Shown: positions 1 through 55,171 of the stretch, piece after piece
Layout: the number at the start of each line of letters is the position of its first letter
Numbering within the stretch: position 1 is the first letter of the stretch
DNA from: Microbacteriaceae bacterium
GTDB lineage: Bacteria > Actinomycetota > Actinomycetes > Actinomycetales > Microbacteriaceae
Assembly (NCBI GenBank): GCA_024639845.1
Contig: JAHEGG010000007.1
Span: 1-55,171, forward strand
Direction of reading: 5' to 3'
DNA: 55,171 nt
Translations under genes and position numbers: made by a program
Notes under the pieces: model-generated
Databases searched by the model: none
What the model saw: the letters and a program-made list of their open reading frames with translations, nothing else
Told to the model about the DNA's origin: nothing

Positions 1-2
1 AA

Positions 3-84
3 GGCTAGTTACCCAAGCGGCCAAAGGGATCTGACTGTAAATCAGCCGGCTCAGCCTTCGGGGGTTCGAATCCCTCACTAGCCA
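3..84 (+). tRNA. tRNA-Tyr (anticodon GTA)
   Basis: The acceptor strands GGCTAGT (3-9) and ACTAGCC (77-83) pair, A84 is the discriminator, and the anticodon GTA lies at 37-39. A long variable arm is present, as expected for a class II bacterial tRNA-Tyr. CCA is not encoded. The last 22 nt of the gene plus one base are repeated at 1831-1853, which makes this gene the intact side of a possible integration site. Confidence 0.95.
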
Positions 85-85
85 C
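63..85 (+). repeat. Direct repeat copy A (attL-like, inside tRNA-Tyr)
   Basis: This 23-nt stretch covers the T-arm and acceptor 3' end of tRNA-Tyr and is identical to 1831-1853. Confidence 0.85.
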
Positions 86-86
86 G

Positions 87-114
87 AAAACCCAGCCCTC
101 CACGGCTGGGTTTT
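87..114 (+). terminator. Terminator of tRNA-Tyr
   Basis: Stem AAAACCCAGCC (87-97) pairs with GGCTGGGTTTT (104-114) around the loop CTCCAC. More T residues follow. A diverged copy of the same hairpin sits at 1855-1884. Confidence 0.85.
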
Positions 115-189
115 CTTTTATTTACCTGGAGTGTCTTACTTCCCAAAGATTTTATCGCATCTGCAAAATTGGATTGTTCTCACTAGGTC

Positions 190-1617
190 TTAGCGAATTT
201 TAGTGATTGAAACCTTGCCCTTGGAATAGACCAGTTCTCCGTTGGAACCGCTCTTGCTTCCCGAGGTTGGCATCAAGTCTTTTTCAAAGTCAACTTTGCC
301 GTGCTCGCCATAAATGTAACCGTTTACCGGAGCGTCGGTGGTTAGGAGGAATACAGAATCATATGAACTTAGATCCTCGATCAAGACGGTCTCTTCTTGA
401 ACCACATGAGTCTTCATCGTCCAGGCGACTAAGTACTCTAGACCGTGCCGGGCAATGACAATCGAGTTTTTGGGAAAAACGAATTGCGATGATGCCTGCT
501 GCAGGTCTCGGTACTCCGCCTCGCTAACAGCGGAAGCCTTGGCGCCCATGGGTGCAAGGAATATTGTGCTCGCCAAAACCAGCGCTCCCAAAATAACCCC
601 GGATTTCATTACGCTTCTCACCTCCAAAGTCGCGACCATGACGATTGAGGCCAGAAGGAGCGGTGCAAACGAGAGGGCGATAAATCGGCTCGCCCACTCA
701 ATCCCCACTAGGGGCGACGAGAGAATAAAGGCAGTCGTTAAGCTCGAAGCAACTAACGAAAGCTTGCTATTTTCAATTTTTGATCGGTTTCTGAAAAGAA
801 TATAGCCAAGGGTCACCGAAGCGGCTTGACCTATGAACATCGTAAAAATGATTGACGTATCATTTCCGAGAAAAAACATTAGTTGCCAGTATGGGCCCTC
901 GAAAACTCTTGATGGGTGAGTTACAAACTCAAATAGCCTTTCTAGTCGCGCAGGAATTAGAAAGGTGAGAACTAGCAGTGTGAGACTGGCGAAGACCGCT
1001 CCACCTGCCGAAGCGATTATCCAAAACCGAAGCGGCTTGGTACGCAGGTAAAAAATCGCCCAAAAACTAACCATCAAAAGACACGTGATGAAAGTTCCGT
1101 AATGACTGAAGCCCACCACAATCATCATCAGCAATACAACCCAGGCCCTCCTAGGCTTTTGATCCCATTTGAAAAGCAACAAACCGATGAAAAACAAAAC
1201 GGGTATTGCCGCAGCATTTTTTATGAAATCGCCCGTAAAGAAAAAAAGTTGCACAGGATGCAGCAAAACAACCAGTATTGCGAAAGCTGGGATCCACTGT
1301 TGTCTTGTAGTTTTCAGCAATGCATAAATAGGGAGCGCTGAGAGCGCAGGCAAGACAGCATCTGAAATTCTGACACCAAGCTCGATATTTCCTACTAAGT
1401 AAGAGATAAGGGCCTGCATCCAAAAAACTAAGGGTAAATCATCGAACGCTAACCCATTGCCGCTAAGCAGGGAACGCACCTGGACCCAGTAATAAGGACC
1501 ATCTACGCCCGGGAGTAGCTGTCCTGAATTCAGCAAAAACTTTATTGCTACCGCCGCAATACCTGCAAGAACCGCAAGCAACAAGCGCCTATTGGGGATA
1601 AACGAGTGAAGAAGCAC
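190..1617 (-). CDS. Polytopic membrane protein, possibly a GT-C type glycosyltransferase
   Basis: A protein of 475 aa starting at GTG. It has about ten hydrophobic segments spread over its length and a short soluble C-terminal part (from about residue 370). After the first helix comes LPGVDGPYYW with an aspartate at position 39. An acidic residue in the first extracytoplasmic loop is typical of GT-C glycosyltransferases that use lipid-linked sugars, but no further family motif is visible, so the activity is an inference. The gene is clearly richer in A+T than its neighbours and is the only gene between the two tRNA-Tyr repeats, which suggests horizontal transfer. It faces the tRNA-Tyr terminator. 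Confidence 0.7.
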   Translation of the reverse strand: MLLHSFIPNRRLLLAVLAGIAAVAIKFLLNSGQLLPGVDGPYYWVQVRSLLSGNGLAFDDLPLVFWMQALISYLVGNIELGVRISDAVLPALSALPIYALLKTTRQQWIPAFAILVVLLHPVQLFFFTGDFIKNAAAIPVLFFIGLLLFKWDQKPRRAWVVLLMMIVVGFSHYGTFITCLLMVSFWAIFYLRTKPLRFWIIASAGGAVFASLTLLVLTFLIPARLERLFEFVTHPSRVFEGPYWQLMFFLGNDTSIIFTMFIGQAASVTLGYILFRNRSKIENSKLSLVASSLTTAFILSSPLVGIEWASRFIALSFAPLLLASIVMVATLEVRSVMKSGVILGALVLASTIFLAPMGAKASAVSEAEYRDLQQASSQFVFPKNSIVIARHGLEYLVAWTMKTHVVQEETVLIEDLSSYDSVFLLTTDAPVNGYIYGEHGKVDFEKDLMPTSGSKSGSNGELVYSKGKVSITKIR

Positions 1618-1830
1618 TTAATTTACCTTTCTCTAGACCTTGGCAACAGATTACCATTTCGATTAGGCCGGAGATTCGGCGGGAAAAGTAGGTTTGGTTA
1701 CAACTTTTGAGGAGGGGGTTTCACTTTGGCAAGTGGGCGTCCATTCGTCCCTATCGTTGCTCAAACGCTGAACAAATTTGCACGGCCTCGGCCCCGCAAT
1801 GAGCTGACGATCATCGCAAGATTGGCCTCC

Positions 1831-1853
1831 GGTTCGAATCCCTCACTAGCCAC
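1831..1853 (+). repeat. Direct repeat copy B (attR-like tRNA-Tyr 3' fragment)
   Basis: Identical over 23 nt to 63-85. No tRNA D-arm or anticodon arm precedes it, so it cannot be a functional tRNA. Confidence 0.85.
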
Positions 1854-1854
1854 T

Positions 1855-1884
1855 AAAACCCCAGTCCTCCACGACTGGGTTTTT
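1855..1884 (+). terminator. Second copy of the tRNA-Tyr terminator
   Basis: An AGTC/GACT-based stem with the same CTCCAC loop as the hairpin at 87-114 and a T-run after it. It differs from that copy at only a few positions and would be the original chromosomal terminator if the segment before it is an insertion. The rest of the 317-bp gap 1618-1934 shows nothing else that I recognise. Confidence 0.7.
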
Positions 1885-1922
1885 CACTATCTCTGCTGCA
1901 TTCGCGCATCTTGGCTCAGCAA

Positions 1923-1928
1923 TAGAAT
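1923..1928 (+). promoter_or_regulatory. Leaderless -10 element of the ASCH gene
   Basis: TAGAAT followed by 6 nt and then ATG 1935. No Shine-Dalgarno sequence fits in this space. Confidence 0.55.
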
Positions 1929-1934
1929 CTCGTC

Positions 1935-2330
1935 ATGGCTTGGAAACGCGTGGATGGGCTCAGGACAATCGAGTTCGGTTCGGTCGGTGAGTCTCGTAAC
2001 ACCCTCATCGATCTCATCTTCAACGGAAACAAACGCGCCACTGCTGGCTTGTTGGAACATGACTACGAGGCTGAAGACGAAGAAGTCGAGCATCTGGGTG
2101 AGGTATTAGTAGTTCTCGACAATGAGTCCAAAGAGGTCGGTCGAATTCGCGCCACTCGCGTCGAGCGCACAACTTTTGCCGAGGTGCCCGACGAGTTTGC
2201 GCTCGCAGAAGCTGAGGGCGATCTCAACGCGGCCGACTTTAGAGCGAGCCACCTGGCCTATTGGAATCGCGTCGGTTTCGAAATTCACGACAACACCCCG
2301 CTCGTCTTGCTTTATTTCGAAGTCGTCTAG
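1935..2330 (+). CDS. ASCH domain protein
   Basis: A 131-aa protein, the usual size for a free-standing ASCH protein. It shows the family's GNKRATAGLL segment (about residues 31-40), the RIRATRVERTTFAEVPDEFA strand-loop and an AEAEGDLNAADFRASH region. ASCH domains have a PUA-like beta-barrel fold and are thought to bind RNA or nucleotides; some act as amidohydrolases on N4-acetylcytidine. The substrate here cannot be told. The gene lies directly after the tRNA-Tyr terminator copy and is probably the original chromosomal neighbour of tRNA-Tyr. It appears to be transcribed alone from a leaderless promoter. Confidence 0.85.
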   Translation: MAWKRVDGLRTIEFGSVGESRNTLIDLIFNGNKRATAGLLEHDYEAEDEEVEHLGEVLVVLDNESKEVGRIRATRVERTTFAEVPDEFALAEAEGDLNAADFRASHLAYWNRVGFEIHDNTPLVLLYFEVV

Positions 2331-2448
2331 CGAAAACATCCCGCCTAAAAAGTTTGCCAAGCCTGGGCGGGAATACCGCCATAACCCTTCTTCTTAGAAC
2401 CTTTGCTGCGTCAACTGGTTGCAGCCAGCACATGCGAGAGGTTCAAAG

Positions 2449-4677
2449 ATGAAACAAGCACTAGCCAAGCTCGTGGCCGGCAAATGGTCGGGCGCAGCGA
2501 TCTTCTTGGTCGCCTTTACTTTTGTGGGCCTTGTGTTCGGGCCACTTGCCAGTGAAAAAGCCGAGACCGCACCATCCGTGGGTCTGCCTTCAGACAACGA
2601 GACCGTTCTGGTCGACGAGGCGCTCAAAGACCTGCCGAGTCAAGACGGCACCGCAGTTGTTGTGGTCTATCGCACCATCGATGGCAGCGCGATGACCGAC
2701 GCTCAAAAGACCTGGATCATCGGCGAAAAGAAAGTTTTCACCCCTCCATTCCCGCCCGGTGCCGACCCAATCGTCACCTATGAAAACGGCGCAAACCAAA
2801 AATTCGTTGATTACAGCAGCATCGAAATCACGGTAGGAGGCGAAACCCAAAAGGTAGTTCCGGCCGCGACCTTGAGCGACGACGAATCGACCGCGGTAAT
2901 CACCGTGCCGATGACCAAGATCACCGATGAGTCTTTCTGCGACACAGTGCCTGCAGAAGCAGGCAAAGAGCGTGCGAAGTGTTCGACCGTTCAGCTTGCG
3001 GACGAGCGAATCAGCAATCTGCGAGCAGAGGCCAAAGTCGACCTTCCAGATGGGCTCGAAACCGCAACAACTGGGCCAGAGGCATTTCTAGTCGATGTGT
3101 CTGGTGTGTTCAAGGGCGCTAACTTCACACTGCTCGGAACCACGGCTCTCGTGGTCATGCTCCTACTGCTGATCACCTACCGTTCGCCAGTGCTTTGGGC
3201 GATCCCGCTGCTCACCGTCGGTATTGCCGACGCAATCTCTGGCGATCTAGCCACCAAGGTTGCTTCGTGGTTCGGCATCACCAACCTCGATGGTTCGGTC
3301 ACCGGTATCCTCTCGGTTTTGGTCTTCGGTGCTGGAACCGACTACGCACTTCTTCTCATCAGCCGCTACCGCGAAGAACTATTTGTCTATGGCGACAAGC
3401 GCGAAGCAATGCGCAAGGCGTGGAGTGGCGCCGCACCGGCTATCTTCGCTTCGGGTGCCACGGTCATCCTGGCCCTGTCCACCCTGGCGATCGCCGATCT
3501 CGAAGGCACCAGAGCACTCGGTATCGCCTGTGCGACCGGTGTTCTCGTTGCCATGGTTGGTGCACTCTTCGTGTTGCCTGTGTTGCTGGTTAACTTCGGC
3601 ACTTGGATCTTCTGGCCGGTGCGCCCGAAGGTTGGCAAGATTTCAAAGACCGACACCGGTCTGTGGGCCAAGCTCGGTCGCGGAGTCAGCAAGCGCCCAA
3701 TCGCGGTGACTCTGATCGGTGTGATTATCCTCGGTGGTCTTGCAGCCGGCGCTGGTGGCATCAAGATCGGCCTGTCGTCGACCGAACAATTCTTGAAAAA
3801 GCCTGAAGCCGTGGTCGGCCAAGAGTATCTAGCCAAGGCTTTCCCCGCCGGAACTACTACTCCGAGCACTGTTATCGCCAACAACGACAAGGTCGAGGAT
3901 GTTCTAGTCGCCGCCCGCGCGGTTGACGGAGTTTCTTCTGCCGAGGTCGCAAAGAACAACGACGGCGAGGCAATCGCCAACGACGAAATCACGAAGATCG
4001 ATGTTGTGCTCGATGCCGAAAGCCGCTCTGATGCAGCATATGCAACCATCACCGCGCTTCGCGAGGCCGTTCACAACGTGGATGGTGCAGAGGCCAAGGT
4101 TGGCGGACTCGATGCTCAGTCACTCGACGTCAAGAACGCATACGCCTCCGATCAGCAGACCATCATTCCGATCATCCTTGGTCTGGTGTTCCTGGTGCTC
4201 GTGCTTCTGCTTCGCTCGCTGGTCGCACCAGTGCTGCTTTTGCTCACGGTGGTTGGATCGTTCTTCGCGAGCATGGGAGCCGGTTGGCTCTTGTTCGTGA
4301 GCGTGTTCAACTTTCCGGCGCTCGACCTGAGCGTGTTCCTGTTCTCGTTCCTGTTCTTGGTTGCCCTGGGTGTTGACTACAACATCTTCTTGGTCACCAG
4401 AGCAAAGGAAGAAAGCGAAAAGCTCGGCCTCAAGGAAGGCATGATCAAGGCCCTAGCATCCACTGGCGGAGTGATTACCTCTGCTGGTATTCTGCTAGCA
4501 GCTGTGTTCGCAGTACTTGGGGTTCTTCCACTTGTCGCCTTGGCGCAAATTGGTGTGATTGTTTGCATCGGTGTGCTGCTCGACACTCTTTTGGTTCGCA
4601 CGGTCATCGTTCCCGCTCTGGCGTTTATCGCCGGCGAGAAGTTCTGGTGGCCCTCGAAATCAAACAAGGTTGGTTAA
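2449..4677 (+). CDS. MMPL family RND-type transporter
   Basis: A 742-aa inner-membrane protein built as two repeats. Each repeat has one helix, a large extracytoplasmic domain, and then five helices. The family's proton-relay Asp-Tyr pairs are present: GTDYALLL (D298-Y299) and GVDYNIFL (D643-Y644). MMPL proteins export lipids or hydrophobic compounds using the proton gradient; the cargo here is unknown. ATG 2449 was chosen because GAGAGG precedes it by a proper distance and the basic KLVAGKW start leads straight into the first helix; an in-frame ATG ten codons earlier has no such signal. The gene stands alone and ends at a hairpin shared with the convergent alpha-glucosidase gene. Confidence 0.92.
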   Translation: MKQALAKLVAGKWSGAAIFLVAFTFVGLVFGPLASEKAETAPSVGLPSDNETVLVDEALKDLPSQDGTAVVVVYRTIDGSAMTDAQKTWIIGEKKVFTPPFPPGADPIVTYENGANQKFVDYSSIEITVGGETQKVVPAATLSDDESTAVITVPMTKITDESFCDTVPAEAGKERAKCSTVQLADERISNLRAEAKVDLPDGLETATTGPEAFLVDVSGVFKGANFTLLGTTALVVMLLLLITYRSPVLWAIPLLTVGIADAISGDLATKVASWFGITNLDGSVTGILSVLVFGAGTDYALLLISRYREELFVYGDKREAMRKAWSGAAPAIFASGATVILALSTLAIADLEGTRALGIACATGVLVAMVGALFVLPVLLVNFGTWIFWPVRPKVGKISKTDTGLWAKLGRGVSKRPIAVTLIGVIILGGLAAGAGGIKIGLSSTEQFLKKPEAVVGQEYLAKAFPAGTTTPSTVIANNDKVEDVLVAARAVDGVSSAEVAKNNDGEAIANDEITKIDVVLDAESRSDAAYATITALREAVHNVDGAEAKVGGLDAQSLDVKNAYASDQQTIIPIILGLVFLVLVLLLRSLVAPVLLLLTVVGSFFASMGAGWLLFVSVFNFPALDLSVFLFSFLFLVALGVDYNIFLVTRAKEESEKLGLKEGMIKALASTGGVITSAGILLAAVFAVLGVLPLVALAQIGVIVCIGVLLDTLLVRTVIVPALAFIAGEKFWWPSKSNKVG

Positions 4678-4697
4678 CCGAACTGCAATTCGGTTTC
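4676..4697. terminator. Bidirectional terminator between MMPL and alpha-glucosidase genes
   Basis: AACCGAA (4676-4682) and TTCGGTT (4689-4695) enclose CTGCAA, followed by T residues on the plus strand. It lies in the 31-bp gap between two convergent genes. Confidence 0.65.
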
Positions 4698-4708
4698 TCA
4701 ACGCCCGC

Positions 4709-6391
4709 CTAAACAGCGAGCCAAACGGTCTGATCTGCGCTTAGCGTTGCTCCTAGGGTCAGACCGTTTTGGCTGCTGGCGACGATTTTCAGTGCCGGCA
4801 ACTGCAAAGGTTCAGAACCAAAGTTGTGAATTACAAGAATTTCACCGTTTCTGAAACCGAGAGTTTTTTCATTTGTAAATTCGGGCACCCACTCAAAAGA
4901 GCCGTCACCGAGTTTCAGTTCTTTACGCAGTCGAATCGCAAGTTTGTAAAGTTCGAGGGTCGACCCTTGAACCCCATCTTGACGGTCACGCGAATACTCG
5001 GCGTAAATTTCCGGCTGAGGCAACCACGCCTTTCCTGTTGAGTTGAATCCGTTTGCAGGACCTGCTCCGGCCTCCCAAGGCAACGGAACTCGGCAGCCGT
5101 CACGACCGACGCGAACTCCGCCCGTGCGATAGAAGGTTGGGTCTTGGCGAAACTCGTCGGCCAAAGTCGTGTGCTCGGGCAAGCCGAGCTCCTCACCCTG
5201 ATACAAATACATGGAGCCCGGTAGCGCAAGCGTGAACAGCGTGGCCGCTCGTGCGCGCTTTAGTCCAAGTTCACGGTCGGGTTGAGCAGACTTCGGACCG
5301 ATGCCGTCTGAGGCGGTCGGACGACCTTTGACCCCGCCCATCCGTGATGCGTGTCGAATGACGTCGTGATTCGAAAGCACCCAGGTCGAAGGTGCGCCAA
5401 CGGCATCGAACGCGGCGAACGACTCATTGATGGTCTCGAAGATTATTTGAGAATTCCACTCGCTGTCGAGAAAGCGAAAGTTGAAGGTCTGGTGGAATTC
5501 GTCGGGGCGAACCCAGAGCGCCATGAACGAAAGCGGCAGCACATACGCTTCGCCACACATCGCGCGCTCGCCCTCATAGGAGTCGAGAACCGCTCTCCAA
5601 CGTCGAAAAATCGGGTGAACCGATTCCTGAAACCACATCGGTGGTGAGGGCTCACCCTCGATAAATCCAGCTCCAGCCCGTTCGATGTCTGGATGGTCGG
5701 GCAGTCCTGGCGCCTTGCCCATGGCATGCGGTTGGTCGACCCTGAAACCGTCGACTCCTCGATCTAGCCAAAAACGCAGGATGTCTTCGAACGCTTCCTG
5801 AACCAGAGGGTTCTCCCAGTTCAAATCTGGCTGAGACGAGTCGAACAAGTGGCAATACCACTGACCAAGAGACCCATCCGCGTTTGTCGTGCGAGTCCAA
5901 GCCGGCCCGCCAAACAGCGAGAGCCAGTTGTTCGGGGGCAGTTCGCCAGACTCGCCGCGACCATCCTTGAAATGATAAAACTCGCGCTCTGGCGAACCCT
6001 CGACGGCAGCGAGAGCAGCCTGAAACCAACGGTGCTGGCTCGAAGTGTGGTTCGGAACGAGGTCAATCAAAACTCGGATGCCGGCGGCGTGCGCTGCGCT
6101 GACCATTGCGTCAAAGTCCTGGAGGGTTCCGAACAGCGGGTCGACGTCGGTGTAATCGCTGACGTCGTAGCCCGCGTCTTTTTGCGGTGAGCGCATAAAC
6201 GGTGAAAGCCAAATCGCATCGATTCCGAGCGAGGCGAGTGAGCCCATCCTCGATGTGATGCCCGGCAGATCGCCCATGCCATCGCCGTTTGAGTCGGCGA
6301 ACGAACGCGGATAGACCTGATAAATGATTGCCGAACGCCACCACTCGGATGTACTGCGAGCCGCGTGCTTAGGTGCAGTATCGACGCGCAA
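4709..6391 (-). CDS. GH13 alpha-glucosidase (first of a tandem pair)
   Basis: A 560-aa cytoplasmic glycoside hydrolase family 13 enzyme; no signal peptide. It opens with the WWRSAIIYQVYPRSFADSNG block typical of alpha-glucosidase/oligo-1,6-glucosidase. The four GH13 regions are present: DLVPNH (110-115), GFRVD with nucleophile D219, GEAY with acid/base E281, and SNHD with D343. The residues after the nucleophile read QPHAM where most relatives, including the two paralogues here, have VAHG or VAHA, so specificity may differ. It probably splits glucose from imported malto-oligosaccharides. The start is TTG at 6391, only 2 nt after the stop of the upstream alpha-glucosidase, so translation is probably coupled. 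Confidence 0.92.
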   Translation of the reverse strand: MRVDTAPKHAARSTSEWWRSAIIYQVYPRSFADSNGDGMGDLPGITSRMGSLASLGIDAIWLSPFMRSPQKDAGYDVSDYTDVDPLFGTLQDFDAMVSAAHAAGIRVLIDLVPNHTSSQHRWFQAALAAVEGSPEREFYHFKDGRGESGELPPNNWLSLFGGPAWTRTTNADGSLGQWYCHLFDSSQPDLNWENPLVQEAFEDILRFWLDRGVDGFRVDQPHAMGKAPGLPDHPDIERAGAGFIEGEPSPPMWFQESVHPIFRRWRAVLDSYEGERAMCGEAYVLPLSFMALWVRPDEFHQTFNFRFLDSEWNSQIIFETINESFAAFDAVGAPSTWVLSNHDVIRHASRMGGVKGRPTASDGIGPKSAQPDRELGLKRARAATLFTLALPGSMYLYQGEELGLPEHTTLADEFRQDPTFYRTGGVRVGRDGCRVPLPWEAGAGPANGFNSTGKAWLPQPEIYAEYSRDRQDGVQGSTLELYKLAIRLRKELKLGDGSFEWVPEFTNEKTLGFRNGEILVIHNFGSEPLQLPALKIVASSQNGLTLGATLSADQTVWLAV

Positions 6392-6393
6392 GA

Positions 6394-8097
6394 CTAGCTC
6401 AACTTGATCCAGGCAACCTGGTCTTGTTGGAGTTCGCCCTCGACCCGCAAATCATGCTGAGTGGTGACCAACAACTCGCCGGCCGGCAGGATGACGGCGT
6501 CCGGGCCAAAGTTTGCGACCACGGCAACACCGTTGTTTACAAATGCAAGCGACTGCTCATCACTGAGTTCCGGTGCCCAACGGAAGTCTCCGCCACCGAG
6601 GCCCTGCTCTTTGCGAACCTTGAGCAACTGCTTGTAAAGCTCGAGAGTCGAACCCGCCACTCCGCGTTGGGCATCGCGCGAATAAGATTTGTAGCTCTCG
6701 GGCTGCGGCAACCACGACGCTCCGTTGCTGGAGAAGCCATTCGACTGGTTTGCGCCAGCCTCCCAAGGCAGTGGTACTCGGCAACCGTCGCGTCCAACGC
6801 GCTTGCCTTTGGTGCGGAAGTAGGTGGGGTCTTGGCGATATTTACCCTCGAGCGTGGTGTGCTCCGGAAGTCCAAGTTCCTCACCCTGATAGATGTAAGC
6901 GCCGCCTGGCAGTCCGAGCATGAACGCCGTGTTTGCTCGCCCTTTGCGCAACCCGAGTGCCTCATCCGGCTGCTCGTAGTCTGGTCCGATTCCGTCGCCT
7001 TGAGGCAGTTCGCCGACCATGCCATAGCGGGTCACGTGTCGAATGGTGTCGTGATTCGAAAGAACCCAAGTCGAAGGCGCCCCGACTGCGCCGAACGCGG
7101 TGAACGAGTCCTCGATGCTCTTGATCTGGGCTGCTTTGGTCCAGCCGGCAAACATATAGCCAAAGTTGAAAGTTTGGTTGTATTCATCCGGGCGCACCCA
7201 GCGAGCCATACGCTCCAGAGGGCCAGAAATCCAGGCTTCGGCTGCCATCGCACGATCGTTATAAGAGTCGATAATTTTGCGCCAGCGACGGTTGATGTCG
7301 TGAACCTCTGGCTGACCCCAATAAGGGTTTGCAACTTCGAGTTCTTCGATGGTCATGTCGCCTTCGGACTTCACGCCGCCCATCTCGGTCGAGAATTGTT
7401 TGGTGTTTGGCAAGCCCTCTCGCTTGATCATCCCGTGCGCAACGTCGATGCGAAAGCCGTCAACTCCACGGTCTAGCCAGAAACGAAGGATGTTGTCGAA
7501 CTCGTCGCGAACGGGCGGGTTCTTCCAGTTGAGGTCGGGCTGGGATGAATCAAAGATGTGCAGGTACCACTGACCTTTTTTGCCATTCGGCTCTATGACG
7601 CGTGTCCACTGACTTCCGCCGAACACGGATGGCCAGTTATTCGGTGCCTTGTTCTTGAATAGTCCACGACCCTCTCTAAAGATGTACATGTCGCGCTCGG
7701 GGGACCCCTTGCCAGCTTTCAGAGCAGCCTGGAACCATTCGTGCTGATCGGAGGTGTGGTTTGGAACTAGGTCGACGATGATTCGGAGTCCCAACGAGTG
7801 GGCCCGAGTGAGCAGCGCGTCAAAGTCGGCCAGGTTCCCGAATAGCGGGTCGATGTCTTTGTAGTCGCTGACGTCATAGCCCGCGTCTTTTTGCGGTGAT
7901 TTGAAAAACGGTGAGAACCAGATGGCGTCGATGCCGAGTTCTTGAAGAGATTCGAGTCTTGCGGTGACTCCCTGAAGGTCACCCATTCCGTCACCGTTGC
8001 CGTCGGCAAACGAGCGAGGATAAATCTGGTAGATGACTGCGGTGCGCCACCACTCGGCATTCGGCTTAGATACATACAGAACGTCTGGTTTGGTCAT
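6394..8097 (-). CDS. GH13 alpha-glucosidase (second of a tandem pair)
   Basis: A 567-aa enzyme closely related to the product of the next gene, so the pair probably arose by duplication. Catalytic residues are D218 (GFRIDVAHG), E287 (AAEAW) and D350 (LSNHD), with DLVPNH at 109-114. No signal peptide; it acts in the cytoplasm on alpha-1,4 or alpha-1,6 linked gluco-oligosaccharides. It is the first gene of a two-gene operon read away from the maltodextrin ABC importer, so the 317-bp divergent region 8098-8414 probably controls both. A TACGCT box 7 nt before the ATG suggests a leaderless message. Confidence 0.93.
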   Translation of the reverse strand: MTKPDVLYVSKPNAEWWRTAVIYQIYPRSFADGNGDGMGDLQGVTARLESLQELGIDAIWFSPFFKSPQKDAGYDVSDYKDIDPLFGNLADFDALLTRAHSLGLRIIVDLVPNHTSDQHEWFQAALKAGKGSPERDMYIFREGRGLFKNKAPNNWPSVFGGSQWTRVIEPNGKKGQWYLHIFDSSQPDLNWKNPPVRDEFDNILRFWLDRGVDGFRIDVAHGMIKREGLPNTKQFSTEMGGVKSEGDMTIEELEVANPYWGQPEVHDINRRWRKIIDSYNDRAMAAEAWISGPLERMARWVRPDEYNQTFNFGYMFAGWTKAAQIKSIEDSFTAFGAVGAPSTWVLSNHDTIRHVTRYGMVGELPQGDGIGPDYEQPDEALGLRKGRANTAFMLGLPGGAYIYQGEELGLPEHTTLEGKYRQDPTYFRTKGKRVGRDGCRVPLPWEAGANQSNGFSSNGASWLPQPESYKSYSRDAQRGVAGSTLELYKQLLKVRKEQGLGGGDFRWAPELSDEQSLAFVNNGVAVVANFGPDAVILPAGELLVTTQHDLRVEGELQQDQVAWIKLS

Positions 8098-8414
8098 GCC
8101 TTTTAGCGTAATCGGCGAAACCCTGTAACGATCCAGCAGACGATGAAATCTTTCGCGATTTTGGCGCTCGTTTCACCAAGGTTGCTCAACGACTACCTTG
8201 GTGGGCCGATGTTTGGCCACACCCGCTTGTTGACTAGGTGTGCGGCGGCCTGAAAGGCCCGCTAAAAACCGTGAAAGAAAGCCACGTTATTCATTCGTGA
8301 CCAGAATGTTATCCAAAATGGGCTTTCTAAGTTGCTTTCACACATTTAGCGGGTGTTTGATTATTGAGACTTGATTGCAAGTCCTTCATCGACTAGTCAA
8401 CTGAAAGGTTACAA
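8098..8414. promoter_or_regulatory. Divergent control region, alpha-glucosidases / maltodextrin importer
   Basis: This 317-bp gap holds an inverted repeat CACCAAGGT (8174-8182) / ACCTTGGTG (8195-8203), a CGTGAAA box at 8270-8276, reverse-orientation TTTCAC boxes at 8171 and 8336, and the small inverted repeat ACTTG-attg-CAAGT (8369-8382). GAAAGG (8402-8407) is the ribosome site of the binding-protein gene. CGTGAAA recurs three times upstream of the permease genes (9760-9824), so it is the best candidate for a shared operator. No regulator gene is nearby. Confidence 0.45.
8105..8110 (-). promoter_or_regulatory. Possible leaderless -10 element of the alpha-glucosidase operon
   Basis: TACGCT on the minus strand, 7 nt before ATG 8097. 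No good -35 match is visible. Confidence 0.4.
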
Positions 8415-9677
8415 ATGAAGATTCGCAAAGCTGGTGCTGTTGCACTTGCTGGTCTAACCGCCGCCACCCTCCTGGGTGTAAGCGTTCCAGCAACCGCAGC
8501 CGTACCTACCATCACCATCTGGCTGGACCAGGGCACCAAGGACGCCATCGGTGGCGCACTTCTTGCCTACGACGGTGCCGACAAAACCCTAGCTATCAAC
8601 GTTGTAGTTAAGGAATTCGGAACCCTTCGCAAGGCCGCTATCCAGGCTATCCCTCGCGGTACCGGACCTGACATCCTTGCTGGTGCTCACGACTGGACCG
8701 GTGCTCTGCTCTCCGCAGGTGTCATCGCTCCTGTTTCGCTGGGTGCTCTAAACGGCAAGTTCTCGGCAGCTGCCAAGTCGGGCTTCTCGGTCTACGGCAA
8801 GCTTTACGGCGTGCCAGGTTGGACTGAGAACACCGCCTTGATCTGGAACAAGAACAAGATCTCGAAGGCTCCTGCAACCACTGCAGAGTTCAAGGCCGCA
8901 ATCGCAGCTGGCAAGGTCGGTATGCACATCGACATCGCCGGTGGCGGTAACGACCCTTACCACATGTCGGCATTTGCTACCTCGTTCGGTCTTGACCAGT
9001 ACGAGCGCAGCAACGGCGGCTGGACCTCGACACTTGGTTACACCAACGACTACTCGAATGGTGGCCTCACCAAGTACGTGAACTGGCTAAACGGCGACGG
9101 CAAGAAGATCGTCTACAAGGACTGGAACACCAACGCTTACAACTTCCAGAGCCCAAACAGCCCAGTTGCCATCATGGTTTCTGGTCCATGGGGTGCTGGC
9201 ACCGTTGTGAACGACACCCACAAGGTTGGTGACGACACTCCTGCCAAGCTGACTGCAGCCAAGGTTGGCGTTGCAGCCATCCCATCGATCGGTGGCAAGA
9301 CCGTTCACCAGTTCTCTGGTGTTCGCGGTTACTGGCTATCGTCGAAGGTTCCAGCAGCCAAGAAGGTTGCAGCCGGAAAGGTTCTTGCAGCTCTTGCAGG
9401 CAAGGACATCCAGCTCGCATCGTTCACCAACGAGGCAAAGGCGCCTGCTAACAGCGACGCACTTGCGAAGGTCTCTGACGCTTGGATCAAGGGCTTTGGT
9501 GTTGCCGGTAAGAACGCTTACCCAATGCCATCGTTCTCCTTCCAGGACGGCACTTGGACCGCTATCGGTAAGGCTGAAGGCGCAATCCTTAAGGGCGGCG
9601 ACGCTCTGACCGGAAAGACTCCACTGGAGTTCTTCGAGGCATCGATTGCTGCTCAGCAAGCTGTTATCGACGGCTAA
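8415..9677 (+). CDS. Sugar (maltodextrin) ABC transporter substrate-binding protein
   Basis: A 420-aa protein of the extracellular solute-binding protein 1/8 class. Residues 1-29 form a Sec signal peptide: KIRK, a hydrophobic stretch, then PATAA. The mature chain starts near VPTITIWLDQG, the first strand typical of MalE-like proteins, and has a WTENTALIWNK segment and a GPWGAGTV segment of the sugar-binding cleft. Unusually, the signal peptide has no lipobox cysteine, although binding proteins of monoderm bacteria are normally lipoproteins. The context (MalF/MalG-like permeases, amylolytic enzymes on both sides) points to malto-oligosaccharides. A strong terminator follows, so this gene is probably expressed above the permeases. 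Confidence 0.92.
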   Translation: MKIRKAGAVALAGLTAATLLGVSVPATAAVPTITIWLDQGTKDAIGGALLAYDGADKTLAINVVVKEFGTLRKAAIQAIPRGTGPDILAGAHDWTGALLSAGVIAPVSLGALNGKFSAAAKSGFSVYGKLYGVPGWTENTALIWNKNKISKAPATTAEFKAAIAAGKVGMHIDIAGGGNDPYHMSAFATSFGLDQYERSNGGWTSTLGYTNDYSNGGLTKYVNWLNGDGKKIVYKDWNTNAYNFQSPNSPVAIMVSGPWGAGTVVNDTHKVGDDTPAKLTAAKVGVAAIPSIGGKTVHQFSGVRGYWLSSKVPAAKKVAAGKVLAALAGKDIQLASFTNEAKAPANSDALAKVSDAWIKGFGVAGKNAYPMPSFSFQDGTWTAIGKAEGAILKGGDALTGKTPLEFFEASIAAQQAVIDG

Positions 9678-9700
9678 TAGCTGATACCAAGCAAAAGGTT

Positions 9701-9735
9701 CGCGGCTCCCGTTATCGGGGGCCGCGAGTCTTTTT
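9701..9735 (+). terminator. Terminator after the binding-protein gene
   Basis: Stem CGCGGCTCCCG (9701-9711) with CGGGGGCCGCG (9716-9726), one G-T pair, loop TTAT, then a T-run at 9731-9735. It separates the binding protein from the permease operon. Confidence 0.9.
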
Positions 9736-9759
9736 AACCGATTGGCAGATTCCTAACGG

Positions 9760-9824
9760 CGTGAAAGAACCCCAGAATCGTGAAACGCGCTTAAACGCTA
9801 ACGATTATGTTTCGAAGCGTGAAA
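9760..9824 (+). promoter_or_regulatory. Triple CGTGAAA boxes upstream of the permease operon
   Basis: CGTGAAA occurs at 9760-9766, 9779-9785 and 9818-9824, all in the same orientation. The last one abuts a plausible promoter with -10 TAGACT at 9854-9859. The same heptamer is in the divergent region at 8270. These are candidate sites for a sugar-responsive (for example LacI-family) regulator encoded elsewhere. Confidence 0.4.
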
Positions 9825-9895
9825 AGTGTGGTTTACTGCCTAGGAAAGCCAAATAGACTACACAAGATAGTTTGCTGAAAAGAGAGTTTCATTTC

Positions 9896-11653
9896 ATGGC
9901 AAGAAAGACTGACGACCAAGAAGTCGCCAAAGAAAACCCCATCAAAACTGCAGCGATTCTTCGTGCTCGCCGCAAGATGGTAGACGACGGTGGAACCCCG
10001 AGCCTTCGAGGAACGATTGTCAAGATCATCCTGTTGGGACTTGCCGACGCAGTCGCACTCTTCGTGTCTCTGCTGCTTATTGCTCAGCACCAGTGGGTTT
10101 ATTTGACTGGTGTAGTCGTAGTCACCCTCATCCTCAACTGGATCTACTTGCGTCGCGGCGGACTTCCTGCAAAGTACCTGGCACCTGGTGTGCTGTTTCT
10201 GCTTTGCTTTTCGTTCTCCGTGGTTGTCTATTCGGGCTTTATCGCATTCACAAACTATGGTGGCCAGCACAATGGCTCAAAGCAGGACGCGATTGATTCG
10301 GTTCAGCTGGGCGCAATGGTCACCGACACAAATGCTCCATGGATGGAAGTGAGCATCCTTGAAGACAACAACAAGAAGTTCTACGTTCTAGCCAGCGACT
10401 TCATGTCGGAATTCGAAGCAGACGGTGCAACTGCGGTGCCTCACTACTATCTCGGTGGCGAAGACTTCAAGGCTGCCACAGGCTGGCATGAAATCACTGG
10501 TGATGAGCTGAGCAAAGTAACCTTCAGCGATAGCCAAATCACCTTTAAACCAGACGGCACTTCGTATCAAGCTGCCACCGGCTATGAGGGTTTCAAGACT
10601 CTAACCATTGATCAGGTGACTGAGCTGAGCGCCAAGTTTGCCACTCTTCAGGTGCCGGTCAGCGACAATATCGATGCTGATGGCTGGATGGCCTTAGACG
10701 CCCAGGCACAGGGTGTGCAGCGCACTTTCTATGACTCAAAATATGATGCCGCCACTGATACCTTCACCCGACTTAGCGACGGCAAGTTGTTCCCTGCAGA
10801 TAACTCGATTGGATTCTTCATCGCCGAAGATGGCGAGCGATTGAACGACACCGGTTGGCAGGCGTTCGTCGGAATGAAGAACTTCAATACGATTTTCGGC
10901 AACGAGAATCTCCGAGCCCCGCTGCTCAAGATCTTCTCCTGGACCGTTATCTTCGCCGTGGCATCTGTGCTGTCAACCTTTGTTCTAGGTCTCGCACTGG
11001 CGCTGTTGTTCAACGACGAGCGCATCCGCGGCAAGAAGATTTATCGCGCGATCATGATTTTGCCGTATGCGTTCCCTGGCTTCCTTTCGGCGTATGTCTG
11101 GAAGGGTATGTTCAGCTTTGAATACGGCTTCATCAACTACAACATTCTGGGATTTGAACCGGGCAAGGGTATTCCTTGGCTGGCTGAAGAGGGCGCGGCC
11201 AAGTGGGCGGTTCTGCTCTGTAACCTCTGGTTGGGCTTCCCATACATGTTCTTGATCACCACTGGTGCGCTTCAGGCAATCCCAGCTGAACTTACCGAGT
11301 CCGCCGTGATCGACGGTGCGACACCTTGGCAGCAGTTGCGCTTGATCAAGCTTCCACTTCTGCTTGTATCACTCACCCCGCTGTTGATTTCATCGTTCGC
11401 GTTCAACTTCAACAACTTCACGATTATCTATCTGATAACAGGAGGTGGGCCGAGCGGCGACCCGTCCCTGGGGGTTGACGTCGGTGGAACCGACATCCTG
11501 ATCTCGTTCGTCTACAAGATCGCGTTCTCGAGTTCGCAGGGTGCCGACTACGGTCTGGCCAGTGCATTCTCGATTCTGATCTTCTTTATCGTCGGTGGCC
11601 TTTCGATGATCGGCTTCCGTCGCACCCGATTCCTAGAGGAAGTGGCTGAGTAA
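9896..11653 (+). CDS. MalF-type sugar ABC transporter permease with large extracytoplasmic insert
   Basis: A 585-aa membrane subunit of the maltodextrin importer. Three helices (about 41-62, 68-86, 93-116) are followed by a soluble insert of roughly 200 residues (about 118-315), then the core ABC permease helices. The insert sits where E. coli MalF carries its P2 domain, which contacts MalE, so it is probably a P2-like docking domain. The cytoplasmic EAA loop is seen as TESAVIDGATPWQQLRLIKL (about 468-487). ATG 9896 was preferred over the upstream TTG at 9872 because AAGAGAG lies before it. The stop codon overlaps the next start by 1 nt (TAATG). Confidence 0.92.
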   Translation: MARKTDDQEVAKENPIKTAAILRARRKMVDDGGTPSLRGTIVKIILLGLADAVALFVSLLLIAQHQWVYLTGVVVVTLILNWIYLRRGGLPAKYLAPGVLFLLCFSFSVVVYSGFIAFTNYGGQHNGSKQDAIDSVQLGAMVTDTNAPWMEVSILEDNNKKFYVLASDFMSEFEADGATAVPHYYLGGEDFKAATGWHEITGDELSKVTFSDSQITFKPDGTSYQAATGYEGFKTLTIDQVTELSAKFATLQVPVSDNIDADGWMALDAQAQGVQRTFYDSKYDAATDTFTRLSDGKLFPADNSIGFFIAEDGERLNDTGWQAFVGMKNFNTIFGNENLRAPLLKIFSWTVIFAVASVLSTFVLGLALALLFNDERIRGKKIYRAIMILPYAFPGFLSAYVWKGMFSFEYGFINYNILGFEPGKGIPWLAEEGAAKWAVLLCNLWLGFPYMFLITTGALQAIPAELTESAVIDGATPWQQLRLIKLPLLLVSLTPLLISSFAFNFNNFTIIYLITGGGPSGDPSLGVDVGGTDILISFVYKIAFSSSQGADYGLASAFSILIFFIVGGLSMIGFRRTRFLEEVAE

Positions 11654-12567
11654 TGAGCACCGCAACTACCGAAGAGTACACTCGCAAAATCGGCAAGCGA
11701 CGCATGTCGCCGGGCCGCTGGTTCCTGTCGTTGGGCTGGAAGCACATCGTTGGACTCGCAGTGTCTGTTTATGCAATCTTCCCGATCCTCTACATCTTGT
11801 CGGTTGCCTTCTCAGACAACGCCGACATCAACTCTGGCCTGTTCTCGTCGTTCACGTTTGCAAACTTCGAAAAGCTGTTTGCTGGTGACGACCCAGACCG
11901 TCCATTTGTTCAGTGGATCATCAACACCGTTTGGATCGCATCGGTTTCGTCGATCGGTTCGGTGTTCCTGTCGGCCCTCGCCGCCTACTCGTTCTCGCGC
12001 CAGCGGTTCCGTGGTCGCCGCAGCGGTCTACTCACCTTGATTCTGCTTCAGATGTTCCCATCGGTTCTGGGTCTGGTGGCTATCTACGCGATCCTCTCCG
12101 AGCTCTACAAACTGTTCGGTGACAACAGCATCGGTCTGAACAGCCCTTGGGGTCTGATCTTGGTTTATCTCGGTGGCTCGCTCGGTGGTGGAACCTACCT
12201 TATGTATGGATTCTTTAACACCGTTCCGAAAGAAATCGATGAGGCTGCCAAGATCGACGGTGCAACGCACACGCAGATCTACTTCCAAATCATTCTTCGT
12301 TTGGTGTCACCGATTCTTGCCGTGCAGATGCTGCTTTCGTTCATCGGTATCTCGAGCGACTTCATCCTCGCCTCGATCGTTATGAACAAGCCAGATCAGT
12401 TCACGCTTGCGGTTGGCCTCGGTCTCTTCATCGACCAGCCGTATTCGAAGAACTGGGCGATGTTCTGTGCCGGCGCCGTGATCGCTGCAACTCCGATTGT
12501 GGCCTTGTTCCTAGGTCTCCAGCGTTATATCGTGTCTGGTTTGACCGGTGGCGCCGTCAAGGGCTAG
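11653..12567 (+). CDS. MalG-type sugar ABC transporter permease
   Basis: A 304-aa second membrane subunit with six predicted helices. The EAA loop reads KEIDEAAKIDGATHTQIYFQ, which couples to the ATPase. It pairs with the MalF-type subunit encoded just upstream with a 1-nt overlap. No ATP-binding subunit is encoded here; many actinobacteria use one multi-purpose MsmK/MsiK ATPase for several sugar importers, which would explain its absence. The cytoplasmic neopullulanase gene follows after 4 nt in the same operon. Confidence 0.94.
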   Translation: MSTATTEEYTRKIGKRRMSPGRWFLSLGWKHIVGLAVSVYAIFPILYILSVAFSDNADINSGLFSSFTFANFEKLFAGDDPDRPFVQWIINTVWIASVSSIGSVFLSALAAYSFSRQRFRGRRSGLLTLILLQMFPSVLGLVAIYAILSELYKLFGDNSIGLNSPWGLILVYLGGSLGGGTYLMYGFFNTVPKEIDEAAKIDGATHTQIYFQIILRLVSPILAVQMLLSFIGISSDFILASIVMNKPDQFTLAVGLGLFIDQPYSKNWAMFCAGAVIAATPIVALFLGLQRYIVSGLTGGAVKG

Positions 12568-12571
12568 CGAA

Positions 12572-14455
12572 ATGGCTAATTTGGCAAAGTTGCCTTTGGC
12601 GCTGCAGCCTCATCACGACGGATCTGCGCTCTATGTGCCGAACCAGCAACCCAAGCTGCTTGAAAAAGTTAAGGTGCGCATTCGTGTGCATGAGGCAATT
12701 GGCAAGCTGAAAGAGGTTCGTGTTCGCTTTAGCGAAAGCGGCGAAGCGTTTCCCACGCCTCCGGCCAAGGTGATTCGACGCGACGGTGGCTGGACCTGGT
12801 ACGAGTCCACGATCGTGATGCACAATCCCAAGATGAACTACCGATTCTTGATCGTGCTGGCCTCAGGTGAGGTGCTTTGGTACAACACTCAAGGATTGTC
12901 GACTCTCATCCCGGCCGACGTGCTCGACTTCAGAATCAACACGTTTTCGAGTGCCCCTGCCTGGGGCAAGAACGCTGTGATGTACCAGATTTTTCCTGAT
13001 CGGTTCGCGCGGTCGGCTCAAGCCGACAAGCACAAAACTCCGGACTGGGGCGTAGCGCAGCAGTGGGCCGACCCGGTTTTGGTCGATGGCCGGGATCGCT
13101 CGCAGCAGTTCTATGGCGGCGACCTTTGGGGCGTCATCGAGCGCCTCGATCATCTGAAAAAGCTCGGTGTCAACCTGGTCTATCTCACCCCGATGTTTCC
13201 TGGCCAGTCGAACCATCGCTACGATGCTTCGTCGTTCGACCAAATCGACCCACTGCTCGGTGGCAATAAGGCCTTCGCTGCACTGGTGGAGGCCGCGCAC
13301 AAACTTGGTATGCGGGTCATCGGTGACCTCACCACCAACCACTCGGGAATCGGCCACGAATGGTTCAAAGCAGCTTTCAAGAACCCTTCGGCACCCGAGA
13401 GCGAGTTCTATTACTTCAGCGAAAAGAACACCAAATACGACTCCTGGTTTGGCGTTGCGAGCCTGCCGAAGTTCAACTGGAAGTCGAGCGAACTGCGCAA
13501 GCGTTTCATCTCTGGAAAATCATCGGTCGTTGCAAAGTGGTTGAAAGCCCCTTACAAGATGGACGGCTGGCGCATCGACGTTGCAAATATGACCGGCCGC
13601 ATCCGTGATGAAGACATGTATCTCGACGTAGCTCAGACGGTTCGCAAAACGATGGTTGAGGTCAACCCCGACACCATCATGCTCGGTGAATACACCGGGG
13701 ATGCCGCCTACGAAGTGCAGGGCGACGGCTGGCAAGGCGCGATGACTTACAGCAACTTCACCAAGCCAGTTTGGCGTTGGTTCTACAACACCAAGGCTCA
13801 GGCAAAGCGCGCCAAGGTCTATCCGACCGGCGAATATGCCGGTTTCATGATGTGGGACGGCAACCAGTCTGGCTCTGGACGCGATTTGGTGGCCTCATAT
13901 AACCAGTTCATCGCAGCATTTCCGTGGCATGTGCGCCTGTGCAACATGAACCCGCTCGATACCCACGACATCCCTCGTTTTAAGACTTACGCGATCGACG
14001 GAGCACAAAAAGTGGCTGCGGCGATGCAGTTCACCTTTCCTGGAATCCCGGTCATCTGGGCGGGTGACGAGTTCGGTCTCGATGGTTACAGTGGCGAGCA
14101 CTCGCGCACCCCGCTGCCTTGGAATGGCGAGCTGCCGACCGACCCGAGCCTGATCGGCACATACGCAGCGCTTGCCAAGTTGCGCCGTGAAAACTCAGCG
14201 CTCACTGACGGTTCAATGCGTTTCGTTTATGCCTCGGATGAAGCGGTGGCCTACGTTCGCGAGAACGGCAAGCAGAGCATCATTGTTCTTGTAACGCGCG
14301 GCGTCGAAAAGAAGATCGTTCTTGCAAAAGATGCAGTACCCGGACTGAAAAAAGCTGAAAACATTTATGGTGGTGCAAAAATCAAGGCGGATGGCAAGAC
14401 CTTTGTATTGCCTGGTGCCGCGCTGTCCGTAAACGTATGGCGCGTTGCAAAATAG
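12572..14455 (+). CDS. GH13 neopullulanase / cyclomaltodextrinase-like glycosidase
   Basis: A 627-aa enzyme without signal peptide, so cytoplasmic. The first 125 residues look like the beta-sandwich N-domain of maltogenic amylase/neopullulanase (PKLLEKVKVRIRVHEAIGKL...), followed by the GH13 barrel. Catalytic residues are D336 (GWRIDVANM), E373 (GEYTGD) and D466 (DTHDIPR); region I reads DLTTNH. It should cut imported maltodextrins or cyclodextrins into maltose and glucose for the alpha-glucosidases. ATG 12572 was chosen because it starts 4 nt after the MalG-type gene and lacks the poorly conserved eight-residue extension of an upstream start. It is the last gene of the transporter operon. 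Confidence 0.9.
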   Translation: MANLAKLPLALQPHHDGSALYVPNQQPKLLEKVKVRIRVHEAIGKLKEVRVRFSESGEAFPTPPAKVIRRDGGWTWYESTIVMHNPKMNYRFLIVLASGEVLWYNTQGLSTLIPADVLDFRINTFSSAPAWGKNAVMYQIFPDRFARSAQADKHKTPDWGVAQQWADPVLVDGRDRSQQFYGGDLWGVIERLDHLKKLGVNLVYLTPMFPGQSNHRYDASSFDQIDPLLGGNKAFAALVEAAHKLGMRVIGDLTTNHSGIGHEWFKAAFKNPSAPESEFYYFSEKNTKYDSWFGVASLPKFNWKSSELRKRFISGKSSVVAKWLKAPYKMDGWRIDVANMTGRIRDEDMYLDVAQTVRKTMVEVNPDTIMLGEYTGDAAYEVQGDGWQGAMTYSNFTKPVWRWFYNTKAQAKRAKVYPTGEYAGFMMWDGNQSGSGRDLVASYNQFIAAFPWHVRLCNMNPLDTHDIPRFKTYAIDGAQKVAAAMQFTFPGIPVIWAGDEFGLDGYSGEHSRTPLPWNGELPTDPSLIGTYAALAKLRRENSALTDGSMRFVYASDEAVAYVRENGKQSIIVLVTRGVEKKIVLAKDAVPGLKKAENIYGGAKIKADGKTFVLPGAALSVNVWRVAK

Positions 14456-14480
14456 CGTTGACGTAGGCTGCAAAAGCATT

Positions 14481-14509
14481 TTGTAGGCTAAGCGCTTAGG
14501 TGCTAATCT
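14481..14509 (+). promoter_or_regulatory. Candidate promoter of the tRNA-Thr/tRNA-Met unit
   Basis: TTGTAG (14481-14486), a 17-nt spacer, then TAATCT (14504-14509), about 35 nt before tRNA-Thr. An alternative -10 (TAGGCT, 14484-14489) overlaps it. Confidence 0.35.
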
Positions 14510-14544
14510 TTTCTGGTGCCTGCGCCAAGTGCGGTTTAGGTTAC

Positions 14545-14616
<72 letters not shown>

Positions 14617-14620
14617 CTGC

Positions 14621-14697
14621 GGCTGGGTAGCTCAGGTGGTTAGAGCACACGACTCATAATCGTGGGGTCGCGGGTTCGAGTCCCGCCCTAGCTACCA
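14621..14697 (+). tRNA. tRNA-Met, elongator (anticodon CAT)
   Basis: Acceptor GGCTGGG pairs with CCTAGCT with two G-U pairs; the anticodon CAT is at 14655-14657. The body resembles elongator tRNA-Met (first pair present, CAC/GTG stem ends) rather than initiator, which lacks a 1-72 pair. CCA is encoded at 14695-14697, unlike in the other tRNAs here. Confidence 0.9.
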
Positions 14698-14709
14698 ACT
14701 CAACTATGG

Positions 14710-14729
14710 CCGACCTTCGGGTCGGTTTA
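14710..14729 (+). terminator. Terminator of the tRNA pair
   Basis: CCGACC-TTCG-GGTCGG hairpin with a stable UUCG-type loop (14710-14725), followed by TTTAT. Confidence 0.8.
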
Positions 14730-14784
14730 TTACTTTCAAGTCCCAACTTCGCAATCACACCAATTCGGTTTTTTGCTTTTCGTC

Positions 14785-14790
14785 TACGCT
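14785..14790 (+). promoter_or_regulatory. Leaderless -10 element of the dehydratase operon
   Basis: TACGCT, 6 nt before GTG 14797. This fixes the start codon at the GTG rather than at an upstream ATG. Confidence 0.55.
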
Positions 14791-14796
14791 TGTTCT

Positions 14797-15240
14797 GTGG
14801 TCAATCCAAACGTTGAGGGCAAGAAATACCCCGCCACCGATCCATACTTGGTCGGTCGCGAGAAAGTCCGCGAGTTCGCCCGCGCGGTAATGTCAACCAA
14901 CCCGGTCAACACCGATGTGTTCGCCGCCCAAGCGGCCGGCTACTCCGACGTCGTTGCCCCACCCACCTTTGCCGTGGTGATTCAAGAGCGCAGCCTCGCA
15001 ACAGTGCTCGCCGATCCAGAGGCCGACATCGACTTCAGCCGAGTGGTTCACGGTGATCAGAGGTTCGTGCACACTCGCCCAATCGTTGCCGGCGATGAAC
15101 TCACCAGCGAACTTCAGGTCGCCTCGGTGAAGAGTCTCGGTGCCCACTCGATGATCACCTTTGAGACCCAGATCTTTGATGCGACCAAGCAACTCGTTTG
15201 CACCGCTATCTCAACCCTCGTGGTTAGGGGAGACGAATGA
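14797..15240 (+). CDS. HadA-like hotdog-fold dehydratase subunit (FAS1-like dehydratase)
   Basis: A 147-aa protein. The start KYPATDPYLVGREKVREFARAV is the signature of the HadA/UPF0336 family, a catalytically weak MaoC-like half that pairs with HadB to dehydrate 3-hydroxyacyl thioesters. In mycobacteria HadAB works in mycolic acid elongation; the role in a lineage presumably without mycolates is open. The gene overlaps the next by 4 nt (ATGA), so the two subunits are translationally coupled. Position after tRNA-Thr/tRNA-Met and before tRNA-Trp-secE-nusG matches the mycobacterial order, but rpmG, which lies there in mycobacteria, is absent. Confidence 0.85.
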   Translation: MVNPNVEGKKYPATDPYLVGREKVREFARAVMSTNPVNTDVFAAQAAGYSDVVAPPTFAVVIQERSLATVLADPEADIDFSRVVHGDQRFVHTRPIVAGDELTSELQVASVKSLGAHSMITFETQIFDATKQLVCTAISTLVVRGDE

Positions 15241-15659
15241 CCCACATCAATCTCGCATCGCTCGAGGTCGGCCAAGAGGTCGGCTCGCGCGAGTTTCACT
15301 TGACCCGCGATTCGCTCGTGAAGTATGCGGGAGCATCCGGTGATTTCAACCCAATTCACTACCGTGACGATTTTGCGGCAGCCGTTGGTCTTCCAGGAGT
15401 GCTCGCCCACGGCATGCTCACGATGGGCGTCGCCGTGCAGGTGGCGGCCGATTGGGTAGGCGACGCGGGCAAGGTAGTCGACTACGGCGTGCGTTTCACC
15501 AAACCGGTAGTGGTCGACCCGAGCGAAGGCGCAGTGGTGACGGTCACTGGCAAGATTGGCGAAATCAACGCGGATGCTGGCGAAGTGCGCGTCGATTTGA
15601 CCGTGATCTTCAACGAAACCGCAGTCTTAGGCAAGGCTCAGGCGCGCGTTCGTCTGTAG
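15237..15659 (+). CDS. MaoC-like dehydratase (HadB-like)
   Basis: A 140-aa single hotdog domain with the hydratase-2 motif ASGDFNPIHYRDDFAAAVGL followed by GVLAHGMLTMG; the Asp and His of DxNPIH are the catalytic pair. It should form a heterodimer with the upstream HadA-like subunit and supply the active site for (R)-3-hydroxyacyl-thioester dehydration. The murB gene follows after 23 nt, probably in the same transcript. Confidence 0.88.
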   Translation: MTHINLASLEVGQEVGSREFHLTRDSLVKYAGASGDFNPIHYRDDFAAAVGLPGVLAHGMLTMGVAVQVAADWVGDAGKVVDYGVRFTKPVVVDPSEGAVVTVTGKIGEINADAGEVRVDLTVIFNETAVLGKAQARVRL

Positions 15660-15682
15660 GCGAGCGAGGCGAAAGCGACACC

Positions 15683-16672
15683 ATGACACAGCGGCTGAGC
15701 GAACTCACCACGATGCAGGTTGGCGGCAGCCCCGCCGAACTGCTCGAGGCGCACAGCCGTGACCAACTAATCGATTATGTGACCGGAGTTTGGGCGACCG
15801 GTGACGACTGGCTCGTGCTCGGCGGTGGCAGCAACATCGTGGCCGCCGATGACCTCGGCCACCTCACCGTGATTCGCACGCTCAACCGCGGCATCGAGCG
15901 CAACGGCAATCTGCTTCGCGTGCAAGCCGGTGAAAACTGGGACGAGTTCGTGGCGTTCACCGTCGAAGCTGGCCTCACCGGTGTCGAAGCACTCAGCGGC
16001 ATTCCCGGATGTGTCGGGGCAGCGCCCGTTCAGAACATCGGAGCCTATGGGCAAGAGGTCGCCGACACGATCGTGCGACTCGAGTTTGTGGAATACCCGA
16101 GCGGTGACATCCGTGTGCTCGAAGCCAAAGAGCTCGGTTTTGGTTATCGTGATTCGATTTTTAAGCACGGACGAGCGGGCGTAATCACCTGGGTCGAGTT
16201 CGAGCTAAGCGACCAACCGCCGGCCAGTCTTGACCGTTTGAATCAAGCAATCGGCCGCGAGGTGGCGACTTCGGCCGAGATTCGCCGCGAAGTGCTCGCC
16301 ACTCGCGCGTCTAAGGGAATGGTGCTCGACCCGGCCGACCGAGACACGGCTTCGTGCGGCTCGTTCTTCACGAACCCGATCGTTAGCGACGGGTTTTCGC
16401 GCAGTATCCCAGGTGACGCACCGCGCTGGTTGCAGCCCGACGGCACCGTGAAGCTCAGTGCCGCCTGGCTGATCGAGAATTCGGGACTGGGCAAGGGGTT
16501 CAAACTGGGTGATTCGCGCGCCGCGCTTTCGACCAAGCACGCGCTTGCCATTACAAACCGCGGGGATGCCACTGCCGAACAGGTTCGCGAACTGGCGAGT
16601 TTCATCCAGCTCCAGGTGGCTAATCGCTGGGGTGTAAACCTGGTTCCGGAGCCAAACTTCGTAGGTTTTTAA
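15683..16672 (+). CDS. murB: UDP-N-acetylenolpyruvoylglucosamine reductase (MurB)
   Basis: A 329-aa FAD enzyme that reduces UDP-GlcNAc-enolpyruvate to UDP-MurNAc with NADPH in peptidoglycan precursor synthesis. Visible features: the FAD-binding VLGGGSNIV segment, GIPGCVGAAPVQNIGAYGQE, the catalytic Ser in SCGSFFTNP, and the C-terminal Glu in LVPEPNFVG. The ATG at 15683 gives an N-terminus (MTQRLSELTTMQVGG) that matches the family; a longer open frame upstream overlaps the dehydratase gene and is not used. A gap of 49 bp separates it from the convergent aminotransferase gene. Confidence 0.95.
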   Translation: MTQRLSELTTMQVGGSPAELLEAHSRDQLIDYVTGVWATGDDWLVLGGGSNIVAADDLGHLTVIRTLNRGIERNGNLLRVQAGENWDEFVAFTVEAGLTGVEALSGIPGCVGAAPVQNIGAYGQEVADTIVRLEFVEYPSGDIRVLEAKELGFGYRDSIFKHGRAGVITWVEFELSDQPPASLDRLNQAIGREVATSAEIRREVLATRASKGMVLDPADRDTASCGSFFTNPIVSDGFSRSIPGDAPRWLQPDGTVKLSAAWLIENSGLGKGFKLGDSRAALSTKHALAITNRGDATAEQVRELASFIQLQVANRWGVNLVPEPNFVGF

Positions 16673-16721
16673 GCCGGGTTCGTTCGAAGAACTGGTCGGC
16701 CAGTCACGCGAAATCTAACGC

Positions 16722-17927
16722 TTAGGCGAAAAGCTTCTGCAGGCGCTGAATGCCTTCGAGCAGCGGTCCATCGCCCAATGCGTACGACATGCGCACATAA
16801 CCCGATGGGCCAAAGGCTTCACCCGGCACCAAGGCGACCTCGGCGGCATCCAAGATGTAATCGCAAAGTTCGAGCGACGTGTTGATCTGCTTGCCGCCCC
16901 ACTCACGACCGAGCAGGCCAGAGACGTCTGAATAGACATAGAACGCGCCTTCAGGCATCGGAGCGATCCAGCCCGGAATCTTGTTCAGCTCAGCAACGGC
17001 CAACTTGCGACGACGGTCGAACGACTCGCGCATGGCCTCGACCTCTTCTTGAGGTCCGGTCAGCGCTGCAATTGCCGCACGCTGCGAAACGTTCGAGACG
17101 TTCGATGACAGGTGCGACTGCAGGTTTCCGGCGGCCTTCATGGCATCGAGTGGGCCAACCATCCAGCCCAAACGCCATCCGGTCATGGCATAAGACTTGG
17201 CCACGCCGTTCACGAGGATGGTGCGGTCGATCATCTCGGGAACAGCCTCGGTCACCGAAACGGCCTTTATGCCGTCGTAGGTCAGGTTCTGATAAATCTC
17301 GTCAGAGATGATCCAGAGGCCGTGCTCGTGAGCCCAGCGACCGATGGCCTCGACCTCATCGCGCGAATAGACCGAACCAGTCGGGTTCGAAGGCGAACAA
17401 AACAGCAAAACCTTCGAGCGGTCGGTGCGGGCTGCCTCGAGTTGAGCAACGGTCACCTTGTAGTTCTGGTCTGAACCGGCGAAAACCTCAACGGTCTTGC
17501 CGCCGGCCAGCGCGATTGCCTCGGGATAGGTGGTCCAGTATGGCGATGGCAGCAAAACCTCGTCACCCGGATCGAGCAAGGTTGCGAAAGCTTGATAAAC
17601 GGCCTGTTTTCCGCCGTTGGTCACTACAACCTGAGCCGCGGAGTATTCGGTGCCTGAGTCTTGTTTGGTCTTTGCCACGATGGCCTCGCGCAACTCGGGA
17701 AGACCTATCGCCGGCGTATAGCGGTGATTTTTCGGGTCGCGAGCGGCCGCCACGGCAGCCTCGACAATGTGGTTCGGGGTGGCAAAGTCTGGTTCGCCGG
17801 CTGCATAAGAAATCACCGGGCGACCGGCGGCCTGAAGCGCTTTGGCCTTTGCGTCTACTTTTAAGGTTGCCGATTCGGCGATCGCACCGATACGGCGCGA
17901 AATTCTGCGAGAAGTTGAGTCAGTCAC
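16722..17927 (-). CDS. Aspartate-type aminotransferase (class I, PLP-dependent)
   Basis: A 401-aa fold-type I aminotransferase of the Igamma group. The PLP lysine is K244 in [20 protein letters not shown] (N181), D209 and Y212 complete the cofactor site. It most likely transfers the amino group between aspartate or a related amino acid and 2-oxoglutarate; exact specificity cannot be read from the sequence. The start is GTG 17927, 6 nt after a TAGGCT box, so leaderless. It is read against the flanking housekeeping genes and stands alone. Confidence 0.9.
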
Positions 17928-17933
17928 CAGTCA

Positions 17934-17939
17934 AGCCTA
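17934..17939 (-). promoter_or_regulatory. Leaderless -10 element of the aminotransferase gene
   Basis: TAGGCT on the minus strand with a 6-nt gap to GTG 17927. Confidence 0.55.
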
Positions 17940-18149
17940 ACGCCTGAATAACTTGTTCTCCCTTTGCTTTTTGGCGGTTCGGTGGGCTAAACTCCTAGGA
18001 GGTAGTTGACAACTTCCGGAGCCTAATCTGGCAAATTAATCACTTTAGATTTCAATCTAGAAGTCTGCCCTTTTCGGGGTGATTACAAGGATGCTTCGGC
18101 AGTCACCAATCGCGATCGTGCAAACGTTCACGGCGGCTACTCACCGTTT

Positions 18150-18222
18150 AGGGCGGTGGCTCAATTGGTAGAGCAGCGGTCTCCAAAACCGCAGGTTGCA
18201 GGTTCGAGTCCTGTCCGCCCTG
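18150..18222 (+). tRNA. tRNA-Trp (anticodon CCA)
   Basis: Acceptor AGGGCGG pairs with CCGCCCT; the anticodon loop CTCCAAA gives CCA. G is the discriminator. No CCA tail is encoded. Placement 42 nt before secE is a classical actinobacterial arrangement and suggests a shared transcript. A TTGACA at 18006-18011 could be a -35, but no well-spaced -10 follows. Confidence 0.94.
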
Positions 18223-18264
18223 CAAGTTGCAACGTTGTTGCGAACTGAAACAGAAGGAAGAACG

Positions 18265-18537
18265 ATGGCAGAAGAGTACGAGGCTTCAGAGAATCTCGTC
18301 GACAAGGCCAAGGCCGATCGCGCCAGCGCGCGCGGACCTATCGGTCGCCTCATCCTTTTCATCAAGCAGGTCATTGGTGAACTGGGCAAGGTAACCCGTC
18401 CGACCTGGGCAGAGCTTCGCAACTACACCTTCGTGGTGCTTGGCTTCGTGACCGTCGTGATGATCATCATCGCGGTGCTCGACTGGGCGTTCTTCTACGT
18501 TGTTCAGTTCCTTTTCACCCCGACTGCAACTAACTAA
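18265..18537 (+). CDS. secE: Preprotein translocase subunit SecE
   Basis: A 90-aa single-span membrane protein that clamps SecY in the Sec translocon. The amphipathic segment IGRLILFIKQVIGELGKVTRPTWAEL (about 29-54) and the transmembrane helix from about 57 to 85 match the short Gram-positive SecE form, with a polar N-terminal extension. AAGGAAG (18254-18260) precedes the ATG. nusG follows after 50 nt. Confidence 0.95.
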   Translation: MAEEYEASENLVDKAKADRASARGPIGRLILFIKQVIGELGKVTRPTWAELRNYTFVVLGFVTVVMIIIAVLDWAFFYVVQFLFTPTATN

Positions 18538-18587
18538 AACTTTTACTGCAAAACCAAACAGACTTTTTCAAACGATAGGAAGCAACC

Positions 18588-19463
18588 GTGAGTGAAATCG
18601 AGCGCGACGAGCTAGAAACCGCTCTTGACGCTGCTGAGGCAGTGCACGAGGCGCAAGACGCAATCGCCGAAGACCTTGAGGTCGCCGAGGATGCTGCCGA
18701 CGAGGCTGTCGCCGACAGCGAGGACGATGTCGTTGTTGACGTCGAAGAAGTTGCTGTCGAGGACGTAGTCGCCGAAGAGGCAGTAGCCGAGGCGGCCGCA
18801 GAAACCGCGGTTGCAGCATCCGAGGAAGACGAAGACCCATACGCCCAGTTCAAGGCCGAGTTCCGTGCCCTGCCTGGCAAGTGGTATGTCGTTCACTCCT
18901 ACGCCGGCTATGAGAAGCGCGTAAAGCAGAACGTTGAGAACCGTCGCCTGAGCCAGGCCGGTGGAGACGATGTTTTCCAGATCGAGGTCATTCTCGAAGA
19001 CACCGTCGAAATCAAGAACGGCCAGCGCAAGCTGGTTACCAAGGTCAAGGTTCCTGGCTACGTGCTGATTCGCATGGACCTTAACGAGGACTCATGGGCG
19101 CTGATTCGTCACACGCCTGCGGTTACCGGTTTCGTCGGCAACGCGCAGAACCCAACGCCACTTCGTCCGAGCGAAGCTTTCGAGATGCTCAAGAAGTGGC
19201 TCTACGAACTTCCTGAGGAGGCTGCTGCAAAGGCCGCTGCCAAGGGTTCGGTTGCTGTTCGCGGCAAGTCGAAGGCGATTCCAATCTCAGTCGACTACAA
19301 GGTTGGCGAGAGCATCATGATTCGCGACGGTTCGTTCGCCGGTCTTCCTGGAACGATCTCCGAGATCAAGCCAGAAAGCGGCAAGCTCACCGTTCTTGTT
19401 TCGCTGTTCGAGCGTGAGACCCCGGTCGAGCTCGGCTTCGAGCAGGTCGGCCCACTCAACTAG
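18588..19463 (+). CDS. nusG: Transcription termination/antitermination protein NusG
   Basis: A 291-aa protein starting at GTG. Residues 1 to about 85 are a very acidic Ala/Glu/Asp/Val-rich extension, probably disordered and typical for actinobacterial NusG. The NGN domain starts near [16 protein letters not shown] (about 97) and binds RNA polymerase; the KOW domain is at the C-terminus ([19 protein letters not shown]) and contacts Rho or S10. GGAAG stands before the GTG. It lies between secE and rplK. Confidence 0.95.
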
Positions 19464-19504
19464 TTTTTACAAAGAGTTCCACAAACAAACCAAAGGAATA
19501 ACAA

Positions 19505-19936
19505 ATGGCACCGAAGAAAAAGATCACTGGAATGATCAAGCTTCAGATCCAAGCGGGCGCTGCTAACCCAGCTCCACCGATTGGTCCTGCACTTGGTCAG
19601 CACGGTGTAAACATCATGGAGTTCTGCACCGCGTACAACAACGCAACCGCAGACCAGCGCGGAAACGTCATCCCGGTTGAAATCACCGTGTATGAAGACC
19701 GCTCGTTCACCTTCGTTCTGAAGACCCCACCAGCAGCTGAGCTCATCAAGAAGGCTGCCGGCGTCGCAAAGGGTTCGGCTACCCCTCACACCGTGAAGGT
19801 CGCCAAGCTGTCGCGCGAGCAGGTTCTGAAGATCGCTGAGCAGAAGATGGCCGACCTCAACGCCAACGACGTCGAGGCCGCTGCAAAGATCATCGCCGGA
19901 ACCGCCCGCAGCATGGGAATCACCGTCGAGGCCTAA
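19505..19936 (+). CDS. rplK: 50S ribosomal protein L11
   Basis: A 143-aa protein of normal length. The N-domain has [21 protein letters not shown], the proline-rich segment that forms the GTPase-associated centre with 23S rRNA and binds thiostrepton; the C-domain [25 protein letters not shown] binds rRNA. AAAGGAA lies before the ATG. It is separated from rplA by 171 bp that contain four hairpins. Confidence 0.97.
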
Positions 19937-19950
19937 GCCAAAGCAACACC

Positions 19951-20068
19951 GCAGGCTCTGCCTGCAACCGCAACACCCGCAGGCGCAGCCTGCAACCGCA
20001 ACACCGCGGGCCCAGCCCGCACCAGAAACACCAAAACCAAATAGTCGTGGGAGTGCCGAGCGCGGCAC
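19951..20068 (+). repeat. Four consecutive short hairpins between rplK and rplA
   Basis: Three related units (GCAGGC-tct-GCCTGC at 19951-19965, GCAGGC-gca-GCCTGC at 19979-19993, GCGGGC-cca-GCCCGC at 20006-20020) repeat every 27-28 nt and share A/C-rich linkers. A fourth hairpin, GTGCCG-agcg-CGGCAC, is at 20053-20068. In the third unit both arms change together (A to G with T to C), so base pairing is kept. None is followed by a T-run, so they are not ordinary terminators. Confidence 0.8.
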
Positions 20069-20107
20069 GCAGACCACAACTGTGACCAATAGAAAAGGAA
20101 CAACAGC

Positions 20108-20809
20108 ATGGCAAAGCGCAGCAAGGCTTATGAAGCCGCAGCAGCAAAGATTCAGCCTGGAAAGTTTTACACTCCAGCTGAAGCAGTAACCCTGGTCAAA
20201 GAGACCGTCACCAGCAAGTTTGACTCGACCGTCGAGGTCGCTTTCAAGCTCGGTGTTGACCCTCGCAAGGCCGACCAGATGATCCGTGGAACCGTTTCGC
20301 TTCCAAACGGAACCGGTAAGACCGCCCGCGTAATCGTGTTTGCTACAGGTGCCGCAGCAGACGCAGCCCGCGCGGCTGGTGCCGACGAGGTCGGCGGCGA
20401 CGAGCTCATCGAGAAGGTTGCCGGCGGATGGGTCGACTTCGACTCTGCCGTTTCGACCCCAGAACTCATGGGTAAGGTCGGTCGTCTCGGTAAGGTTCTT
20501 GGTCCTCGCAACCTGATGCCAAACCCTAAGACCGGAACAGTCACCCCAGACGTGGCCAAGGCCGTCACCGACATCAAGGGTGGAAAGATCGAGTTCCGCG
20601 TTGACAAGCAGGCTAACCTGCACTTCATCATCGGAAAGTCGTCGTTCTCGGCGAAGCAGCTAGGCGAGAACCTAGATGCCGCTCTCGAAGAGATCTTGCG
20701 TCTGAAGCCTTCGTCGTCGAAGGGCAAGTACCTGATCAAGGGTGCTGTCGCAACCACTTTCGGCCCTGGTATCCCACTAGACACCAGCGTCACCAAGGTC
20801 GAGTTCTAA
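20108..20809 (+). CDS. rplA: 50S ribosomal protein L1
   Basis: A 233-aa protein of normal length. The family signature [24 protein letters not shown] is in the central domain; the two-domain fold binds the L1 stalk of 23S rRNA and, in many bacteria, represses its own mRNA. AAAAGGAA precedes the ATG. A terminator ends the secE-nusG-rplK-rplA run here; rplJ-rplL are 18.8 kb further on. Confidence 0.97.
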
Positions 20810-20839
20810 AACTCAACCAACCAAACTCAACGTTGAGGG

Positions 20840-20868
20840 GATCGGGGCCATGCGCCCCGGTCCTTTCT
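20840..20868 (+). terminator. Terminator after rplA
   Basis: GATCGGGGC (20840-20848) pairs with GCCCCGGTC (20854-20862), loop CATGC, followed by the T-rich CTTTCTT. A 12-bp palindrome CTCAACGTTGAG lies just before it. Confidence 0.75.
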
Positions 20869-20979
20869 TCATCCTTCGGCTAACTATCGTTCAGCCGTGG
20901 GTGTTATAAAAGGATGCGGCCATCGGGCTGCACCACAAAGCAGTAAACGAGGCGAAAGCCATAAAAGTTAGGCGGGATA

Positions 20980-22434
20980 TTGTCACAGCACGCATTTGGC
21001 GCAGCTACTCTGCTTGATCCGAAGGACCCAATGGGATTGCGTTCCGACGCACCCCTGCTAGACGCGTGGATTCGTGACATGGAGACCGACCGGTCGCCAT
21101 TCCAGATTCCCGGACACAAGGGCCGCACCGACCTGACGGGTGCAATCGTTGATGGGGACATCCCAGTTTTGCCTGGCAATCACCCGCATCGAATCTCTCC
21201 AAGCCTGATTCTCGAAGCCGAAGCGCTCGCCGCCGATCTTTGGGGTGCCGACCTCTGCCGATTTGGTGTGAATGGTTCGAGTGGCTCCAATCATGCGGCA
21301 GTGATGGCGGTTGCCGGACCCGGCGACAAGGTGATCGTTAGCCGCACGCTTCACAAATCAGTGCTGGTCGGGCTGGTTTATGCCGGCGTTGTGCCGATTT
21401 GGGTTCGTCCTGAGATCAATCCCGAAACCGGCTTGCCCGAATACCTGCCTTCGACTCGTTTGGCTGAGACCCTCGCCGAACATCCGGATGCTAAAGCCGT
21501 CTTCATCGGTGAGCCTTCGTATGTCGGCACGATGTCGAACATTCCACGCCTGGCCGCGGTGGCTCACTCGCATGGAATCCCGTTGGTTGTCGATGCCGCC
21601 TGGGCCGCGCACTTCGGTTTTCATCCGGCGCTGCCAAATCACCCGCTGGCTGAGGGTGCCGATATTGTTGTGACTTCGGCTCACAAGACTTTGCCTAGCT
21701 ATTCGCAGGCTTCGTTCGTGCTGGTCCGCGGCGAGTATGTTGACTTGGCTCGGTTCAACAAGGTTTTCGATTCGACCCAGACCACTTCGATGTCAGGCCG
21801 AATTTTGGCTTCGATTGATGCGGCGCGTGCGCTGCTTGCTCGCCACGGTGAAGAACTCATTGACCCGATTATCGAGGCAACCGGTCGCGGGCGGGCTCGT
21901 TTGCGCGAGGCTGGCATTGGCGTGATTGATGGCCAATACATCGACCCGCTCAAGATGGTGATTCTGCTTTCCACCGTTGGTGCCGACGGAAACCTGGTTG
22001 AGGCCGAGTTGTTGGCCGCGAACATCGACCTTGAGATGGCGAATCGCGATGTGATCATTCCGATGATTACTTTTGCCGACACCCCCGACCGCATCGATGA
22101 TTTGATCGATCGAATCATTCGAATCGTGGATGCTCATCGCGGTGAATTGCGTCCCATCAAGACTGCCGCGGCCTTCTCGATTGCGCCCGAGGTTGTCGTT
22201 ACTCCGCGTGAGGCGTTTTTCAGCGATTACGAGGTGGTTCCGTCTGACGAGGCCGTTGGGCGAGTCTCGGTTGAGATGATTTGCCCTTACCCTCCGGGGG
22301 TTCCGGTGCTTTCACCGGGGGAGCGCATTACTGAGGAGGCTCTGAACGCACTGTTCGAAGCGCGTGATGCTGGCACCCGCATCGCGTATGTTGCCGATCC
22401 GACGCTGGCGACGCTGAAGGTCATGCCTCTTTAG
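20980..22434 (+). CDS. Orn/Lys/Arg decarboxylase family PLP enzyme
   Basis: A protein of 484 aa from TTG 20980 (467 from ATG 21031). It shows the fold-type I PLP pattern of the arginine/lysine/ornithine decarboxylase family: IPGHKGRTD near the N-terminus, FGVNGSSGSNHAAVMAV, VVDAAWAAHFGFHP, and the PLP lysine in TSAHKTLPSYSQ (K236). The C-terminal part has EMICPYPPGVPVLSPGERI. It should decarboxylate a basic amino acid to a polyamine or diamine, substrate not determined. The start is uncertain: the TTG has GGCGGG before it, while the ATG lacks a clear ribosome site. Its stop codon overlaps the end of a tiny reverse ORF. Confidence 0.88.
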   Translation: MSQHAFGAATLLDPKDPMGLRSDAPLLDAWIRDMETDRSPFQIPGHKGRTDLTGAIVDGDIPVLPGNHPHRISPSLILEAEALAADLWGADLCRFGVNGSSGSNHAAVMAVAGPGDKVIVSRTLHKSVLVGLVYAGVVPIWVRPEINPETGLPEYLPSTRLAETLAEHPDAKAVFIGEPSYVGTMSNIPRLAAVAHSHGIPLVVDAAWAAHFGFHPALPNHPLAEGADIVVTSAHKTLPSYSQASFVLVRGEYVDLARFNKVFDSTQTTSMSGRILASIDAARALLARHGEELIDPIIEATGRGRARLREAGIGVIDGQYIDPLKMVILLSTVGADGNLVEAELLAANIDLEMANRDVIIPMITFADTPDRIDDLIDRIIRIVDAHRGELRPIKTAAAFSIAPEVVVTPREAFFSDYEVVPSDEAVGRVSVEMICPYPPGVPVLSPGERITEEALNALFEARDAGTRIAYVADPTLATLKVMPL

Positions 22435-22481
22435 ATGTAGGCGTTGCCTCGATAGTCGATTCGCAGGGTTAACTTGGCCAT
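22431..22481 (-). CDS. Tiny ORF (16 codons) with strong ribosome site and palindromic operator
   Basis: Encodes MAKLTLRIDYRGNAYI. AGGAGA stands about 6 nt before the ATG, and an 18-bp perfect palindrome (22492-22509) lies directly upstream. The stop codon TAA overlaps the stop of the decarboxylase gene on the other strand. The start resembles the beta-strand of ribbon-helix-helix proteins, so it could be the stump of an antitoxin-like gene, but the match is too short to prove it. It could also be a chance ORF. Confidence 0.3.
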   Translation of the reverse strand: MAKLTLRIDYRGNAYI

Positions 22482-22491
22482 AATCTTCTCC

Positions 22492-22509
22492 TGTATTACA
22501 TGTAATACA
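22492..22509. promoter_or_regulatory. 18-bp perfect palindrome (candidate operator)
   Basis: TGTATTACATGTAATACA reads the same on both strands. It lies immediately upstream of the ribosome site of the 16-codon ORF. The rest of the gap to 22673 contains two similar hairpin-forming units around CACGATTAAAC (22546-22567) and CACGATTTAAC (22582-22605), of unknown role. Confidence 0.6.
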
Positions 22510-22673
22510 CACAGGGTATGTCGAGTCTGTGCATAAGGCAAGAGTGCACACGATTAAACGGGTGTGCGTGATGGCAGGGCGAGCACGATTTAACTTGCGT
22601 GTGCTGGTTCGCGCGACTCACGAGACTCACGCTAGGTCAGCCTTCGCCGCCCGCGAATACGCCGGCTAAGCGG

Positions 22674-24107
22674 TTAGCCGAGTTCGCGCAACGTTTGGGC
22701 CAGGCGCGTTGCGTCATCGGTGCGACCGTCGAGCAAGTAGTTGAGCATCGCCTTGTTGGCCATGTTCTTTGCCTTGATCTTTTGGGCCTGCCCGAGCAGC
22801 AGCCAGTATTGCGCCTCTTCGGACTGCGCAAGGATTGCCGCGGTCACGAGGTTGGCGGGAGCATCCGAGATTGCCTTGATGTAGCCGTTGGCGATTTCGC
22901 TATTGCCTGCCTTGGCATAGTGCATGGCGATTTCACCGGCGGCCATCCAAAACTCAACGCGACCCATGTTTAGTGGGTTGGATGCGATGAGTTCGTATTG
23001 GTGGATTTTGTCGGCGTGACGCTCCATGATCTCGAAGCAGATTGCCAGGAAAGTGGTCGCTTCGAAGTAGTAGTCGTCAAAGTCGTGCTCTTCGGCCAGG
23101 GCGATTGCCTCGACTAGCAGTTGCTCGGCTTCGAGTAGTTCGCCGATCACGAGCAGGTTGTGGCCTTGCATGCGAATGGCGTCACAGGCTTCGAAGTGCA
23201 ACTTGTGCGACTTGAGAACGGGAATCAGCACGTTCAGCAGGTTGGCGGCATCGCGACGACGCTCGAGCCCGACGAGTGCGCGAGCAAACTCGAGGTCGGT
23301 GCGAGCGCGGTGCTTTTGACGCTTGCGGTTGGTGCTTCGCGCCTTCATTTCTTCGAGAATCTTGAGCGCTTCGGCGAAACGACCGAGCTTGTTGAGGCAG
23401 CGGGCCATCAAGAACTGGGCGCGATCAACCTCGCGAGTGTTTTCGTCATATTTGGCCAGGTTGTATGCCTCGGTGGCCTTCGCCAGTGATAGTTCGATGT
23501 TCGATTCGTCGAACAGAGTCGACGCGAGCTCGTTTTCAGCGCGTGGCACGTTGTTGTCGAATCCGTTTTGAATGAATGATTCCTGAGCCTCGGTCAGCAG
23601 CTTTTCGGCGTCGTCGAGGCGGCCGATCTTGCGGAGCATACGGGCATAATCGGCTTTGAGGTGCGGCAGAAAACGGTAGTCGGATTCTTTGGCAACCTCG
23701 ACCGCCTGGCGCAGATAGTCGGCGGCCTCTTCATAGCGCTTCATGCGACGGCACATCGAGCCGCAGGCGTTCAATCCGTCGATTTCACCCTTTGAGTTCA
23801 TCGCCTTGCGAGCGTGCTCGGTCATCTGCTTGTAGTAGTCGAGGGCCTCGTTGAAGTGCGAACGTTCAGACTCGACATAGCCCATCTGGTTGTATGTCCA
23901 CATCAGGCCGGAGTGGTCTTCTAGCTCGGTGCGCAGGTCGGCGACAGTCGCCAAATAGACCAGTGATTTCTCGGGGTTGCCCTCGAAAAAGGTTTTTTGG
24001 GCTAGGCGTTCGATCGCGTCGGCACGCACTTTTTTGTCGGGAGACGCGATGTCTTCGTTGATTTTTTCTTCATCAAAGGCATCGTTTTCTTCGTCGTAAT
24101 CGCTCAT
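22674..24107 (-). CDS. TPR-repeat protein
   Basis: A 477-aa soluble protein. After a short acidic start (SDYDEENDAFDEEKINEDI) it consists of helical tetratricopeptide units, for example YNQMGYVESERSHFNEALDYYKQ, ACGSMCRRMKRYEEAADYLRQAVEVA, and FLMARCLNKLGRFAEALKILEEM. TPRs mediate protein-protein contacts; no enzymatic domain is present and the partner is unknown. AAAGGAG precedes the ATG. The upstream region carries an element (24162-24178) that resembles the promoter elements of the next two transcripts to the right, so the three may be co-regulated. Confidence 0.85.
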   Translation of the reverse strand: MSDYDEENDAFDEEKINEDIASPDKKVRADAIERLAQKTFFEGNPEKSLVYLATVADLRTELEDHSGLMWTYNQMGYVESERSHFNEALDYYKQMTEHARKAMNSKGEIDGLNACGSMCRRMKRYEEAADYLRQAVEVAKESDYRFLPHLKADYARMLRKIGRLDDAEKLLTEAQESFIQNGFDNNVPRAENELASTLFDESNIELSLAKATEAYNLAKYDENTREVDRAQFLMARCLNKLGRFAEALKILEEMKARSTNRKRQKHRARTDLEFARALVGLERRRDAANLLNVLIPVLKSHKLHFEACDAIRMQGHNLLVIGELLEAEQLLVEAIALAEEHDFDDYYFEATTFLAICFEIMERHADKIHQYELIASNPLNMGRVEFWMAAGEIAMHYAKAGNSEIANGYIKAISDAPANLVTAAILAQSEEAQYWLLLGQAQKIKAKNMANKAMLNYLLDGRTDDATRLAQTLRELG

Positions 24108-24154
24108 ATTTATCGTCTCCTTTGATGATTAAAAGTTGGGGGAAGTCAATGATG

Positions 24155-24212
24155 AACCCGACCTCTGACATTTTTATTTCGACACGCCAGAACTTTTTTC
24201 AGAGATCGGGTT
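24155..24212. repeat. 14-bp imperfect inverted repeat upstream of the TPR gene
   Basis: AACCCGACCTCTGA (24155-24168) and TCAGAGATCGGGTT (24199-24212) pair with one G-T position around a 30-nt loop. Part of the left arm overlaps the shared promoter element. Confidence 0.6.
24162..24178 (-). promoter_or_regulatory. AATAAAAATGTCAGAGG element upstream of the TPR gene
   Basis: Minus-strand AATAAAAATGTCAGAGG; similar to AATAAATGTCTGAGG at 24802-24818 (minus) and GAATAAATGTC at 24907-24917 (plus). A weak CATCAT lies at the -10 distance. Confidence 0.4.
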
Positions 24213-24227
24213 TGTTGCTATTTGGAG

Positions 24228-24243
24228 CCAGCCTCGGGGCTGG
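24228..24243 (-). terminator. Hairpin at the end of the 24244-24762 gene pair
   Basis: On the minus strand CCAGCC-CCGA-GGCTGG begins directly after the stop codon. No T-run follows, so terminator function is uncertain. Confidence 0.4.
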
Positions 24244-24552
24244 TTAGAACCCGGATATCCAGGTGAATTCGGGCTTGATGTTGTCGATCAGTGCCCGATA
24301 AAAGTGGCTGCCACTCTTAGTTTTGATCACTCGCTTCACACTTTCGATGAAGTCGAGATCTCGCTTGAACCCGAAAACCTTGTTCAACAGCTCAACTTCG
24401 ACTGGCGTGATTCGGTAGTAGGCGTCTCGGTATCCATCGGTTACTTCGATCGTGTATCCGTCGGGATGTTCCCAGATTCCGATTGAGTCCAGACGAGTGC
24501 TGAACTCGAGCAGCTTTGGATATTCATCGAACCGTTTTGGAATGTCTGTCAT
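24244..24552 (-). CDS. Conserved-looking small protein of unknown function
   Basis: A 102-aa soluble protein that I do not recognise. It has an acidic/aromatic composition with IGIWEHPDGYTIEVTDGYRDAYYRI and a C-terminal IDNIKPEFTWISGF; the first part could be a small beta-sheet domain. It starts 3 nt after the stop of the upstream small membrane-protein gene, so the two are one operon and may act together. G+C and codon use look like those of the neighbours. Confidence 0.6.
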   Translation of the reverse strand: MTDIPKRFDEYPKLLEFSTRLDSIGIWEHPDGYTIEVTDGYRDAYYRITPVEVELLNKVFGFKRDLDFIESVKRVIKTKSGSHFYRALIDNIKPEFTWISGF

Positions 24553-24555
24553 GTA

Positions 24556-24762
24556 TCAGCTTCTTTCTTTGGTTGAGGCCGGCGATAGCGACCAGATCAT
24601 CACCGCTATCAAAACGACCAGTGAAACGCCAGAGATCCAGAGAAACACTTTGCCGATCTTCTTAAGCACGCGAGCGTTCGGCCCCTCAAATGAGATCGCA
24701 CGACTAAGCGCCGCCTCATCTGCTATCGGGGCAACCGCTGACGGCCCAAGCAATCCGGTCAT
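24556..24762 (-). CDS. Small single-span membrane protein
   Basis: A 68-aa protein with one helix near the C-terminus (about KVFLWISGVSLVVLIAVMIWSL, residues 39-60) and a soluble N-terminal part. AGAGG lies before the ATG. It is the first gene of a pair with the 102-aa unknown protein. Function unknown. Its promoter region shares an element with the divergent riboswitch transcript. Confidence 0.6.
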   Translation of the reverse strand: MTGLLGPSAVAPIADEAALSRAISFEGPNARVLKKIGKVFLWISGVSLVVLIAVMIWSLSPASTKERS

Positions 24763-24801
24763 CCATGCCTCTCTGTCTCTGACAGTTACAAACTATGAGT
24801 G

Positions 24802-24818
24802 CCCTCAGACATTTATTC
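24802..24818 (-). promoter_or_regulatory. GAATAAATGTC element, promoter of the small membrane-protein operon
   Basis: On the minus strand GAATAAATGTCTGAGGG is followed by TAGTTT 12 nt after AATGTC. The same 11-mer, in the same spacing to TATAGT, is in the divergent promoter at 24907-24917. Seen as DNA the two form an inverted repeat with arms 24808-24818 and 24907-24917. Confidence 0.5.
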
Positions 24819-24906
24819 GGGGATGCGCAGGAACCGACTCGGGGATGCGCAGGGCACGCAGCCCAGAACGCGAGCTAGGCGAGAAAGGTGTGGCGAAGCA
24901 TCCTTG

Positions 24907-24935
24907 GAATAAATGTCGGCACAAAGTTGTATAGT
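24907..24935 (+). promoter_or_regulatory. Promoter of the SAM-riboswitch transcript
   Basis: GAATAAATGTC (24907-24917), then 12 nt, then TATAGT (24930-24935). Transcription would start near 24942, just where the aptamer begins. Confidence 0.55.
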
Positions 24936-24940
24936 CATCT

Positions 24941-25076
24941 CAGCATCAAGAGCGGTCGCAAGACCCGGCAACCTACCCACTGGAAAGGTGCCCAAACGAT
25001 GTGGTCAGACGGCATCCGTCGATCTGGCAACCAGTGGGAGGCAGCTCCCGCGCAAATCTAGCAAGGGAGCATTTTC
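24941..25076 (+). ncRNA. SAM-IV (SAM-I/IV clan) riboswitch with a translational switch
   Basis: The SAM-clan core is present: AAGAG, then a GGTC-GCAA-GACC hairpin, CCGGCAACC (24965-24973) and AGGTGCC (24986-24992). P1 is GCATC (24943-24947) with GATGT (24998-25002); P3 is ACCT/AGGT; a P5-like hairpin GACGG-cat-CCGTC is at 25008-25020. The P3 loop CCCACTGG (24976-24983) is fully complementary to CCAGTGGG (25031-25038), the pseudoknot that distinguishes SAM-IV from SAM-I; GGCAA stands before its 3' strand as in known SAM-IV. Next, GCTCCC (25044-25049) can pair either with GGGAG (25036-25040), which overlaps the pseudoknot strand, or with the ribosome site GGGAGC (25065-25070). SAM binding should free GCTCCC to cover the ribosome site. 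Confidence 0.85.
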
Positions 25077-25844
25077 ATGCCTGACAACCGCAAACACCAC
25101 ACCATCAGCATCGCGTTCACGCACGATCTGGCCGCCAATGCCGACCGAAAGCCTCCTCAAGAGAGCGTCTTCGACTCTTATGCCAACCAGCACTACCGAC
25201 TAAAGCTCGACGGTCGCCTCTTTCAAATCGCGCCGATCGACCAACCAACGCAGTTGCCCGAAACCGACGAGCGACCCGTTGCCCCAGGCTACATCATCAG
25301 CGCTTGGAACCCCAACGGCGACCCGGCCTTGGAGAACGACAACGATGAAGCCAACGACCGACTCGAGCAAGACCTCGCCGGCTTCAGTTACACGCCGCTG
25401 GTCACGCTGGCCCGCAACTCCCGCTGGATCGAGCGCTCGTTTTTGGTGCACGGCATCAACCGCAAGAAGGCCGTCTCGCTGGCCCGCAAATATGGGCAGA
25501 AGGGGTTGGTGGCACTCACCGACCGCACGCTCGAGGTGATTTTGGTCGATGAACCGACACCAGAGAACTCGAAGACGCTCAAAGTCATCGAACTACCGGC
25601 CGCACCTTGCCCGCTAATGCTCGAGTTTGACGCCGAGAATGAGTGCCGACCATACGGCGGCCCGTGGACCAGTTCGTCGATTCACGCCGCGGCGATCTGG
25701 GGTTTTCAGAGCAAGCTGTTAGTAAACGCACTCGGATGCTCGGCCTGTCAGAAACCCGAACAGCCCTACCGTCAGCGAACCGGCGCTACCGCAATCAACC
25801 GTGCGGCTGTGCCAAGTCGCTTCGGTGGCTGGCAGTGGATGTAG
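25077..25844 (+). CDS. DUF3293 domain protein under SAM-riboswitch control
   Basis: A 255-aa soluble protein. Residues 71-150 fit DUF3293: GYIISAWNPNG, an acidic stretch with DEANDRLEQDL, ERSFLVHGI, and AVSLARKYGQKGLVALTD. The C-terminal third is not part of that domain and has cysteines at 178, 190, 221 and 224 (CSAC), which could bind a metal. Function unknown. The riboswitch ahead implies that the protein is made when S-adenosylmethionine is low, so a role in methionine, SAM or sulfur supply is a reasonable inference. GGGAGC is 7 nt before the ATG and is part of the switch. No partner gene follows in the same direction within 180 bp. Confidence 0.78.
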   Translation: MPDNRKHHTISIAFTHDLAANADRKPPQESVFDSYANQHYRLKLDGRLFQIAPIDQPTQLPETDERPVAPGYIISAWNPNGDPALENDNDEANDRLEQDLAGFSYTPLVTLARNSRWIERSFLVHGINRKKAVSLARKYGQKGLVALTDRTLEVILVDEPTPENSKTLKVIELPAAPCPLMLEFDAENECRPYGGPWTSSSIHAAAIWGFQSKLLVNALGCSACQKPEQPYRQRTGATAINRAAVPSRFGGWQWM

Positions 25845-26023
25845 AGAAGGGAGGAGTATTGTTTGACACTGTGTCTGAGCTCTATTGAAACCTCGTAGGC
25901 AGCACAAATGTTGTGGGTTGGCCCGTGCGCTTTATTCAAATCGCTCTGGGCTCGGCTACCTCTAGCTGGCATCATTTAATTAAGAGTGCGATAACGTCTT
26001 ACTGAGTCCACTGAAGGGGAAAA

Positions 26024-26689
26024 ATGGAAATTAAAGTTCACTCGCATCGTCACGCACTTGAGCTCTTAGAGACTGTTCCCGAATACAAAGTCTTGTGGCG
26101 TGAAGTGCTACAGGCAATCGAGAGCGTTGACGATGAATCAGTCATTGCACATTTCAGGGCGAATTTCGAGGGTAAGGCTGTCAAAAGCATTTCCAGGTCG
26201 ATAAACACTTTGCTTGACACCGCACTCTCTGAGCTCGATTGGAAAAGTCAGAGCCAAATTTTTGCCGAATCTGAGTACGGGGACCACGCCTGGCGATTAG
26301 ATTTTGCCAAATCCTTTGACGTTTCTGGTGTTCAAGGAGTTGGCACAGCAGATAGCAAATCTGGAATATCAATCGAAGTTGCGTTTAACCACCAAGGGAA
26401 CATCTCTTGGAACCTCATTAAACCGGTAATCGCTTCTGAGATAAATCATGTGCCAAAAGCTATTCAAACTAGCTTGGGTATCGTAATTGCCGCAACGAGC
26501 GAACTCAAGGCTATGGGTGGGTTTGACTCTGCTGTCGGCACTTTCGAGAACTATGTCAGTAACCTGCTCCCTCTGAGAAATCTACTTACCGTTCCGATTG
26601 CCGTAGTCGGGTTGAAAGCGTTTGAGTCATTTAAGGTCGTGCATGAAAAAGCCGGGAGCCAAAATTTCGGGCGAATTGAACTAATTTAA
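26024..26689 (+). CDS. BglII-family type II restriction endonuclease
   Basis: A 221-aa protein. The central part RLDFAKSFDVSGVQ...SGISIEVAFNHQGNISWNLIKPVI (D93, E118) has the pattern of the BglII/BstYI nuclease family, where an Asp and a Glu in a strand pair bind the metal. It would cut unmodified DNA; the recognition site cannot be read from the sequence. AAGGGGAAAA precedes the ATG. The gene is AT-richer than the housekeeping genes and converges with a C5-cytosine methylase gene, overlapping its end by 4 nt. The two presumably form one restriction-modification system. Confidence 0.78.
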   Translation: MEIKVHSHRHALELLETVPEYKVLWREVLQAIESVDDESVIAHFRANFEGKAVKSISRSINTLLDTALSELDWKSQSQIFAESEYGDHAWRLDFAKSFDVSGVQGVGTADSKSGISIEVAFNHQGNISWNLIKPVIASEINHVPKAIQTSLGIVIAATSELKAMGGFDSAVGTFENYVSNLLPLRNLLTVPIAVVGLKAFESFKVVHEKAGSQNFGRIELI

Positions 26690-27957
26690 CTTCTAGAAAG
26701 CTCATGTGCCAGAATTTTACCTACCCGTTCTATAAGACCCACAACGAGGGCATTTCCCATAAAGAAAGCCCGTTTTATGTCCGATATTTGCTCGGCGTTT
26801 GCATCTAACTTCGTCCAGTTGTCGGGGAAACCATTGAGTCGCTCAAGCTCCAGCGGTGTCAGCCGGCGGTACCCTTTTTCGGTCCTGATGACGTGTTTAA
26901 AGCGAGAAGGTGCTGCACCTCCTTCTCCGGTGATGATAGTCCTGGCAGGGTTTGTCAGAAGATCAGGGAATGCCATTTTCCCCTCTGAGTAGTTGAAACT
27001 GGCACCTGATTCCTTGTGAACGCGTTGAATAGTTTTTGCACCTTTCAAATATTCCCAATCAGAAATTCGACTCTCTGGAATCCAATAGCTCTCAGGGACC
27101 TCGGAATCAGGAATAACTATGTCGCCTAGCGTCATTTTTTTTGCAGCTTCAACCGTCTCTACACGTGCGGTGTAGGCCTTTCCGTTGAAATAAGTCCCTG
27201 CGTTCAGAAATGGCGAAATCTTAAGGCCCTTTCCGAAGTTGAGAGATAGGTCTTCAGGAGGAGAAGAGAGATCGATTTCGGTCACGCGAGCTCCAGGAAG
27301 CACAGGAAACGCTCTGGCTAGGACCCCGGATTTACAAATCACTGAACCTGGGGAAAAGTTAGTATCTCTGTCCAGCGTGTCAACTCTTCGTCCGATAATG
27401 AACACTCGAATTCGTCTTTGAGGGAAACCAATTTCAGCCGCGTTAATCACTCGCCATTCGACGAGATAGCCAAGATCACCTAATGTCTTCAACATAATTG
27501 CGAAATCTCTACCTCGCTGGCTGGACGGCGACTTGAGAAGACGGTCGACATTTTCAAGAAAAACAAATTTAGGTTTTTTTATCTCAACGATTGATCGGAT
27601 TTCCCACCAAAGTACCCCCTTTTTACCTTCTAAACCCTTCGAAGAATTCAGGCTTTTGGCAACCGAGTAGTCCTGACAGGGAAATCCCCCCACAAGCAGG
27701 TCAGCTTCTGGTAACGCGTTTTCGTCAACCTTAAGTCTGCTAACGATTTCTGCGATGTCCTCGTTGGAATGCCCCTTCGGCCCGAACCTCGCAACATAAC
27801 AGGATGACGCAGGTTGAGCCTTAGTTGATGGTTCCCATTGGTTGGAAAACACGGTTGCAAAATTGGCTCGCGCAAGCCCGACCCTGAAACCACCGACACC
27901 TGCGAAGAGTTCGGCGACGGTTCCAACAGGGTTGCTTGGTTCTTCGAAATTTGCCAA
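26686..27957 (-). CDS. DNA (cytosine-5) methyltransferase
   Basis: A 423-aa protein with the C5-methylase motifs in order: I, AELFAGVGGFRVGL; IV, GGFPCQDYSVA with catalytic C94; VI, FLENVDRLL; VIII, PQRRIRVFIIG; IX-X, RRLTPLELERLNGFPDNW and FFMGNALVVGL. It should protect host DNA against the convergent BglII-family nuclease. The start is TTG 27957, 5 nt after the stop of the upstream DUF262 gene, so expression is probably coupled to it. The region between motifs VIII and IX is the target recognition domain. Confidence 0.93.
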   Translation of the reverse strand: MANFEEPSNPVGTVAELFAGVGGFRVGLARANFATVFSNQWEPSTKAQPASSCYVARFGPKGHSNEDIAEIVSRLKVDENALPEADLLVGGFPCQDYSVAKSLNSSKGLEGKKGVLWWEIRSIVEIKKPKFVFLENVDRLLKSPSSQRGRDFAIMLKTLGDLGYLVEWRVINAAEIGFPQRRIRVFIIGRRVDTLDRDTNFSPGSVICKSGVLARAFPVLPGARVTEIDLSSPPEDLSLNFGKGLKISPFLNAGTYFNGKAYTARVETVEAAKKMTLGDIVIPDSEVPESYWIPESRISDWEYLKGAKTIQRVHKESGASFNYSEGKMAFPDLLTNPARTIITGEGGAAPSRFKHVIRTEKGYRRLTPLELERLNGFPDNWTKLDANAEQISDIKRAFFMGNALVVGLIERVGKILAHELSRS

Positions 27958-27962
27958 AGCAA

Positions 27963-29807
27963 TTAGTCCTCGATAGATGGCATCTGGATGCCGAAGGTGT
28001 CACAAAGGTCCAAGGCAAGCAGAGTCCAATACAAATTTGCACGGCGTTTCACAGCTTCTGGTGACCAAGCGGCCACGGTCGCCGGGGACAGCTCCTTGAT
28101 GAGATCTGCTTGGGCAATCCTTTCTGCATCTCCTGCAAATTCGCCGATTTCTAAACCATTTAGCCATTTGGTTAGCAAAAGCCCAGATGCGGCAAAGTAG
28201 ACCTGTTTGTTTTCAGGGTCGTAAGCTCCTGCTAAACGGTTTAGTCGAGGGTTCAGTAAAGTGAGATTACCCAACCCGTGTACTACTTCGCTGGTCCAAG
28301 TAGGATCTTCGGTATCAGTGCCTTCAATTAGTGCCTGAGGGTGAATGTGCTCTAAATGGTATCCCTCATCGCTCTCGTCCTCAGGGTTTTTGCAAGCTCT
28401 CAGGTACTCACTTACAGCCAATGCTTCGGCGGCAGCCTTTTTCTGGACACGTCGGTTGATTCTGGCAAGCACGTACCGAATGCGGTTTTTTTCTGTTTCA
28501 TTGTCGTACGACCAACCAAGCATTTGAAATCGAATTGCACGGATTAGTGTTTCCATGCCTGAAATAGCTTCTGTAGAAGCGTCTCTCACGTCGGCGCGTG
28601 AGGCGTCGTGGGGTAAATCGCGGACTTTGTTTGCCCATGGCGCAATAATGCGCTCAAAAACTTGTGGCAACTCTTTGGATAGCAGTGAAACAACAGCTCT
28701 ATCTTCAACGATTCGCGCTAATTCTTGTTGCGCTTGCGCGTTTGTTAAGTGCGCTCCGGCTAGCAGAACTGGTAGGTGTTGTATCTGCCCAAAATACTTT
28801 GTCCCAACGAAATGTTCAGTTGCCTGACCAGACGCAGTGAGGCCTAAACCGAGGTTGGCAAGTTCTTTCGCACGTAGTGGAAGGCTTGTCCCGAAAGACT
28901 GAGCGTCTACCGTACCTTCATGAATCAGCTTTTCCCATCCTTTGAAGACTTTTTTATTCGAGAAAGACTCACCAACGCGAGCGGAAAGCATGGATTTCAT
29001 TAAGAAGTCCATCGATCCGACGCGGCCCTTGCATCGGAATAGCTCCTTGAGGGCTTCTTCCCAGGCGTTCGAGATGGATACGTATTCAGCCTCAGATACT
29101 CTTTGGAAAAGCAAGTTTTTTAGCAAATCAGCGGAGTTGAGCCTCAGTCCTCGGTTGTTCAGTTTTGCAAAAACATCGAGTGCCTGCGCTTGGTCCGGCA
29201 CACTCAGTCTGACTAAATAAACATCGTTTGAAATGCGGGTGAATAAGTGCAAAAGTTTTTCGTAGTTTCCATCATCAGTGACGAAACCATCGACAAAGTC
29301 CTCAAGTTGCTCAAAGGCTGACTTTATGTTTTTCTGAGTGTTGTTTATCGTACGGGCCGGGAGTTTCTTCCCAGTAACAAGTAAGTTGATTAGTTCGTCC
29401 CCGCCTGGGGCAACGGACAAACGGGGTCGAATGACACCTTGATTGCTGAACCAAGTCATGCTGTTGACCTGATGGATGTTTTGTTCGAGCACTCCAGGCA
29501 TCGCTGGCGAAACGTATGAATTAAGAGTTTTGCGAATCGCCAACAAGAGCAAAAACAGCGTCGTGGTTCTTTGCTGACCATCAACGAGGGACCATTGCTC
29601 AGCACCTTCATGGGGCGCGGCGATGACTTGCCCTAGCAGGTAATACGGGTCTTCATCATTCAGAAACTCCGTCAGGTCGGTTATAAGATCCTGAATTTGG
29701 TCACGTCCCCAAGCATATTCTCTTTGGTACACCGGAACGGCGTATGACTCTGCGAAGCCAAAGAACGCGCCGACTGACAATAGGTTTTCCTGTGGTGCTG
29801 TTGGCAT
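27963..29807 (-). CDS. GmrSD-type DUF262/DUF1524 protein
   Basis: A 614-aa protein with an N-terminal DUF262 domain: YQREYAW (27-33) and VDGQQRTTT (75-83), the nucleotide-binding/ParB-like signature. The C-terminal DUF1524 domain has HLEHIHPQ and LGNLTLLNPRLN, an HNH-like nuclease core. Fused GmrS-GmrD proteins are NTP-dependent nucleases that attack phage DNA with modified bases. Here it heads an operon with the C5-methylase, so it may be an accessory defence enzyme. ATG 29807 was chosen over an upstream start because GGAGACGAC precedes it and the preceding 53 residues look non-coding. Confidence 0.88.
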   Translation of the reverse strand: MPTAPQENLLSVGAFFGFAESYAVPVYQREYAWGRDQIQDLITDLTEFLNDEDPYYLLGQVIAAPHEGAEQWSLVDGQQRTTTLFLLLLAIRKTLNSYVSPAMPGVLEQNIHQVNSMTWFSNQGVIRPRLSVAPGGDELINLLVTGKKLPARTINNTQKNIKSAFEQLEDFVDGFVTDDGNYEKLLHLFTRISNDVYLVRLSVPDQAQALDVFAKLNNRGLRLNSADLLKNLLFQRVSEAEYVSISNAWEEALKELFRCKGRVGSMDFLMKSMLSARVGESFSNKKVFKGWEKLIHEGTVDAQSFGTSLPLRAKELANLGLGLTASGQATEHFVGTKYFGQIQHLPVLLAGAHLTNAQAQQELARIVEDRAVVSLLSKELPQVFERIIAPWANKVRDLPHDASRADVRDASTEAISGMETLIRAIRFQMLGWSYDNETEKNRIRYVLARINRRVQKKAAAEALAVSEYLRACKNPEDESDEGYHLEHIHPQALIEGTDTEDPTWTSEVVHGLGNLTLLNPRLNRLAGAYDPENKQVYFAASGLLLTKWLNGLEIGEFAGDAERIAQADLIKELSPATVAAWSPEAVKRRANLYWTLLALDLCDTFGIQMPSIED

Positions 29808-30163
29808 GTCGTCTCCATTAGAAAATCGCAAGTGTTGAAATCTTGTATTCCTTGATCTTACGGGATCCAACGGACATTTTTCTGGATCCACACCGGCACA
29901 GATTCCTAAATTGGGTTTCTCAACGCCAAATCCTCCGACGTCAGCACTCCCGATGCACGTTCCCACGTTCTTTGAGCGGAGGTGCCAGGAACGTGGAAAG
30001 AGTTTTGAAGTGAATTTTAGGATGTTTCCTTTAGCTCTTTGCCTTGGCGGCGCTACTCATGAAGTCTTTCGAGGAAGTTACCGCAGAAAGGGACACAAAC
30101 TCCAATGGTGGTAGGCATCAGCCCGATTGTCTCCGATAGTTGCATCTCAGCTAAGCTCCCAAT
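29808..30163. other. Divergent gap between the GmrSD-type gene and the 170-aa protein
   Basis: A 356-bp region between two divergently read genes. It should hold the promoter of the GmrSD-methylase operon, but I see no clear -35/-10 pair. A plus-strand open frame of 67 codons runs through it without a convincing ribosome site or family match. No repeats stand out. Confidence 0.4.
30152..30157 (+). promoter_or_regulatory. Leaderless -10 element of the 170-aa protein gene
   Basis: TAAGCT, 6 nt before ATG 30164. Confidence 0.5.
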
Positions 30164-30676
30164 ATGAGTGCACAGTTTCAGACATTCCCCAAGTCGATGG
30201 CAACACCGAGCAAAGTTTTGGATGCGATTTCTGTCTTCAACAACAATTTCACAAGAATCGATTCGCATGCGCAGACTGACCTACAGAGTAATGATGTACT
30301 AGCGATTTTGCGTGAGGAACTGATTGATGTTGGATTTGAAATCGAAAAGGGGAAAGCTGCTGACCAAAAAATCAAGGTCGCAGTTTTGTACGGTCTAAAC
30401 GGTCTTACTACTAAGACTTTTGACGCCGACGGTTTCCACCGGAAGCTGGGAATTGTTTTAGAAGTAGAGGCTGGAAGGGCAGTGTCGAACTACCAGTTCC
30501 TCAAGGACCTGTTTCAAGCGTGCGCCATGCAAGAAGCAAAACATCTCATGATTGCGGTTAGAAATGACTACCGCGGAGGCAAAGATTTCGAGAAGGTGTT
30601 GAGCTTCATGGAGACGCTCTATGCCTCAGCCCGACTTACGTTGCCGCTAGAGTCGGTTACCATAATTGGTTACTAG
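30164..30676 (+). CDS. Unknown protein with possible PD-(D/E)XK nuclease core
   Basis: A 170-aa soluble protein I cannot assign to a family with certainty. A helical N-terminal half is followed by FDADGFHRKLGIVLEVEAGRAVSNYQFLKDL; the D89...E100-V-E102 arrangement on a strand, followed by a helix, is like the core of PD-(D/E)XK nucleases. The C-terminal part LMIAVRNDYRGGKDFEKVLSFMETLY would complete the fold. It lies next to the restriction-modification genes, which fits a DNA-cleaving role, but this is inference. Its end overlaps the convergent sugar-kinase gene by 4 nt. Confidence 0.6.
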   Translation: MSAQFQTFPKSMATPSKVLDAISVFNNNFTRIDSHAQTDLQSNDVLAILREELIDVGFEIEKGKAADQKIKVAVLYGLNGLTTKTFDADGFHRKLGIVLEVEAGRAVSNYQFLKDLFQACAMQEAKHLMIAVRNDYRGGKDFEKVLSFMETLYASARLTLPLESVTIIGY

Positions 30677-31617
30677 AGGGCCTCTAGCACCTCTGCGAGT
30701 TCACGCTTCGTAGGCGGCTCACACCCCGCACGTTCGCAGGTGATTGAGGCGGCGATGCCTGCCACGTGCACGAAGTGCTGCAGAGCATCCGCTGGTATTT
30801 GGTTTAGGTCTTTGCCTAGGTAACCCTCGTCTTGAAGTTGGCCGAGAAGGTTGGCGCAGAACGTATCGCCGGCTCCGACGGTGTCGACCACGTTGATCTT
30901 GCGGCTAGGCACGTCGTAGCGCTCGCTGCCCCTGAAAATGCTGGTGCCGTCGGCTCCGCGGGTGATTAGAACAAGTGCGGTTTGGGCCCATTCGGTGGCT
31001 ACATCGTCGACGTTGCGGGCGCCTTGGTAGAGCCATTCGATGTCTTCGTCGCTGGCTTTGATGATGTGGCTGAAGGCGTTGACGCGCTCTACACGGATGC
31101 GCTCGTGATCGGGGTCGAAGCCCAGGGCGGCGCGAATGTTGATGTCGTGCGAAATGGTGATGCCGGTGGTGTTTTTGGCCGCCCATGCCTCGATCACCAG
31201 GTTGCCAGGCTCCATGGCCATGGTGAGGCAGCCGAATTGAATGCAGTTGACGCCCATGTCGGTGAGCTGGTAGTTGGTGGGTAGTTCAGCCGGGGTCCAG
31301 CCCCAGTCGGCGGTGCCGTTGACATAGAACGAGTAGGTTGGCGAGCCGGCCTCGTTGAGTGAAACGATGGCGAGGGTTGAGTTGTCTTTGGTGACGATCG
31401 AATTGCCGTAGTTCACGCCGTTGTCGTCTAGGCGCTTGCGAATGATGTCGCCGAAGCGGTCTGTGCTCATGCGGGCATAGAAGGTGTGGGCGGCGCCGCG
31501 GCGGGCGAGGGCGAGGGCGACGTTGGCGTTGGCTCCACCGACGATGGCGTTGAAAGCCCCTGGCTGGTAGCGGTTTTCGATCAGGTCGATCAGGGCTTCG
31601 CCAATAACAAGAATCAT
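30673..31617 (-). CDS. PfkB-family carbohydrate kinase (fructokinase-like)
   Basis: A 314-aa ribokinase-fold enzyme. It begins ILVIGEALIDLI, has the substrate motif GGANANVALALARRG, and ends with the PfkB signature DTVGAGDTFCANLL, whose Asp is the catalytic base. It probably phosphorylates fructose or a similar sugar with ATP; DxxGE-type start and length fit fructokinases, but the substrate is not proven. Return to native codon use marks the right border of the defence region. Leaderless start. Confidence 0.9.
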   Translation of the reverse strand: MILVIGEALIDLIENRYQPGAFNAIVGGANANVALALARRGAAHTFYARMSTDRFGDIIRKRLDDNGVNYGNSIVTKDNSTLAIVSLNEAGSPTYSFYVNGTADWGWTPAELPTNYQLTDMGVNCIQFGCLTMAMEPGNLVIEAWAAKNTTGITISHDINIRAALGFDPDHERIRVERVNAFSHIIKASDEDIEWLYQGARNVDDVATEWAQTALVLITRGADGTSIFRGSERYDVPSRKINVVDTVGAGDTFCANLLGQLQDEGYLGKDLNQIPADALQHFVHVAGIAASITCERAGCEPPTKRELAEVLEAL

Positions 31618-31623
31618 GACTCA

Positions 31624-31629
31624 AGACTA
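31624..31629 (-). promoter_or_regulatory. Leaderless -10 element of the sugar-kinase gene
   Basis: TAGTCT on the minus strand, 6 nt before ATG 31617. Confidence 0.55.
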
Positions 31630-31666
31630 GCGATTGCGCGGGCGCTCGCCGATTGGGTTTGCGAGG

Positions 31667-32017
31667 TTAGCCTTCGAGCTCGGCCATGCGCGCCTTAACC
31701 AGCTTGGTCAGCAGCGACTTGGGCAGCGGCGCATCTGAGGCAACCTGAAAAGACGCCTTCGACACCACGAACTCGGCGAGGTCGTCGGCCAGCGCGGTCA
31801 TCACGTCGGCGCTTTGTGGCGAATAAGAGATGTGGGACTTGTGGGCACACAGACCAGCCACGAACTTGCCGTTGAACTTGAACATCGCAGACTTCCAGGC
31901 GAACGACTGCTCGAGGCGGGGTTCGATTTCTAGGATGCTCGCCCGCATCGCCAGCAGAGTGCTGCGTTTTGGCTCATCCTGCGATTCGATGTATTCGGTA
32001 ACTTCTTGTTCAGACAT
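31667..32017 (-). CDS. DUF1801/YdhG-like protein
   Basis: A 116-aa protein of the DUF1801 (YdhG, iron-chaperone-like) fold: EVTEYIESQDEPKRSTLLAMRASILEIEPRLEQSFAWKSAMFKFNGKFVAGLCAHKSHISY, then a C-terminal helix KSLLTKLVKARMAELEG. The family resembles frataxin-like folds but its function in bacteria is unclear. The gene is divergent from the membrane-protein gene at 32058, and both have leaderless promoters within a 40-bp gap. Confidence 0.75.
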   Translation of the reverse strand: MSEQEVTEYIESQDEPKRSTLLAMRASILEIEPRLEQSFAWKSAMFKFNGKFVAGLCAHKSHISYSPQSADVMTALADDLAEFVVSKASFQVASDAPLPKSLLTKLVKARMAELEG

Positions 32018-32023
32018 GTTTTG

Positions 32024-32029
32024 AGTCTA
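32024..32029 (-). promoter_or_regulatory. Leaderless -10 element of the DUF1801 gene
   Basis: TAGACT on the minus strand, 6 nt before ATG 32017. Confidence 0.55.
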
Positions 32030-32045
32030 GAGATGCCTTGAGCGG

Positions 32046-32051
32046 TAGCCT
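32046..32051 (+). promoter_or_regulatory. Leaderless -10 element of the membrane-protein gene
   Basis: TAGCCT, 6 nt before ATG 32058; back to back with the promoter at 32024-32029. Confidence 0.55.
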
Positions 32052-32057
32052 GAGACC

Positions 32058-33056
32058 ATGAACAAGAAAATGCGCGGGGCGGTTCTGCTACCACTCATTG
32101 GTTTAAATGTCACCTGGGTCATCTTTTGGTTCGGCAACTGGGCAAGTCACCTCGAGAGCCGCGCACAGACTGATGCATCGGGAAACTGGGTAGGAGCGCA
32201 AGAAGTTAGCGCTTCGACTTTTCTCTATCTCGCTGGCATCGCAGCGTTCGCAGTGATCTCGAGTATTGCCCAACGCATGGCCGATGCCGAGCACTTCGCC
32301 TCGCCAGACTCGAAGGTGGCACACGCCGCATTCCGGTTCGCGTCGCTCGCTGTGATTCTGAGCCTGGTCGCCGGAGCAATTTTCGCGATCACCACTTTCT
32401 TGGCCTCGTTCGACAACTATCGGGTAGCCGACCCGACTCCCGGCGGTCGCTTTTTCGGCACATATTTGCCGATCATCCTTGCCACTGCGCTCGAAATTTG
32501 GGTGCTGCTGCGTGCCACCGTTTATCGCAAATCAAACCGCATCGACGTTGCAGAGGGGTCGAAGGCCAGCGCGCAACAGCGCGCCATGATCCTTGGATAT
32601 TCGTTGCCCGTGCTTGCCACTGCGCTCGGCATCATTATTGGGCTAGTTTTCTGGGACATCCAAGGCCGGTCACTCGACACTTGGGTTTGGGTGCTGATTC
32701 AAGCCCTGATCGCCGTCGGAATCGTGTTGGGCACTCGTTTCGCCATGGCATCTAAGTCAGCCCAGGCCGAACCCAAACCTCGGATGCGCAACGCAGCAGC
32801 ACTCGGGGCGGTAAACCTCAACTATGTGCTTTCGATCGTTTTCGCGGCCGTCGTAACCCTGATGAGCTTTGCAATGTCGGCCGACTCGTTTGGGGTGCTC
32901 GGAAGCGAAATGTATAAGGGTGTCGAGCTGGGCTGGTTCCTGGCAAAGGTGCTCCCCGCCTACCTGCTTCTGGTTTTGGTCACGTATGGCCTTTGGGCAA
33001 CCTTTTCGCTTCGTCACAAGGATGAACAAGTCAAGGTTGCTGACCAGTCAGCCTAG
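32058..33056 (+). CDS. Multi-span membrane protein of unknown function
   Basis: A 332-aa protein with about eight hydrophobic segments, the first directly after MNKKMRG. No transporter or enzyme motif is recognisable. Two extracytoplasmic loops carry Gly/Asp-rich stretches (SRAQTDASGNWVGAQ and FDNYRVADPTPGGRFFG). A soluble linker with KSNRIDVAEGSKASAQQRAM divides it into two halves. It is followed at once by the HAD phosphatase gene, which however has its own leaderless promoter inside the end of this gene. Confidence 0.75.
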   Translation: MNKKMRGAVLLPLIGLNVTWVIFWFGNWASHLESRAQTDASGNWVGAQEVSASTFLYLAGIAAFAVISSIAQRMADAEHFASPDSKVAHAAFRFASLAVILSLVAGAIFAITTFLASFDNYRVADPTPGGRFFGTYLPIILATALEIWVLLRATVYRKSNRIDVAEGSKASAQQRAMILGYSLPVLATALGIIIGLVFWDIQGRSLDTWVWVLIQALIAVGIVLGTRFAMASKSAQAEPKPRMRNAAALGAVNLNYVLSIVFAAVVTLMSFAMSADSFGVLGSEMYKGVELGWFLAKVLPAYLLLVLVTYGLWATFSLRHKDEQVKVADQSA

Positions 33057-33059
33057 GCT
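33054..33059 (+). promoter_or_regulatory. Leaderless -10 element of the HAD phosphatase gene
   Basis: TAGGCT, 6 nt before GTG 33066. It overlaps the stop codon region of the upstream gene. Confidence 0.55.
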
Positions 33060-33065
33060 AGAGGC

Positions 33066-33713
33066 GTGAAGTTTTATGCCTCTGCCTTGCTGTTTGACAA
33101 TGATGGCGTTCTAGTCGATTCGCACGAGGCCGCCTCTGCCGCATGGAAACAGTGGTGCAGCGAATTCGCCCCTCACATCGACTGGGATAAGCCCGAAAAC
33201 GCCGGTCAGCGGGCCGAAGACAAGGTTCGCGAATGGATCGCGTCACCCGATTTATTCGAAGTTGCCAACAATCGCATTAACGAGCTTGAGCAGGAGTCTG
33301 CCGGGCAGACGGTAGCACTGGGTGGTGCGGTCGAACTTTTGCACTCGTTGCCTGACGGTGTTTGGACGGTCTGCACCTCGGCCAACCCGAACCTCGGGCG
33401 AGCGCGGTTGTTGGCGGCCGGGCTGCCGGTTCCGCCGCAGTTGGTCACGGCCGCCGATGTGAAACGCGGCAAACCGCATCCCGACCCTTATTTATTAGGT
33501 GCCGAGCGTCTCGGTTTCGCTCCAGAAGACTGTGTTGTGTTCGAAGACGCGTCGGCCGGAGTCGCGGCTGCGCTCGACGCAGGTGTTGGATTGATTGTGG
33601 GTGTTTCTGAGCGAGCGCTGGACACTGCCGCCGACATCGTGGTGCGCGATTTGGCCGGCATTACGTTCGACGGCGACCTGCTCGTGATTCCCGACAGGCT
33701 CAGACTGCGCTGA
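33066..33713 (+). CDS. HAD-superfamily sugar phosphatase
   Basis: A 215-aa enzyme starting at GTG. Motif I reads LLFDNDGVLVDS (D11, D13; most relatives have DFDG), motif II CTSANP, motif III KPHPDPYLL with the lysine, and motif IV VVFEDASAGVAAALDAG. The cap domain of helices lies between residues 17 and 80, as in beta-phosphoglucomutase/GPP-type enzymes. It should hydrolyse a small sugar or polyol phosphate. The location near sugar-metabolism genes fits this. Confidence 0.88.
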   Translation: MKFYASALLFDNDGVLVDSHEAASAAWKQWCSEFAPHIDWDKPENAGQRAEDKVREWIASPDLFEVANNRINELEQESAGQTVALGGAVELLHSLPDGVWTVCTSANPNLGRARLLAAGLPVPPQLVTAADVKRGKPHPDPYLLGAERLGFAPEDCVVFEDASAGVAAALDAGVGLIVGVSERALDTAADIVVRDLAGITFDGDLLVIPDRLRLR

Positions 33714-33940
33714 TGCAGATGGCGCTCACTCGGGTGCGCTCAAGTCGCTGTTTGTGGGCGTGAAGTTAATGGCAAATCCATAGTCGTTGGACTCTTGGCT
33801 CGATTCCCCTCACCCCGCTACTCTGGTGTTAGGCGTAGCAGTAGTTGCAAATCGGTGTTGAACCTAAGCGGCTCTGATCGAGCGCCTGGTGAGGGCACGA
33901 CCGAAGCGGCGTGTGCAAGCAACGATTGGAGTGAAAAATC

Positions 33941-34189
33941 ATGAGTGAAGTCAAGTTTTATGGAGCCGACTGGTGCAGCGACTGCCGCCGCTCGAAGGCA
34001 CTGTTGAATGCTGAGGGTGTCGAGTTCGAGCTCAAGGATGTTGAACAGGATGCCGCATTAGCCGACGAAGCCGAGGCTATCGCCGGACGCAAGAACATTC
34101 CGGTCATTCAGTTTGCCGATGGTGCAGTTTTGGTCGAGCCGAGCGATGACGAACTGCGCGCCGCACTGGGCGAACGCGGCCTGATTTAG
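33941..34189 (+). CDS. Glutaredoxin-like protein (mycoredoxin/NrdH type)
   Basis: An 82-aa thioredoxin-fold protein with the redox motif CSDC (C12, C15) after FYGADW, the cis-proline segment NIPVIQFADG, and a C-terminal helix. It would reduce disulfides using mycothiol or thioredoxin reductase. GGAGTG precedes the ATG. The 227-bp gap before it shows no gene; it may hold a leader, since a long distance remains between the likely promoter area (TAGGCG near 33830) and the start. The next gene begins right after its stop codon. Confidence 0.87.
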   Translation: MSEVKFYGADWCSDCRRSKALLNAEGVEFELKDVEQDAALADEAEAIAGRKNIPVIQFADGAVLVEPSDDELRAALGERGLI

Positions 34190-35221
34190 TTGCCAAACAA
34201 ACCGCTTCGCGCCGGAATCATCGGTGCCGGAGCAATGGCCCACGCTCACACAACCGCGGTTCGGGCGGCAGGTCACGAGGTAGTCGCGATCTCGAGTTCG
34301 AGTGCGAGCTCGGCGTCTCGAGCCGCCCAAAACCTAGGCATTGCGCTGGTGTTTGCGAGTGCGTCTGAGCTGATCGCAGCCGACATTGTTGATGTGGTGC
34401 ACGTTTGCACTCCAAACCGTTTTCACCTTGAGCAGTCTGAAGCGGCGATATTGGCCGGCAAGCCGGTGGTGTGCGAAAAGCCACTTTCGATGACGCTCGC
34501 AGAAGCCGCTCGAATGCTTTCGCTGGCAAAATCCCACGAAATCGCCACGTCTGTGCCCTTTATCTATCGCTATTTCGAAGCTGCAACGAGGATGCACGCG
34601 CAACTTCGCGCGCTCGCCCACGACTCGAGTGCCGCAGGTCGGCTCACGCGGCTCGATGGTGCCTATCTTCAAGACTGGTTGCTCGCACCAGGCTCAACCA
34701 ACTGGCGAGTCGACCCCGCGCTCGGGGGCGAATCGCGAGTTTTCGCCGATATCGGCATTCACTGGTGCGACCTAATGGAGTTCGTTACCGGCCACCGCAT
34801 TACTCGCCTGCACGCGCGTTTCAGTAATCTTTATGCCGACCGACCCACCGAAGACACTGCCGAGGTCGATTTCGAAACCGATCTTGGTGCGACCGGACGG
34901 GTCGTTGTGAGTCAAGTGGCGGCCGGCCATCAAAACTCGCTCGAGTTCAGTTTTCAAGCGGGGGAGACCGGGTTCGCAGCGGCTCCTGGTGGCAACCCCG
35001 GTGAGGCAACCGCACCGACTAACCCACCAATCGCCTGGAAACAGGCCGACTCCAACGACTACCAGCCCGCTTTCAATCGCTTCATGGCCGACGCCTACGC
35101 CTCGTTCGGGGGCGAGGTGAAACCGAACCTCCCAACCTTCGAGGATGGTCGGCGCGCAGCATCCTTGATTGACGCAGTTGTGCGTTCTGCAAGAACGGGC
35201 GAGTGGGTCACACCGAACTAA
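34190..35221 (+). CDS. Gfo/Idh/MocA-family oxidoreductase
   Basis: A 343-aa NAD(P)-dependent dehydrogenase. The Rossmann motif is AGIIGAGAMAHAHT (residues 7-20), followed by VVCEKPLSMTLAEAARML with the catalytic-site EKP lysine. The C-terminal alpha/beta domain carries GIHWCDLMEFVTG. Members oxidise or reduce sugars and inositols; the substrate is unknown. The start is TTG 34190, directly adjoining the stop codon of the glutaredoxin gene, so it is the second gene of that operon. Confidence 0.9.
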   Translation: MPNKPLRAGIIGAGAMAHAHTTAVRAAGHEVVAISSSSASSASRAAQNLGIALVFASASELIAADIVDVVHVCTPNRFHLEQSEAAILAGKPVVCEKPLSMTLAEAARMLSLAKSHEIATSVPFIYRYFEAATRMHAQLRALAHDSSAAGRLTRLDGAYLQDWLLAPGSTNWRVDPALGGESRVFADIGIHWCDLMEFVTGHRITRLHARFSNLYADRPTEDTAEVDFETDLGATGRVVVSQVAAGHQNSLEFSFQAGETGFAAAPGGNPGEATAPTNPPIAWKQADSNDYQPAFNRFMADAYASFGGEVKPNLPTFEDGRRAASLIDAVVRSARTGEWVTPN

Positions 35222-35528
35222 CGCGCCACCAACCACATGGCAATCGAGCCATTGTTCGTGGAGACCACCTTTTGCAGAAAGTTCTAGGTTTTTGCAGCCT
35301 TTGCATTTAGGCTTGGAGAGTTACAAAAACGTAACAGTAGTCGTTTGCAGTGCATTACTAAAAATCGCCCAGCTACCTAGATGCTGGCCGGAATGCACCA
35401 GTCTTCCTTCGTTTGAGAGTTCGCCGTTTTGCGAACACATTCTCGTGTGTGGGTTAGCGCAGTTCGACTAATGAACGCGGCTCGGAGCTACTCCCTTCGA
35501 CCCACACAACTCAAAAGGAACAAAAACC
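35222..35528 (+). promoter_or_regulatory. Long untranslated leader of the DEAD-box helicase gene
   Basis: A 307-bp gap. A TAGGCT box at 35308-35313 is the best -10 candidate and would give a leader of about 210 nt; GTTAC-aaaaac-GTAAC can form a small hairpin at its beginning. AAAAGGAAC is the ribosome site. Long leaders are usual for cold-regulated DEAD-box helicase genes; whether this one is regulated cannot be seen. Confidence 0.35.
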
Positions 35529-37796
35529 ATGCCTAATTTTGGCAACTCTTCTGCGCGCACGCCGCGTGGAGCTCAGCCTGGCGAACGCCGTGGCGCTAAG
35601 AAAAACTCGGATGCTCGCGGCGCCAAAGGCGCTAAGTCGGGCAACTTCAAACCACGCGAAGACGGACGCGGCGGACGCGCTCCGCACCGTGCCGACGACC
35701 GTGCACCTCGTGCCGACCGTCGTGACGATGTTCGTTCGCCTCGCGTAGATCGCGGTGCAGCCGACGCAGGTCGCAAGCCTCGTTATAGCGCCGAAGATCG
35801 CGCACGTCGCGCCGAGCCACGCGAAACCCGCGATGGCCGCGCAGACAACGGTCGCGACTGGACTCCTCGTGAAAACAAGCCAGAAGGCCGTGGCGGCGAG
35901 CGCCGTGGCGGATTCGCTGGCCGTGACCGCGATGACCGTGCTCCTCGTCGTGAATATGGTTCACGCGATGACCGCCCGGCACGTGACGACCGCGCTCCAC
36001 GCCGTGACTTCGGCGACCGCGACCGTTCACGCGATGACCGCCCGGCAGCGCGCCGCCCATTCGGCGACGCAGACCGTCGTGACGCTCGTTCGTCGTTCGA
36101 TCGTGACCGCGACCGCGACAACCGTGGCCCTCGCCGCGATGACCGTTTTGGTTCACGCGACGACCGTGCTCCGCGTCGAGACTTCGGTTCACGCGATGAC
36201 CGTGGCCCTCGCCGTGATGACCGCTTTAGCCCTGAGCGCGACGGACGTCGCAGCGACAGAGTGGAGCGCGACCGCATCCGTGACGGAGAATTCGCAGACG
36301 CTCGCAAAAACAACGCCAACAAGAAGACTTTCGTCGAAGACGTGGTTCTTGAGCGTTTGAGCGGACTCGCCGATGAAGACGCCATGATCGAAGAAACCTT
36401 CGAAGCCATGAACCTTCACCCGAAGCTCATCACTGCGCTTCAGGGAATGGGCGCTGAGACTCCGTTCCCGATCCAGGCTGCGACCATCCCGGCTGCAATC
36501 ACAGGTCGTGACGTTCTCGGACGCGGCAAGACCGGCTCTGGAAAAACCGTGGCCTTCTCGGTTCCAATCGTCACCAAGCTGCTGGCAGGTGGTTCGGTTC
36601 AGCGCAAGCCAGGACAGGCACGTGCCCTGATTCTCGCGCCAACTCGCGAGCTTGCTGACCAGATCGACCGCACCATCAAGGGTCTTGCTCGTCCGGTCGG
36701 ATTCTTCACCGTTTGTATTTACGGTGGAGTACCTCAGCGTCGTCAAGAAACTGCGATGAGCCGCGGAACCGACATCATCGTTGCGACTCCTGGCCGCCTC
36801 GAAGACCTCATGGCTCAGGGAATCGTTGACCTCAGTGCAATCGAAACCATCGTTGTTGACGAAGCAGACCACATGTGCGACCTCGGCTTTATCGAGCCGG
36901 TTCGTCGCATCATGCGAGCCTGTGGTGACTCGCAGAAGCTGCTGTTCTCGGCCACCCTCGACCGTGAGGTTGACTCGCTAGTTCGTGAATTCTTGCCAGA
37001 CCCATACATCTATGAAGTGGCCGACGAAGACGAAGATCACACCAACATCACCCACCGCGTTCTCGTGGTTGACCCAGAAGACCGCAGCCAGGTGCTGCTT
37101 CGCCTGGTTCAGGGTGAAGGCAAGACCCTGATCTTCACCCGCACCAAGATGACCGCTGAACGCTTGAGTGAATCGCTGACCACCGCGGGAGTTCCTGCGG
37201 CTCGTCTGCACGGTGACCTCAACCAGAACCAGCGCAACCGCAACCTCGAGCGTTTCACCAACGGTTATGTGCGTGTGCTTGTCGCCACGGATGTCGCTGC
37301 TCGAGGCATCCACGTTGATGACATCTCGCTCGTTATTCAGGTTGATCCACCTGAGGAATACAAGACCTACCTGCACCGCTCTGGTCGCACCGGTCGTGCC
37401 GGCAAGGACGGTGTTGTGGTCACTTTGATTCCACGCAGTCGTCGTCGCCGTCTCGAAGACCTGCTGCGTCGCGCTGACCGTGACGGCATCTTCTCGGATG
37501 TTCGCCCCGCGTCACCGTTGCTAGAAGAGCTTGCTGGCCCTATCGCCCCACCACCCGCCCCCGAGGTTCTTGACTTCGGTGACTCACGTGGCGGTTCGCG
37601 TGAGGGTGGTCGTGGCGGTTCACGCGACGGCGGCCGAGGTGGCGATCGTGGCGGATACCGCGGTGACCGTGATGGTCGCGGCGGAGGTTCGCGAGGCCGA
37701 GGCAACTTTGGCGGAAACGGCAAGGGTCGTTGGGCCGATCGCCCAAGCGACGTCAAGCGTCCTCGTGCTCGCAAGAGTGAGAACGCCGAAGGCTAA
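35529..37796 (+). CDS. DEAD-box RNA helicase with long Arg/Asp/Gly-rich tails
   Basis: A 755-aa helicase. Residues 1 to about 265 are low-complexity, rich in R, D and G with repeated DDRAPRRD-like units. The core carries the Q motif FPIQAATIP, motif I GKTGSGKT, Ia PTRELADQ, Ib TPGRLE, II VDEADHM, III SAT, and in the second RecA domain ARGIHVDD and HRSGRTGRAG. The C-terminal tail is an RGG-type region (GGSREGGRGG). It should unwind RNA in ribosome assembly or cold adaptation; such tails bind RNA and favour condensates. Long open frames in other frames over the repeats are artefacts of composition. Confidence 0.94.
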   Translation: MPNFGNSSARTPRGAQPGERRGAKKNSDARGAKGAKSGNFKPREDGRGGRAPHRADDRAPRADRRDDVRSPRVDRGAADAGRKPRYSAEDRARRAEPRETRDGRADNGRDWTPRENKPEGRGGERRGGFAGRDRDDRAPRREYGSRDDRPARDDRAPRRDFGDRDRSRDDRPAARRPFGDADRRDARSSFDRDRDRDNRGPRRDDRFGSRDDRAPRRDFGSRDDRGPRRDDRFSPERDGRRSDRVERDRIRDGEFADARKNNANKKTFVEDVVLERLSGLADEDAMIEETFEAMNLHPKLITALQGMGAETPFPIQAATIPAAITGRDVLGRGKTGSGKTVAFSVPIVTKLLAGGSVQRKPGQARALILAPTRELADQIDRTIKGLARPVGFFTVCIYGGVPQRRQETAMSRGTDIIVATPGRLEDLMAQGIVDLSAIETIVVDEADHMCDLGFIEPVRRIMRACGDSQKLLFSATLDREVDSLVREFLPDPYIYEVADEDEDHTNITHRVLVVDPEDRSQVLLRLVQGEGKTLIFTRTKMTAERLSESLTTAGVPAARLHGDLNQNQRNRNLERFTNGYVRVLVATDVAARGIHVDDISLVIQVDPPEEYKTYLHRSGRTGRAGKDGVVVTLIPRSRRRRLEDLLRRADRDGIFSDVRPASPLLEELAGPIAPPPAPEVLDFGDSRGGSREGGRGGSRDGGRGGDRGGYRGDRDGRGGGSRGRGNFGGNGKGRWADRPSDVKRPRARKSENAEG

Positions 37797-37837
37797 AACG
37801 ATGTAAGTCGGTCCACCGCACTGGTGTGACCTGCAAG

Positions 37838-37870
37838 AGTGCACGTGCCCGTGGGGTGCGTGCACTTTTT
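37838..37870 (+). terminator. Terminator after the DEAD-box gene
   Basis: AGTGCACG (37838-37845) pairs with CGTGCACT (37859-37866), loop of 13 nt, then TTTT. Confidence 0.8.
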
Positions 37871-37875
37871 GCTTG

Positions 37876-37881
37876 TAGGTT
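37876..37881 (+). promoter_or_regulatory. Leaderless -10 element of the secreted amylase gene
   Basis: TAGGTT, 6 nt before ATG 37888; it starts 6 nt after the preceding terminator. Confidence 0.5.
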
Positions 37882-37887
37882 TTAGAT

Positions 37888-39297
37888 ATGAAGCAAAAAT
37901 TCATCGCCGCCTTTGCTGCAGTAGCCCTCGGTTTCGGTCTGTTCAGCGCCGGTTCGACCGCTCTGTCTAACTCTTCAGCTAACGCAGCAGAAGCGACAGC
38001 TGCGAGCACCGCCCCAACCTGGCTCAAGAACGCTGTCATCTATCAGGTGAACACTCGGCAGTTTTCGGCTAAAGGTGATTTCGATTCCGTGACTGCGGCG
38101 ATTCCACGTTTCAAGTCGCTGGGCGTTGACGTGCTTTGGCTCATGCCGATTCATCCGATTGGTGAGTTGAACCGCAAAGGCGCTCTTGGTTCGCCCTATT
38201 CGGTCAAGGATTACAAGGGCATCAACCCCGACCTCGGCACCGCGACCGATTTTCGTGAGCTAGTGACCGCCGCCCACAAGGCCGGCATGAAGGTGATTCT
38301 CGACTGGGTGGCCAACCACACTGCTTGGGACAACCCTTGGATCAGCCAGCACAAAGACTGGTATACCCAGGATGGTCAGGGCAACGTCGTGCCACCCAAC
38401 CCCGACTGGAGTGATGTCGCAGACCTCAACTACTCGAACTCTTCGATGCGCCTGGCAATGATCGATGCTTTGAAATATTGGGTTACCGCTTTCGACATCG
38501 ATGGCTACCGCTGCGACGTTGCCGGTGGTGTTCCAACCGATTTCTGGGATGCCGCTACCGCTCAGCTTCGAACCATCAAACCAGTGTTCATGCTGGCCGA
38601 GGCTCAAGGCGATGCCGGATTGAGGTCTAAGTCATTCGTGGCAGACTACGGCTGGCAGTTTAAGGATCTGCTGGTTGGTTTCGGCAACGGAACCGCGGGC
38701 AAGGGTGACTTCATCGGCTATGTGATGCAGCAGCAATTGAGCTATCAAGCCGGCACCTACCCGATGCTCTTTGTCACCAACCACGACGAAAACTCCTGGA
38801 CAGGTTCGTTGAAAGAAATGTATGGCAGCGGGGCCAAGACTCTTGCAGTTCTTACATTCACGGTTCCTGGAATCCCTTTGATTTACAACGGTCAAGAGGT
38901 CGATTCCAACAAGCGACTGAAATTTTTTGAAAAGGACCTGATTGATTGGAACTTCACCTCAACCAGATCGAAAACCGCACAGGCTTTTTACACGAAACTG
39001 ATCGCTCTGAAAACCAAGAACTCTTCGCTTTGGAACGGGACAGCGGGCGGAGCCTATGAACGCATCAAAAACGACAGCAGCGTGATGATCACTTTCAGCC
39101 GCACTGCAAAAAGCGGCAACAAGGTCATCGTGGTGCTCAACCCGAGCGCGATGGCGGTGACCAGCAAGGTTGAGTTCGTTAAAGATGGCAAGACTTATTT
39201 CAGGTTCTCGAACGGCACGACCACCAAGTTCACCGGTTCACAGGTCGTCACGCTCAAGCCTTGGGCCTATGAGGTTTATTCGACTGTCAAACCCTAG
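37888..39297 (+). CDS. Secreted GH13 alpha-amylase
   Basis: A 469-aa protein. Residues 1 to about 34 are a Sec signal peptide (MKQKF, hydrophobic core, SANAAEA). The GH13 barrel follows at WLKNAVIYQVNTRQFS. Catalytic residues are D210 (GYRCDVAGG), E238 (LAEAQ) and D300 (TNHDENSW); region I reads DWVANHT. A beta-sandwich C-domain ends the protein. It should cut starch or glycogen outside the cell to maltodextrins that feed the importer at 8.4-12.6 kb. No starch-binding module or cell-wall anchor is visible. It lies directly before the rplJ leader. Confidence 0.92.
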   Translation: MKQKFIAAFAAVALGFGLFSAGSTALSNSSANAAEATAASTAPTWLKNAVIYQVNTRQFSAKGDFDSVTAAIPRFKSLGVDVLWLMPIHPIGELNRKGALGSPYSVKDYKGINPDLGTATDFRELVTAAHKAGMKVILDWVANHTAWDNPWISQHKDWYTQDGQGNVVPPNPDWSDVADLNYSNSSMRLAMIDALKYWVTAFDIDGYRCDVAGGVPTDFWDAATAQLRTIKPVFMLAEAQGDAGLRSKSFVADYGWQFKDLLVGFGNGTAGKGDFIGYVMQQQLSYQAGTYPMLFVTNHDENSWTGSLKEMYGSGAKTLAVLTFTVPGIPLIYNGQEVDSNKRLKFFEKDLIDWNFTSTRSKTAQAFYTKLIALKTKNSSLWNGTAGGAYERIKNDSSVMITFSRTAKSGNKVIVVLNPSAMAVTSKVEFVKDGKTYFRFSNGTTTKFTGSQVVTLKPWAYEVYSTVKP

Positions 39298-39354
39298 TTG
39301 AGTAGCAAACGGCTGGTAAGAGCGCGAAAGTCGAGTTAGAGAGCAAACCTTGGG

Positions 39355-39384
39355 TTGCGCATCCCAGTGGCAAGCGTCTAGACT
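39355..39384 (+). promoter_or_regulatory. Promoter of rplJ-rplL
   Basis: TTGCGC (39355-39360), 18-nt spacer, TAGACT (39379-39384). Start of transcription would be near 39391, leaving a leader of about 210 nt. Confidence 0.5.
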
Positions 39385-39390
39385 AGGGGT

Positions 39391-39599
39391 TAGCCAAAGA
39401 CCGCTGGTTTCGGTCACGGGCAAATCCCAAGAATCCTCTTGAGTTTCGCTCGTGCCGACGAAGGTTCACGAAAGTGAAAACCCGCGCAGGTGTATGCAGA
39501 AACTTCGCTCGAATGAGCGTTTTAACTCCGTGCGCTTGCGCCGGAGTTTTTTTATTTCACGAACCCGGGGCTACCAGCACTAAGTAATCAAGGAGTGCC
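39391..39599 (+). promoter_or_regulatory. L10 leader (autoregulatory attenuator of rplJ-rplL)
   Basis: The leader starts with GCCAAAGACCGCTGGT-like sequence found before actinobacterial rplJ genes, contains TTCAC-gaaa-GTGAA and other small hairpins, and ends in a terminator hairpin (39524-39553) before the start. This is the layout of L10 leaders, where the L10-L12 complex binds the RNA and stops further expression. Assignment is by position and layout, not by covariance search. Confidence 0.6.
39524..39553 (+). terminator. Attenuator terminator in the rplJ leader
   Basis: AACTCCG (39524-39530) pairs with CGGAGTT (39542-39548); the loop can extend the stem with GCG/CGC; seven T residues follow. 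It lies 47 nt before the rplJ start, so it must be conditional. Confidence 0.75.
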
Positions 39600-40115
39600 A
39601 TGGCGAACAAGGAAGCTAACGTCGCCGAGCTTACGGAGAAATTCCAGAGCTCGAACGCCGTATTGCTAACCGAGTACCGCGGACTCACTGTGGGCCAGCT
39701 TAAAGAGCTGCGCCGCAATATCAGTGCAGACGCAACCTACGCCGTAGCAAAGAACACGCTCATCAAGATCGCTGCAGCCAACGCTGGCGTGACCGCATTT
39801 GACGGTCAGCTGGTTGGTCCAAGCGCTCTTGCCTTCATCCATGGAGACTCTGTCTCGGTGGCAAAGGCGATGCGTGACTTCGCTAAGGCAAACCCTCTGC
39901 TCGTCGTAAAGAGCGGACTCCTCGACGGAGTCGCCCTTTCGGCAGACGAGGTTAAGAAGCTTGCTGATCTCGAATCCCGCGAAGTTCTGTTGGCCAAGGC
40001 CGCTGGAATCTTCAAGGCATCGCTGTTCAAGGCTGCTTACATGTTCAACGCCCCTCTTGCTCAGGCTGCACGCGCAGTCGACGCCCTGCGTCAGAAGCAA
40101 GAGTCCGCGAACTAA
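39600..40115 (+). CDS. rplJ: 50S ribosomal protein L10
   Basis: A 171-aa protein of normal length: EANVAELTEKFQSSNAVLLTEYRGLTVGQLKELRR at the start, then KNTLIKIAAANAG. The C-terminal helix binds L7/L12 dimers to form the ribosomal stalk. AAGGAG is in front of the ATG. In most actinobacteria rplJ is found close to rplA; here about 18.8 kb lie between. Confidence 0.97.
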   Translation: MANKEANVAELTEKFQSSNAVLLTEYRGLTVGQLKELRRNISADATYAVAKNTLIKIAAANAGVTAFDGQLVGPSALAFIHGDSVSVAKAMRDFAKANPLLVVKSGLLDGVALSADEVKKLADLESREVLLAKAAGIFKASLFKAAYMFNAPLAQAARAVDALRQKQESAN

Positions 40116-40164
40116 TCGATTTATCCGTTTTACAAAACCCTGAAACAAACAAGGAGAAAACCAA

Positions 40165-40545
40165 ATGGCAAAGCTGACTACTGACCAGCTAATCGAGGCC
40201 TTCAAGGAGCTTTCGCTCATCGAACTCAGCGAGTTCGTGAAGAAGTTCGAAGAGGTCTTCGAAGTTACCGCCGCTGCACCTGTTGCAGTTGCTGCTGCAG
40301 CTCCTGCTGCCGCTGCTGAAGCCGCAGAAGAGAAGGACTCGTTTGACGTAGTTCTCGAAGCTGCTGGCGACCAGAAGATCCAGGTCATCAAGGAGGTTCG
40401 TGCACTCACCAACCTCGGCCTCGGCGAGGCTAAGGCTGTCGTTGACGGTGCCCCAGGCAACGTTCTCGAGGGCGTAAACAAGGAGACCGCAGAAAAGGCA
40501 AAGGCCGCTCTAGAAGCAGCCGGTGCAAAGGTCACCCTGAAGTAA
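40165..40545 (+). CDS. rplL: 50S ribosomal protein L7/L12
   Basis: A 126-aa protein with the N-terminal dimerisation part ([29 protein letters not shown]), an Ala/Pro-rich hinge (about 41-55), and the factor-binding C-domain ([29 protein letters not shown]). AAGGAG precedes the ATG. It is cotranscribed with rplJ and followed by a terminator. Confidence 0.97.
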
Positions 40546-40562
40546 TTTCATACTTCGAAACA

Positions 40563-40600
40563 AAGCCCGCTCGAGCCTCAGGTTCGGGCGGGCTTCGTTT
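40563..40600 (+). terminator. Terminator after rplL
   Basis: AAGCCCGC (40563-40570) pairs with GCGGGCTT (40588-40595), with further pairing of the inner CGA/CCT parts, followed by CGTTT. Confidence 0.85.
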
Positions 40601-40676
40601 ATGCTCAGACTTGCACCGACAAATCGGTCGCAAAACACGGATGCGCGCATCCTCGTTCACAGGCTAGAGAGATTCG

Positions 40677-41276
40677 ATGGCAAGAGTTCTTATCATCCAC
40701 GGCTGGACCAACAAGCGTCCGGTCGGTCACTGGCAACGGCGTTTGGCGGCGACTTTGCGAGCTCAGGGGCACGTGGTTTCTTATCCGCAACTTCCGAACT
40801 CAGATGACCCGCAGCTCGACGATTGGCTCGAAGTTGTCGATGCCGAGCTCGCGCAACTGGCCGAGGTGCCAGGTCGAGAAGGCGAAGAGTTGATCGTGAT
40901 TGCGCATTCGCTTGGCTGCGTGACCTGGATGCACGTCGCCTTGCGCGAGAACCAGCCCGAACTCGCCTCGCGTGTGCTTTTGGTTGCGCCACCAGAGCGC
41001 GCGCCGATTAGCCCCGTTCCAAGTTTCTTGGTCAACCAGGATGATGCCACTCTCGCCTCGGCCCTGCTCAAGTCAACTCGCTCGGTGGTTTTGGTCGGGT
41101 CAGATTCAGACCCATGGCAACCGAGTGGAATTCAGGCTGGCGTTGGTGACAAGCTCGGACTCGAGGCGGTCATCGTTCATGGGGCCAAGCACTTTTCGAC
41201 TCTTGACGGATTCAGTCAGTGGCAGGGCGTCATCGACTGGGTCAACGACCCGACCGCCGACATCACCAAGATTTAG
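40677..41276 (+). CDS. RBBP9/YdeN-type alpha/beta hydrolase
   Basis: A 199-aa serine hydrolase. It opens ARVLIIHGWTNKRPVGHWQ, contains WLEVVDAEL and the nucleophile elbow AHSLGC, and ends with GSDSDPW (acid) and GAKHFST (histidine), which fits the RBBP9/YdeN family. The substrate is unknown. It seems to stand alone between the rplL terminator and a dehydrogenase gene. A TAGAGA sequence 6 nt before the ATG could be a weak leaderless -10. Confidence 0.88.
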   Translation: MARVLIIHGWTNKRPVGHWQRRLAATLRAQGHVVSYPQLPNSDDPQLDDWLEVVDAELAQLAEVPGREGEELIVIAHSLGCVTWMHVALRENQPELASRVLLVAPPERAPISPVPSFLVNQDDATLASALLKSTRSVVLVGSDSDPWQPSGIQAGVGDKLGLEAVIVHGAKHFSTLDGFSQWQGVIDWVNDPTADITKI

Positions 41277-41421
41277 GTAACCTCGCTCGCTTAGGGTGAA
41301 AGCGCAGCGTCTCCGGGTGTCGATGCCCGAGCCAATCGCACTCTATTAGCCACGCTTGGTAGGCTGAGCACATAAGCTCCCGATTCTCCCCACGGAGCAA
41401 GCTCAACGATTTGGGATATCA

Positions 41422-42711
41422 ATGAGGATTCTTCTAGTCGGCGCCGGTGGCGTCGGTGACGCAATTGCAAAAATCGCCGCAGAGCGCGATTTCTTCGAGG
41501 TCATGGTTGTCGCAGACTATGACATTACAAAAGCCGAGCGAACCGTCGAGTGGATTCGCCGCAAACACGGCGATGCCGTTGCAGCAAAATTTGTAACAGG
41601 CCGAATCGATGCAAGCACAGCGGATGGTGTTGCAGAGGTTTGCCGTGAATTTGCAATCACGCACGTGTTGAATGCCGTCGAGCCAAAGTTTGTTCCAACG
41701 GTGTTTTCAGGTGCTTTCACGGCCGGCTGCCACTATCTCGATATGGCGATGAGCCTGAGCGAGCCTCACGAGACTGACCCATATCACCAAGCCGGGCTAA
41801 AACTTGGCGACCAGCAGTATGCGCTCAATGACCAGTGGGAGCGCGCTGGGCTTTTGGCTCTTGTCGGCATTGGTGTCGAACCAGGGCTTTCGAACATTTT
41901 CGCCAGGTATGCGGTCGACTACCTGTTCAGCGAAGTCGACGAGATCAGCGTCAAAGACGGCGGCAACCTAGTCGTTCGCGACGCCGACGGCAACGAAATC
42001 TTTGCACCTTCCTTCTCGATTTGGACCACCATCGAAGAATGCTTAAACCCGCCGCTCATGTGGGAAGAGGGCAAGGGTTGGTACACCACTCGCGCCTTCA
42101 GCGAGCCTGAGGTATTTGAATTTCCCGAAGGCATCGGCGCTGTTGAGTGCGTAAATGTCGAGCACGAAGAGGTGGCCATGCTGCCTCGCACCATGAATGC
42201 CAAAAAGTATTCGTTCAAGTATGGGCTCGGAAGCGAGTTCATCGGAGTTCTCAAGACCCTGAACCTTCTCGGGCTCGACCGCACCAAGCCGGTTCGCGTT
42301 CGCTCGGCACAGGGTCCGGTCGATGTTGCGCCTCGAGACGTGGTTGTTGCCGTGCTGCCGGAACCGGCATCCTTGGGTTCACAGATGGAAGGCAAGACTT
42401 GTGCCGGAACGCTGGTAACCGGCAAGGACAAAGAGGGAAACCCTCGCGCAACGTATTTGTATCACGTTGCTGACAATGCCTGGGCTTATGAAAACTATGA
42501 AAGTCAGGCTGTCGTTTGGCAAACCGCTTTCAATCCGTTGATCGCGCTCGAACTTCTTGCAAATGGAACGTGGCAAGGAAAGGGTGTTGTTGCACCGGAG
42601 GAGTTTGACCCCCGTCCATTCCTCGACCTTATGTCGGCCTCGACCGGTTATCAGCAGAAGTGGGTGGCCCAGGAGCGCTTGGCATCTAACCCGTTGAGCA
42701 ACCCGAGCTAA
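41422..42711 (+). CDS. Saccharopine dehydrogenase-like NADP-binding protein
   Basis: A 429-aa protein with an N-terminal Rossmann fold (RILLVGAGGVGDAIAKIAAERD) and the saccharopine dehydrogenase layout: TVFSGAFTAGCHYLDMAMS, then GIGVEPGLSNIFARYAVDYLF. Homologues reduce or cleave saccharopine, homospermidine or carboxynorspermidine; which reaction is used here is not clear. The next gene, a GMC oxidoreductase, begins 20 nt later, so the two probably form an operon. A TAGGCT near 41361 may be the promoter. Confidence 0.87.
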   Translation: MRILLVGAGGVGDAIAKIAAERDFFEVMVVADYDITKAERTVEWIRRKHGDAVAAKFVTGRIDASTADGVAEVCREFAITHVLNAVEPKFVPTVFSGAFTAGCHYLDMAMSLSEPHETDPYHQAGLKLGDQQYALNDQWERAGLLALVGIGVEPGLSNIFARYAVDYLFSEVDEISVKDGGNLVVRDADGNEIFAPSFSIWTTIEECLNPPLMWEEGKGWYTTRAFSEPEVFEFPEGIGAVECVNVEHEEVAMLPRTMNAKKYSFKYGLGSEFIGVLKTLNLLGLDRTKPVRVRSAQGPVDVAPRDVVVAVLPEPASLGSQMEGKTCAGTLVTGKDKEGNPRATYLYHVADNAWAYENYESQAVVWQTAFNPLIALELLANGTWQGKGVVAPEEFDPRPFLDLMSASTGYQQKWVAQERLASNPLSNPS

Positions 42712-42731
42712 CGCTGAACTAAGAGACAAAC

Positions 42732-44561
42732 ATGACCGAGCCCGAGCCCAAGCCCAAGCCCAAGGTCAAGGTCAAGCCCAGGCCCACGGCTGAGCTCAAG
42801 CCCACTGCCACCAATGGACCGAATGTTCGTGCCGGGCTTTGGGCCGATGACGGCAGCGGCTACTCGTTCGACGTGGCCATCATCGGATCTGGTTTCGGTG
42901 GCTCGGTTGCTGCTCTTCGTTTGGTCGAAAAGGGTTATCGGGTTTTGGTTATCGAAGCCGGCTCGCGCTATTCAGACACGGATTTTGCAAAAAACTCATT
43001 TCAACTGAAAAAGTTCCTCTTCTTTCCAAAGTTCGGACTGAAAGGCATTCAACGGATCGACTTTTTGAAAAACGTCATGGTCATGTCTGGTGCAGGTGTT
43101 GGCGGAGGGTCGCTGGTTTATGCAAACACTCTTTATCGCCCGCCAGCGCAATTTTTCAGCACAGGAAGTTGGGCAGGAATTGCAGACTGGCAGAAGGTGC
43201 TCGATCCCTATTTTGACCAGGCTGAACGTATGCTCGGCGTTGAGACGAACCCATTCTTTAGCCCCTCGGATGCGGCGCTCAAGCAGGTCGCCGAACGCAT
43301 GGGCAAAGGTGACAGCTTCAGAATGACTCCACTCGGAGTGTTCTTTGGCGAACCGGGTCAAACAGTTGCAGACCCATACTTTGGTGGCGCTGGACCGGCT
43401 CGAACCGGTTGTATCAACTGTGGCGAGTGCATGACTGGATGTCGTCACGGTGCAAAAAACACTTTGGTGAAGAACTATCTCTATCTGGCCGAGTCGGCTG
43501 GCGCTCACGTTTGGTCAGATTGCACGGTCACCGACATCAAACAGCTGGATGACGGAAGTTTTGTGCTGGCTACGAAAAACTCTGGCACCTGGACAAGTTC
43601 AGTGAGCGAGTGGCCAAGCAAGATTCTTGCAAGGCAAGTTATCGTTGCAGCCGGTGCCCTCGGCACGGCAAAACTTTTGCAAAAAGTCAGGGCCAAAGGC
43701 AACCTGGCTGGGCTGAGCGATCGACTCGGATACCTCAGCCGAACAAACAGCGAAAGCCTGCTCGGCGTCGTGGCTAGGGGAAAAGACGTTGACTACTCGA
43801 GTGGGTCGGCGATTACATCCTCGATTTTTCCAAGTGCCGACACCCATATTGAGCCGGTTCGCTATGGCAAGGGTTCGAATTTCATGGCCTTGTTGCAAAG
43901 TGTGATGGCAAGTGGCAAAAATGGTGCAAATCCGAATCCCTTGCGGTTGCTCTGGGCCACTCTCAAGAACTTGCATCGACTTCCAAGTTTTTACAATCTG
44001 CGCGACTGGTCAGAGCGCACACTGATCTTGCTGGTAATGCAAGCGCGCGACAACTCACTGAACACCAAACTGAAACGCGGACTCTTTGGCCGCCGACTAA
44101 CATCCGAGCAGGGACACGGTGAGAAGAATCCCGCATGGGTTCCTGCCGGGCATGAGGTGGCACGCGAACTTGCCAAGGATATGAACGGCACCGCTGGCGC
44201 CGTGGTGACCGAACCCTTTGGCATTCCGATGACGGCTCACTTCCTTGGCGGATGTGTGATCGCAGACGACCCGACCAAAGGCGTGGTTGACCCATACTTG
44301 CGTGCGTTCGGGGTGCCTGGTTTGCACATCCTTGATGGTTCGACGCTCTCGGCGAACCCTGGTGTGAACCCGTCGCTGTCGATCACCGCTCAGGCCGAGT
44401 GGGCACTGGCGCACTGGCCGAACAAGGATGAGGCAGACCCGCGGCCTGCGCTCGGCGAAAAGTTTGTCATGGTCAACCCCGTGGCACCTAAAGCTCCAGT
44501 TGTTCCACGTACCGCGAGCGGTGCGCTGAAGCTCCCGGTCAGCGTCAAGCGCAAGAACTGA
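42732..44561 (+). CDS. GMC-family FAD oxidoreductase (cholesterol-oxidase-like)
   Basis: A 609-aa flavoprotein. Residues 1-30 are a Pro/Lys-rich tail. The FAD motif VAIIGSGFGGSVAALRLVEKG follows, then GVGGGSLVYANTLYRPP, a cysteine-rich INCGECMTGCRHGAKNTL segment as in ChoD-like proteins, and the C-terminal GMC part with TAHFLGGCVIADDP and NPGVNPSLSITAQAEW. No Tat or Sec signal is visible. It would oxidise an alcohol group of a sterol-like or other hydrophobic compound; substrate unknown. Cotranscribed with the dehydrogenase upstream. Confidence 0.87.
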   Translation: MTEPEPKPKPKVKVKPRPTAELKPTATNGPNVRAGLWADDGSGYSFDVAIIGSGFGGSVAALRLVEKGYRVLVIEAGSRYSDTDFAKNSFQLKKFLFFPKFGLKGIQRIDFLKNVMVMSGAGVGGGSLVYANTLYRPPAQFFSTGSWAGIADWQKVLDPYFDQAERMLGVETNPFFSPSDAALKQVAERMGKGDSFRMTPLGVFFGEPGQTVADPYFGGAGPARTGCINCGECMTGCRHGAKNTLVKNYLYLAESAGAHVWSDCTVTDIKQLDDGSFVLATKNSGTWTSSVSEWPSKILARQVIVAAGALGTAKLLQKVRAKGNLAGLSDRLGYLSRTNSESLLGVVARGKDVDYSSGSAITSSIFPSADTHIEPVRYGKGSNFMALLQSVMASGKNGANPNPLRLLWATLKNLHRLPSFYNLRDWSERTLILLVMQARDNSLNTKLKRGLFGRRLTSEQGHGEKNPAWVPAGHEVARELAKDMNGTAGAVVTEPFGIPMTAHFLGGCVIADDPTKGVVDPYLRAFGVPGLHILDGSTLSANPGVNPSLSITAQAEWALAHWPNKDEADPRPALGEKFVMVNPVAPKAPVVPRTASGALKLPVSVKRKN

Positions 44562-44577
44562 TCAACGCGCTCGCGGG

Positions 44578-45492
44578 CTACGCCGTTGTGGTGGCCTTAC
44601 CTTCGCGATGGCGTCGCTCGATGCCCTGACCAAGATAGCTCGCAACGATGATTACGGCCGCGCCGAAATAACCGATCCATCCGAGCAACTCGCCACCCAG
44701 AGCCGACCCAACCGCGACCGCCCAAATTGGCTCCGTGCTAAGAAGAAGACTGGATCGGCTGGCCGAAGTCTTTTTGATTGCCCAAAGTTGAGCCGCGAAG
44801 GCAAATACGCTGCAAAAAAGAACTAGAAACGCCATCAGCATCCACGATCTTGCGTCGAACGAGGATGCTGCAGCCCAGCTTCCACTCGGGTCTGCGATCA
44901 GATAACACATGCCGCAAACCAAGCACTGCATCATGATTGCGTTGAGCGAGCTCACTTTGCGACCTTCGGTCAGGCGACCCTGAGCGGTCACGTGAAAGGT
45001 GCGCACGAGCGCGGCGAGAAGCATTAGCGCGTCACCGTAGTTTGGCGCGGTGATGCCGTTACCGCCGACTAGCATGACCAGCCCGAAAAACGAAACAATC
45101 GTTGCTATGAAAAACCCGCGGGGTAGCCAGCTGCGTTTCCAAGCGCTTTCAAGGATGGGCGTGAAAAGGATTGTAAGGCTGATGATGAGTCCGGCATTTG
45201 TTGCAGTCGTGACCGAAAGTCCCCAGGTTTCGACCCACATGATTGATGCTTGGGTGAGCCCAAAGACCGTTCCCAGCAGCACATCGGTTTTGCTGAACCG
45301 CTCGCGTTTGAAAAACCAAAGCAACCCCAAAATCAGACCCGCTAGCAAAAAGCGCACCGCGAGCAGGCCGCCGATCGATGCGACCTTGGTCAGTTCGCGT
45401 GCCGCGAGATAGCTTCCGCCCCAGACGGCTGCCACCGCCAAAATCGTGATGTCGACGGCATAGCGAGAAACGAATTTTGGGGCGGCGGTCAC
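44578..45492 (-). CDS. EamA/DMT-family transporter (first copy)
   Basis: A 304-aa membrane protein with ten predicted helices in two EamA repeats (AAVWGGSYLAARELTK... and the second from about 165). DMT transporters move amino acids, nucleotide sugars or other metabolites; substrate unknown. It starts at GTG 45492, overlapping the stop of the paralogous gene by 4 nt (GTGA), so the two are an operon. Confidence 0.88.
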   Translation of the reverse strand: MTAAPKFVSRYAVDITILAVAAVWGGSYLAARELTKVASIGGLLAVRFLLAGLILGLLWFFKRERFSKTDVLLGTVFGLTQASIMWVETWGLSVTTATNAGLIISLTILFTPILESAWKRSWLPRGFFIATIVSFFGLVMLVGGNGITAPNYGDALMLLAALVRTFHVTAQGRLTEGRKVSSLNAIMMQCLVCGMCYLIADPSGSWAAASSFDARSWMLMAFLVLFCSVFAFAAQLWAIKKTSASRSSLLLSTEPIWAVAVGSALGGELLGWIGYFGAAVIIVASYLGQGIERRHREGKATTTA

Positions 45493-46409
45493 TGTTCGTT
45501 CTCGTTTTTAAGTCCTAGCAGGCGGTTCAGTCGCCCCTGTGAAATAAGCGCCCCGAGCACCACAACAACCGCGCCGACCGGTTCATACCAGTGCAGTTGC
45601 TCACCAAGCAGAACCATTCCGAGAACGGTTGCCACAAGTGGCGTGAGATAGGTTACGGAGTTCGCAATCGCTGAACCAACTTGCTTGATGATTCGGTAAT
45701 AGAGAATGTAGGCGAGCCCCGAACCCACAGCGCCCAGAGTGATGAGGCAGAACAAAACGGGGATGCTCAGCTCCCCAATTGGGGCTGGTGACATCAAGTA
45801 GAACGGCAGAACGATGAGGCTTGCCGACCCGACCTGGCCGAGTGACATCACCTCGTTGGGGATTTTGAGGGGAGTCAGGAACCGCACTATGAACGGCCCG
45901 CCGATGCCGTAGCAAGTTATCGCTGCGATCAAGGCAAGCACTGCGAGAGGGTCGTTTTCGCCGAAGCCTTGCCAAACGGCAAGCACCACCATCACGCCGA
46001 CCATGCCGATCAAAAGCCCGATGATCACATGCGGTTTAAGTTTTTCACTTCGAAAAACCGTGAGCAGCGCAAGCAGTGTCATCACCGGGGTCGCACCGTT
46101 GATGATGCTAGCCAGGATGCTCGTGACATGCTGCTGGGCAAAGGCAAACAAGGTGAAGGGAAGAGCGTTCATGAATGCGCCGCCACCCGCCATAAGGAGC
46201 CAGACGCGTGGATTCCTCGGCAACTCGATTTTTCGCACTGCAATAACAATCGCGAGGGTTATGCCGCCTAGAAACAAACGCCAAAAAACTACCGAAACTG
46301 GTTGAAAGGCTTGCAGAGCCTCGTGCGTAAACAGAAAACTTGAGCCCCAAATCAAGCCGAGAATCAGATAACTGACTAGCCATCCAGTCGAACGTTCTTG
46401 CCGCGGCAT
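45489..46409 (-). CDS. EamA/DMT-family transporter (second copy)
   Basis: A 306-aa paralogue with the GLIWGSSFLFTHEAL start of EamA proteins and two five-helix repeats; the second ends in LGMVLLGEQLHWYEPVGAVVVVLGAL, the typical last helices. First gene of the two-transporter operon. Two similar transporters side by side could form a heterodimer, as known for some small DMT proteins, but ten-helix members usually act alone. A TAGGCT at 46440-46445 (minus strand) may be its promoter. Confidence 0.88.
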   Translation of the reverse strand: MPRQERSTGWLVSYLILGLIWGSSFLFTHEALQAFQPVSVVFWRLFLGGITLAIVIAVRKIELPRNPRVWLLMAGGGAFMNALPFTLFAFAQQHVTSILASIINGATPVMTLLALLTVFRSEKLKPHVIIGLLIGMVGVMVVLAVWQGFGENDPLAVLALIAAITCYGIGGPFIVRFLTPLKIPNEVMSLGQVGSASLIVLPFYLMSPAPIGELSIPVLFCLITLGAVGSGLAYILYYRIIKQVGSAIANSVTYLTPLVATVLGMVLLGEQLHWYEPVGAVVVVLGALISQGRLNRLLGLKNENEQ

Positions 46410-46477
46410 TGCAGACCTATCCGTTTTGTTTTCAACCCTTAGCCTAACCCCGTCGACGCTTGCAAGAATCTTGCGGT

Positions 46478-46483
46478 TAGGCT
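46478..46483 (+). promoter_or_regulatory. Leaderless -10 element of the pirin gene
   Basis: TAGGCT, 7 nt before ATG 46491. Confidence 0.5.
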
Positions 46484-46490
46484 GAAAACA

Positions 46491-47372
46491 ATGAAAATCA
46501 TCTCCCCGCGGTCAGTAAAACTTTCAACGCGTACTGAAATCGAAGTTCGCAGAAATCTGCCGCACGGTGAACTAAAGCGAATCAGCGCATGGGTGTTCAT
46601 GGACCATTTTGGGCCGACCCAGATGGTTGACGGAATGCAAGTGGCCTCTCATCCGCACACCGGATTGCAAACCGTGACCTGGCCGTTCTCGGGAGCAATC
46701 GAACACAACGATTCGATCGGAAGCCGTCACGTTTTGCACCCCGGCGAACTGAACCTCATGACCGCGGGCCACGGAATTGCGCATTCCGAACGGTCGATCT
46801 CGGGTCAAAAGTTCCTCCACGCCGTCCAACTGTGGCTAGCCCTGCCAGAGTCGGTGCGCAACCTGCCGCCAAACTTCGAACATCACGCCGACCTACCGGT
46901 TTTTAACTTGGATGCGCTCGACATCAAGTTGTTCATCGGCAGCTTTGCTGGCAGAGTTTCTCCGGCGACCACATACTGGCCGCTGGTTGGCGCGCAACTT
47001 GGGCTAGCTGCGGGAAGAATGGCGGTGCTTCCACTCGATCGAACCTGGGAACACGGCATTTTGCTCGTGGCAGGTGAGCTAACGGTTGATGGTCAGGATG
47101 TTCCCCTCAACTCTCTGGTGCATTTGCCAGCAGGCACAGAAGTAACGTCAATTTCCGCAAGTGAAAATTGCGTGATGATTTTGGCTGGCGGGGCACCGTT
47201 CGAAGAAAAGCTCGTGCTTTGGTGGAACTTTATCGCGAGGTCGCACGACGAGATAGTTAGCATGCGCAGCCAGTGGAATGGTCGCGAAGACAGATTCGGT
47301 GATGTGGAGGATGCGCTCGGTGGTTGGATTCCTGCTCCGGAAATGCCTAACCTGGTGCTCAAACCGCGCTAA
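46491..47372 (+). CDS. Pirin family protein
   Basis: A 293-aa bicupin. The N-terminal cupin holds the metal ligands in VASHPHTGLQTVTWPFSGAIEHND, followed by LMTAGHGIAHSE, which is the pirin signature. The C-terminal cupin has GAPFEEKLVLWWNFIARSHDEI. Pirins are iron-binding; some act as quercetinases or bind metabolic enzymes. The last codons and the stop are repeated 33 bp downstream. Confidence 0.9.
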   Translation: MKIISPRSVKLSTRTEIEVRRNLPHGELKRISAWVFMDHFGPTQMVDGMQVASHPHTGLQTVTWPFSGAIEHNDSIGSRHVLHPGELNLMTAGHGIAHSERSISGQKFLHAVQLWLALPESVRNLPPNFEHHADLPVFNLDALDIKLFIGSFAGRVSPATTYWPLVGAQLGLAAGRMAVLPLDRTWEHGILLVAGELTVDGQDVPLNSLVHLPAGTEVTSISASENCVMILAGGAPFEEKLVLWWNFIARSHDEIVSMRSQWNGREDRFGDVEDALGGWIPAPEMPNLVLKPR

Positions 47373-47415
47373 CGAAATCGTGCTGAGTAGCTCAAACCGC
47401 GCTAACGAAATCGTG
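47357..47415 (+). repeat. Duplication of the pirin gene end
   Basis: A 26-nt sequence covering the last codons and stop of the pirin gene (47357-47382) recurs at 47390-47415, offset by 33 bp. This looks like a recent small tandem duplication. Confidence 0.75.
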
Positions 47416-47473
47416 ATGAAAAACGTGCCTCGGCCTACCAGAATTGGTGATTTGCCAGCGAGAAAATAACCCT

Positions 47474-48301
47474 ATGAGTGCTCTCGAAATCAATTACTGG
47501 GTGCTTGGGGTTACCTGTTTCTTAACTTGGTTCCTCAGCATCCCCACCAAAGACACCTCATGGGTTGACCGCATCTGGTCAATCGTGCCGATCGTCTATG
47601 CCTGGGTGTTCGCATCCGGTGCCGGTTTCAACGACATGCGTCTGAACGTGATGGCCGGGGTCATCACTCTTTGGGGTGCACGCCTAACCTTCAACTTCGC
47701 TCGCAAGGGCGGCTATGCGCCTGGCGGAGAGGATTATCGTTGGGAGATTCTGCGTCAGAGAATGAAGCCTTGGCAATATCAACTTTTCAACATTGTGTTC
47801 ATCGTGATCATTCAGAACGTCATTCTGCTGCTAATCACCATGCCGATGAACGACCTTTTGCAAAACCCGAGCCCGTTTACAACCGCGGATGCCTTGCTTG
47901 CAGGTCTTTTCATCGCACTCTTGCTTTTCGAAACAATTGCAGACCAACAGCAGTGGAATTTTCATCAATTTAAGAAAGCCGAAAAGGAAGCCGGCCGTTC
48001 GGTCAACCCAGGGTTTGTGACATCCGGGCTTTTCGCAATTAGCCGACACCCTAACTTCTTTGCCGAGCAGTCTCAGTGGTGGGTAATCTACCTGTTTTCG
48101 TTCGTGAATCTCGGATTCGGCAACTGGAGCTGGGTCGGCGCACTCGTGCTAACCGGTCTCTTCATCGGCTCGACGCGTTTCACTGAGGAGATTTCAATCT
48201 CGAAATATCCGGAATACAAGCAGTATCAAAAGCGGGTCAGCATGCTGATTCCGTTTCCGCCGCGTAGCGAAGACGTGGATGATCGACAGGCCGCACACTA
48301 A
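47474..48301 (+). CDS. DUF1295 (steroid 5-alpha-reductase-like) membrane protein
   Basis: A 275-aa membrane protein. The C-terminal motif TSGLFAISRHPNFFAEQSQWW and the RNPNY-like ISRHPNF are characteristic of the DUF1295/isoprenylcysteine methyltransferase-like reductase group. Seven hydrophobic segments. Function unknown; relatives reduce or methylate lipids. The ATG at 47474 starts directly with the first helix and was preferred over an in-frame start ten codons upstream with no ribosome site. It converges with a small membrane-protein gene 5 bp away. Confidence 0.85.
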   Translation: MSALEINYWVLGVTCFLTWFLSIPTKDTSWVDRIWSIVPIVYAWVFASGAGFNDMRLNVMAGVITLWGARLTFNFARKGGYAPGGEDYRWEILRQRMKPWQYQLFNIVFIVIIQNVILLLITMPMNDLLQNPSPFTTADALLAGLFIALLLFETIADQQQWNFHQFKKAEKEAGRSVNPGFVTSGLFAISRHPNFFAEQSQWWVIYLFSFVNLGFGNWSWVGALVLTGLFIGSTRFTEEISISKYPEYKQYQKRVSMLIPFPPRSEDVDDRQAAH

Positions 48302-48305
48302 CTAA

Positions 48306-48533
48306 TTAGTTGTGGCGCTCATCCTCGTCGGCGTCATCTTCGAACTGCATGCTGCTGGCTCGCTGGTAGGCCTCGCGGTCTTTGACCGTGCCCATATGTG
48401 AAGACGACCCATGGTTTCGATAGTCGGTCTTGACAAAAAGTGGCGCGATCACCGAATAGATCAGCACCAAAACGGCTGCAAGAATCGATCCGCCAAGGAT
48501 CAGCAGTGCAACCCATGCGAAGAATTCGGTCAT
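48306..48533 (-). CDS. Small membrane protein with acidic tail
   Basis: A 75-aa protein: one helix (about 3-30, FFAWVALLILGGSILAAVLVLIYSVIAPLFV) and a charged tail rich in Asp/Glu (QFEDDADEDERHN). The ATG 48533 overlaps the stop of the upstream gene by 4 nt, which supports this start over a longer frame. Last gene of the alpha-glucosidase operon at 50.5-48.3 kb. Function unknown. Confidence 0.7.
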   Translation of the reverse strand: MTEFFAWVALLILGGSILAAVLVLIYSVIAPLFVKTDYRNHGSSSHMGTVKDREAYQRASSMQFEDDADEDERHN

Positions 48534-48835
48534 CGCAAGCCTGGAATGAACTGCAACAGGCACATGTAGACACCCCAGGGTGCCGCAGCGATCGCCACGA
48601 CCCGCCAAGCCCACATTTTTGCTGGCGATTTTGCCTTTGGCGAGTAGTCGAACCAGGCAAACCCTGCCAACGCCAGAGCTGCGACTCCGAACGTCAGGTA
48701 GCCAGCCAAAAAGATGCCGAGCAAGGCCAGTGGGCTAAGCACCGGAAGAATTACGTTCAGCCATCGATAGTTTTTAAAGTTTTTCGCCCAGCCCACATTC
48801 GGGTCATAGGGTTCGCTCTTGTCGGTCTCGGCCAT
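48530..48835 (-). CDS. Small three-helix membrane protein
   Basis: A 101-aa protein. A soluble N-terminus (AETDKSEPYDPNVGWAKNFKNYRW) is followed by about three hydrophobic segments. It starts 9 nt after the stop of the alpha-glucosidase gene and overlaps the next gene. Not recognised; perhaps the two small membrane proteins act together. Confidence 0.72.
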   Translation of the reverse strand: MAETDKSEPYDPNVGWAKNFKNYRWLNVILPVLSPLALLGIFLAGYLTFGVAALALAGFAWFDYSPKAKSPAKMWAWRVVAIAAAPWGVYMCLLQFIPGLR

Positions 48836-48844
48836 TTCGGATTC

Positions 48845-50500
48845 CTACTTCAACCAGGCGGTCGTGTTTGCGCCGAGTTTGCCGTCAACCAAAGGTTTGC
48901 TGCTGACCAATAGGCGACCCTTAGGTAACTTGACCGGCTTCGAACCGAAGTTCGTGATCGACTGCCATCCGTTTGGGCGTTTGAAGTGCAAAACGTTTTT
49001 GTTGAACCAATGGCGCACCCAGGCCATTTCTTCTGCGCAAACTAGTTCGCTTCGCATCCTCAGCAGTTCGCGATACAGCTCGAGAGTGCTGCCTTTTTGC
49101 CCAGACTGGGCTTCGACCGAGTAATCGACATACCAAGCCGGCTGCGGAAGGTGGGCTCCGCCAGGGCCGAAACCCAAGGATGAACCCGAGCGAGCCCAAG
49201 GCAACGGAACACGACAACCGTCGCGGCTGAAACCTACGTCTGGGTTTCTGAAGAATTGTGGGTCTTGCATCTGTTCGGCTGGAATCGTGAGGTGCTCTTG
49301 CAAGCCGAGTTCCTCGCCCTGATAGAGATAGGTCGAACCAGGTAGAGCCAGCAAAAGTTGAGTCATGGCTTTGGCGCGAGCCAGACCGGTTGCCTCATCA
49401 ACGCCTGGGTTGAAGCGGTTTGGGGAGTACCACCTGAAGAAGTCGGTGTCATCTGGCAGTCCTAAACGTGTGGCGTGGCGAATCACGTCGTGGTTCGAGA
49501 GCACCCAGGTGGTGCTGGTGCCCTGCTTTTTTGCCTCGCCGAGGTTGTAGTCGGCGATTGATTTGATTCGCGCAGGATTCCAGCCCGCACCCAACATGTC
49601 GAAGTTGAATGACTGACCAAGCTCTTCGGTGCTGGCATAAGGCGGGCGACGCTCGGGGTGAACCCAGGCTTCGGCCACTGCCATGCGCGGCGGGTTGTAT
49701 TCGTTGAAAACCTTGCGCCAGGACTTGTAGATTTCGTGCACTTCGTCGCGGTCGAACAGGTCGTCGCTTCCGTCGTGCTTGACCAGTGATAGGTCATAAC
49801 CGGTGCGCTCTGGCAGGTGACCGTTGGCTAGGTTCTTGGTCAGTGCGTGTGCGACATCGATGCGATAGCCGTCGACACCACGATCGCTCCAAAAGCGGAT
49901 GGTCTCCAAGAAGTCTTCGCGAACCTCGGGGTTATCCCAGTTGAAGTCGGGCTGTTCCGGCGCGAACAAGTGCATGTACCACTGGCCGGGAGTTCCGTCA
50001 GGCTCGGTGATGCGAGTCCATGCGGTTGGGCCGAAGTGGCTCACGAGTTCACTCGGGCGAATCTCGCCGTTCTCTCCTTTGCCGTCTCTAAAAATGTAGC
50101 GGTCGCGAGCTGGCGAACCTTTTGGCGACCGCAGAGCCTCTTGGAACCATACGTGGTTCGAACCAGAGTGGTTAGGCACGATGTCGACAATCACTCGGAT
50201 GCCGTTGCGATGAAGCTGCTCGATCATTTCATCGAAGTCTTCGAGGGTGCCGAGGCGTGGATCGACGTTGCGGTAGTCATCGACGTCGTAACCACCGTCG
50301 GCAAGTGCCGAAGGGTAATGCGGGCTGAGCCAAACGGCGTCGATGCCAAGGGTTTTCAGGTAGTCGACGCGGCTGATAATTCCTCGGATGTCGCCAATGC
50401 CGTCACCGTTTGAGTCGGCGAAAGAACGTGGATAGATTTGGTAGACGACGGCTTGACGCCACCAATCTTCGGAACCGGTCAGGAATTTAAAGTCAGACAT
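48845..50500 (-). CDS. GH13 alpha-glucosidase (third copy)
   Basis: A 551-aa cytoplasmic enzyme of the same family as the pair at 4.7-8.1 kb, but more distant from both than they are from each other. Catalytic residues: D215 (GYRIDVAHA), E277 (VAEAW), D338 (SNHD); region I DIVPNH (106-111). It should also release glucose from malto- or isomalto-oligosaccharides. Upstream lies AATGTCGGAGG (50522-50532, minus strand) like the element near 24.8 kb, and a TAAGAT box 7 nt before the ATG. Confidence 0.92.
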   Translation of the reverse strand: MSDFKFLTGSEDWWRQAVVYQIYPRSFADSNGDGIGDIRGIISRVDYLKTLGIDAVWLSPHYPSALADGGYDVDDYRNVDPRLGTLEDFDEMIEQLHRNGIRVIVDIVPNHSGSNHVWFQEALRSPKGSPARDRYIFRDGKGENGEIRPSELVSHFGPTAWTRITEPDGTPGQWYMHLFAPEQPDFNWDNPEVREDFLETIRFWSDRGVDGYRIDVAHALTKNLANGHLPERTGYDLSLVKHDGSDDLFDRDEVHEIYKSWRKVFNEYNPPRMAVAEAWVHPERRPPYASTEELGQSFNFDMLGAGWNPARIKSIADYNLGEAKKQGTSTTWVLSNHDVIRHATRLGLPDDTDFFRWYSPNRFNPGVDEATGLARAKAMTQLLLALPGSTYLYQGEELGLQEHLTIPAEQMQDPQFFRNPDVGFSRDGCRVPLPWARSGSSLGFGPGGAHLPQPAWYVDYSVEAQSGQKGSTLELYRELLRMRSELVCAEEMAWVRHWFNKNVLHFKRPNGWQSITNFGSKPVKLPKGRLLVSSKPLVDGKLGANTTAWLK

Positions 50501-50507
50501 GAGTCCA

Positions 50508-50513
50508 ATCTTA
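50508..50513 (-). promoter_or_regulatory. Leaderless -10 element of the third alpha-glucosidase gene
   Basis: TAAGAT on the minus strand, 7 nt before ATG 50500, with AATGTCGGAGG 13 nt upstream of it. Confidence 0.45.
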
Positions 50514-50579
50514 AAGGCTCACCTCCGACATTGAAGTGCTTAGCTCTCGACGTCTGGCAAGGCAAACTCGACCTGCCGT

Positions 50580-50585
50580 TAGACT
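50580..50585 (+). promoter_or_regulatory. Leaderless -10 element of the MFS gene
   Basis: TAGACT, 6 nt before GTG 50592; this favours the GTG over a TTG one codon earlier. Confidence 0.55.
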
Positions 50586-50591
50586 CTCTTG

Positions 50592-51803
50592 GTGAGTCAA
50601 ATAACTAAGCAGCAGCGCCTAATTTTTATCCTGCTCCTTGGGCTCTCAATGTGCCTTCAACCATTCACGATTGACCCTTACTTAGCGTCTTATCCGGCCA
50701 TCGAAAAAGACTTTGATGTCACGAGCGCTCTGATTCAGTTCAGCATGACCGGTGTGACCCTCGGTTTTGCTTTCGGTCAAATTTTCGCTGGTACCTTGAG
50801 CGACGCAATCGGCCGCCGCCGCCCCATGCTCTTTGCTATAGCTCTTTATGCGCTTGCGGCCCTCGGGATGCTGTGGGCAACCAACATCGAAACCTTCATC
50901 ACACTTCGCACCCTGATGGCGATTGGTGCATCGGCGGCAGGCGTGCTTGCCAACGCCGTGGTGCGCGACCTTTATTCGGGCCTACCGATGATGAAAATGC
51001 TCTCGCGAGTGTTCTTAGTTCAGGGACTTTCGCCCATCCTTGGACCAATCGTTGGAGCTTGGCTTAGCCAGATGGTCTTATGGCGAGAAGTCTTCGGTAT
51101 TTTTGCCGGTTTCGGTTCCGGTGTCGCTCTGCTTGCAGTGTTTTTTCTCAAAGAAACACTGCACGAGGATGACCGAAAAGCGTCGGCTTTTGCTGGCATG
51201 GGTAAACGATTCGCGGCAGTATTGCGTGACCGGATCTATATCGGCTTGCTTATAGTTTCTGTTGCTCAAACCGTGTCACTCTTTGCCTACCTAAACATCG
51301 TCCCATTCCTGTTTCGCGACTCCGGCTATGGTCTGAGTGTTGACGATTTCGGCTTCTGGTTTTCGTTCAATTCGCTCATGTCTGTGATCGGTGTGCAGAT
51401 TGGCGCACGGCTAGGGGCTCGATTTAAGACGCAGTGGGTGCTCGTTGTGGTGGTTGCCACTGCGGCGGTAGCAGGACTCACGCTGGCAGGGTTAGGTTCG
51501 GTGGCTGCACCCTTTGCGATGGCCGAAGTCGCGTTCGCGCTCTTGATCCTTTGCTTTGGTGCAACGATTCCCATGATTCAAACGCTCGCGCTCACTCCAC
51601 ACGGGCACGAAGCTGGAACCGCAGCATCCCTGCTCGGAGTTTCTAACTTCTTGATCACTTCCCTTGTTTCGCCGCTCTACACGGTGGTGCCTTTGGATAG
51701 TCCTGTCGGACTAGGTTTGGTGATGGGCGGTGCCTATCTGGTTGGGCTGTTTAGCCTGTTGTTTGTGGTTCGGCCGAAATCTGTGCCAGATCTTGCTGGC
51801 TAG
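50592..51803 (+). CDS. MFS transporter, Bcr/CflA drug-efflux type
   Basis: A 403-aa, twelve-helix transporter. The loop 2-3 motif GTLSDAIGRRRPMLF and the early IDPYLASYPAIEKDF segment are those of the Bcr/CflA subfamily, which exports drugs such as bicyclomycin or chloramphenicol or small peptides by proton antiport. The natural substrate is unknown. It begins at GTG, divergent from the third alpha-glucosidase gene, with a 91-bp shared promoter region. Confidence 0.9.
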   Translation: MSQITKQQRLIFILLLGLSMCLQPFTIDPYLASYPAIEKDFDVTSALIQFSMTGVTLGFAFGQIFAGTLSDAIGRRRPMLFAIALYALAALGMLWATNIETFITLRTLMAIGASAAGVLANAVVRDLYSGLPMMKMLSRVFLVQGLSPILGPIVGAWLSQMVLWREVFGIFAGFGSGVALLAVFFLKETLHEDDRKASAFAGMGKRFAAVLRDRIYIGLLIVSVAQTVSLFAYLNIVPFLFRDSGYGLSVDDFGFWFSFNSLMSVIGVQIGARLGARFKTQWVLVVVVATAAVAGLTLAGLGSVAAPFAMAEVAFALLILCFGATIPMIQTLALTPHGHEAGTAASLLGVSNFLITSLVSPLYTVVPLDSPVGLGLVMGGAYLVGLFSLLFVVRPKSVPDLAG

Positions 51804-51832
51804 AGTTGGCCTAAAACGAAAGAGATGACGCA

Positions 51833-52276
51833 ATGAGTGACCTCGACCAAGTGGGCGAAGCAGACGGCTGGCGTTGCTGGCTTTGTGATTCGCCCGTTGA
51901 CCCGGATGCTTCGGTTAACTCCGATCTAGGCCCAAGTGTCGACAGCTATGCGGCGACCAAGGGCAAGAAGGGTTCGACCGGTGGTGAGCGATTGGCTCAC
52001 CGTGCCTGCAACACCATGAAGGGCAAGATTGCTCCGGTCGTGCCTTGGGCCGATCATCTGCTCGTGGCCGAACCCGCTCCGATTCTTGAAACCGTCGAGC
52101 GATTGACGCGCAAGGGTGGGCGTGAGCTTGTGGCACGTTGCATGAGCGAGGATGATGCGCTCGCCGCATCCGCGTGGTTGCTGGAGCGTTTGACGCGATT
52201 CGCTCCGGGGGTGCGTTTTGACACGCAAATCAACGCAGGCGGAGGTCAGTATCTGTTGATGCTGAGAGCCGGCTAG
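51833..52276 (+). CDS. HNH-like zinc-motif protein
   Basis: A 147-aa protein. The N-terminal half has WRCWLCDSPVDPD and RLAHRACNTMKG, a CxxC...HxxCN arrangement like the zinc-binding frame of HNH nucleases. The C-terminal half (LETVERLTRKGGRELVARCMSEDDALAASAWLLERL) is a separate helical part. Nuclease activity is possible but not shown, and no defence genes lie next to it. GAAAGAGATG stands before the ATG. It may be cotranscribed with the MFS gene 29 bp upstream. Confidence 0.65.
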   Translation: MSDLDQVGEADGWRCWLCDSPVDPDASVNSDLGPSVDSYAATKGKKGSTGGERLAHRACNTMKGKIAPVVPWADHLLVAEPAPILETVERLTRKGGRELVARCMSEDDALAASAWLLERLTRFAPGVRFDTQINAGGGQYLLMLRAG

Positions 52277-52302
52277 CGTCAGTAGCAGGGCTAAGGCGCA
52301 AG

Positions 52303-52722
52303 TTAGGCGCTAGCGCGGACTAGCAACTCGATGATTTGTCGCTCGGTGACAGCGTCGAGATCGAGTAGGGCATAAGAAGTCGGCCACATTAAGCCGTCGT
52401 CGAGCGCAGCCGCTTCTTGAAAGCCAAGTGTGCAGTAGCGAGTCCTAAATTTGCCACCGTCTTGAAAGAAGCAGACAACCTTGCCGTCTTTGAAGTATGC
52501 CTGCATGCCATACCAGGTCTTGGCGTCTAGTTGGGGTGCGTGAATCTTGACCAAGTCATGGATTCGCTGAGCGAGGGCTCGATCTTCGGGTGCCATAGCG
52601 GCAATCTTCTCGATAACCAGTGCTTCGTCGGCTGCTTTGTTTGCAGCACCTTTTGCTGCCTTCAACTCACGAGCCCGCTCGCGCATCAGCTCGCGTTCCT
52701 CGGCGCTGAATTTCTCTGCCAT
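52303..52722 (-). CDS. DUF1801-like protein
   Basis: A 139-aa protein: a charged helical N-terminus (KFSAEERELMRERARELKAAKG) is followed by a YdhG/DUF1801-type domain with DAKTWYGMQAYFKDGKVVCFFQDGGKFRTRYCTLGF. ATG 52722 was chosen because a longer frame would run into the upstream gene's end. The upstream gene stops 14 nt before it. Function unknown; second DUF1801-like gene in the window. Confidence 0.72.
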   Translation of the reverse strand: MAEKFSAEERELMRERARELKAAKGAANKAADEALVIEKIAAMAPEDRALAQRIHDLVKIHAPQLDAKTWYGMQAYFKDGKVVCFFQDGGKFRTRYCTLGFQEAAALDDGLMWPTSYALLDLDAVTERQIIELLVRASA

Positions 52723-52736
52723 TATCCGAGTCTCTC

Positions 52737-53216
52737 CTATCTCTTTGTCGCGGGCAGATATTCGCCCTTGATTACGAAGAATGTTCCGCAAATTTCTCCT
52801 GCAAGCTTCGACTTTTGGCGGGCGAACTTGAACTTGTCGGCTAACTCGGCCGGAACATCCATGCCCATTGAAAGTTTGAAGCCGACCGCTCGTTTCTTGG
52901 GATTATCGAGGGTATAGAGCACGTTGACTGCGAGTCCGCTCTCATAAAAGACGTGAGTCCAGCGAATTCCATCGACTAGGAGCTCGGTTGCCTCGAGTGG
53001 TTTGGCTGCGATCTGAATGTCTCGCTCGAGCAGCACATGTTCAACATATTCGATGAGGTGCGGCACCTCACTTGCGGGCTCCGTGGCAAAAGTCGCGTCG
53101 TATTTGTTTTTGAAATAGCGGGCTTCATTTGCGCGAAGACCAGCCAGAGTTTCGGCTACCGGAGAACTTTCGAGGCCGACTGTTGAAACATTAACAAAGT
53201 CCACAACATAGGTCAT
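52737..53216 (-). CDS. Unknown 159-aa protein
   Basis: A soluble protein that I do not recognise. It contains ETLAGLRANEARYFKNKYDATF and a beta-rich part LLVDGIRWTHVFYESGLAVNVLYTLDNP, ending in ICGTFFVIKGEYLPATKR. First gene of a pair with the DUF1801-like gene. Leaderless start. Confidence 0.65.
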   Translation of the reverse strand: MTYVVDFVNVSTVGLESSPVAETLAGLRANEARYFKNKYDATFATEPASEVPHLIEYVEHVLLERDIQIAAKPLEATELLVDGIRWTHVFYESGLAVNVLYTLDNPKKRAVGFKLSMGMDVPAELADKFKFARQKSKLAGEICGTFFVIKGEYLPATKR

Positions 53217-53222
53217 GGGGCA

Positions 53223-53228
53223 AGCCTA
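53223..53228 (-). promoter_or_regulatory. Leaderless -10 element of the 159-aa protein gene
   Basis: TAGGCT on the minus strand, 6 nt before ATG 53216. It lies inside the stop region of the upstream PadR-like gene. Confidence 0.55.
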
Positions 53229-53555
53229 CCTAAGTCGAAATAGCCCGATCGAATAGAGAAGTGGTGCAACGCTCGCTACCAGACCCAGATCACTCATCTT
53301 TTCGAGCATCGGATACACGGCTGCGGCCTTTGGCTTGAGCACGCTACGGCCGTCGCCTTCGATAGCCTGAATGATTTCGTGGCCGGTGAGCGCGCCAGGC
53401 TTGAGGGCAAGCAAAATGGCGGTTTGCAGGGCATCCTCGCCCAAGGATGAAGCCACCCGAACCTGCTCCGGACTAAAACCGCCGAGCGCGCTGATGCTCT
53501 CTCTCAAGGTTTCGACCAATGCACGAAGGTCGATGTTTGCCCAGGAATTGTTCAA
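53226..53555 (-). CDS. PadR-like transcriptional regulator
   Basis: A 109-aa protein. The winged-helix part LLALKPGALTGHEIIQAIEGDGRSVLKPKAAAVYPMLEKMSDLGLVAS has the PadR layout; a helical N-terminal segment of about 45 residues precedes it. It lacks the long C-terminal dimerisation helix of classical PadR, so it may belong to a short subgroup. Start TTG 53555 with GAGG upstream. Target genes are unknown; the next gene on the same strand has its own promoter. Confidence 0.7.
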   Translation of the reverse strand: MNNSWANIDLRALVETLRESISALGGFSPEQVRVASSLGEDALQTAILLALKPGALTGHEIIQAIEGDGRSVLKPKAAAVYPMLEKMSDLGLVASVAPLLYSIGLFRLR

Positions 53556-53783
53556 GATTTTGCCTCACTAAGGGGATTTAGGCTCACGCTGCCTGCCCTT
53601 ATCTCAAGGCACTAGTGAGTTCGGTTATTCCACCTCAGCCCGGACTCTCGCCCGCTGATGACGCTTCGATGCCGCTCGACGCCCTGTTAAATAGTTGAAG
53701 GATCTCGAAGGTTGGCTTAATCAACTCAGTTTTGCTGTGAGAATCTTGACTAGAGGCATATCGAATCGGAAAGGCGGCGCTCA

Positions 53784-54044
53784 ATGGAGTGGCTAAAGCG
53801 AGTTCTTTCAAAGTTGCCCCACCCTGTGCGCTGGGTTTTGACAGTGGTGATCGGATCACTGATGCTCATTGGTGGCCTGCTCGGATTGGTTTTGCCGGTC
53901 ATCCCAGGTTGGGTTTTGATTTTTCTGGGCATAGCGATTCTTGCCCTCGAGCTCGAATGGGCTCGAGAGTTGAACAAGCAGGGCCAGCAAGGGCTCGAGC
54001 GCATCGTCGCGAAGTTCAAGGCTTTTTTCAAGCGCAAGAAATAG
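53784..54044 (+). CDS. Small PGPGW-type transmembrane protein
   Basis: An 86-aa protein with two helices around LIGGLLGLVLPVIPGWVLIFLGIAILAL, the core of the actinobacterial PGPGW (TIGR02611-like) family, followed by a basic tail (KAFFKRKK). Function unknown. AAAGG precedes the ATG by a somewhat long distance. The 228 bp upstream, after the PadR-like gene, contain a possible promoter around TTGACT but no gene. Confidence 0.82.
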   Translation: MEWLKRVLSKLPHPVRWVLTVVIGSLMLIGGLLGLVLPVIPGWVLIFLGIAILALELEWARELNKQGQQGLERIVAKFKAFFKRKK

Positions 54045-54050
54045 TTAGCG

Positions 54051-54449
54051 TTACTCCACGTGGTCTGGGTTCATCCAGAACAGGTCCCAGAGGTGACCGT
54101 CGAGGTCTTCAAATCCCCAGCTGAACATGAACCCCAAGTCTTCAGGTTCGTTTAGTTTTCTCGCCCCGAGTTCGAGAGCTTTTGCAGTCATTGCTCTAAC
54201 CTCGTCGGGCGACCCCAAGCTGAAGGCCAGAATCGCTTCATTGCTGCTGGCAGGCGCGATCGGTTTATCGATGAAACTTTGGAACTTTGAATGCTCCAGT
54301 AACATCACAAAAATGTTGTCGCCAACCACCATGCAGGTCGACGTTTCGTCAGTGAACTGAGGGTTGAACTTGAAGCCGAGTTCGGTGAAGAAGTTCACAC
54401 TTCGCTTGAGACTGGAGACTGGAAGGTTCACAAAAATCGAGTTGATCAC
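54051..54449 (-). CDS. VOC (glyoxalase/dioxygenase) family protein
   Basis: A 132-aa protein of the vicinal-oxygen-chelate fold: INSIFVNLPVSSLKRSVNFFTELGF at the start and a second half ending in FMFSWGFEDLDGHLWDLFWMNP. The paired beta-alpha-beta-beta-beta modules suggest a metal-binding dimer, as in bleomycin-resistance or glyoxalase-like proteins. Substrate unknown. The start is GTG 54449, 4 nt after the stop of the lipoprotein gene. Confidence 0.87.
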   Translation of the reverse strand: MINSIFVNLPVSSLKRSVNFFTELGFKFNPQFTDETSTCMVVGDNIFVMLLEHSKFQSFIDKPIAPASSNEAILAFSLGSPDEVRAMTAKALELGARKLNEPEDLGFMFSWGFEDLDGHLWDLFWMNPDHVE

Positions 54450-54453
54450 GTGA

Positions 54454-54924
54454 TTAGCCGTTGTTAGGGGTCACGACATAACGCACTTCAAGTTCGCCAG
54501 TGTCTTCTTCGAAATAGATTTTCAGTCGAACGAGAAAGTCTTCTCGGGTCAAAGTTGCCTGGTAGTTCGAAGTGCCAATACCGGTTTCTTCTTGAAGAGT
54601 GAATCCTGCAGCGGTTAGGTCGGCGAGGGTCTCCGAGCGAGCAACATCGAGGTCGTCGACAATCACTTCGATGGCCCAAGTCAGGTTCGGTTCGTCTCCA
54701 GCAACGCTGGCCAAAACTACTTCTCCAGACCTGATTGGAATGTCGTTTGGAAAATTATCCGGAATCGTAAAGTCACCGGTGTGCTGCTCTGTTGAAGTGG
54801 GCGAAGGAGATGCTTGCAGCTTTGAGCTCGATGGCGGGTTCGAGTCAGTCGCACAACCTGCCAAAGAGAGCGCTAGCCCGATCGAACCGATTGTGGCCAG
54901 CAAGCGAATCTTCTTAATCCTCAT
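54454..54924 (-). CDS. Lipoprotein of unknown function
   Basis: A 156-aa protein with a lipoprotein signal peptide (MRIKKIRLLATIGSIGLALSLAGC, lipobox LAGC with C24), a Ser/Pro/Thr linker (about 30-47), and a small alpha/beta domain with LTAAGFTLQEETGIG. It would be anchored to the outer face of the membrane. It shows that normal lipoprotein signals are used here, in contrast to the binding protein at 8.4 kb. Confidence 0.83.
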   Translation of the reverse strand: MRIKKIRLLATIGSIGLALSLAGCATDSNPPSSSKLQASPSPTSTEQHTGDFTIPDNFPNDIPIRSGEVVLASVAGDEPNLTWAIEVIVDDLDVARSETLADLTAAGFTLQEETGIGTSNYQATLTREDFLVRLKIYFEEDTGELEVRYVVTPNNG

Positions 54925-54930
54925 TTTCCA

Positions 54931-54936
54931 AGCCTA
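54931..54936 (-). promoter_or_regulatory. Leaderless -10 element of the lipoprotein gene
   Basis: TAGGCT on the minus strand, 6 nt before ATG 54924. Confidence 0.55.
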
Positions 54937-55018
54937 AGCCATGCCTTGAAATCTGCCTAGGCGTTCAACTTTGCAATCGCCGAGGCAAGAATTTCATCCG
55001 CGTGTTCGACCATGATGC

Positions 55019-55171
55019 TCAAATGAGTTTGACCATCGAGAAGGTGGCCTGCCAATAGTCGTATTTCACGACGGGGTTTCCGCGCCGGTCGAGAAGGGTC
55101 TTGCCGTTCTCGTCCTTTTCATACACTGCGCGCTTGTAAAGCCCGCCCTTGCCGTATGCCGCCCGCTTTTC
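55019..55171 (-). CDS. 3' end of a truncated gene, possibly an integrase N-terminal fragment (partial)
   Basis: The minus strand is open from the window edge to a TGA at 55019 and gives 50 residues: AYGKGGLYKRAVYEKDENGK, then DRRGNPVVKYDYWQATFSMV. Codon third positions are strongly G/C, so it is coding. GxGxxYKR...YWQA resembles the N-terminal arm domain of phage-type tyrosine recombinases, where it should be followed by about 300 more residues; here a stop comes 11 codons later. Another frame just downstream reads GHLLDGQTHLSIMVEHADEI... to a stop near 54960 and looks like a hydrolase C-terminus, as if two broken genes were joined. The upstream part is outside the window. Confidence 0.4.
   Translation of the reverse strand, partial: EKRAAYGKGGLYKRAVYEKDENGKTLLDRRGNPVVKYDYWQATFSMVKLI

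Follow-up and report, generated by a model that had tools for sequence, protein, structure and literature searches.

A SAM-I/IV riboswitch in front of a DUF3293 gene, a putative remote relative of phage SAM lyases, in a Microbacteriaceae bacterium

The stretch of DNA analyzed here (the window) comprises 55,171 nucleotides of a contig from a Microbacteriaceae bacterium (GenBank assembly GCA_024639845.1, contig JAHEGG010000007.1), and all coordinates below refer to it unless another locus is named. It contains a SAM-I/IV riboswitch aptamer on the forward strand (24938-25044), which is followed on the same strand by a gene for a 255-residue protein of the DUF3293 family (25077-25844). A TPR-repeat gene lies upstream on the reverse strand (22674-24107); TPR genes adjoin DUF3293 or the riboswitch in some relatives, which is an association only. 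An Orn/Lys/Arg-type decarboxylase gene and a ribosomal protein L1-like gene were recognized by eye next to it (all within 20108-24107), and the same TPR/decarboxylase/L1-like site carries differing riboswitch cargo in related genomes (the window and loci L043, L048, L076 and L078). Downstream, a C5 DNA methyltransferase gene (PF00145, 206.6 bits) and a GmrSD-type gene were found within 26686-29966. Judged from its sequence, the region 26024-29966, which adjoins the riboswitch-controlled gene, is likely to be a restriction-modification cluster; one ORF in it (221 residues) weakly resembled BglII endonuclease, with a score below the cut-off. DNA methyltransferase genes, picked by eye, were also present near the riboswitch in genomes G650, G235, G095 and G157, and Mza-type genes in G210.

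The earlier note on this DNA had described the element as a SAM-IV-type riboswitch and proposed a covariance search with the Rfam SAM-IV and SAM-I/IV models. In such a search, the SAM-I/IV model (RF01725) matched 24938-25044 with 53.3 bits, above its gathering cut-off of 41.1 (E-value 5.6e-6 over the whole window and 2.5e-8 over 241 nt), and this copy was the sole match at an E-value of at most 0.001 in its own genome. The SAM-IV model (RF00634), on the other hand, gave 36.1 bits and stayed under its cut-off of 38, and we therefore assigned the element to the SAM-I/IV class, keeping the riboswitch and changing its type. In the alignment, P2 appeared as one unbroken hairpin without PK-1, accompanied by a hairpin after P1 and by the P3-loop pseudoknot. 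According to PMC6890682, P2 is unbroken in the SAM-I/IV class and split with a PK-1 in the SAM-IV class; the variants that later became RF01725 came mostly from metagenome sequences, as described in PMC2864571. Our own covariance model R2, trained on 13 sequences with the window copy among them, scored 91 bits at 24940-25073, and the aptamer core positions were invariant across 17 related sequences. The identity of 24938-25044 as a riboswitch is thus near certain on sequence grounds, and binding of SAM is predicted.

Based on the RF01725 alignment and covariation, the 5' strand of the P1 helix (GCATC, 24943-24947) pairs with GATGT at 24998-25002, and a hairpin of the P4/P5 type follows at 25003-25028 (ends approximate). 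The pseudoknot proposed previously has both of its strands in place, CCCACTGG in the P3 loop (24976-24983) and CCAGTGGG at 25031-25038, and its pairing was tabulated for 18 riboswitches. All other strings named in the earlier note were likewise found where it had placed them, and the ATG lies at 25077 and the stop codon ends at 25844.

The reading frame was confirmed as a member of DUF3293, with a Pfam PF11697 score of 62.1 bits against a cut-off of 25 over residues 74-142 (25296-25502). AlphaFold predicted a good core at approximately residues 27-165 and a disordered C-terminal tail (residues 177-255), which was present only in the window protein and its ortholog among 27 aligned DUF3293 proteins; the suggestion that cysteines in this tail bind metal found no support. 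The window protein had no match in NCBIfam, PHROG, PADLOC or the PDB sequences, and no close relatives could be identified in phage, plasmid and viral-contig collections. In the literature searched, with most subscription journals outside its scope, we found no mention of DUF3293, nor of Microbacteriaceae together with a SAM riboswitch; SAM lyase and riboswitch are co-mentioned in some literature. Only one near relative possessing both the riboswitch and the gene was found (L005, CAIZQQ010000089.1, evidently the same as L045 of genome G650). Its 139-nt leader differs from that of the window at 5 positions (134/139 identical) and is more conserved than the gene, for which the aligned coding DNA is 82% and the protein 84% identical. 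A dN/dS of 0.14 between the two ORFs indicates purifying selection.

The expression platform consists of three strands that would compete for pairing. The anti-sequestor strand S1 (GGGAG, 25036-25040) has its GGG in common with the 3' strand of the pseudoknot, an overlap of three bases only. In the ON state the middle strand S2 (GCTCCC, 25044-25049) would pair with S1, and in the OFF state with S3, the ribosome site GGGAGC at 25065-25070. This site starts 12 nt 5' of the ATG and leaves a spacing of 7 nt between GGGAG and the start codon. The three strings were located in the window and compared with relatives, and their pairing was also examined by folding. Counting the window copy in, triples of at least 4 bp were observed in 16 of 18 riboswitches and of at least 5 bp in 12 of them, with letters that vary from one riboswitch to another (GGGAG/CTCCC/GGGAG, GGAGGC/GCCTCC/GGAGGC, GGGAGC/GCTCCT/AGGAGT and GGGGC/GCCCC/GGGGC). 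When the middle strands of five versions were swapped, 14 of the 20 pairings with the ribosome strand were broken, whereas the versions' own pairings all hold. The 5 bp of the window were matched in 69 of 2000 shuffles in which only the stretch between the strands was shuffled, a modest result alone; stronger sequence evidence for an alternation than this test comes from relatives, in which S1, S2 and S3 all change jointly. Weak 4-bp triples were common in shuffles (888/2000 for G232, 1421/2000 for G651 and 620/2000 for G157), and a stricter triple rule found none in G253, G095 and G067. The alternation claimed previously is borne out: its strands are in place, near-identical in one related species and co-varying in relatives.

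Folding was analyzed in 15 leaders, a set that omits G095 and G067 (no triple by the main rule) and G157 (a self-complementary 4-mer only) and in which the strands of G232 and G651 were set by hand. At the stage when the ribosome site is yet to be transcribed, the S1:S2 (ON) hairpin had a probability of at least 0.94 in 13 of the 15. In the full leader, holding the pseudoknot raised S2:S3 pairing in nine, lowered it in one and left it the same in five (one-sided Wilcoxon p 0.013). With a simpler accessibility score for 18 leaders, accessibility was lower in 13 when the pseudoknot was held, yet no net change could be observed (Wilcoxon p 0.44). In the window leader at equilibrium, S2:S3 pairing was 1.00 with or without the pseudoknot, that is, the ribosome site was closed both ways, and the leader of the ortholog behaved likewise. 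Any switching in the window must therefore be decided during transcription, and its ON state must be kinetic. Thus, the ON/OFF logic read from the window earlier fits the relatives, through their triples and the effect of the pseudoknot, in whose absence the ribosome site opens in several of them, whereas equilibrium folding gives OFF for the window leader itself in either state. As a rule, switches of the SAM-I/IV type turn expression off, and our models suggest that the direction here is likely the same, with SAM shutting the gene. In G204, a terminator-like hairpin after the middle strand, read by eye, would also mean OFF with SAM; this riboswitch precedes an N-formylglutamate amidohydrolase gene (L081:6789-7971, minus strand).

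Riboswitches could be identified in 24 of the 67 genomes of the genus: eight by RF01725, five more by RF00634 and 11 more, several of them weak, by R1, a model of a longer riboswitch variant trained on three of the genus genomes. A SAM-clan variant that carries an additional hairpin between P2 and P3 was found by pattern beside TPR genes (L076:8535-8695, L077:1020-1182 and L078:8471-8632, minus strand) and was unlisted when the genus was searched with RF01725 and RF00634. DUF3293 was present in eight of the 67 genomes, directly behind a riboswitch in four of them and in three architectures: the riboswitch followed by DUF3293 (window and G650), the same order with another orphan gene behind (G205), and DUF3293 fused behind an orphan domain, A (G235). 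Two of these four DUF3293 sequences are divergent and share only 19 and 18% of their residues with the window protein. G204 and G651 possess both riboswitch and DUF3293, apart from each other; no riboswitch was found in G223 and G248, and in G248 the DUF3293 gene comes directly after a TPR gene. Of 28 further DUF3293 loci sampled across the phylum, the family and the genus, some with flanks that end at contig ends, none had a riboswitch within approximately 1.5 kb, and an Rfam scan of 22 of them detected no SAM family. One of the 28, in another genus of the family (G112), has a riboswitch 2.4 kb upstream, just outside this distance, with riboswitch, TPR gene and DUF3293 on one strand and a 143-aa ORF that fits between. 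The earlier proposal to look for the same element before DUF3293 in relatives was thus answered positively for half of the genus genomes carrying the family and negatively, within the distance given, for the sampled loci elsewhere. DUF3293 occurred in 6 of the 24 riboswitch genomes of the genus vs 2 of the 43 others (Fisher p 0.021), and in a 199-genome sample of the family in 2 of 41 vs 1 of 158 (p 0.11), where 41 is a hand count that assumes our 398-genome set to include the 199. Among 14 control genomes, Deinobacterium chartae was the sole one matching RF01725 (below cut-off) and PF11697 (above cut-off).

Across the family, R2 matched in 72 of 398 genomes and 29 of 85 genera, a survey that is neither unbiased nor complete because the model was trained on such loci and seven candidates were scored per genome. 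The 97 first ORFs behind riboswitches formed 23 clusters, the two largest of which (46 and 22 members) accounted for 68 of the 97 and contained mostly orphan proteins; a few ORFs were picked in the wrong frame, and G227 and G739, both situated where their contigs end, yielded no usable ORF. The 46-member cluster (L104, L105, L135 and others) comprises Trp-rich orphan proteins with a GFTPxxY-like motif; its scanned members had no Pfam family, and a model of one had no convincing PDB match. Representatives of the orphan groups A, E, H and I also lacked a Pfam family, and group B is cysteine-rich. For the H family (model pLDDT 80), PDB matches were unconvincing and Pfam matches stayed at noise level. 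At L002, L003, L004, L039, L040 and L041, SAM-IV or SAM-I/IV riboswitches precede genes for small orphan proteins that carry a PGHxxHW-like motif, and at L076 a PGHxxHW-like domain is fused to DUF3293. N-formylglutamate amidohydrolase genes stand behind two riboswitches (one by Pfam, one by clustering), and by eye two riboswitches precede MFS transporters and one precedes metK (G088b). Since one cargo gene is metK by this reading, a link between cargo and SAM does occur.

Comparisons of sequence and predicted structure suggested, with a likelihood of about two in three, that DUF3293 is remotely kin to the phage S-adenosylmethionine lyases (T3 gene 0.3). In a Foldseek search against viral models, the first match was another DUF3293 protein (E-value 9.5e-6) and only two rows reached an E-value of 0.001; several of the next rows came from T7/T3-type phages and are small proteins. 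A 142-residue protein of phage Spp16 took rank 5 and a protein named SAM hydrolase rank 6, both with probability 1.00 and a TM-score of 0.47-0.55 on target length. A tblastn search found a homologue of the T3 SAM lyase in phage Spp16 (33% identity), and the rank 5 protein is very probably this homologue, both having 142 aa. No SAM lyase was among the best 50 of 687 Foldseek matches in the PDB, though the T3 SAM lyase (7ock) is in that database; these 50 were mostly proteasome-like chains with TM-scores of about 0.2, which we took as noise. Profile comparison by hhalign of 27 DUF3293 proteins with eight SAM lyases gave a score of 25.2 (core 24.4), at an hhalign probability of only 9-14%. None of 400 column shuffles reached 24.4 (best 21.3), the reversed profile gave 11.5, and the orphan H and PGH families scored 14.6 and 15.3 against the SAM lyases, inside the shuffle range. 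The Pfam family S-AdoMet_lyase (PF23780) had no match to the window protein itself and was touched weakly by 5 of the 27 DUF3293 members (best E-value 0.034), being the only other Pfam family matched by more than one; as a control, it was matched by 0 of 22 orphan-family members, among which the most frequent chance families had 2 matches each. Similarly, phrog_2226, the PHROG of the T3 SAM lyase, was matched by 4 of the 27 and was the sole PHROG matched by more than one. No single E-value of these HMM matches was significant.

At the residue level, hhalign placed Glu119 (codon 25431-25433), invariant in the 27 DUF3293 proteins, opposite T3 Glu68, and the nearly invariant Gln141 (codon 25497-25499) opposite T3 Gln94; in a joint MAFFT alignment, Glu119 stood opposite T3 Glu59, not Glu68. 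In PMC7877911, Glu69 of the lyase Svi3-3, equivalent to T3 Glu68, is described as critical for activity and Gln104 as contacting the ligand. T3 Gln94 presumably corresponds to Svi3-3 Gln104, and T3 Gly55 to its conserved Gly56; this Gly is not kept in DUF3293, where hhalign put Thr110 opposite Gly55. We propose that DUF3293, since by hhalign it would keep the Glu and Gln of SAM lyases, may bind, and perhaps cleave, SAM or a close derivative. Two observations strengthen the earlier idea that the family is linked to SAM balance, namely the four genus genomes in which DUF3293 directly follows a riboswitch and this resemblance; DUF3293, an uncharacterized family, may work in SAM control.

Taken together, we give an about even chance to the reading that a SAM OFF-switch precedes DUF3293 and that a SAM-binding or SAM-cleaving relative of SAM lyases is made at low SAM. 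With SAM bound, the pseudoknot would be held and S1 occupied, so that S2 could mask the ribosome site and stop translation. Without SAM, the S1:S2 hairpin would form first during transcription and the gene would be translated. The protein, which may be a remote relative of the phage SAM lyases with their GlnB-like fold (a step with weaker support), would then be made only once SAM has fallen. It could act as an enzyme, or it could sense low SAM and report it, perhaps to neighboring TPR proteins. It should be noted that a SAM OFF-switch controlling a SAM-cleaving enzyme would be odd in physiological terms, which counts against the whole reading; an enzyme that cleaves SAM only when it is scarce would aggravate the shortage, and a role in sensing or in self-limiting defence would therefore suit better than a housekeeping one. 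Such an enzyme would make sense if the switch were reversed, with SAM turning the gene on, surplus SAM being destroyed, and the pseudoknot, which overlaps S1 by three bases only, leaving enough of S1 to occupy S2. However, holding the pseudoknot raised closure of the site in nine leaders and lowered it in one, the G204 hairpin was read as OFF, and switches of this type are generally OFF, so we regard a reversed direction as quite unlikely. Equilibrium folding of the window copy showed no switching, as might be expected of a decayed, functionless riboswitch, but a leader 134/139 identical to that of the relative and more conserved than its gene, with a core invariant over 17 sequences, makes decay very improbable.

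A different account, possible but in our view doubtful, is that the riboswitch is a portable control module placed before many unrelated orphan genes, with DUF3293 as one cargo and its SAM-lyase resemblance coincidental or uninformative on its role. The distribution of the 97 first ORFs over 23 clusters, the single chromosomal site with differing cargo in related genomes and the weakness of the SAM-lyase scores one by one would all fit, whereas the fold, profile, HMM and residue signals indicate the same family, and metK as one cargo (G088b, by eye) provides a link with SAM. The neighborhood might instead point to defence-island cargo, made at low SAM, when it would either shield under-methylated DNA of the cell itself or halt a phage that has destroyed SAM. 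DNA methyltransferases need SAM, and they are found both beside the window gene, with the GmrSD-type gene, and near the riboswitch in the other genomes mentioned above, together with the Mza-type genes. Against this, these neighbors were chosen by eye without a background rate, islands gather unrelated genes, and PADLOC had no match for the DUF3293 protein; such a role appears unlikely.

Returning to the reading of a SAM OFF-switch before a SAM-lyase relative, a broader and speculative picture, to which we assign only a small probability, can be drawn. A chromosomal SAM-lyase relative might be silenced by the riboswitch and released when SAM falls, through phage destruction or methylation demand. 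Next to SAM-dependent restriction systems, it might serve as a guard or self-limiting module that acts on, or reports, whatever SAM is left, and it would belong to a larger, unrecognized set of SAM-riboswitch orphan cassettes in the family. In any case, RNA control and remote homology provide the DUF3293 family with a testable hypothesis, SAM binding or cleavage, and the survey exposed a set of SAM-clan riboswitches of which many targets are orphan proteins. If the reading is true, SAM lyases would extend beyond phage counter-defence, with cellular relatives under SAM feedback.

Compared with known systems, the window copy resembles the SAM-I/IV class (RF01725) in its aptamer core, unbroken P2, P3-loop pseudoknot, hairpin after P1 and score above the cut-off, and differs in that it controls a DUF3293 gene. 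With the SAM-IV class (RF00634), relatives of which occur in the same genus and family, it has the core and the pseudoknot in common, whereas its score is below the cut-off and a split P2 with PK-1 is lacking. The protein matches the DUF3293 (PF11697) family clearly, but carries an N-terminal extension and a 79-residue C-terminal tail, and the members sampled elsewhere have no nearby riboswitch. Finally, a possible likeness to the phage SAM lyases (PF23780; T3 gene 0.3 and Svi3-3) lies in the predicted fold against viral models, in weak HMM matches and in the Asn, Glu and Gln positions of the hhalign alignment; in contrast with these lyases, DUF3293 is without the conserved Gly, has a shorter hairpin before the Glu and is encoded by a chromosomal gene under a SAM riboswitch.
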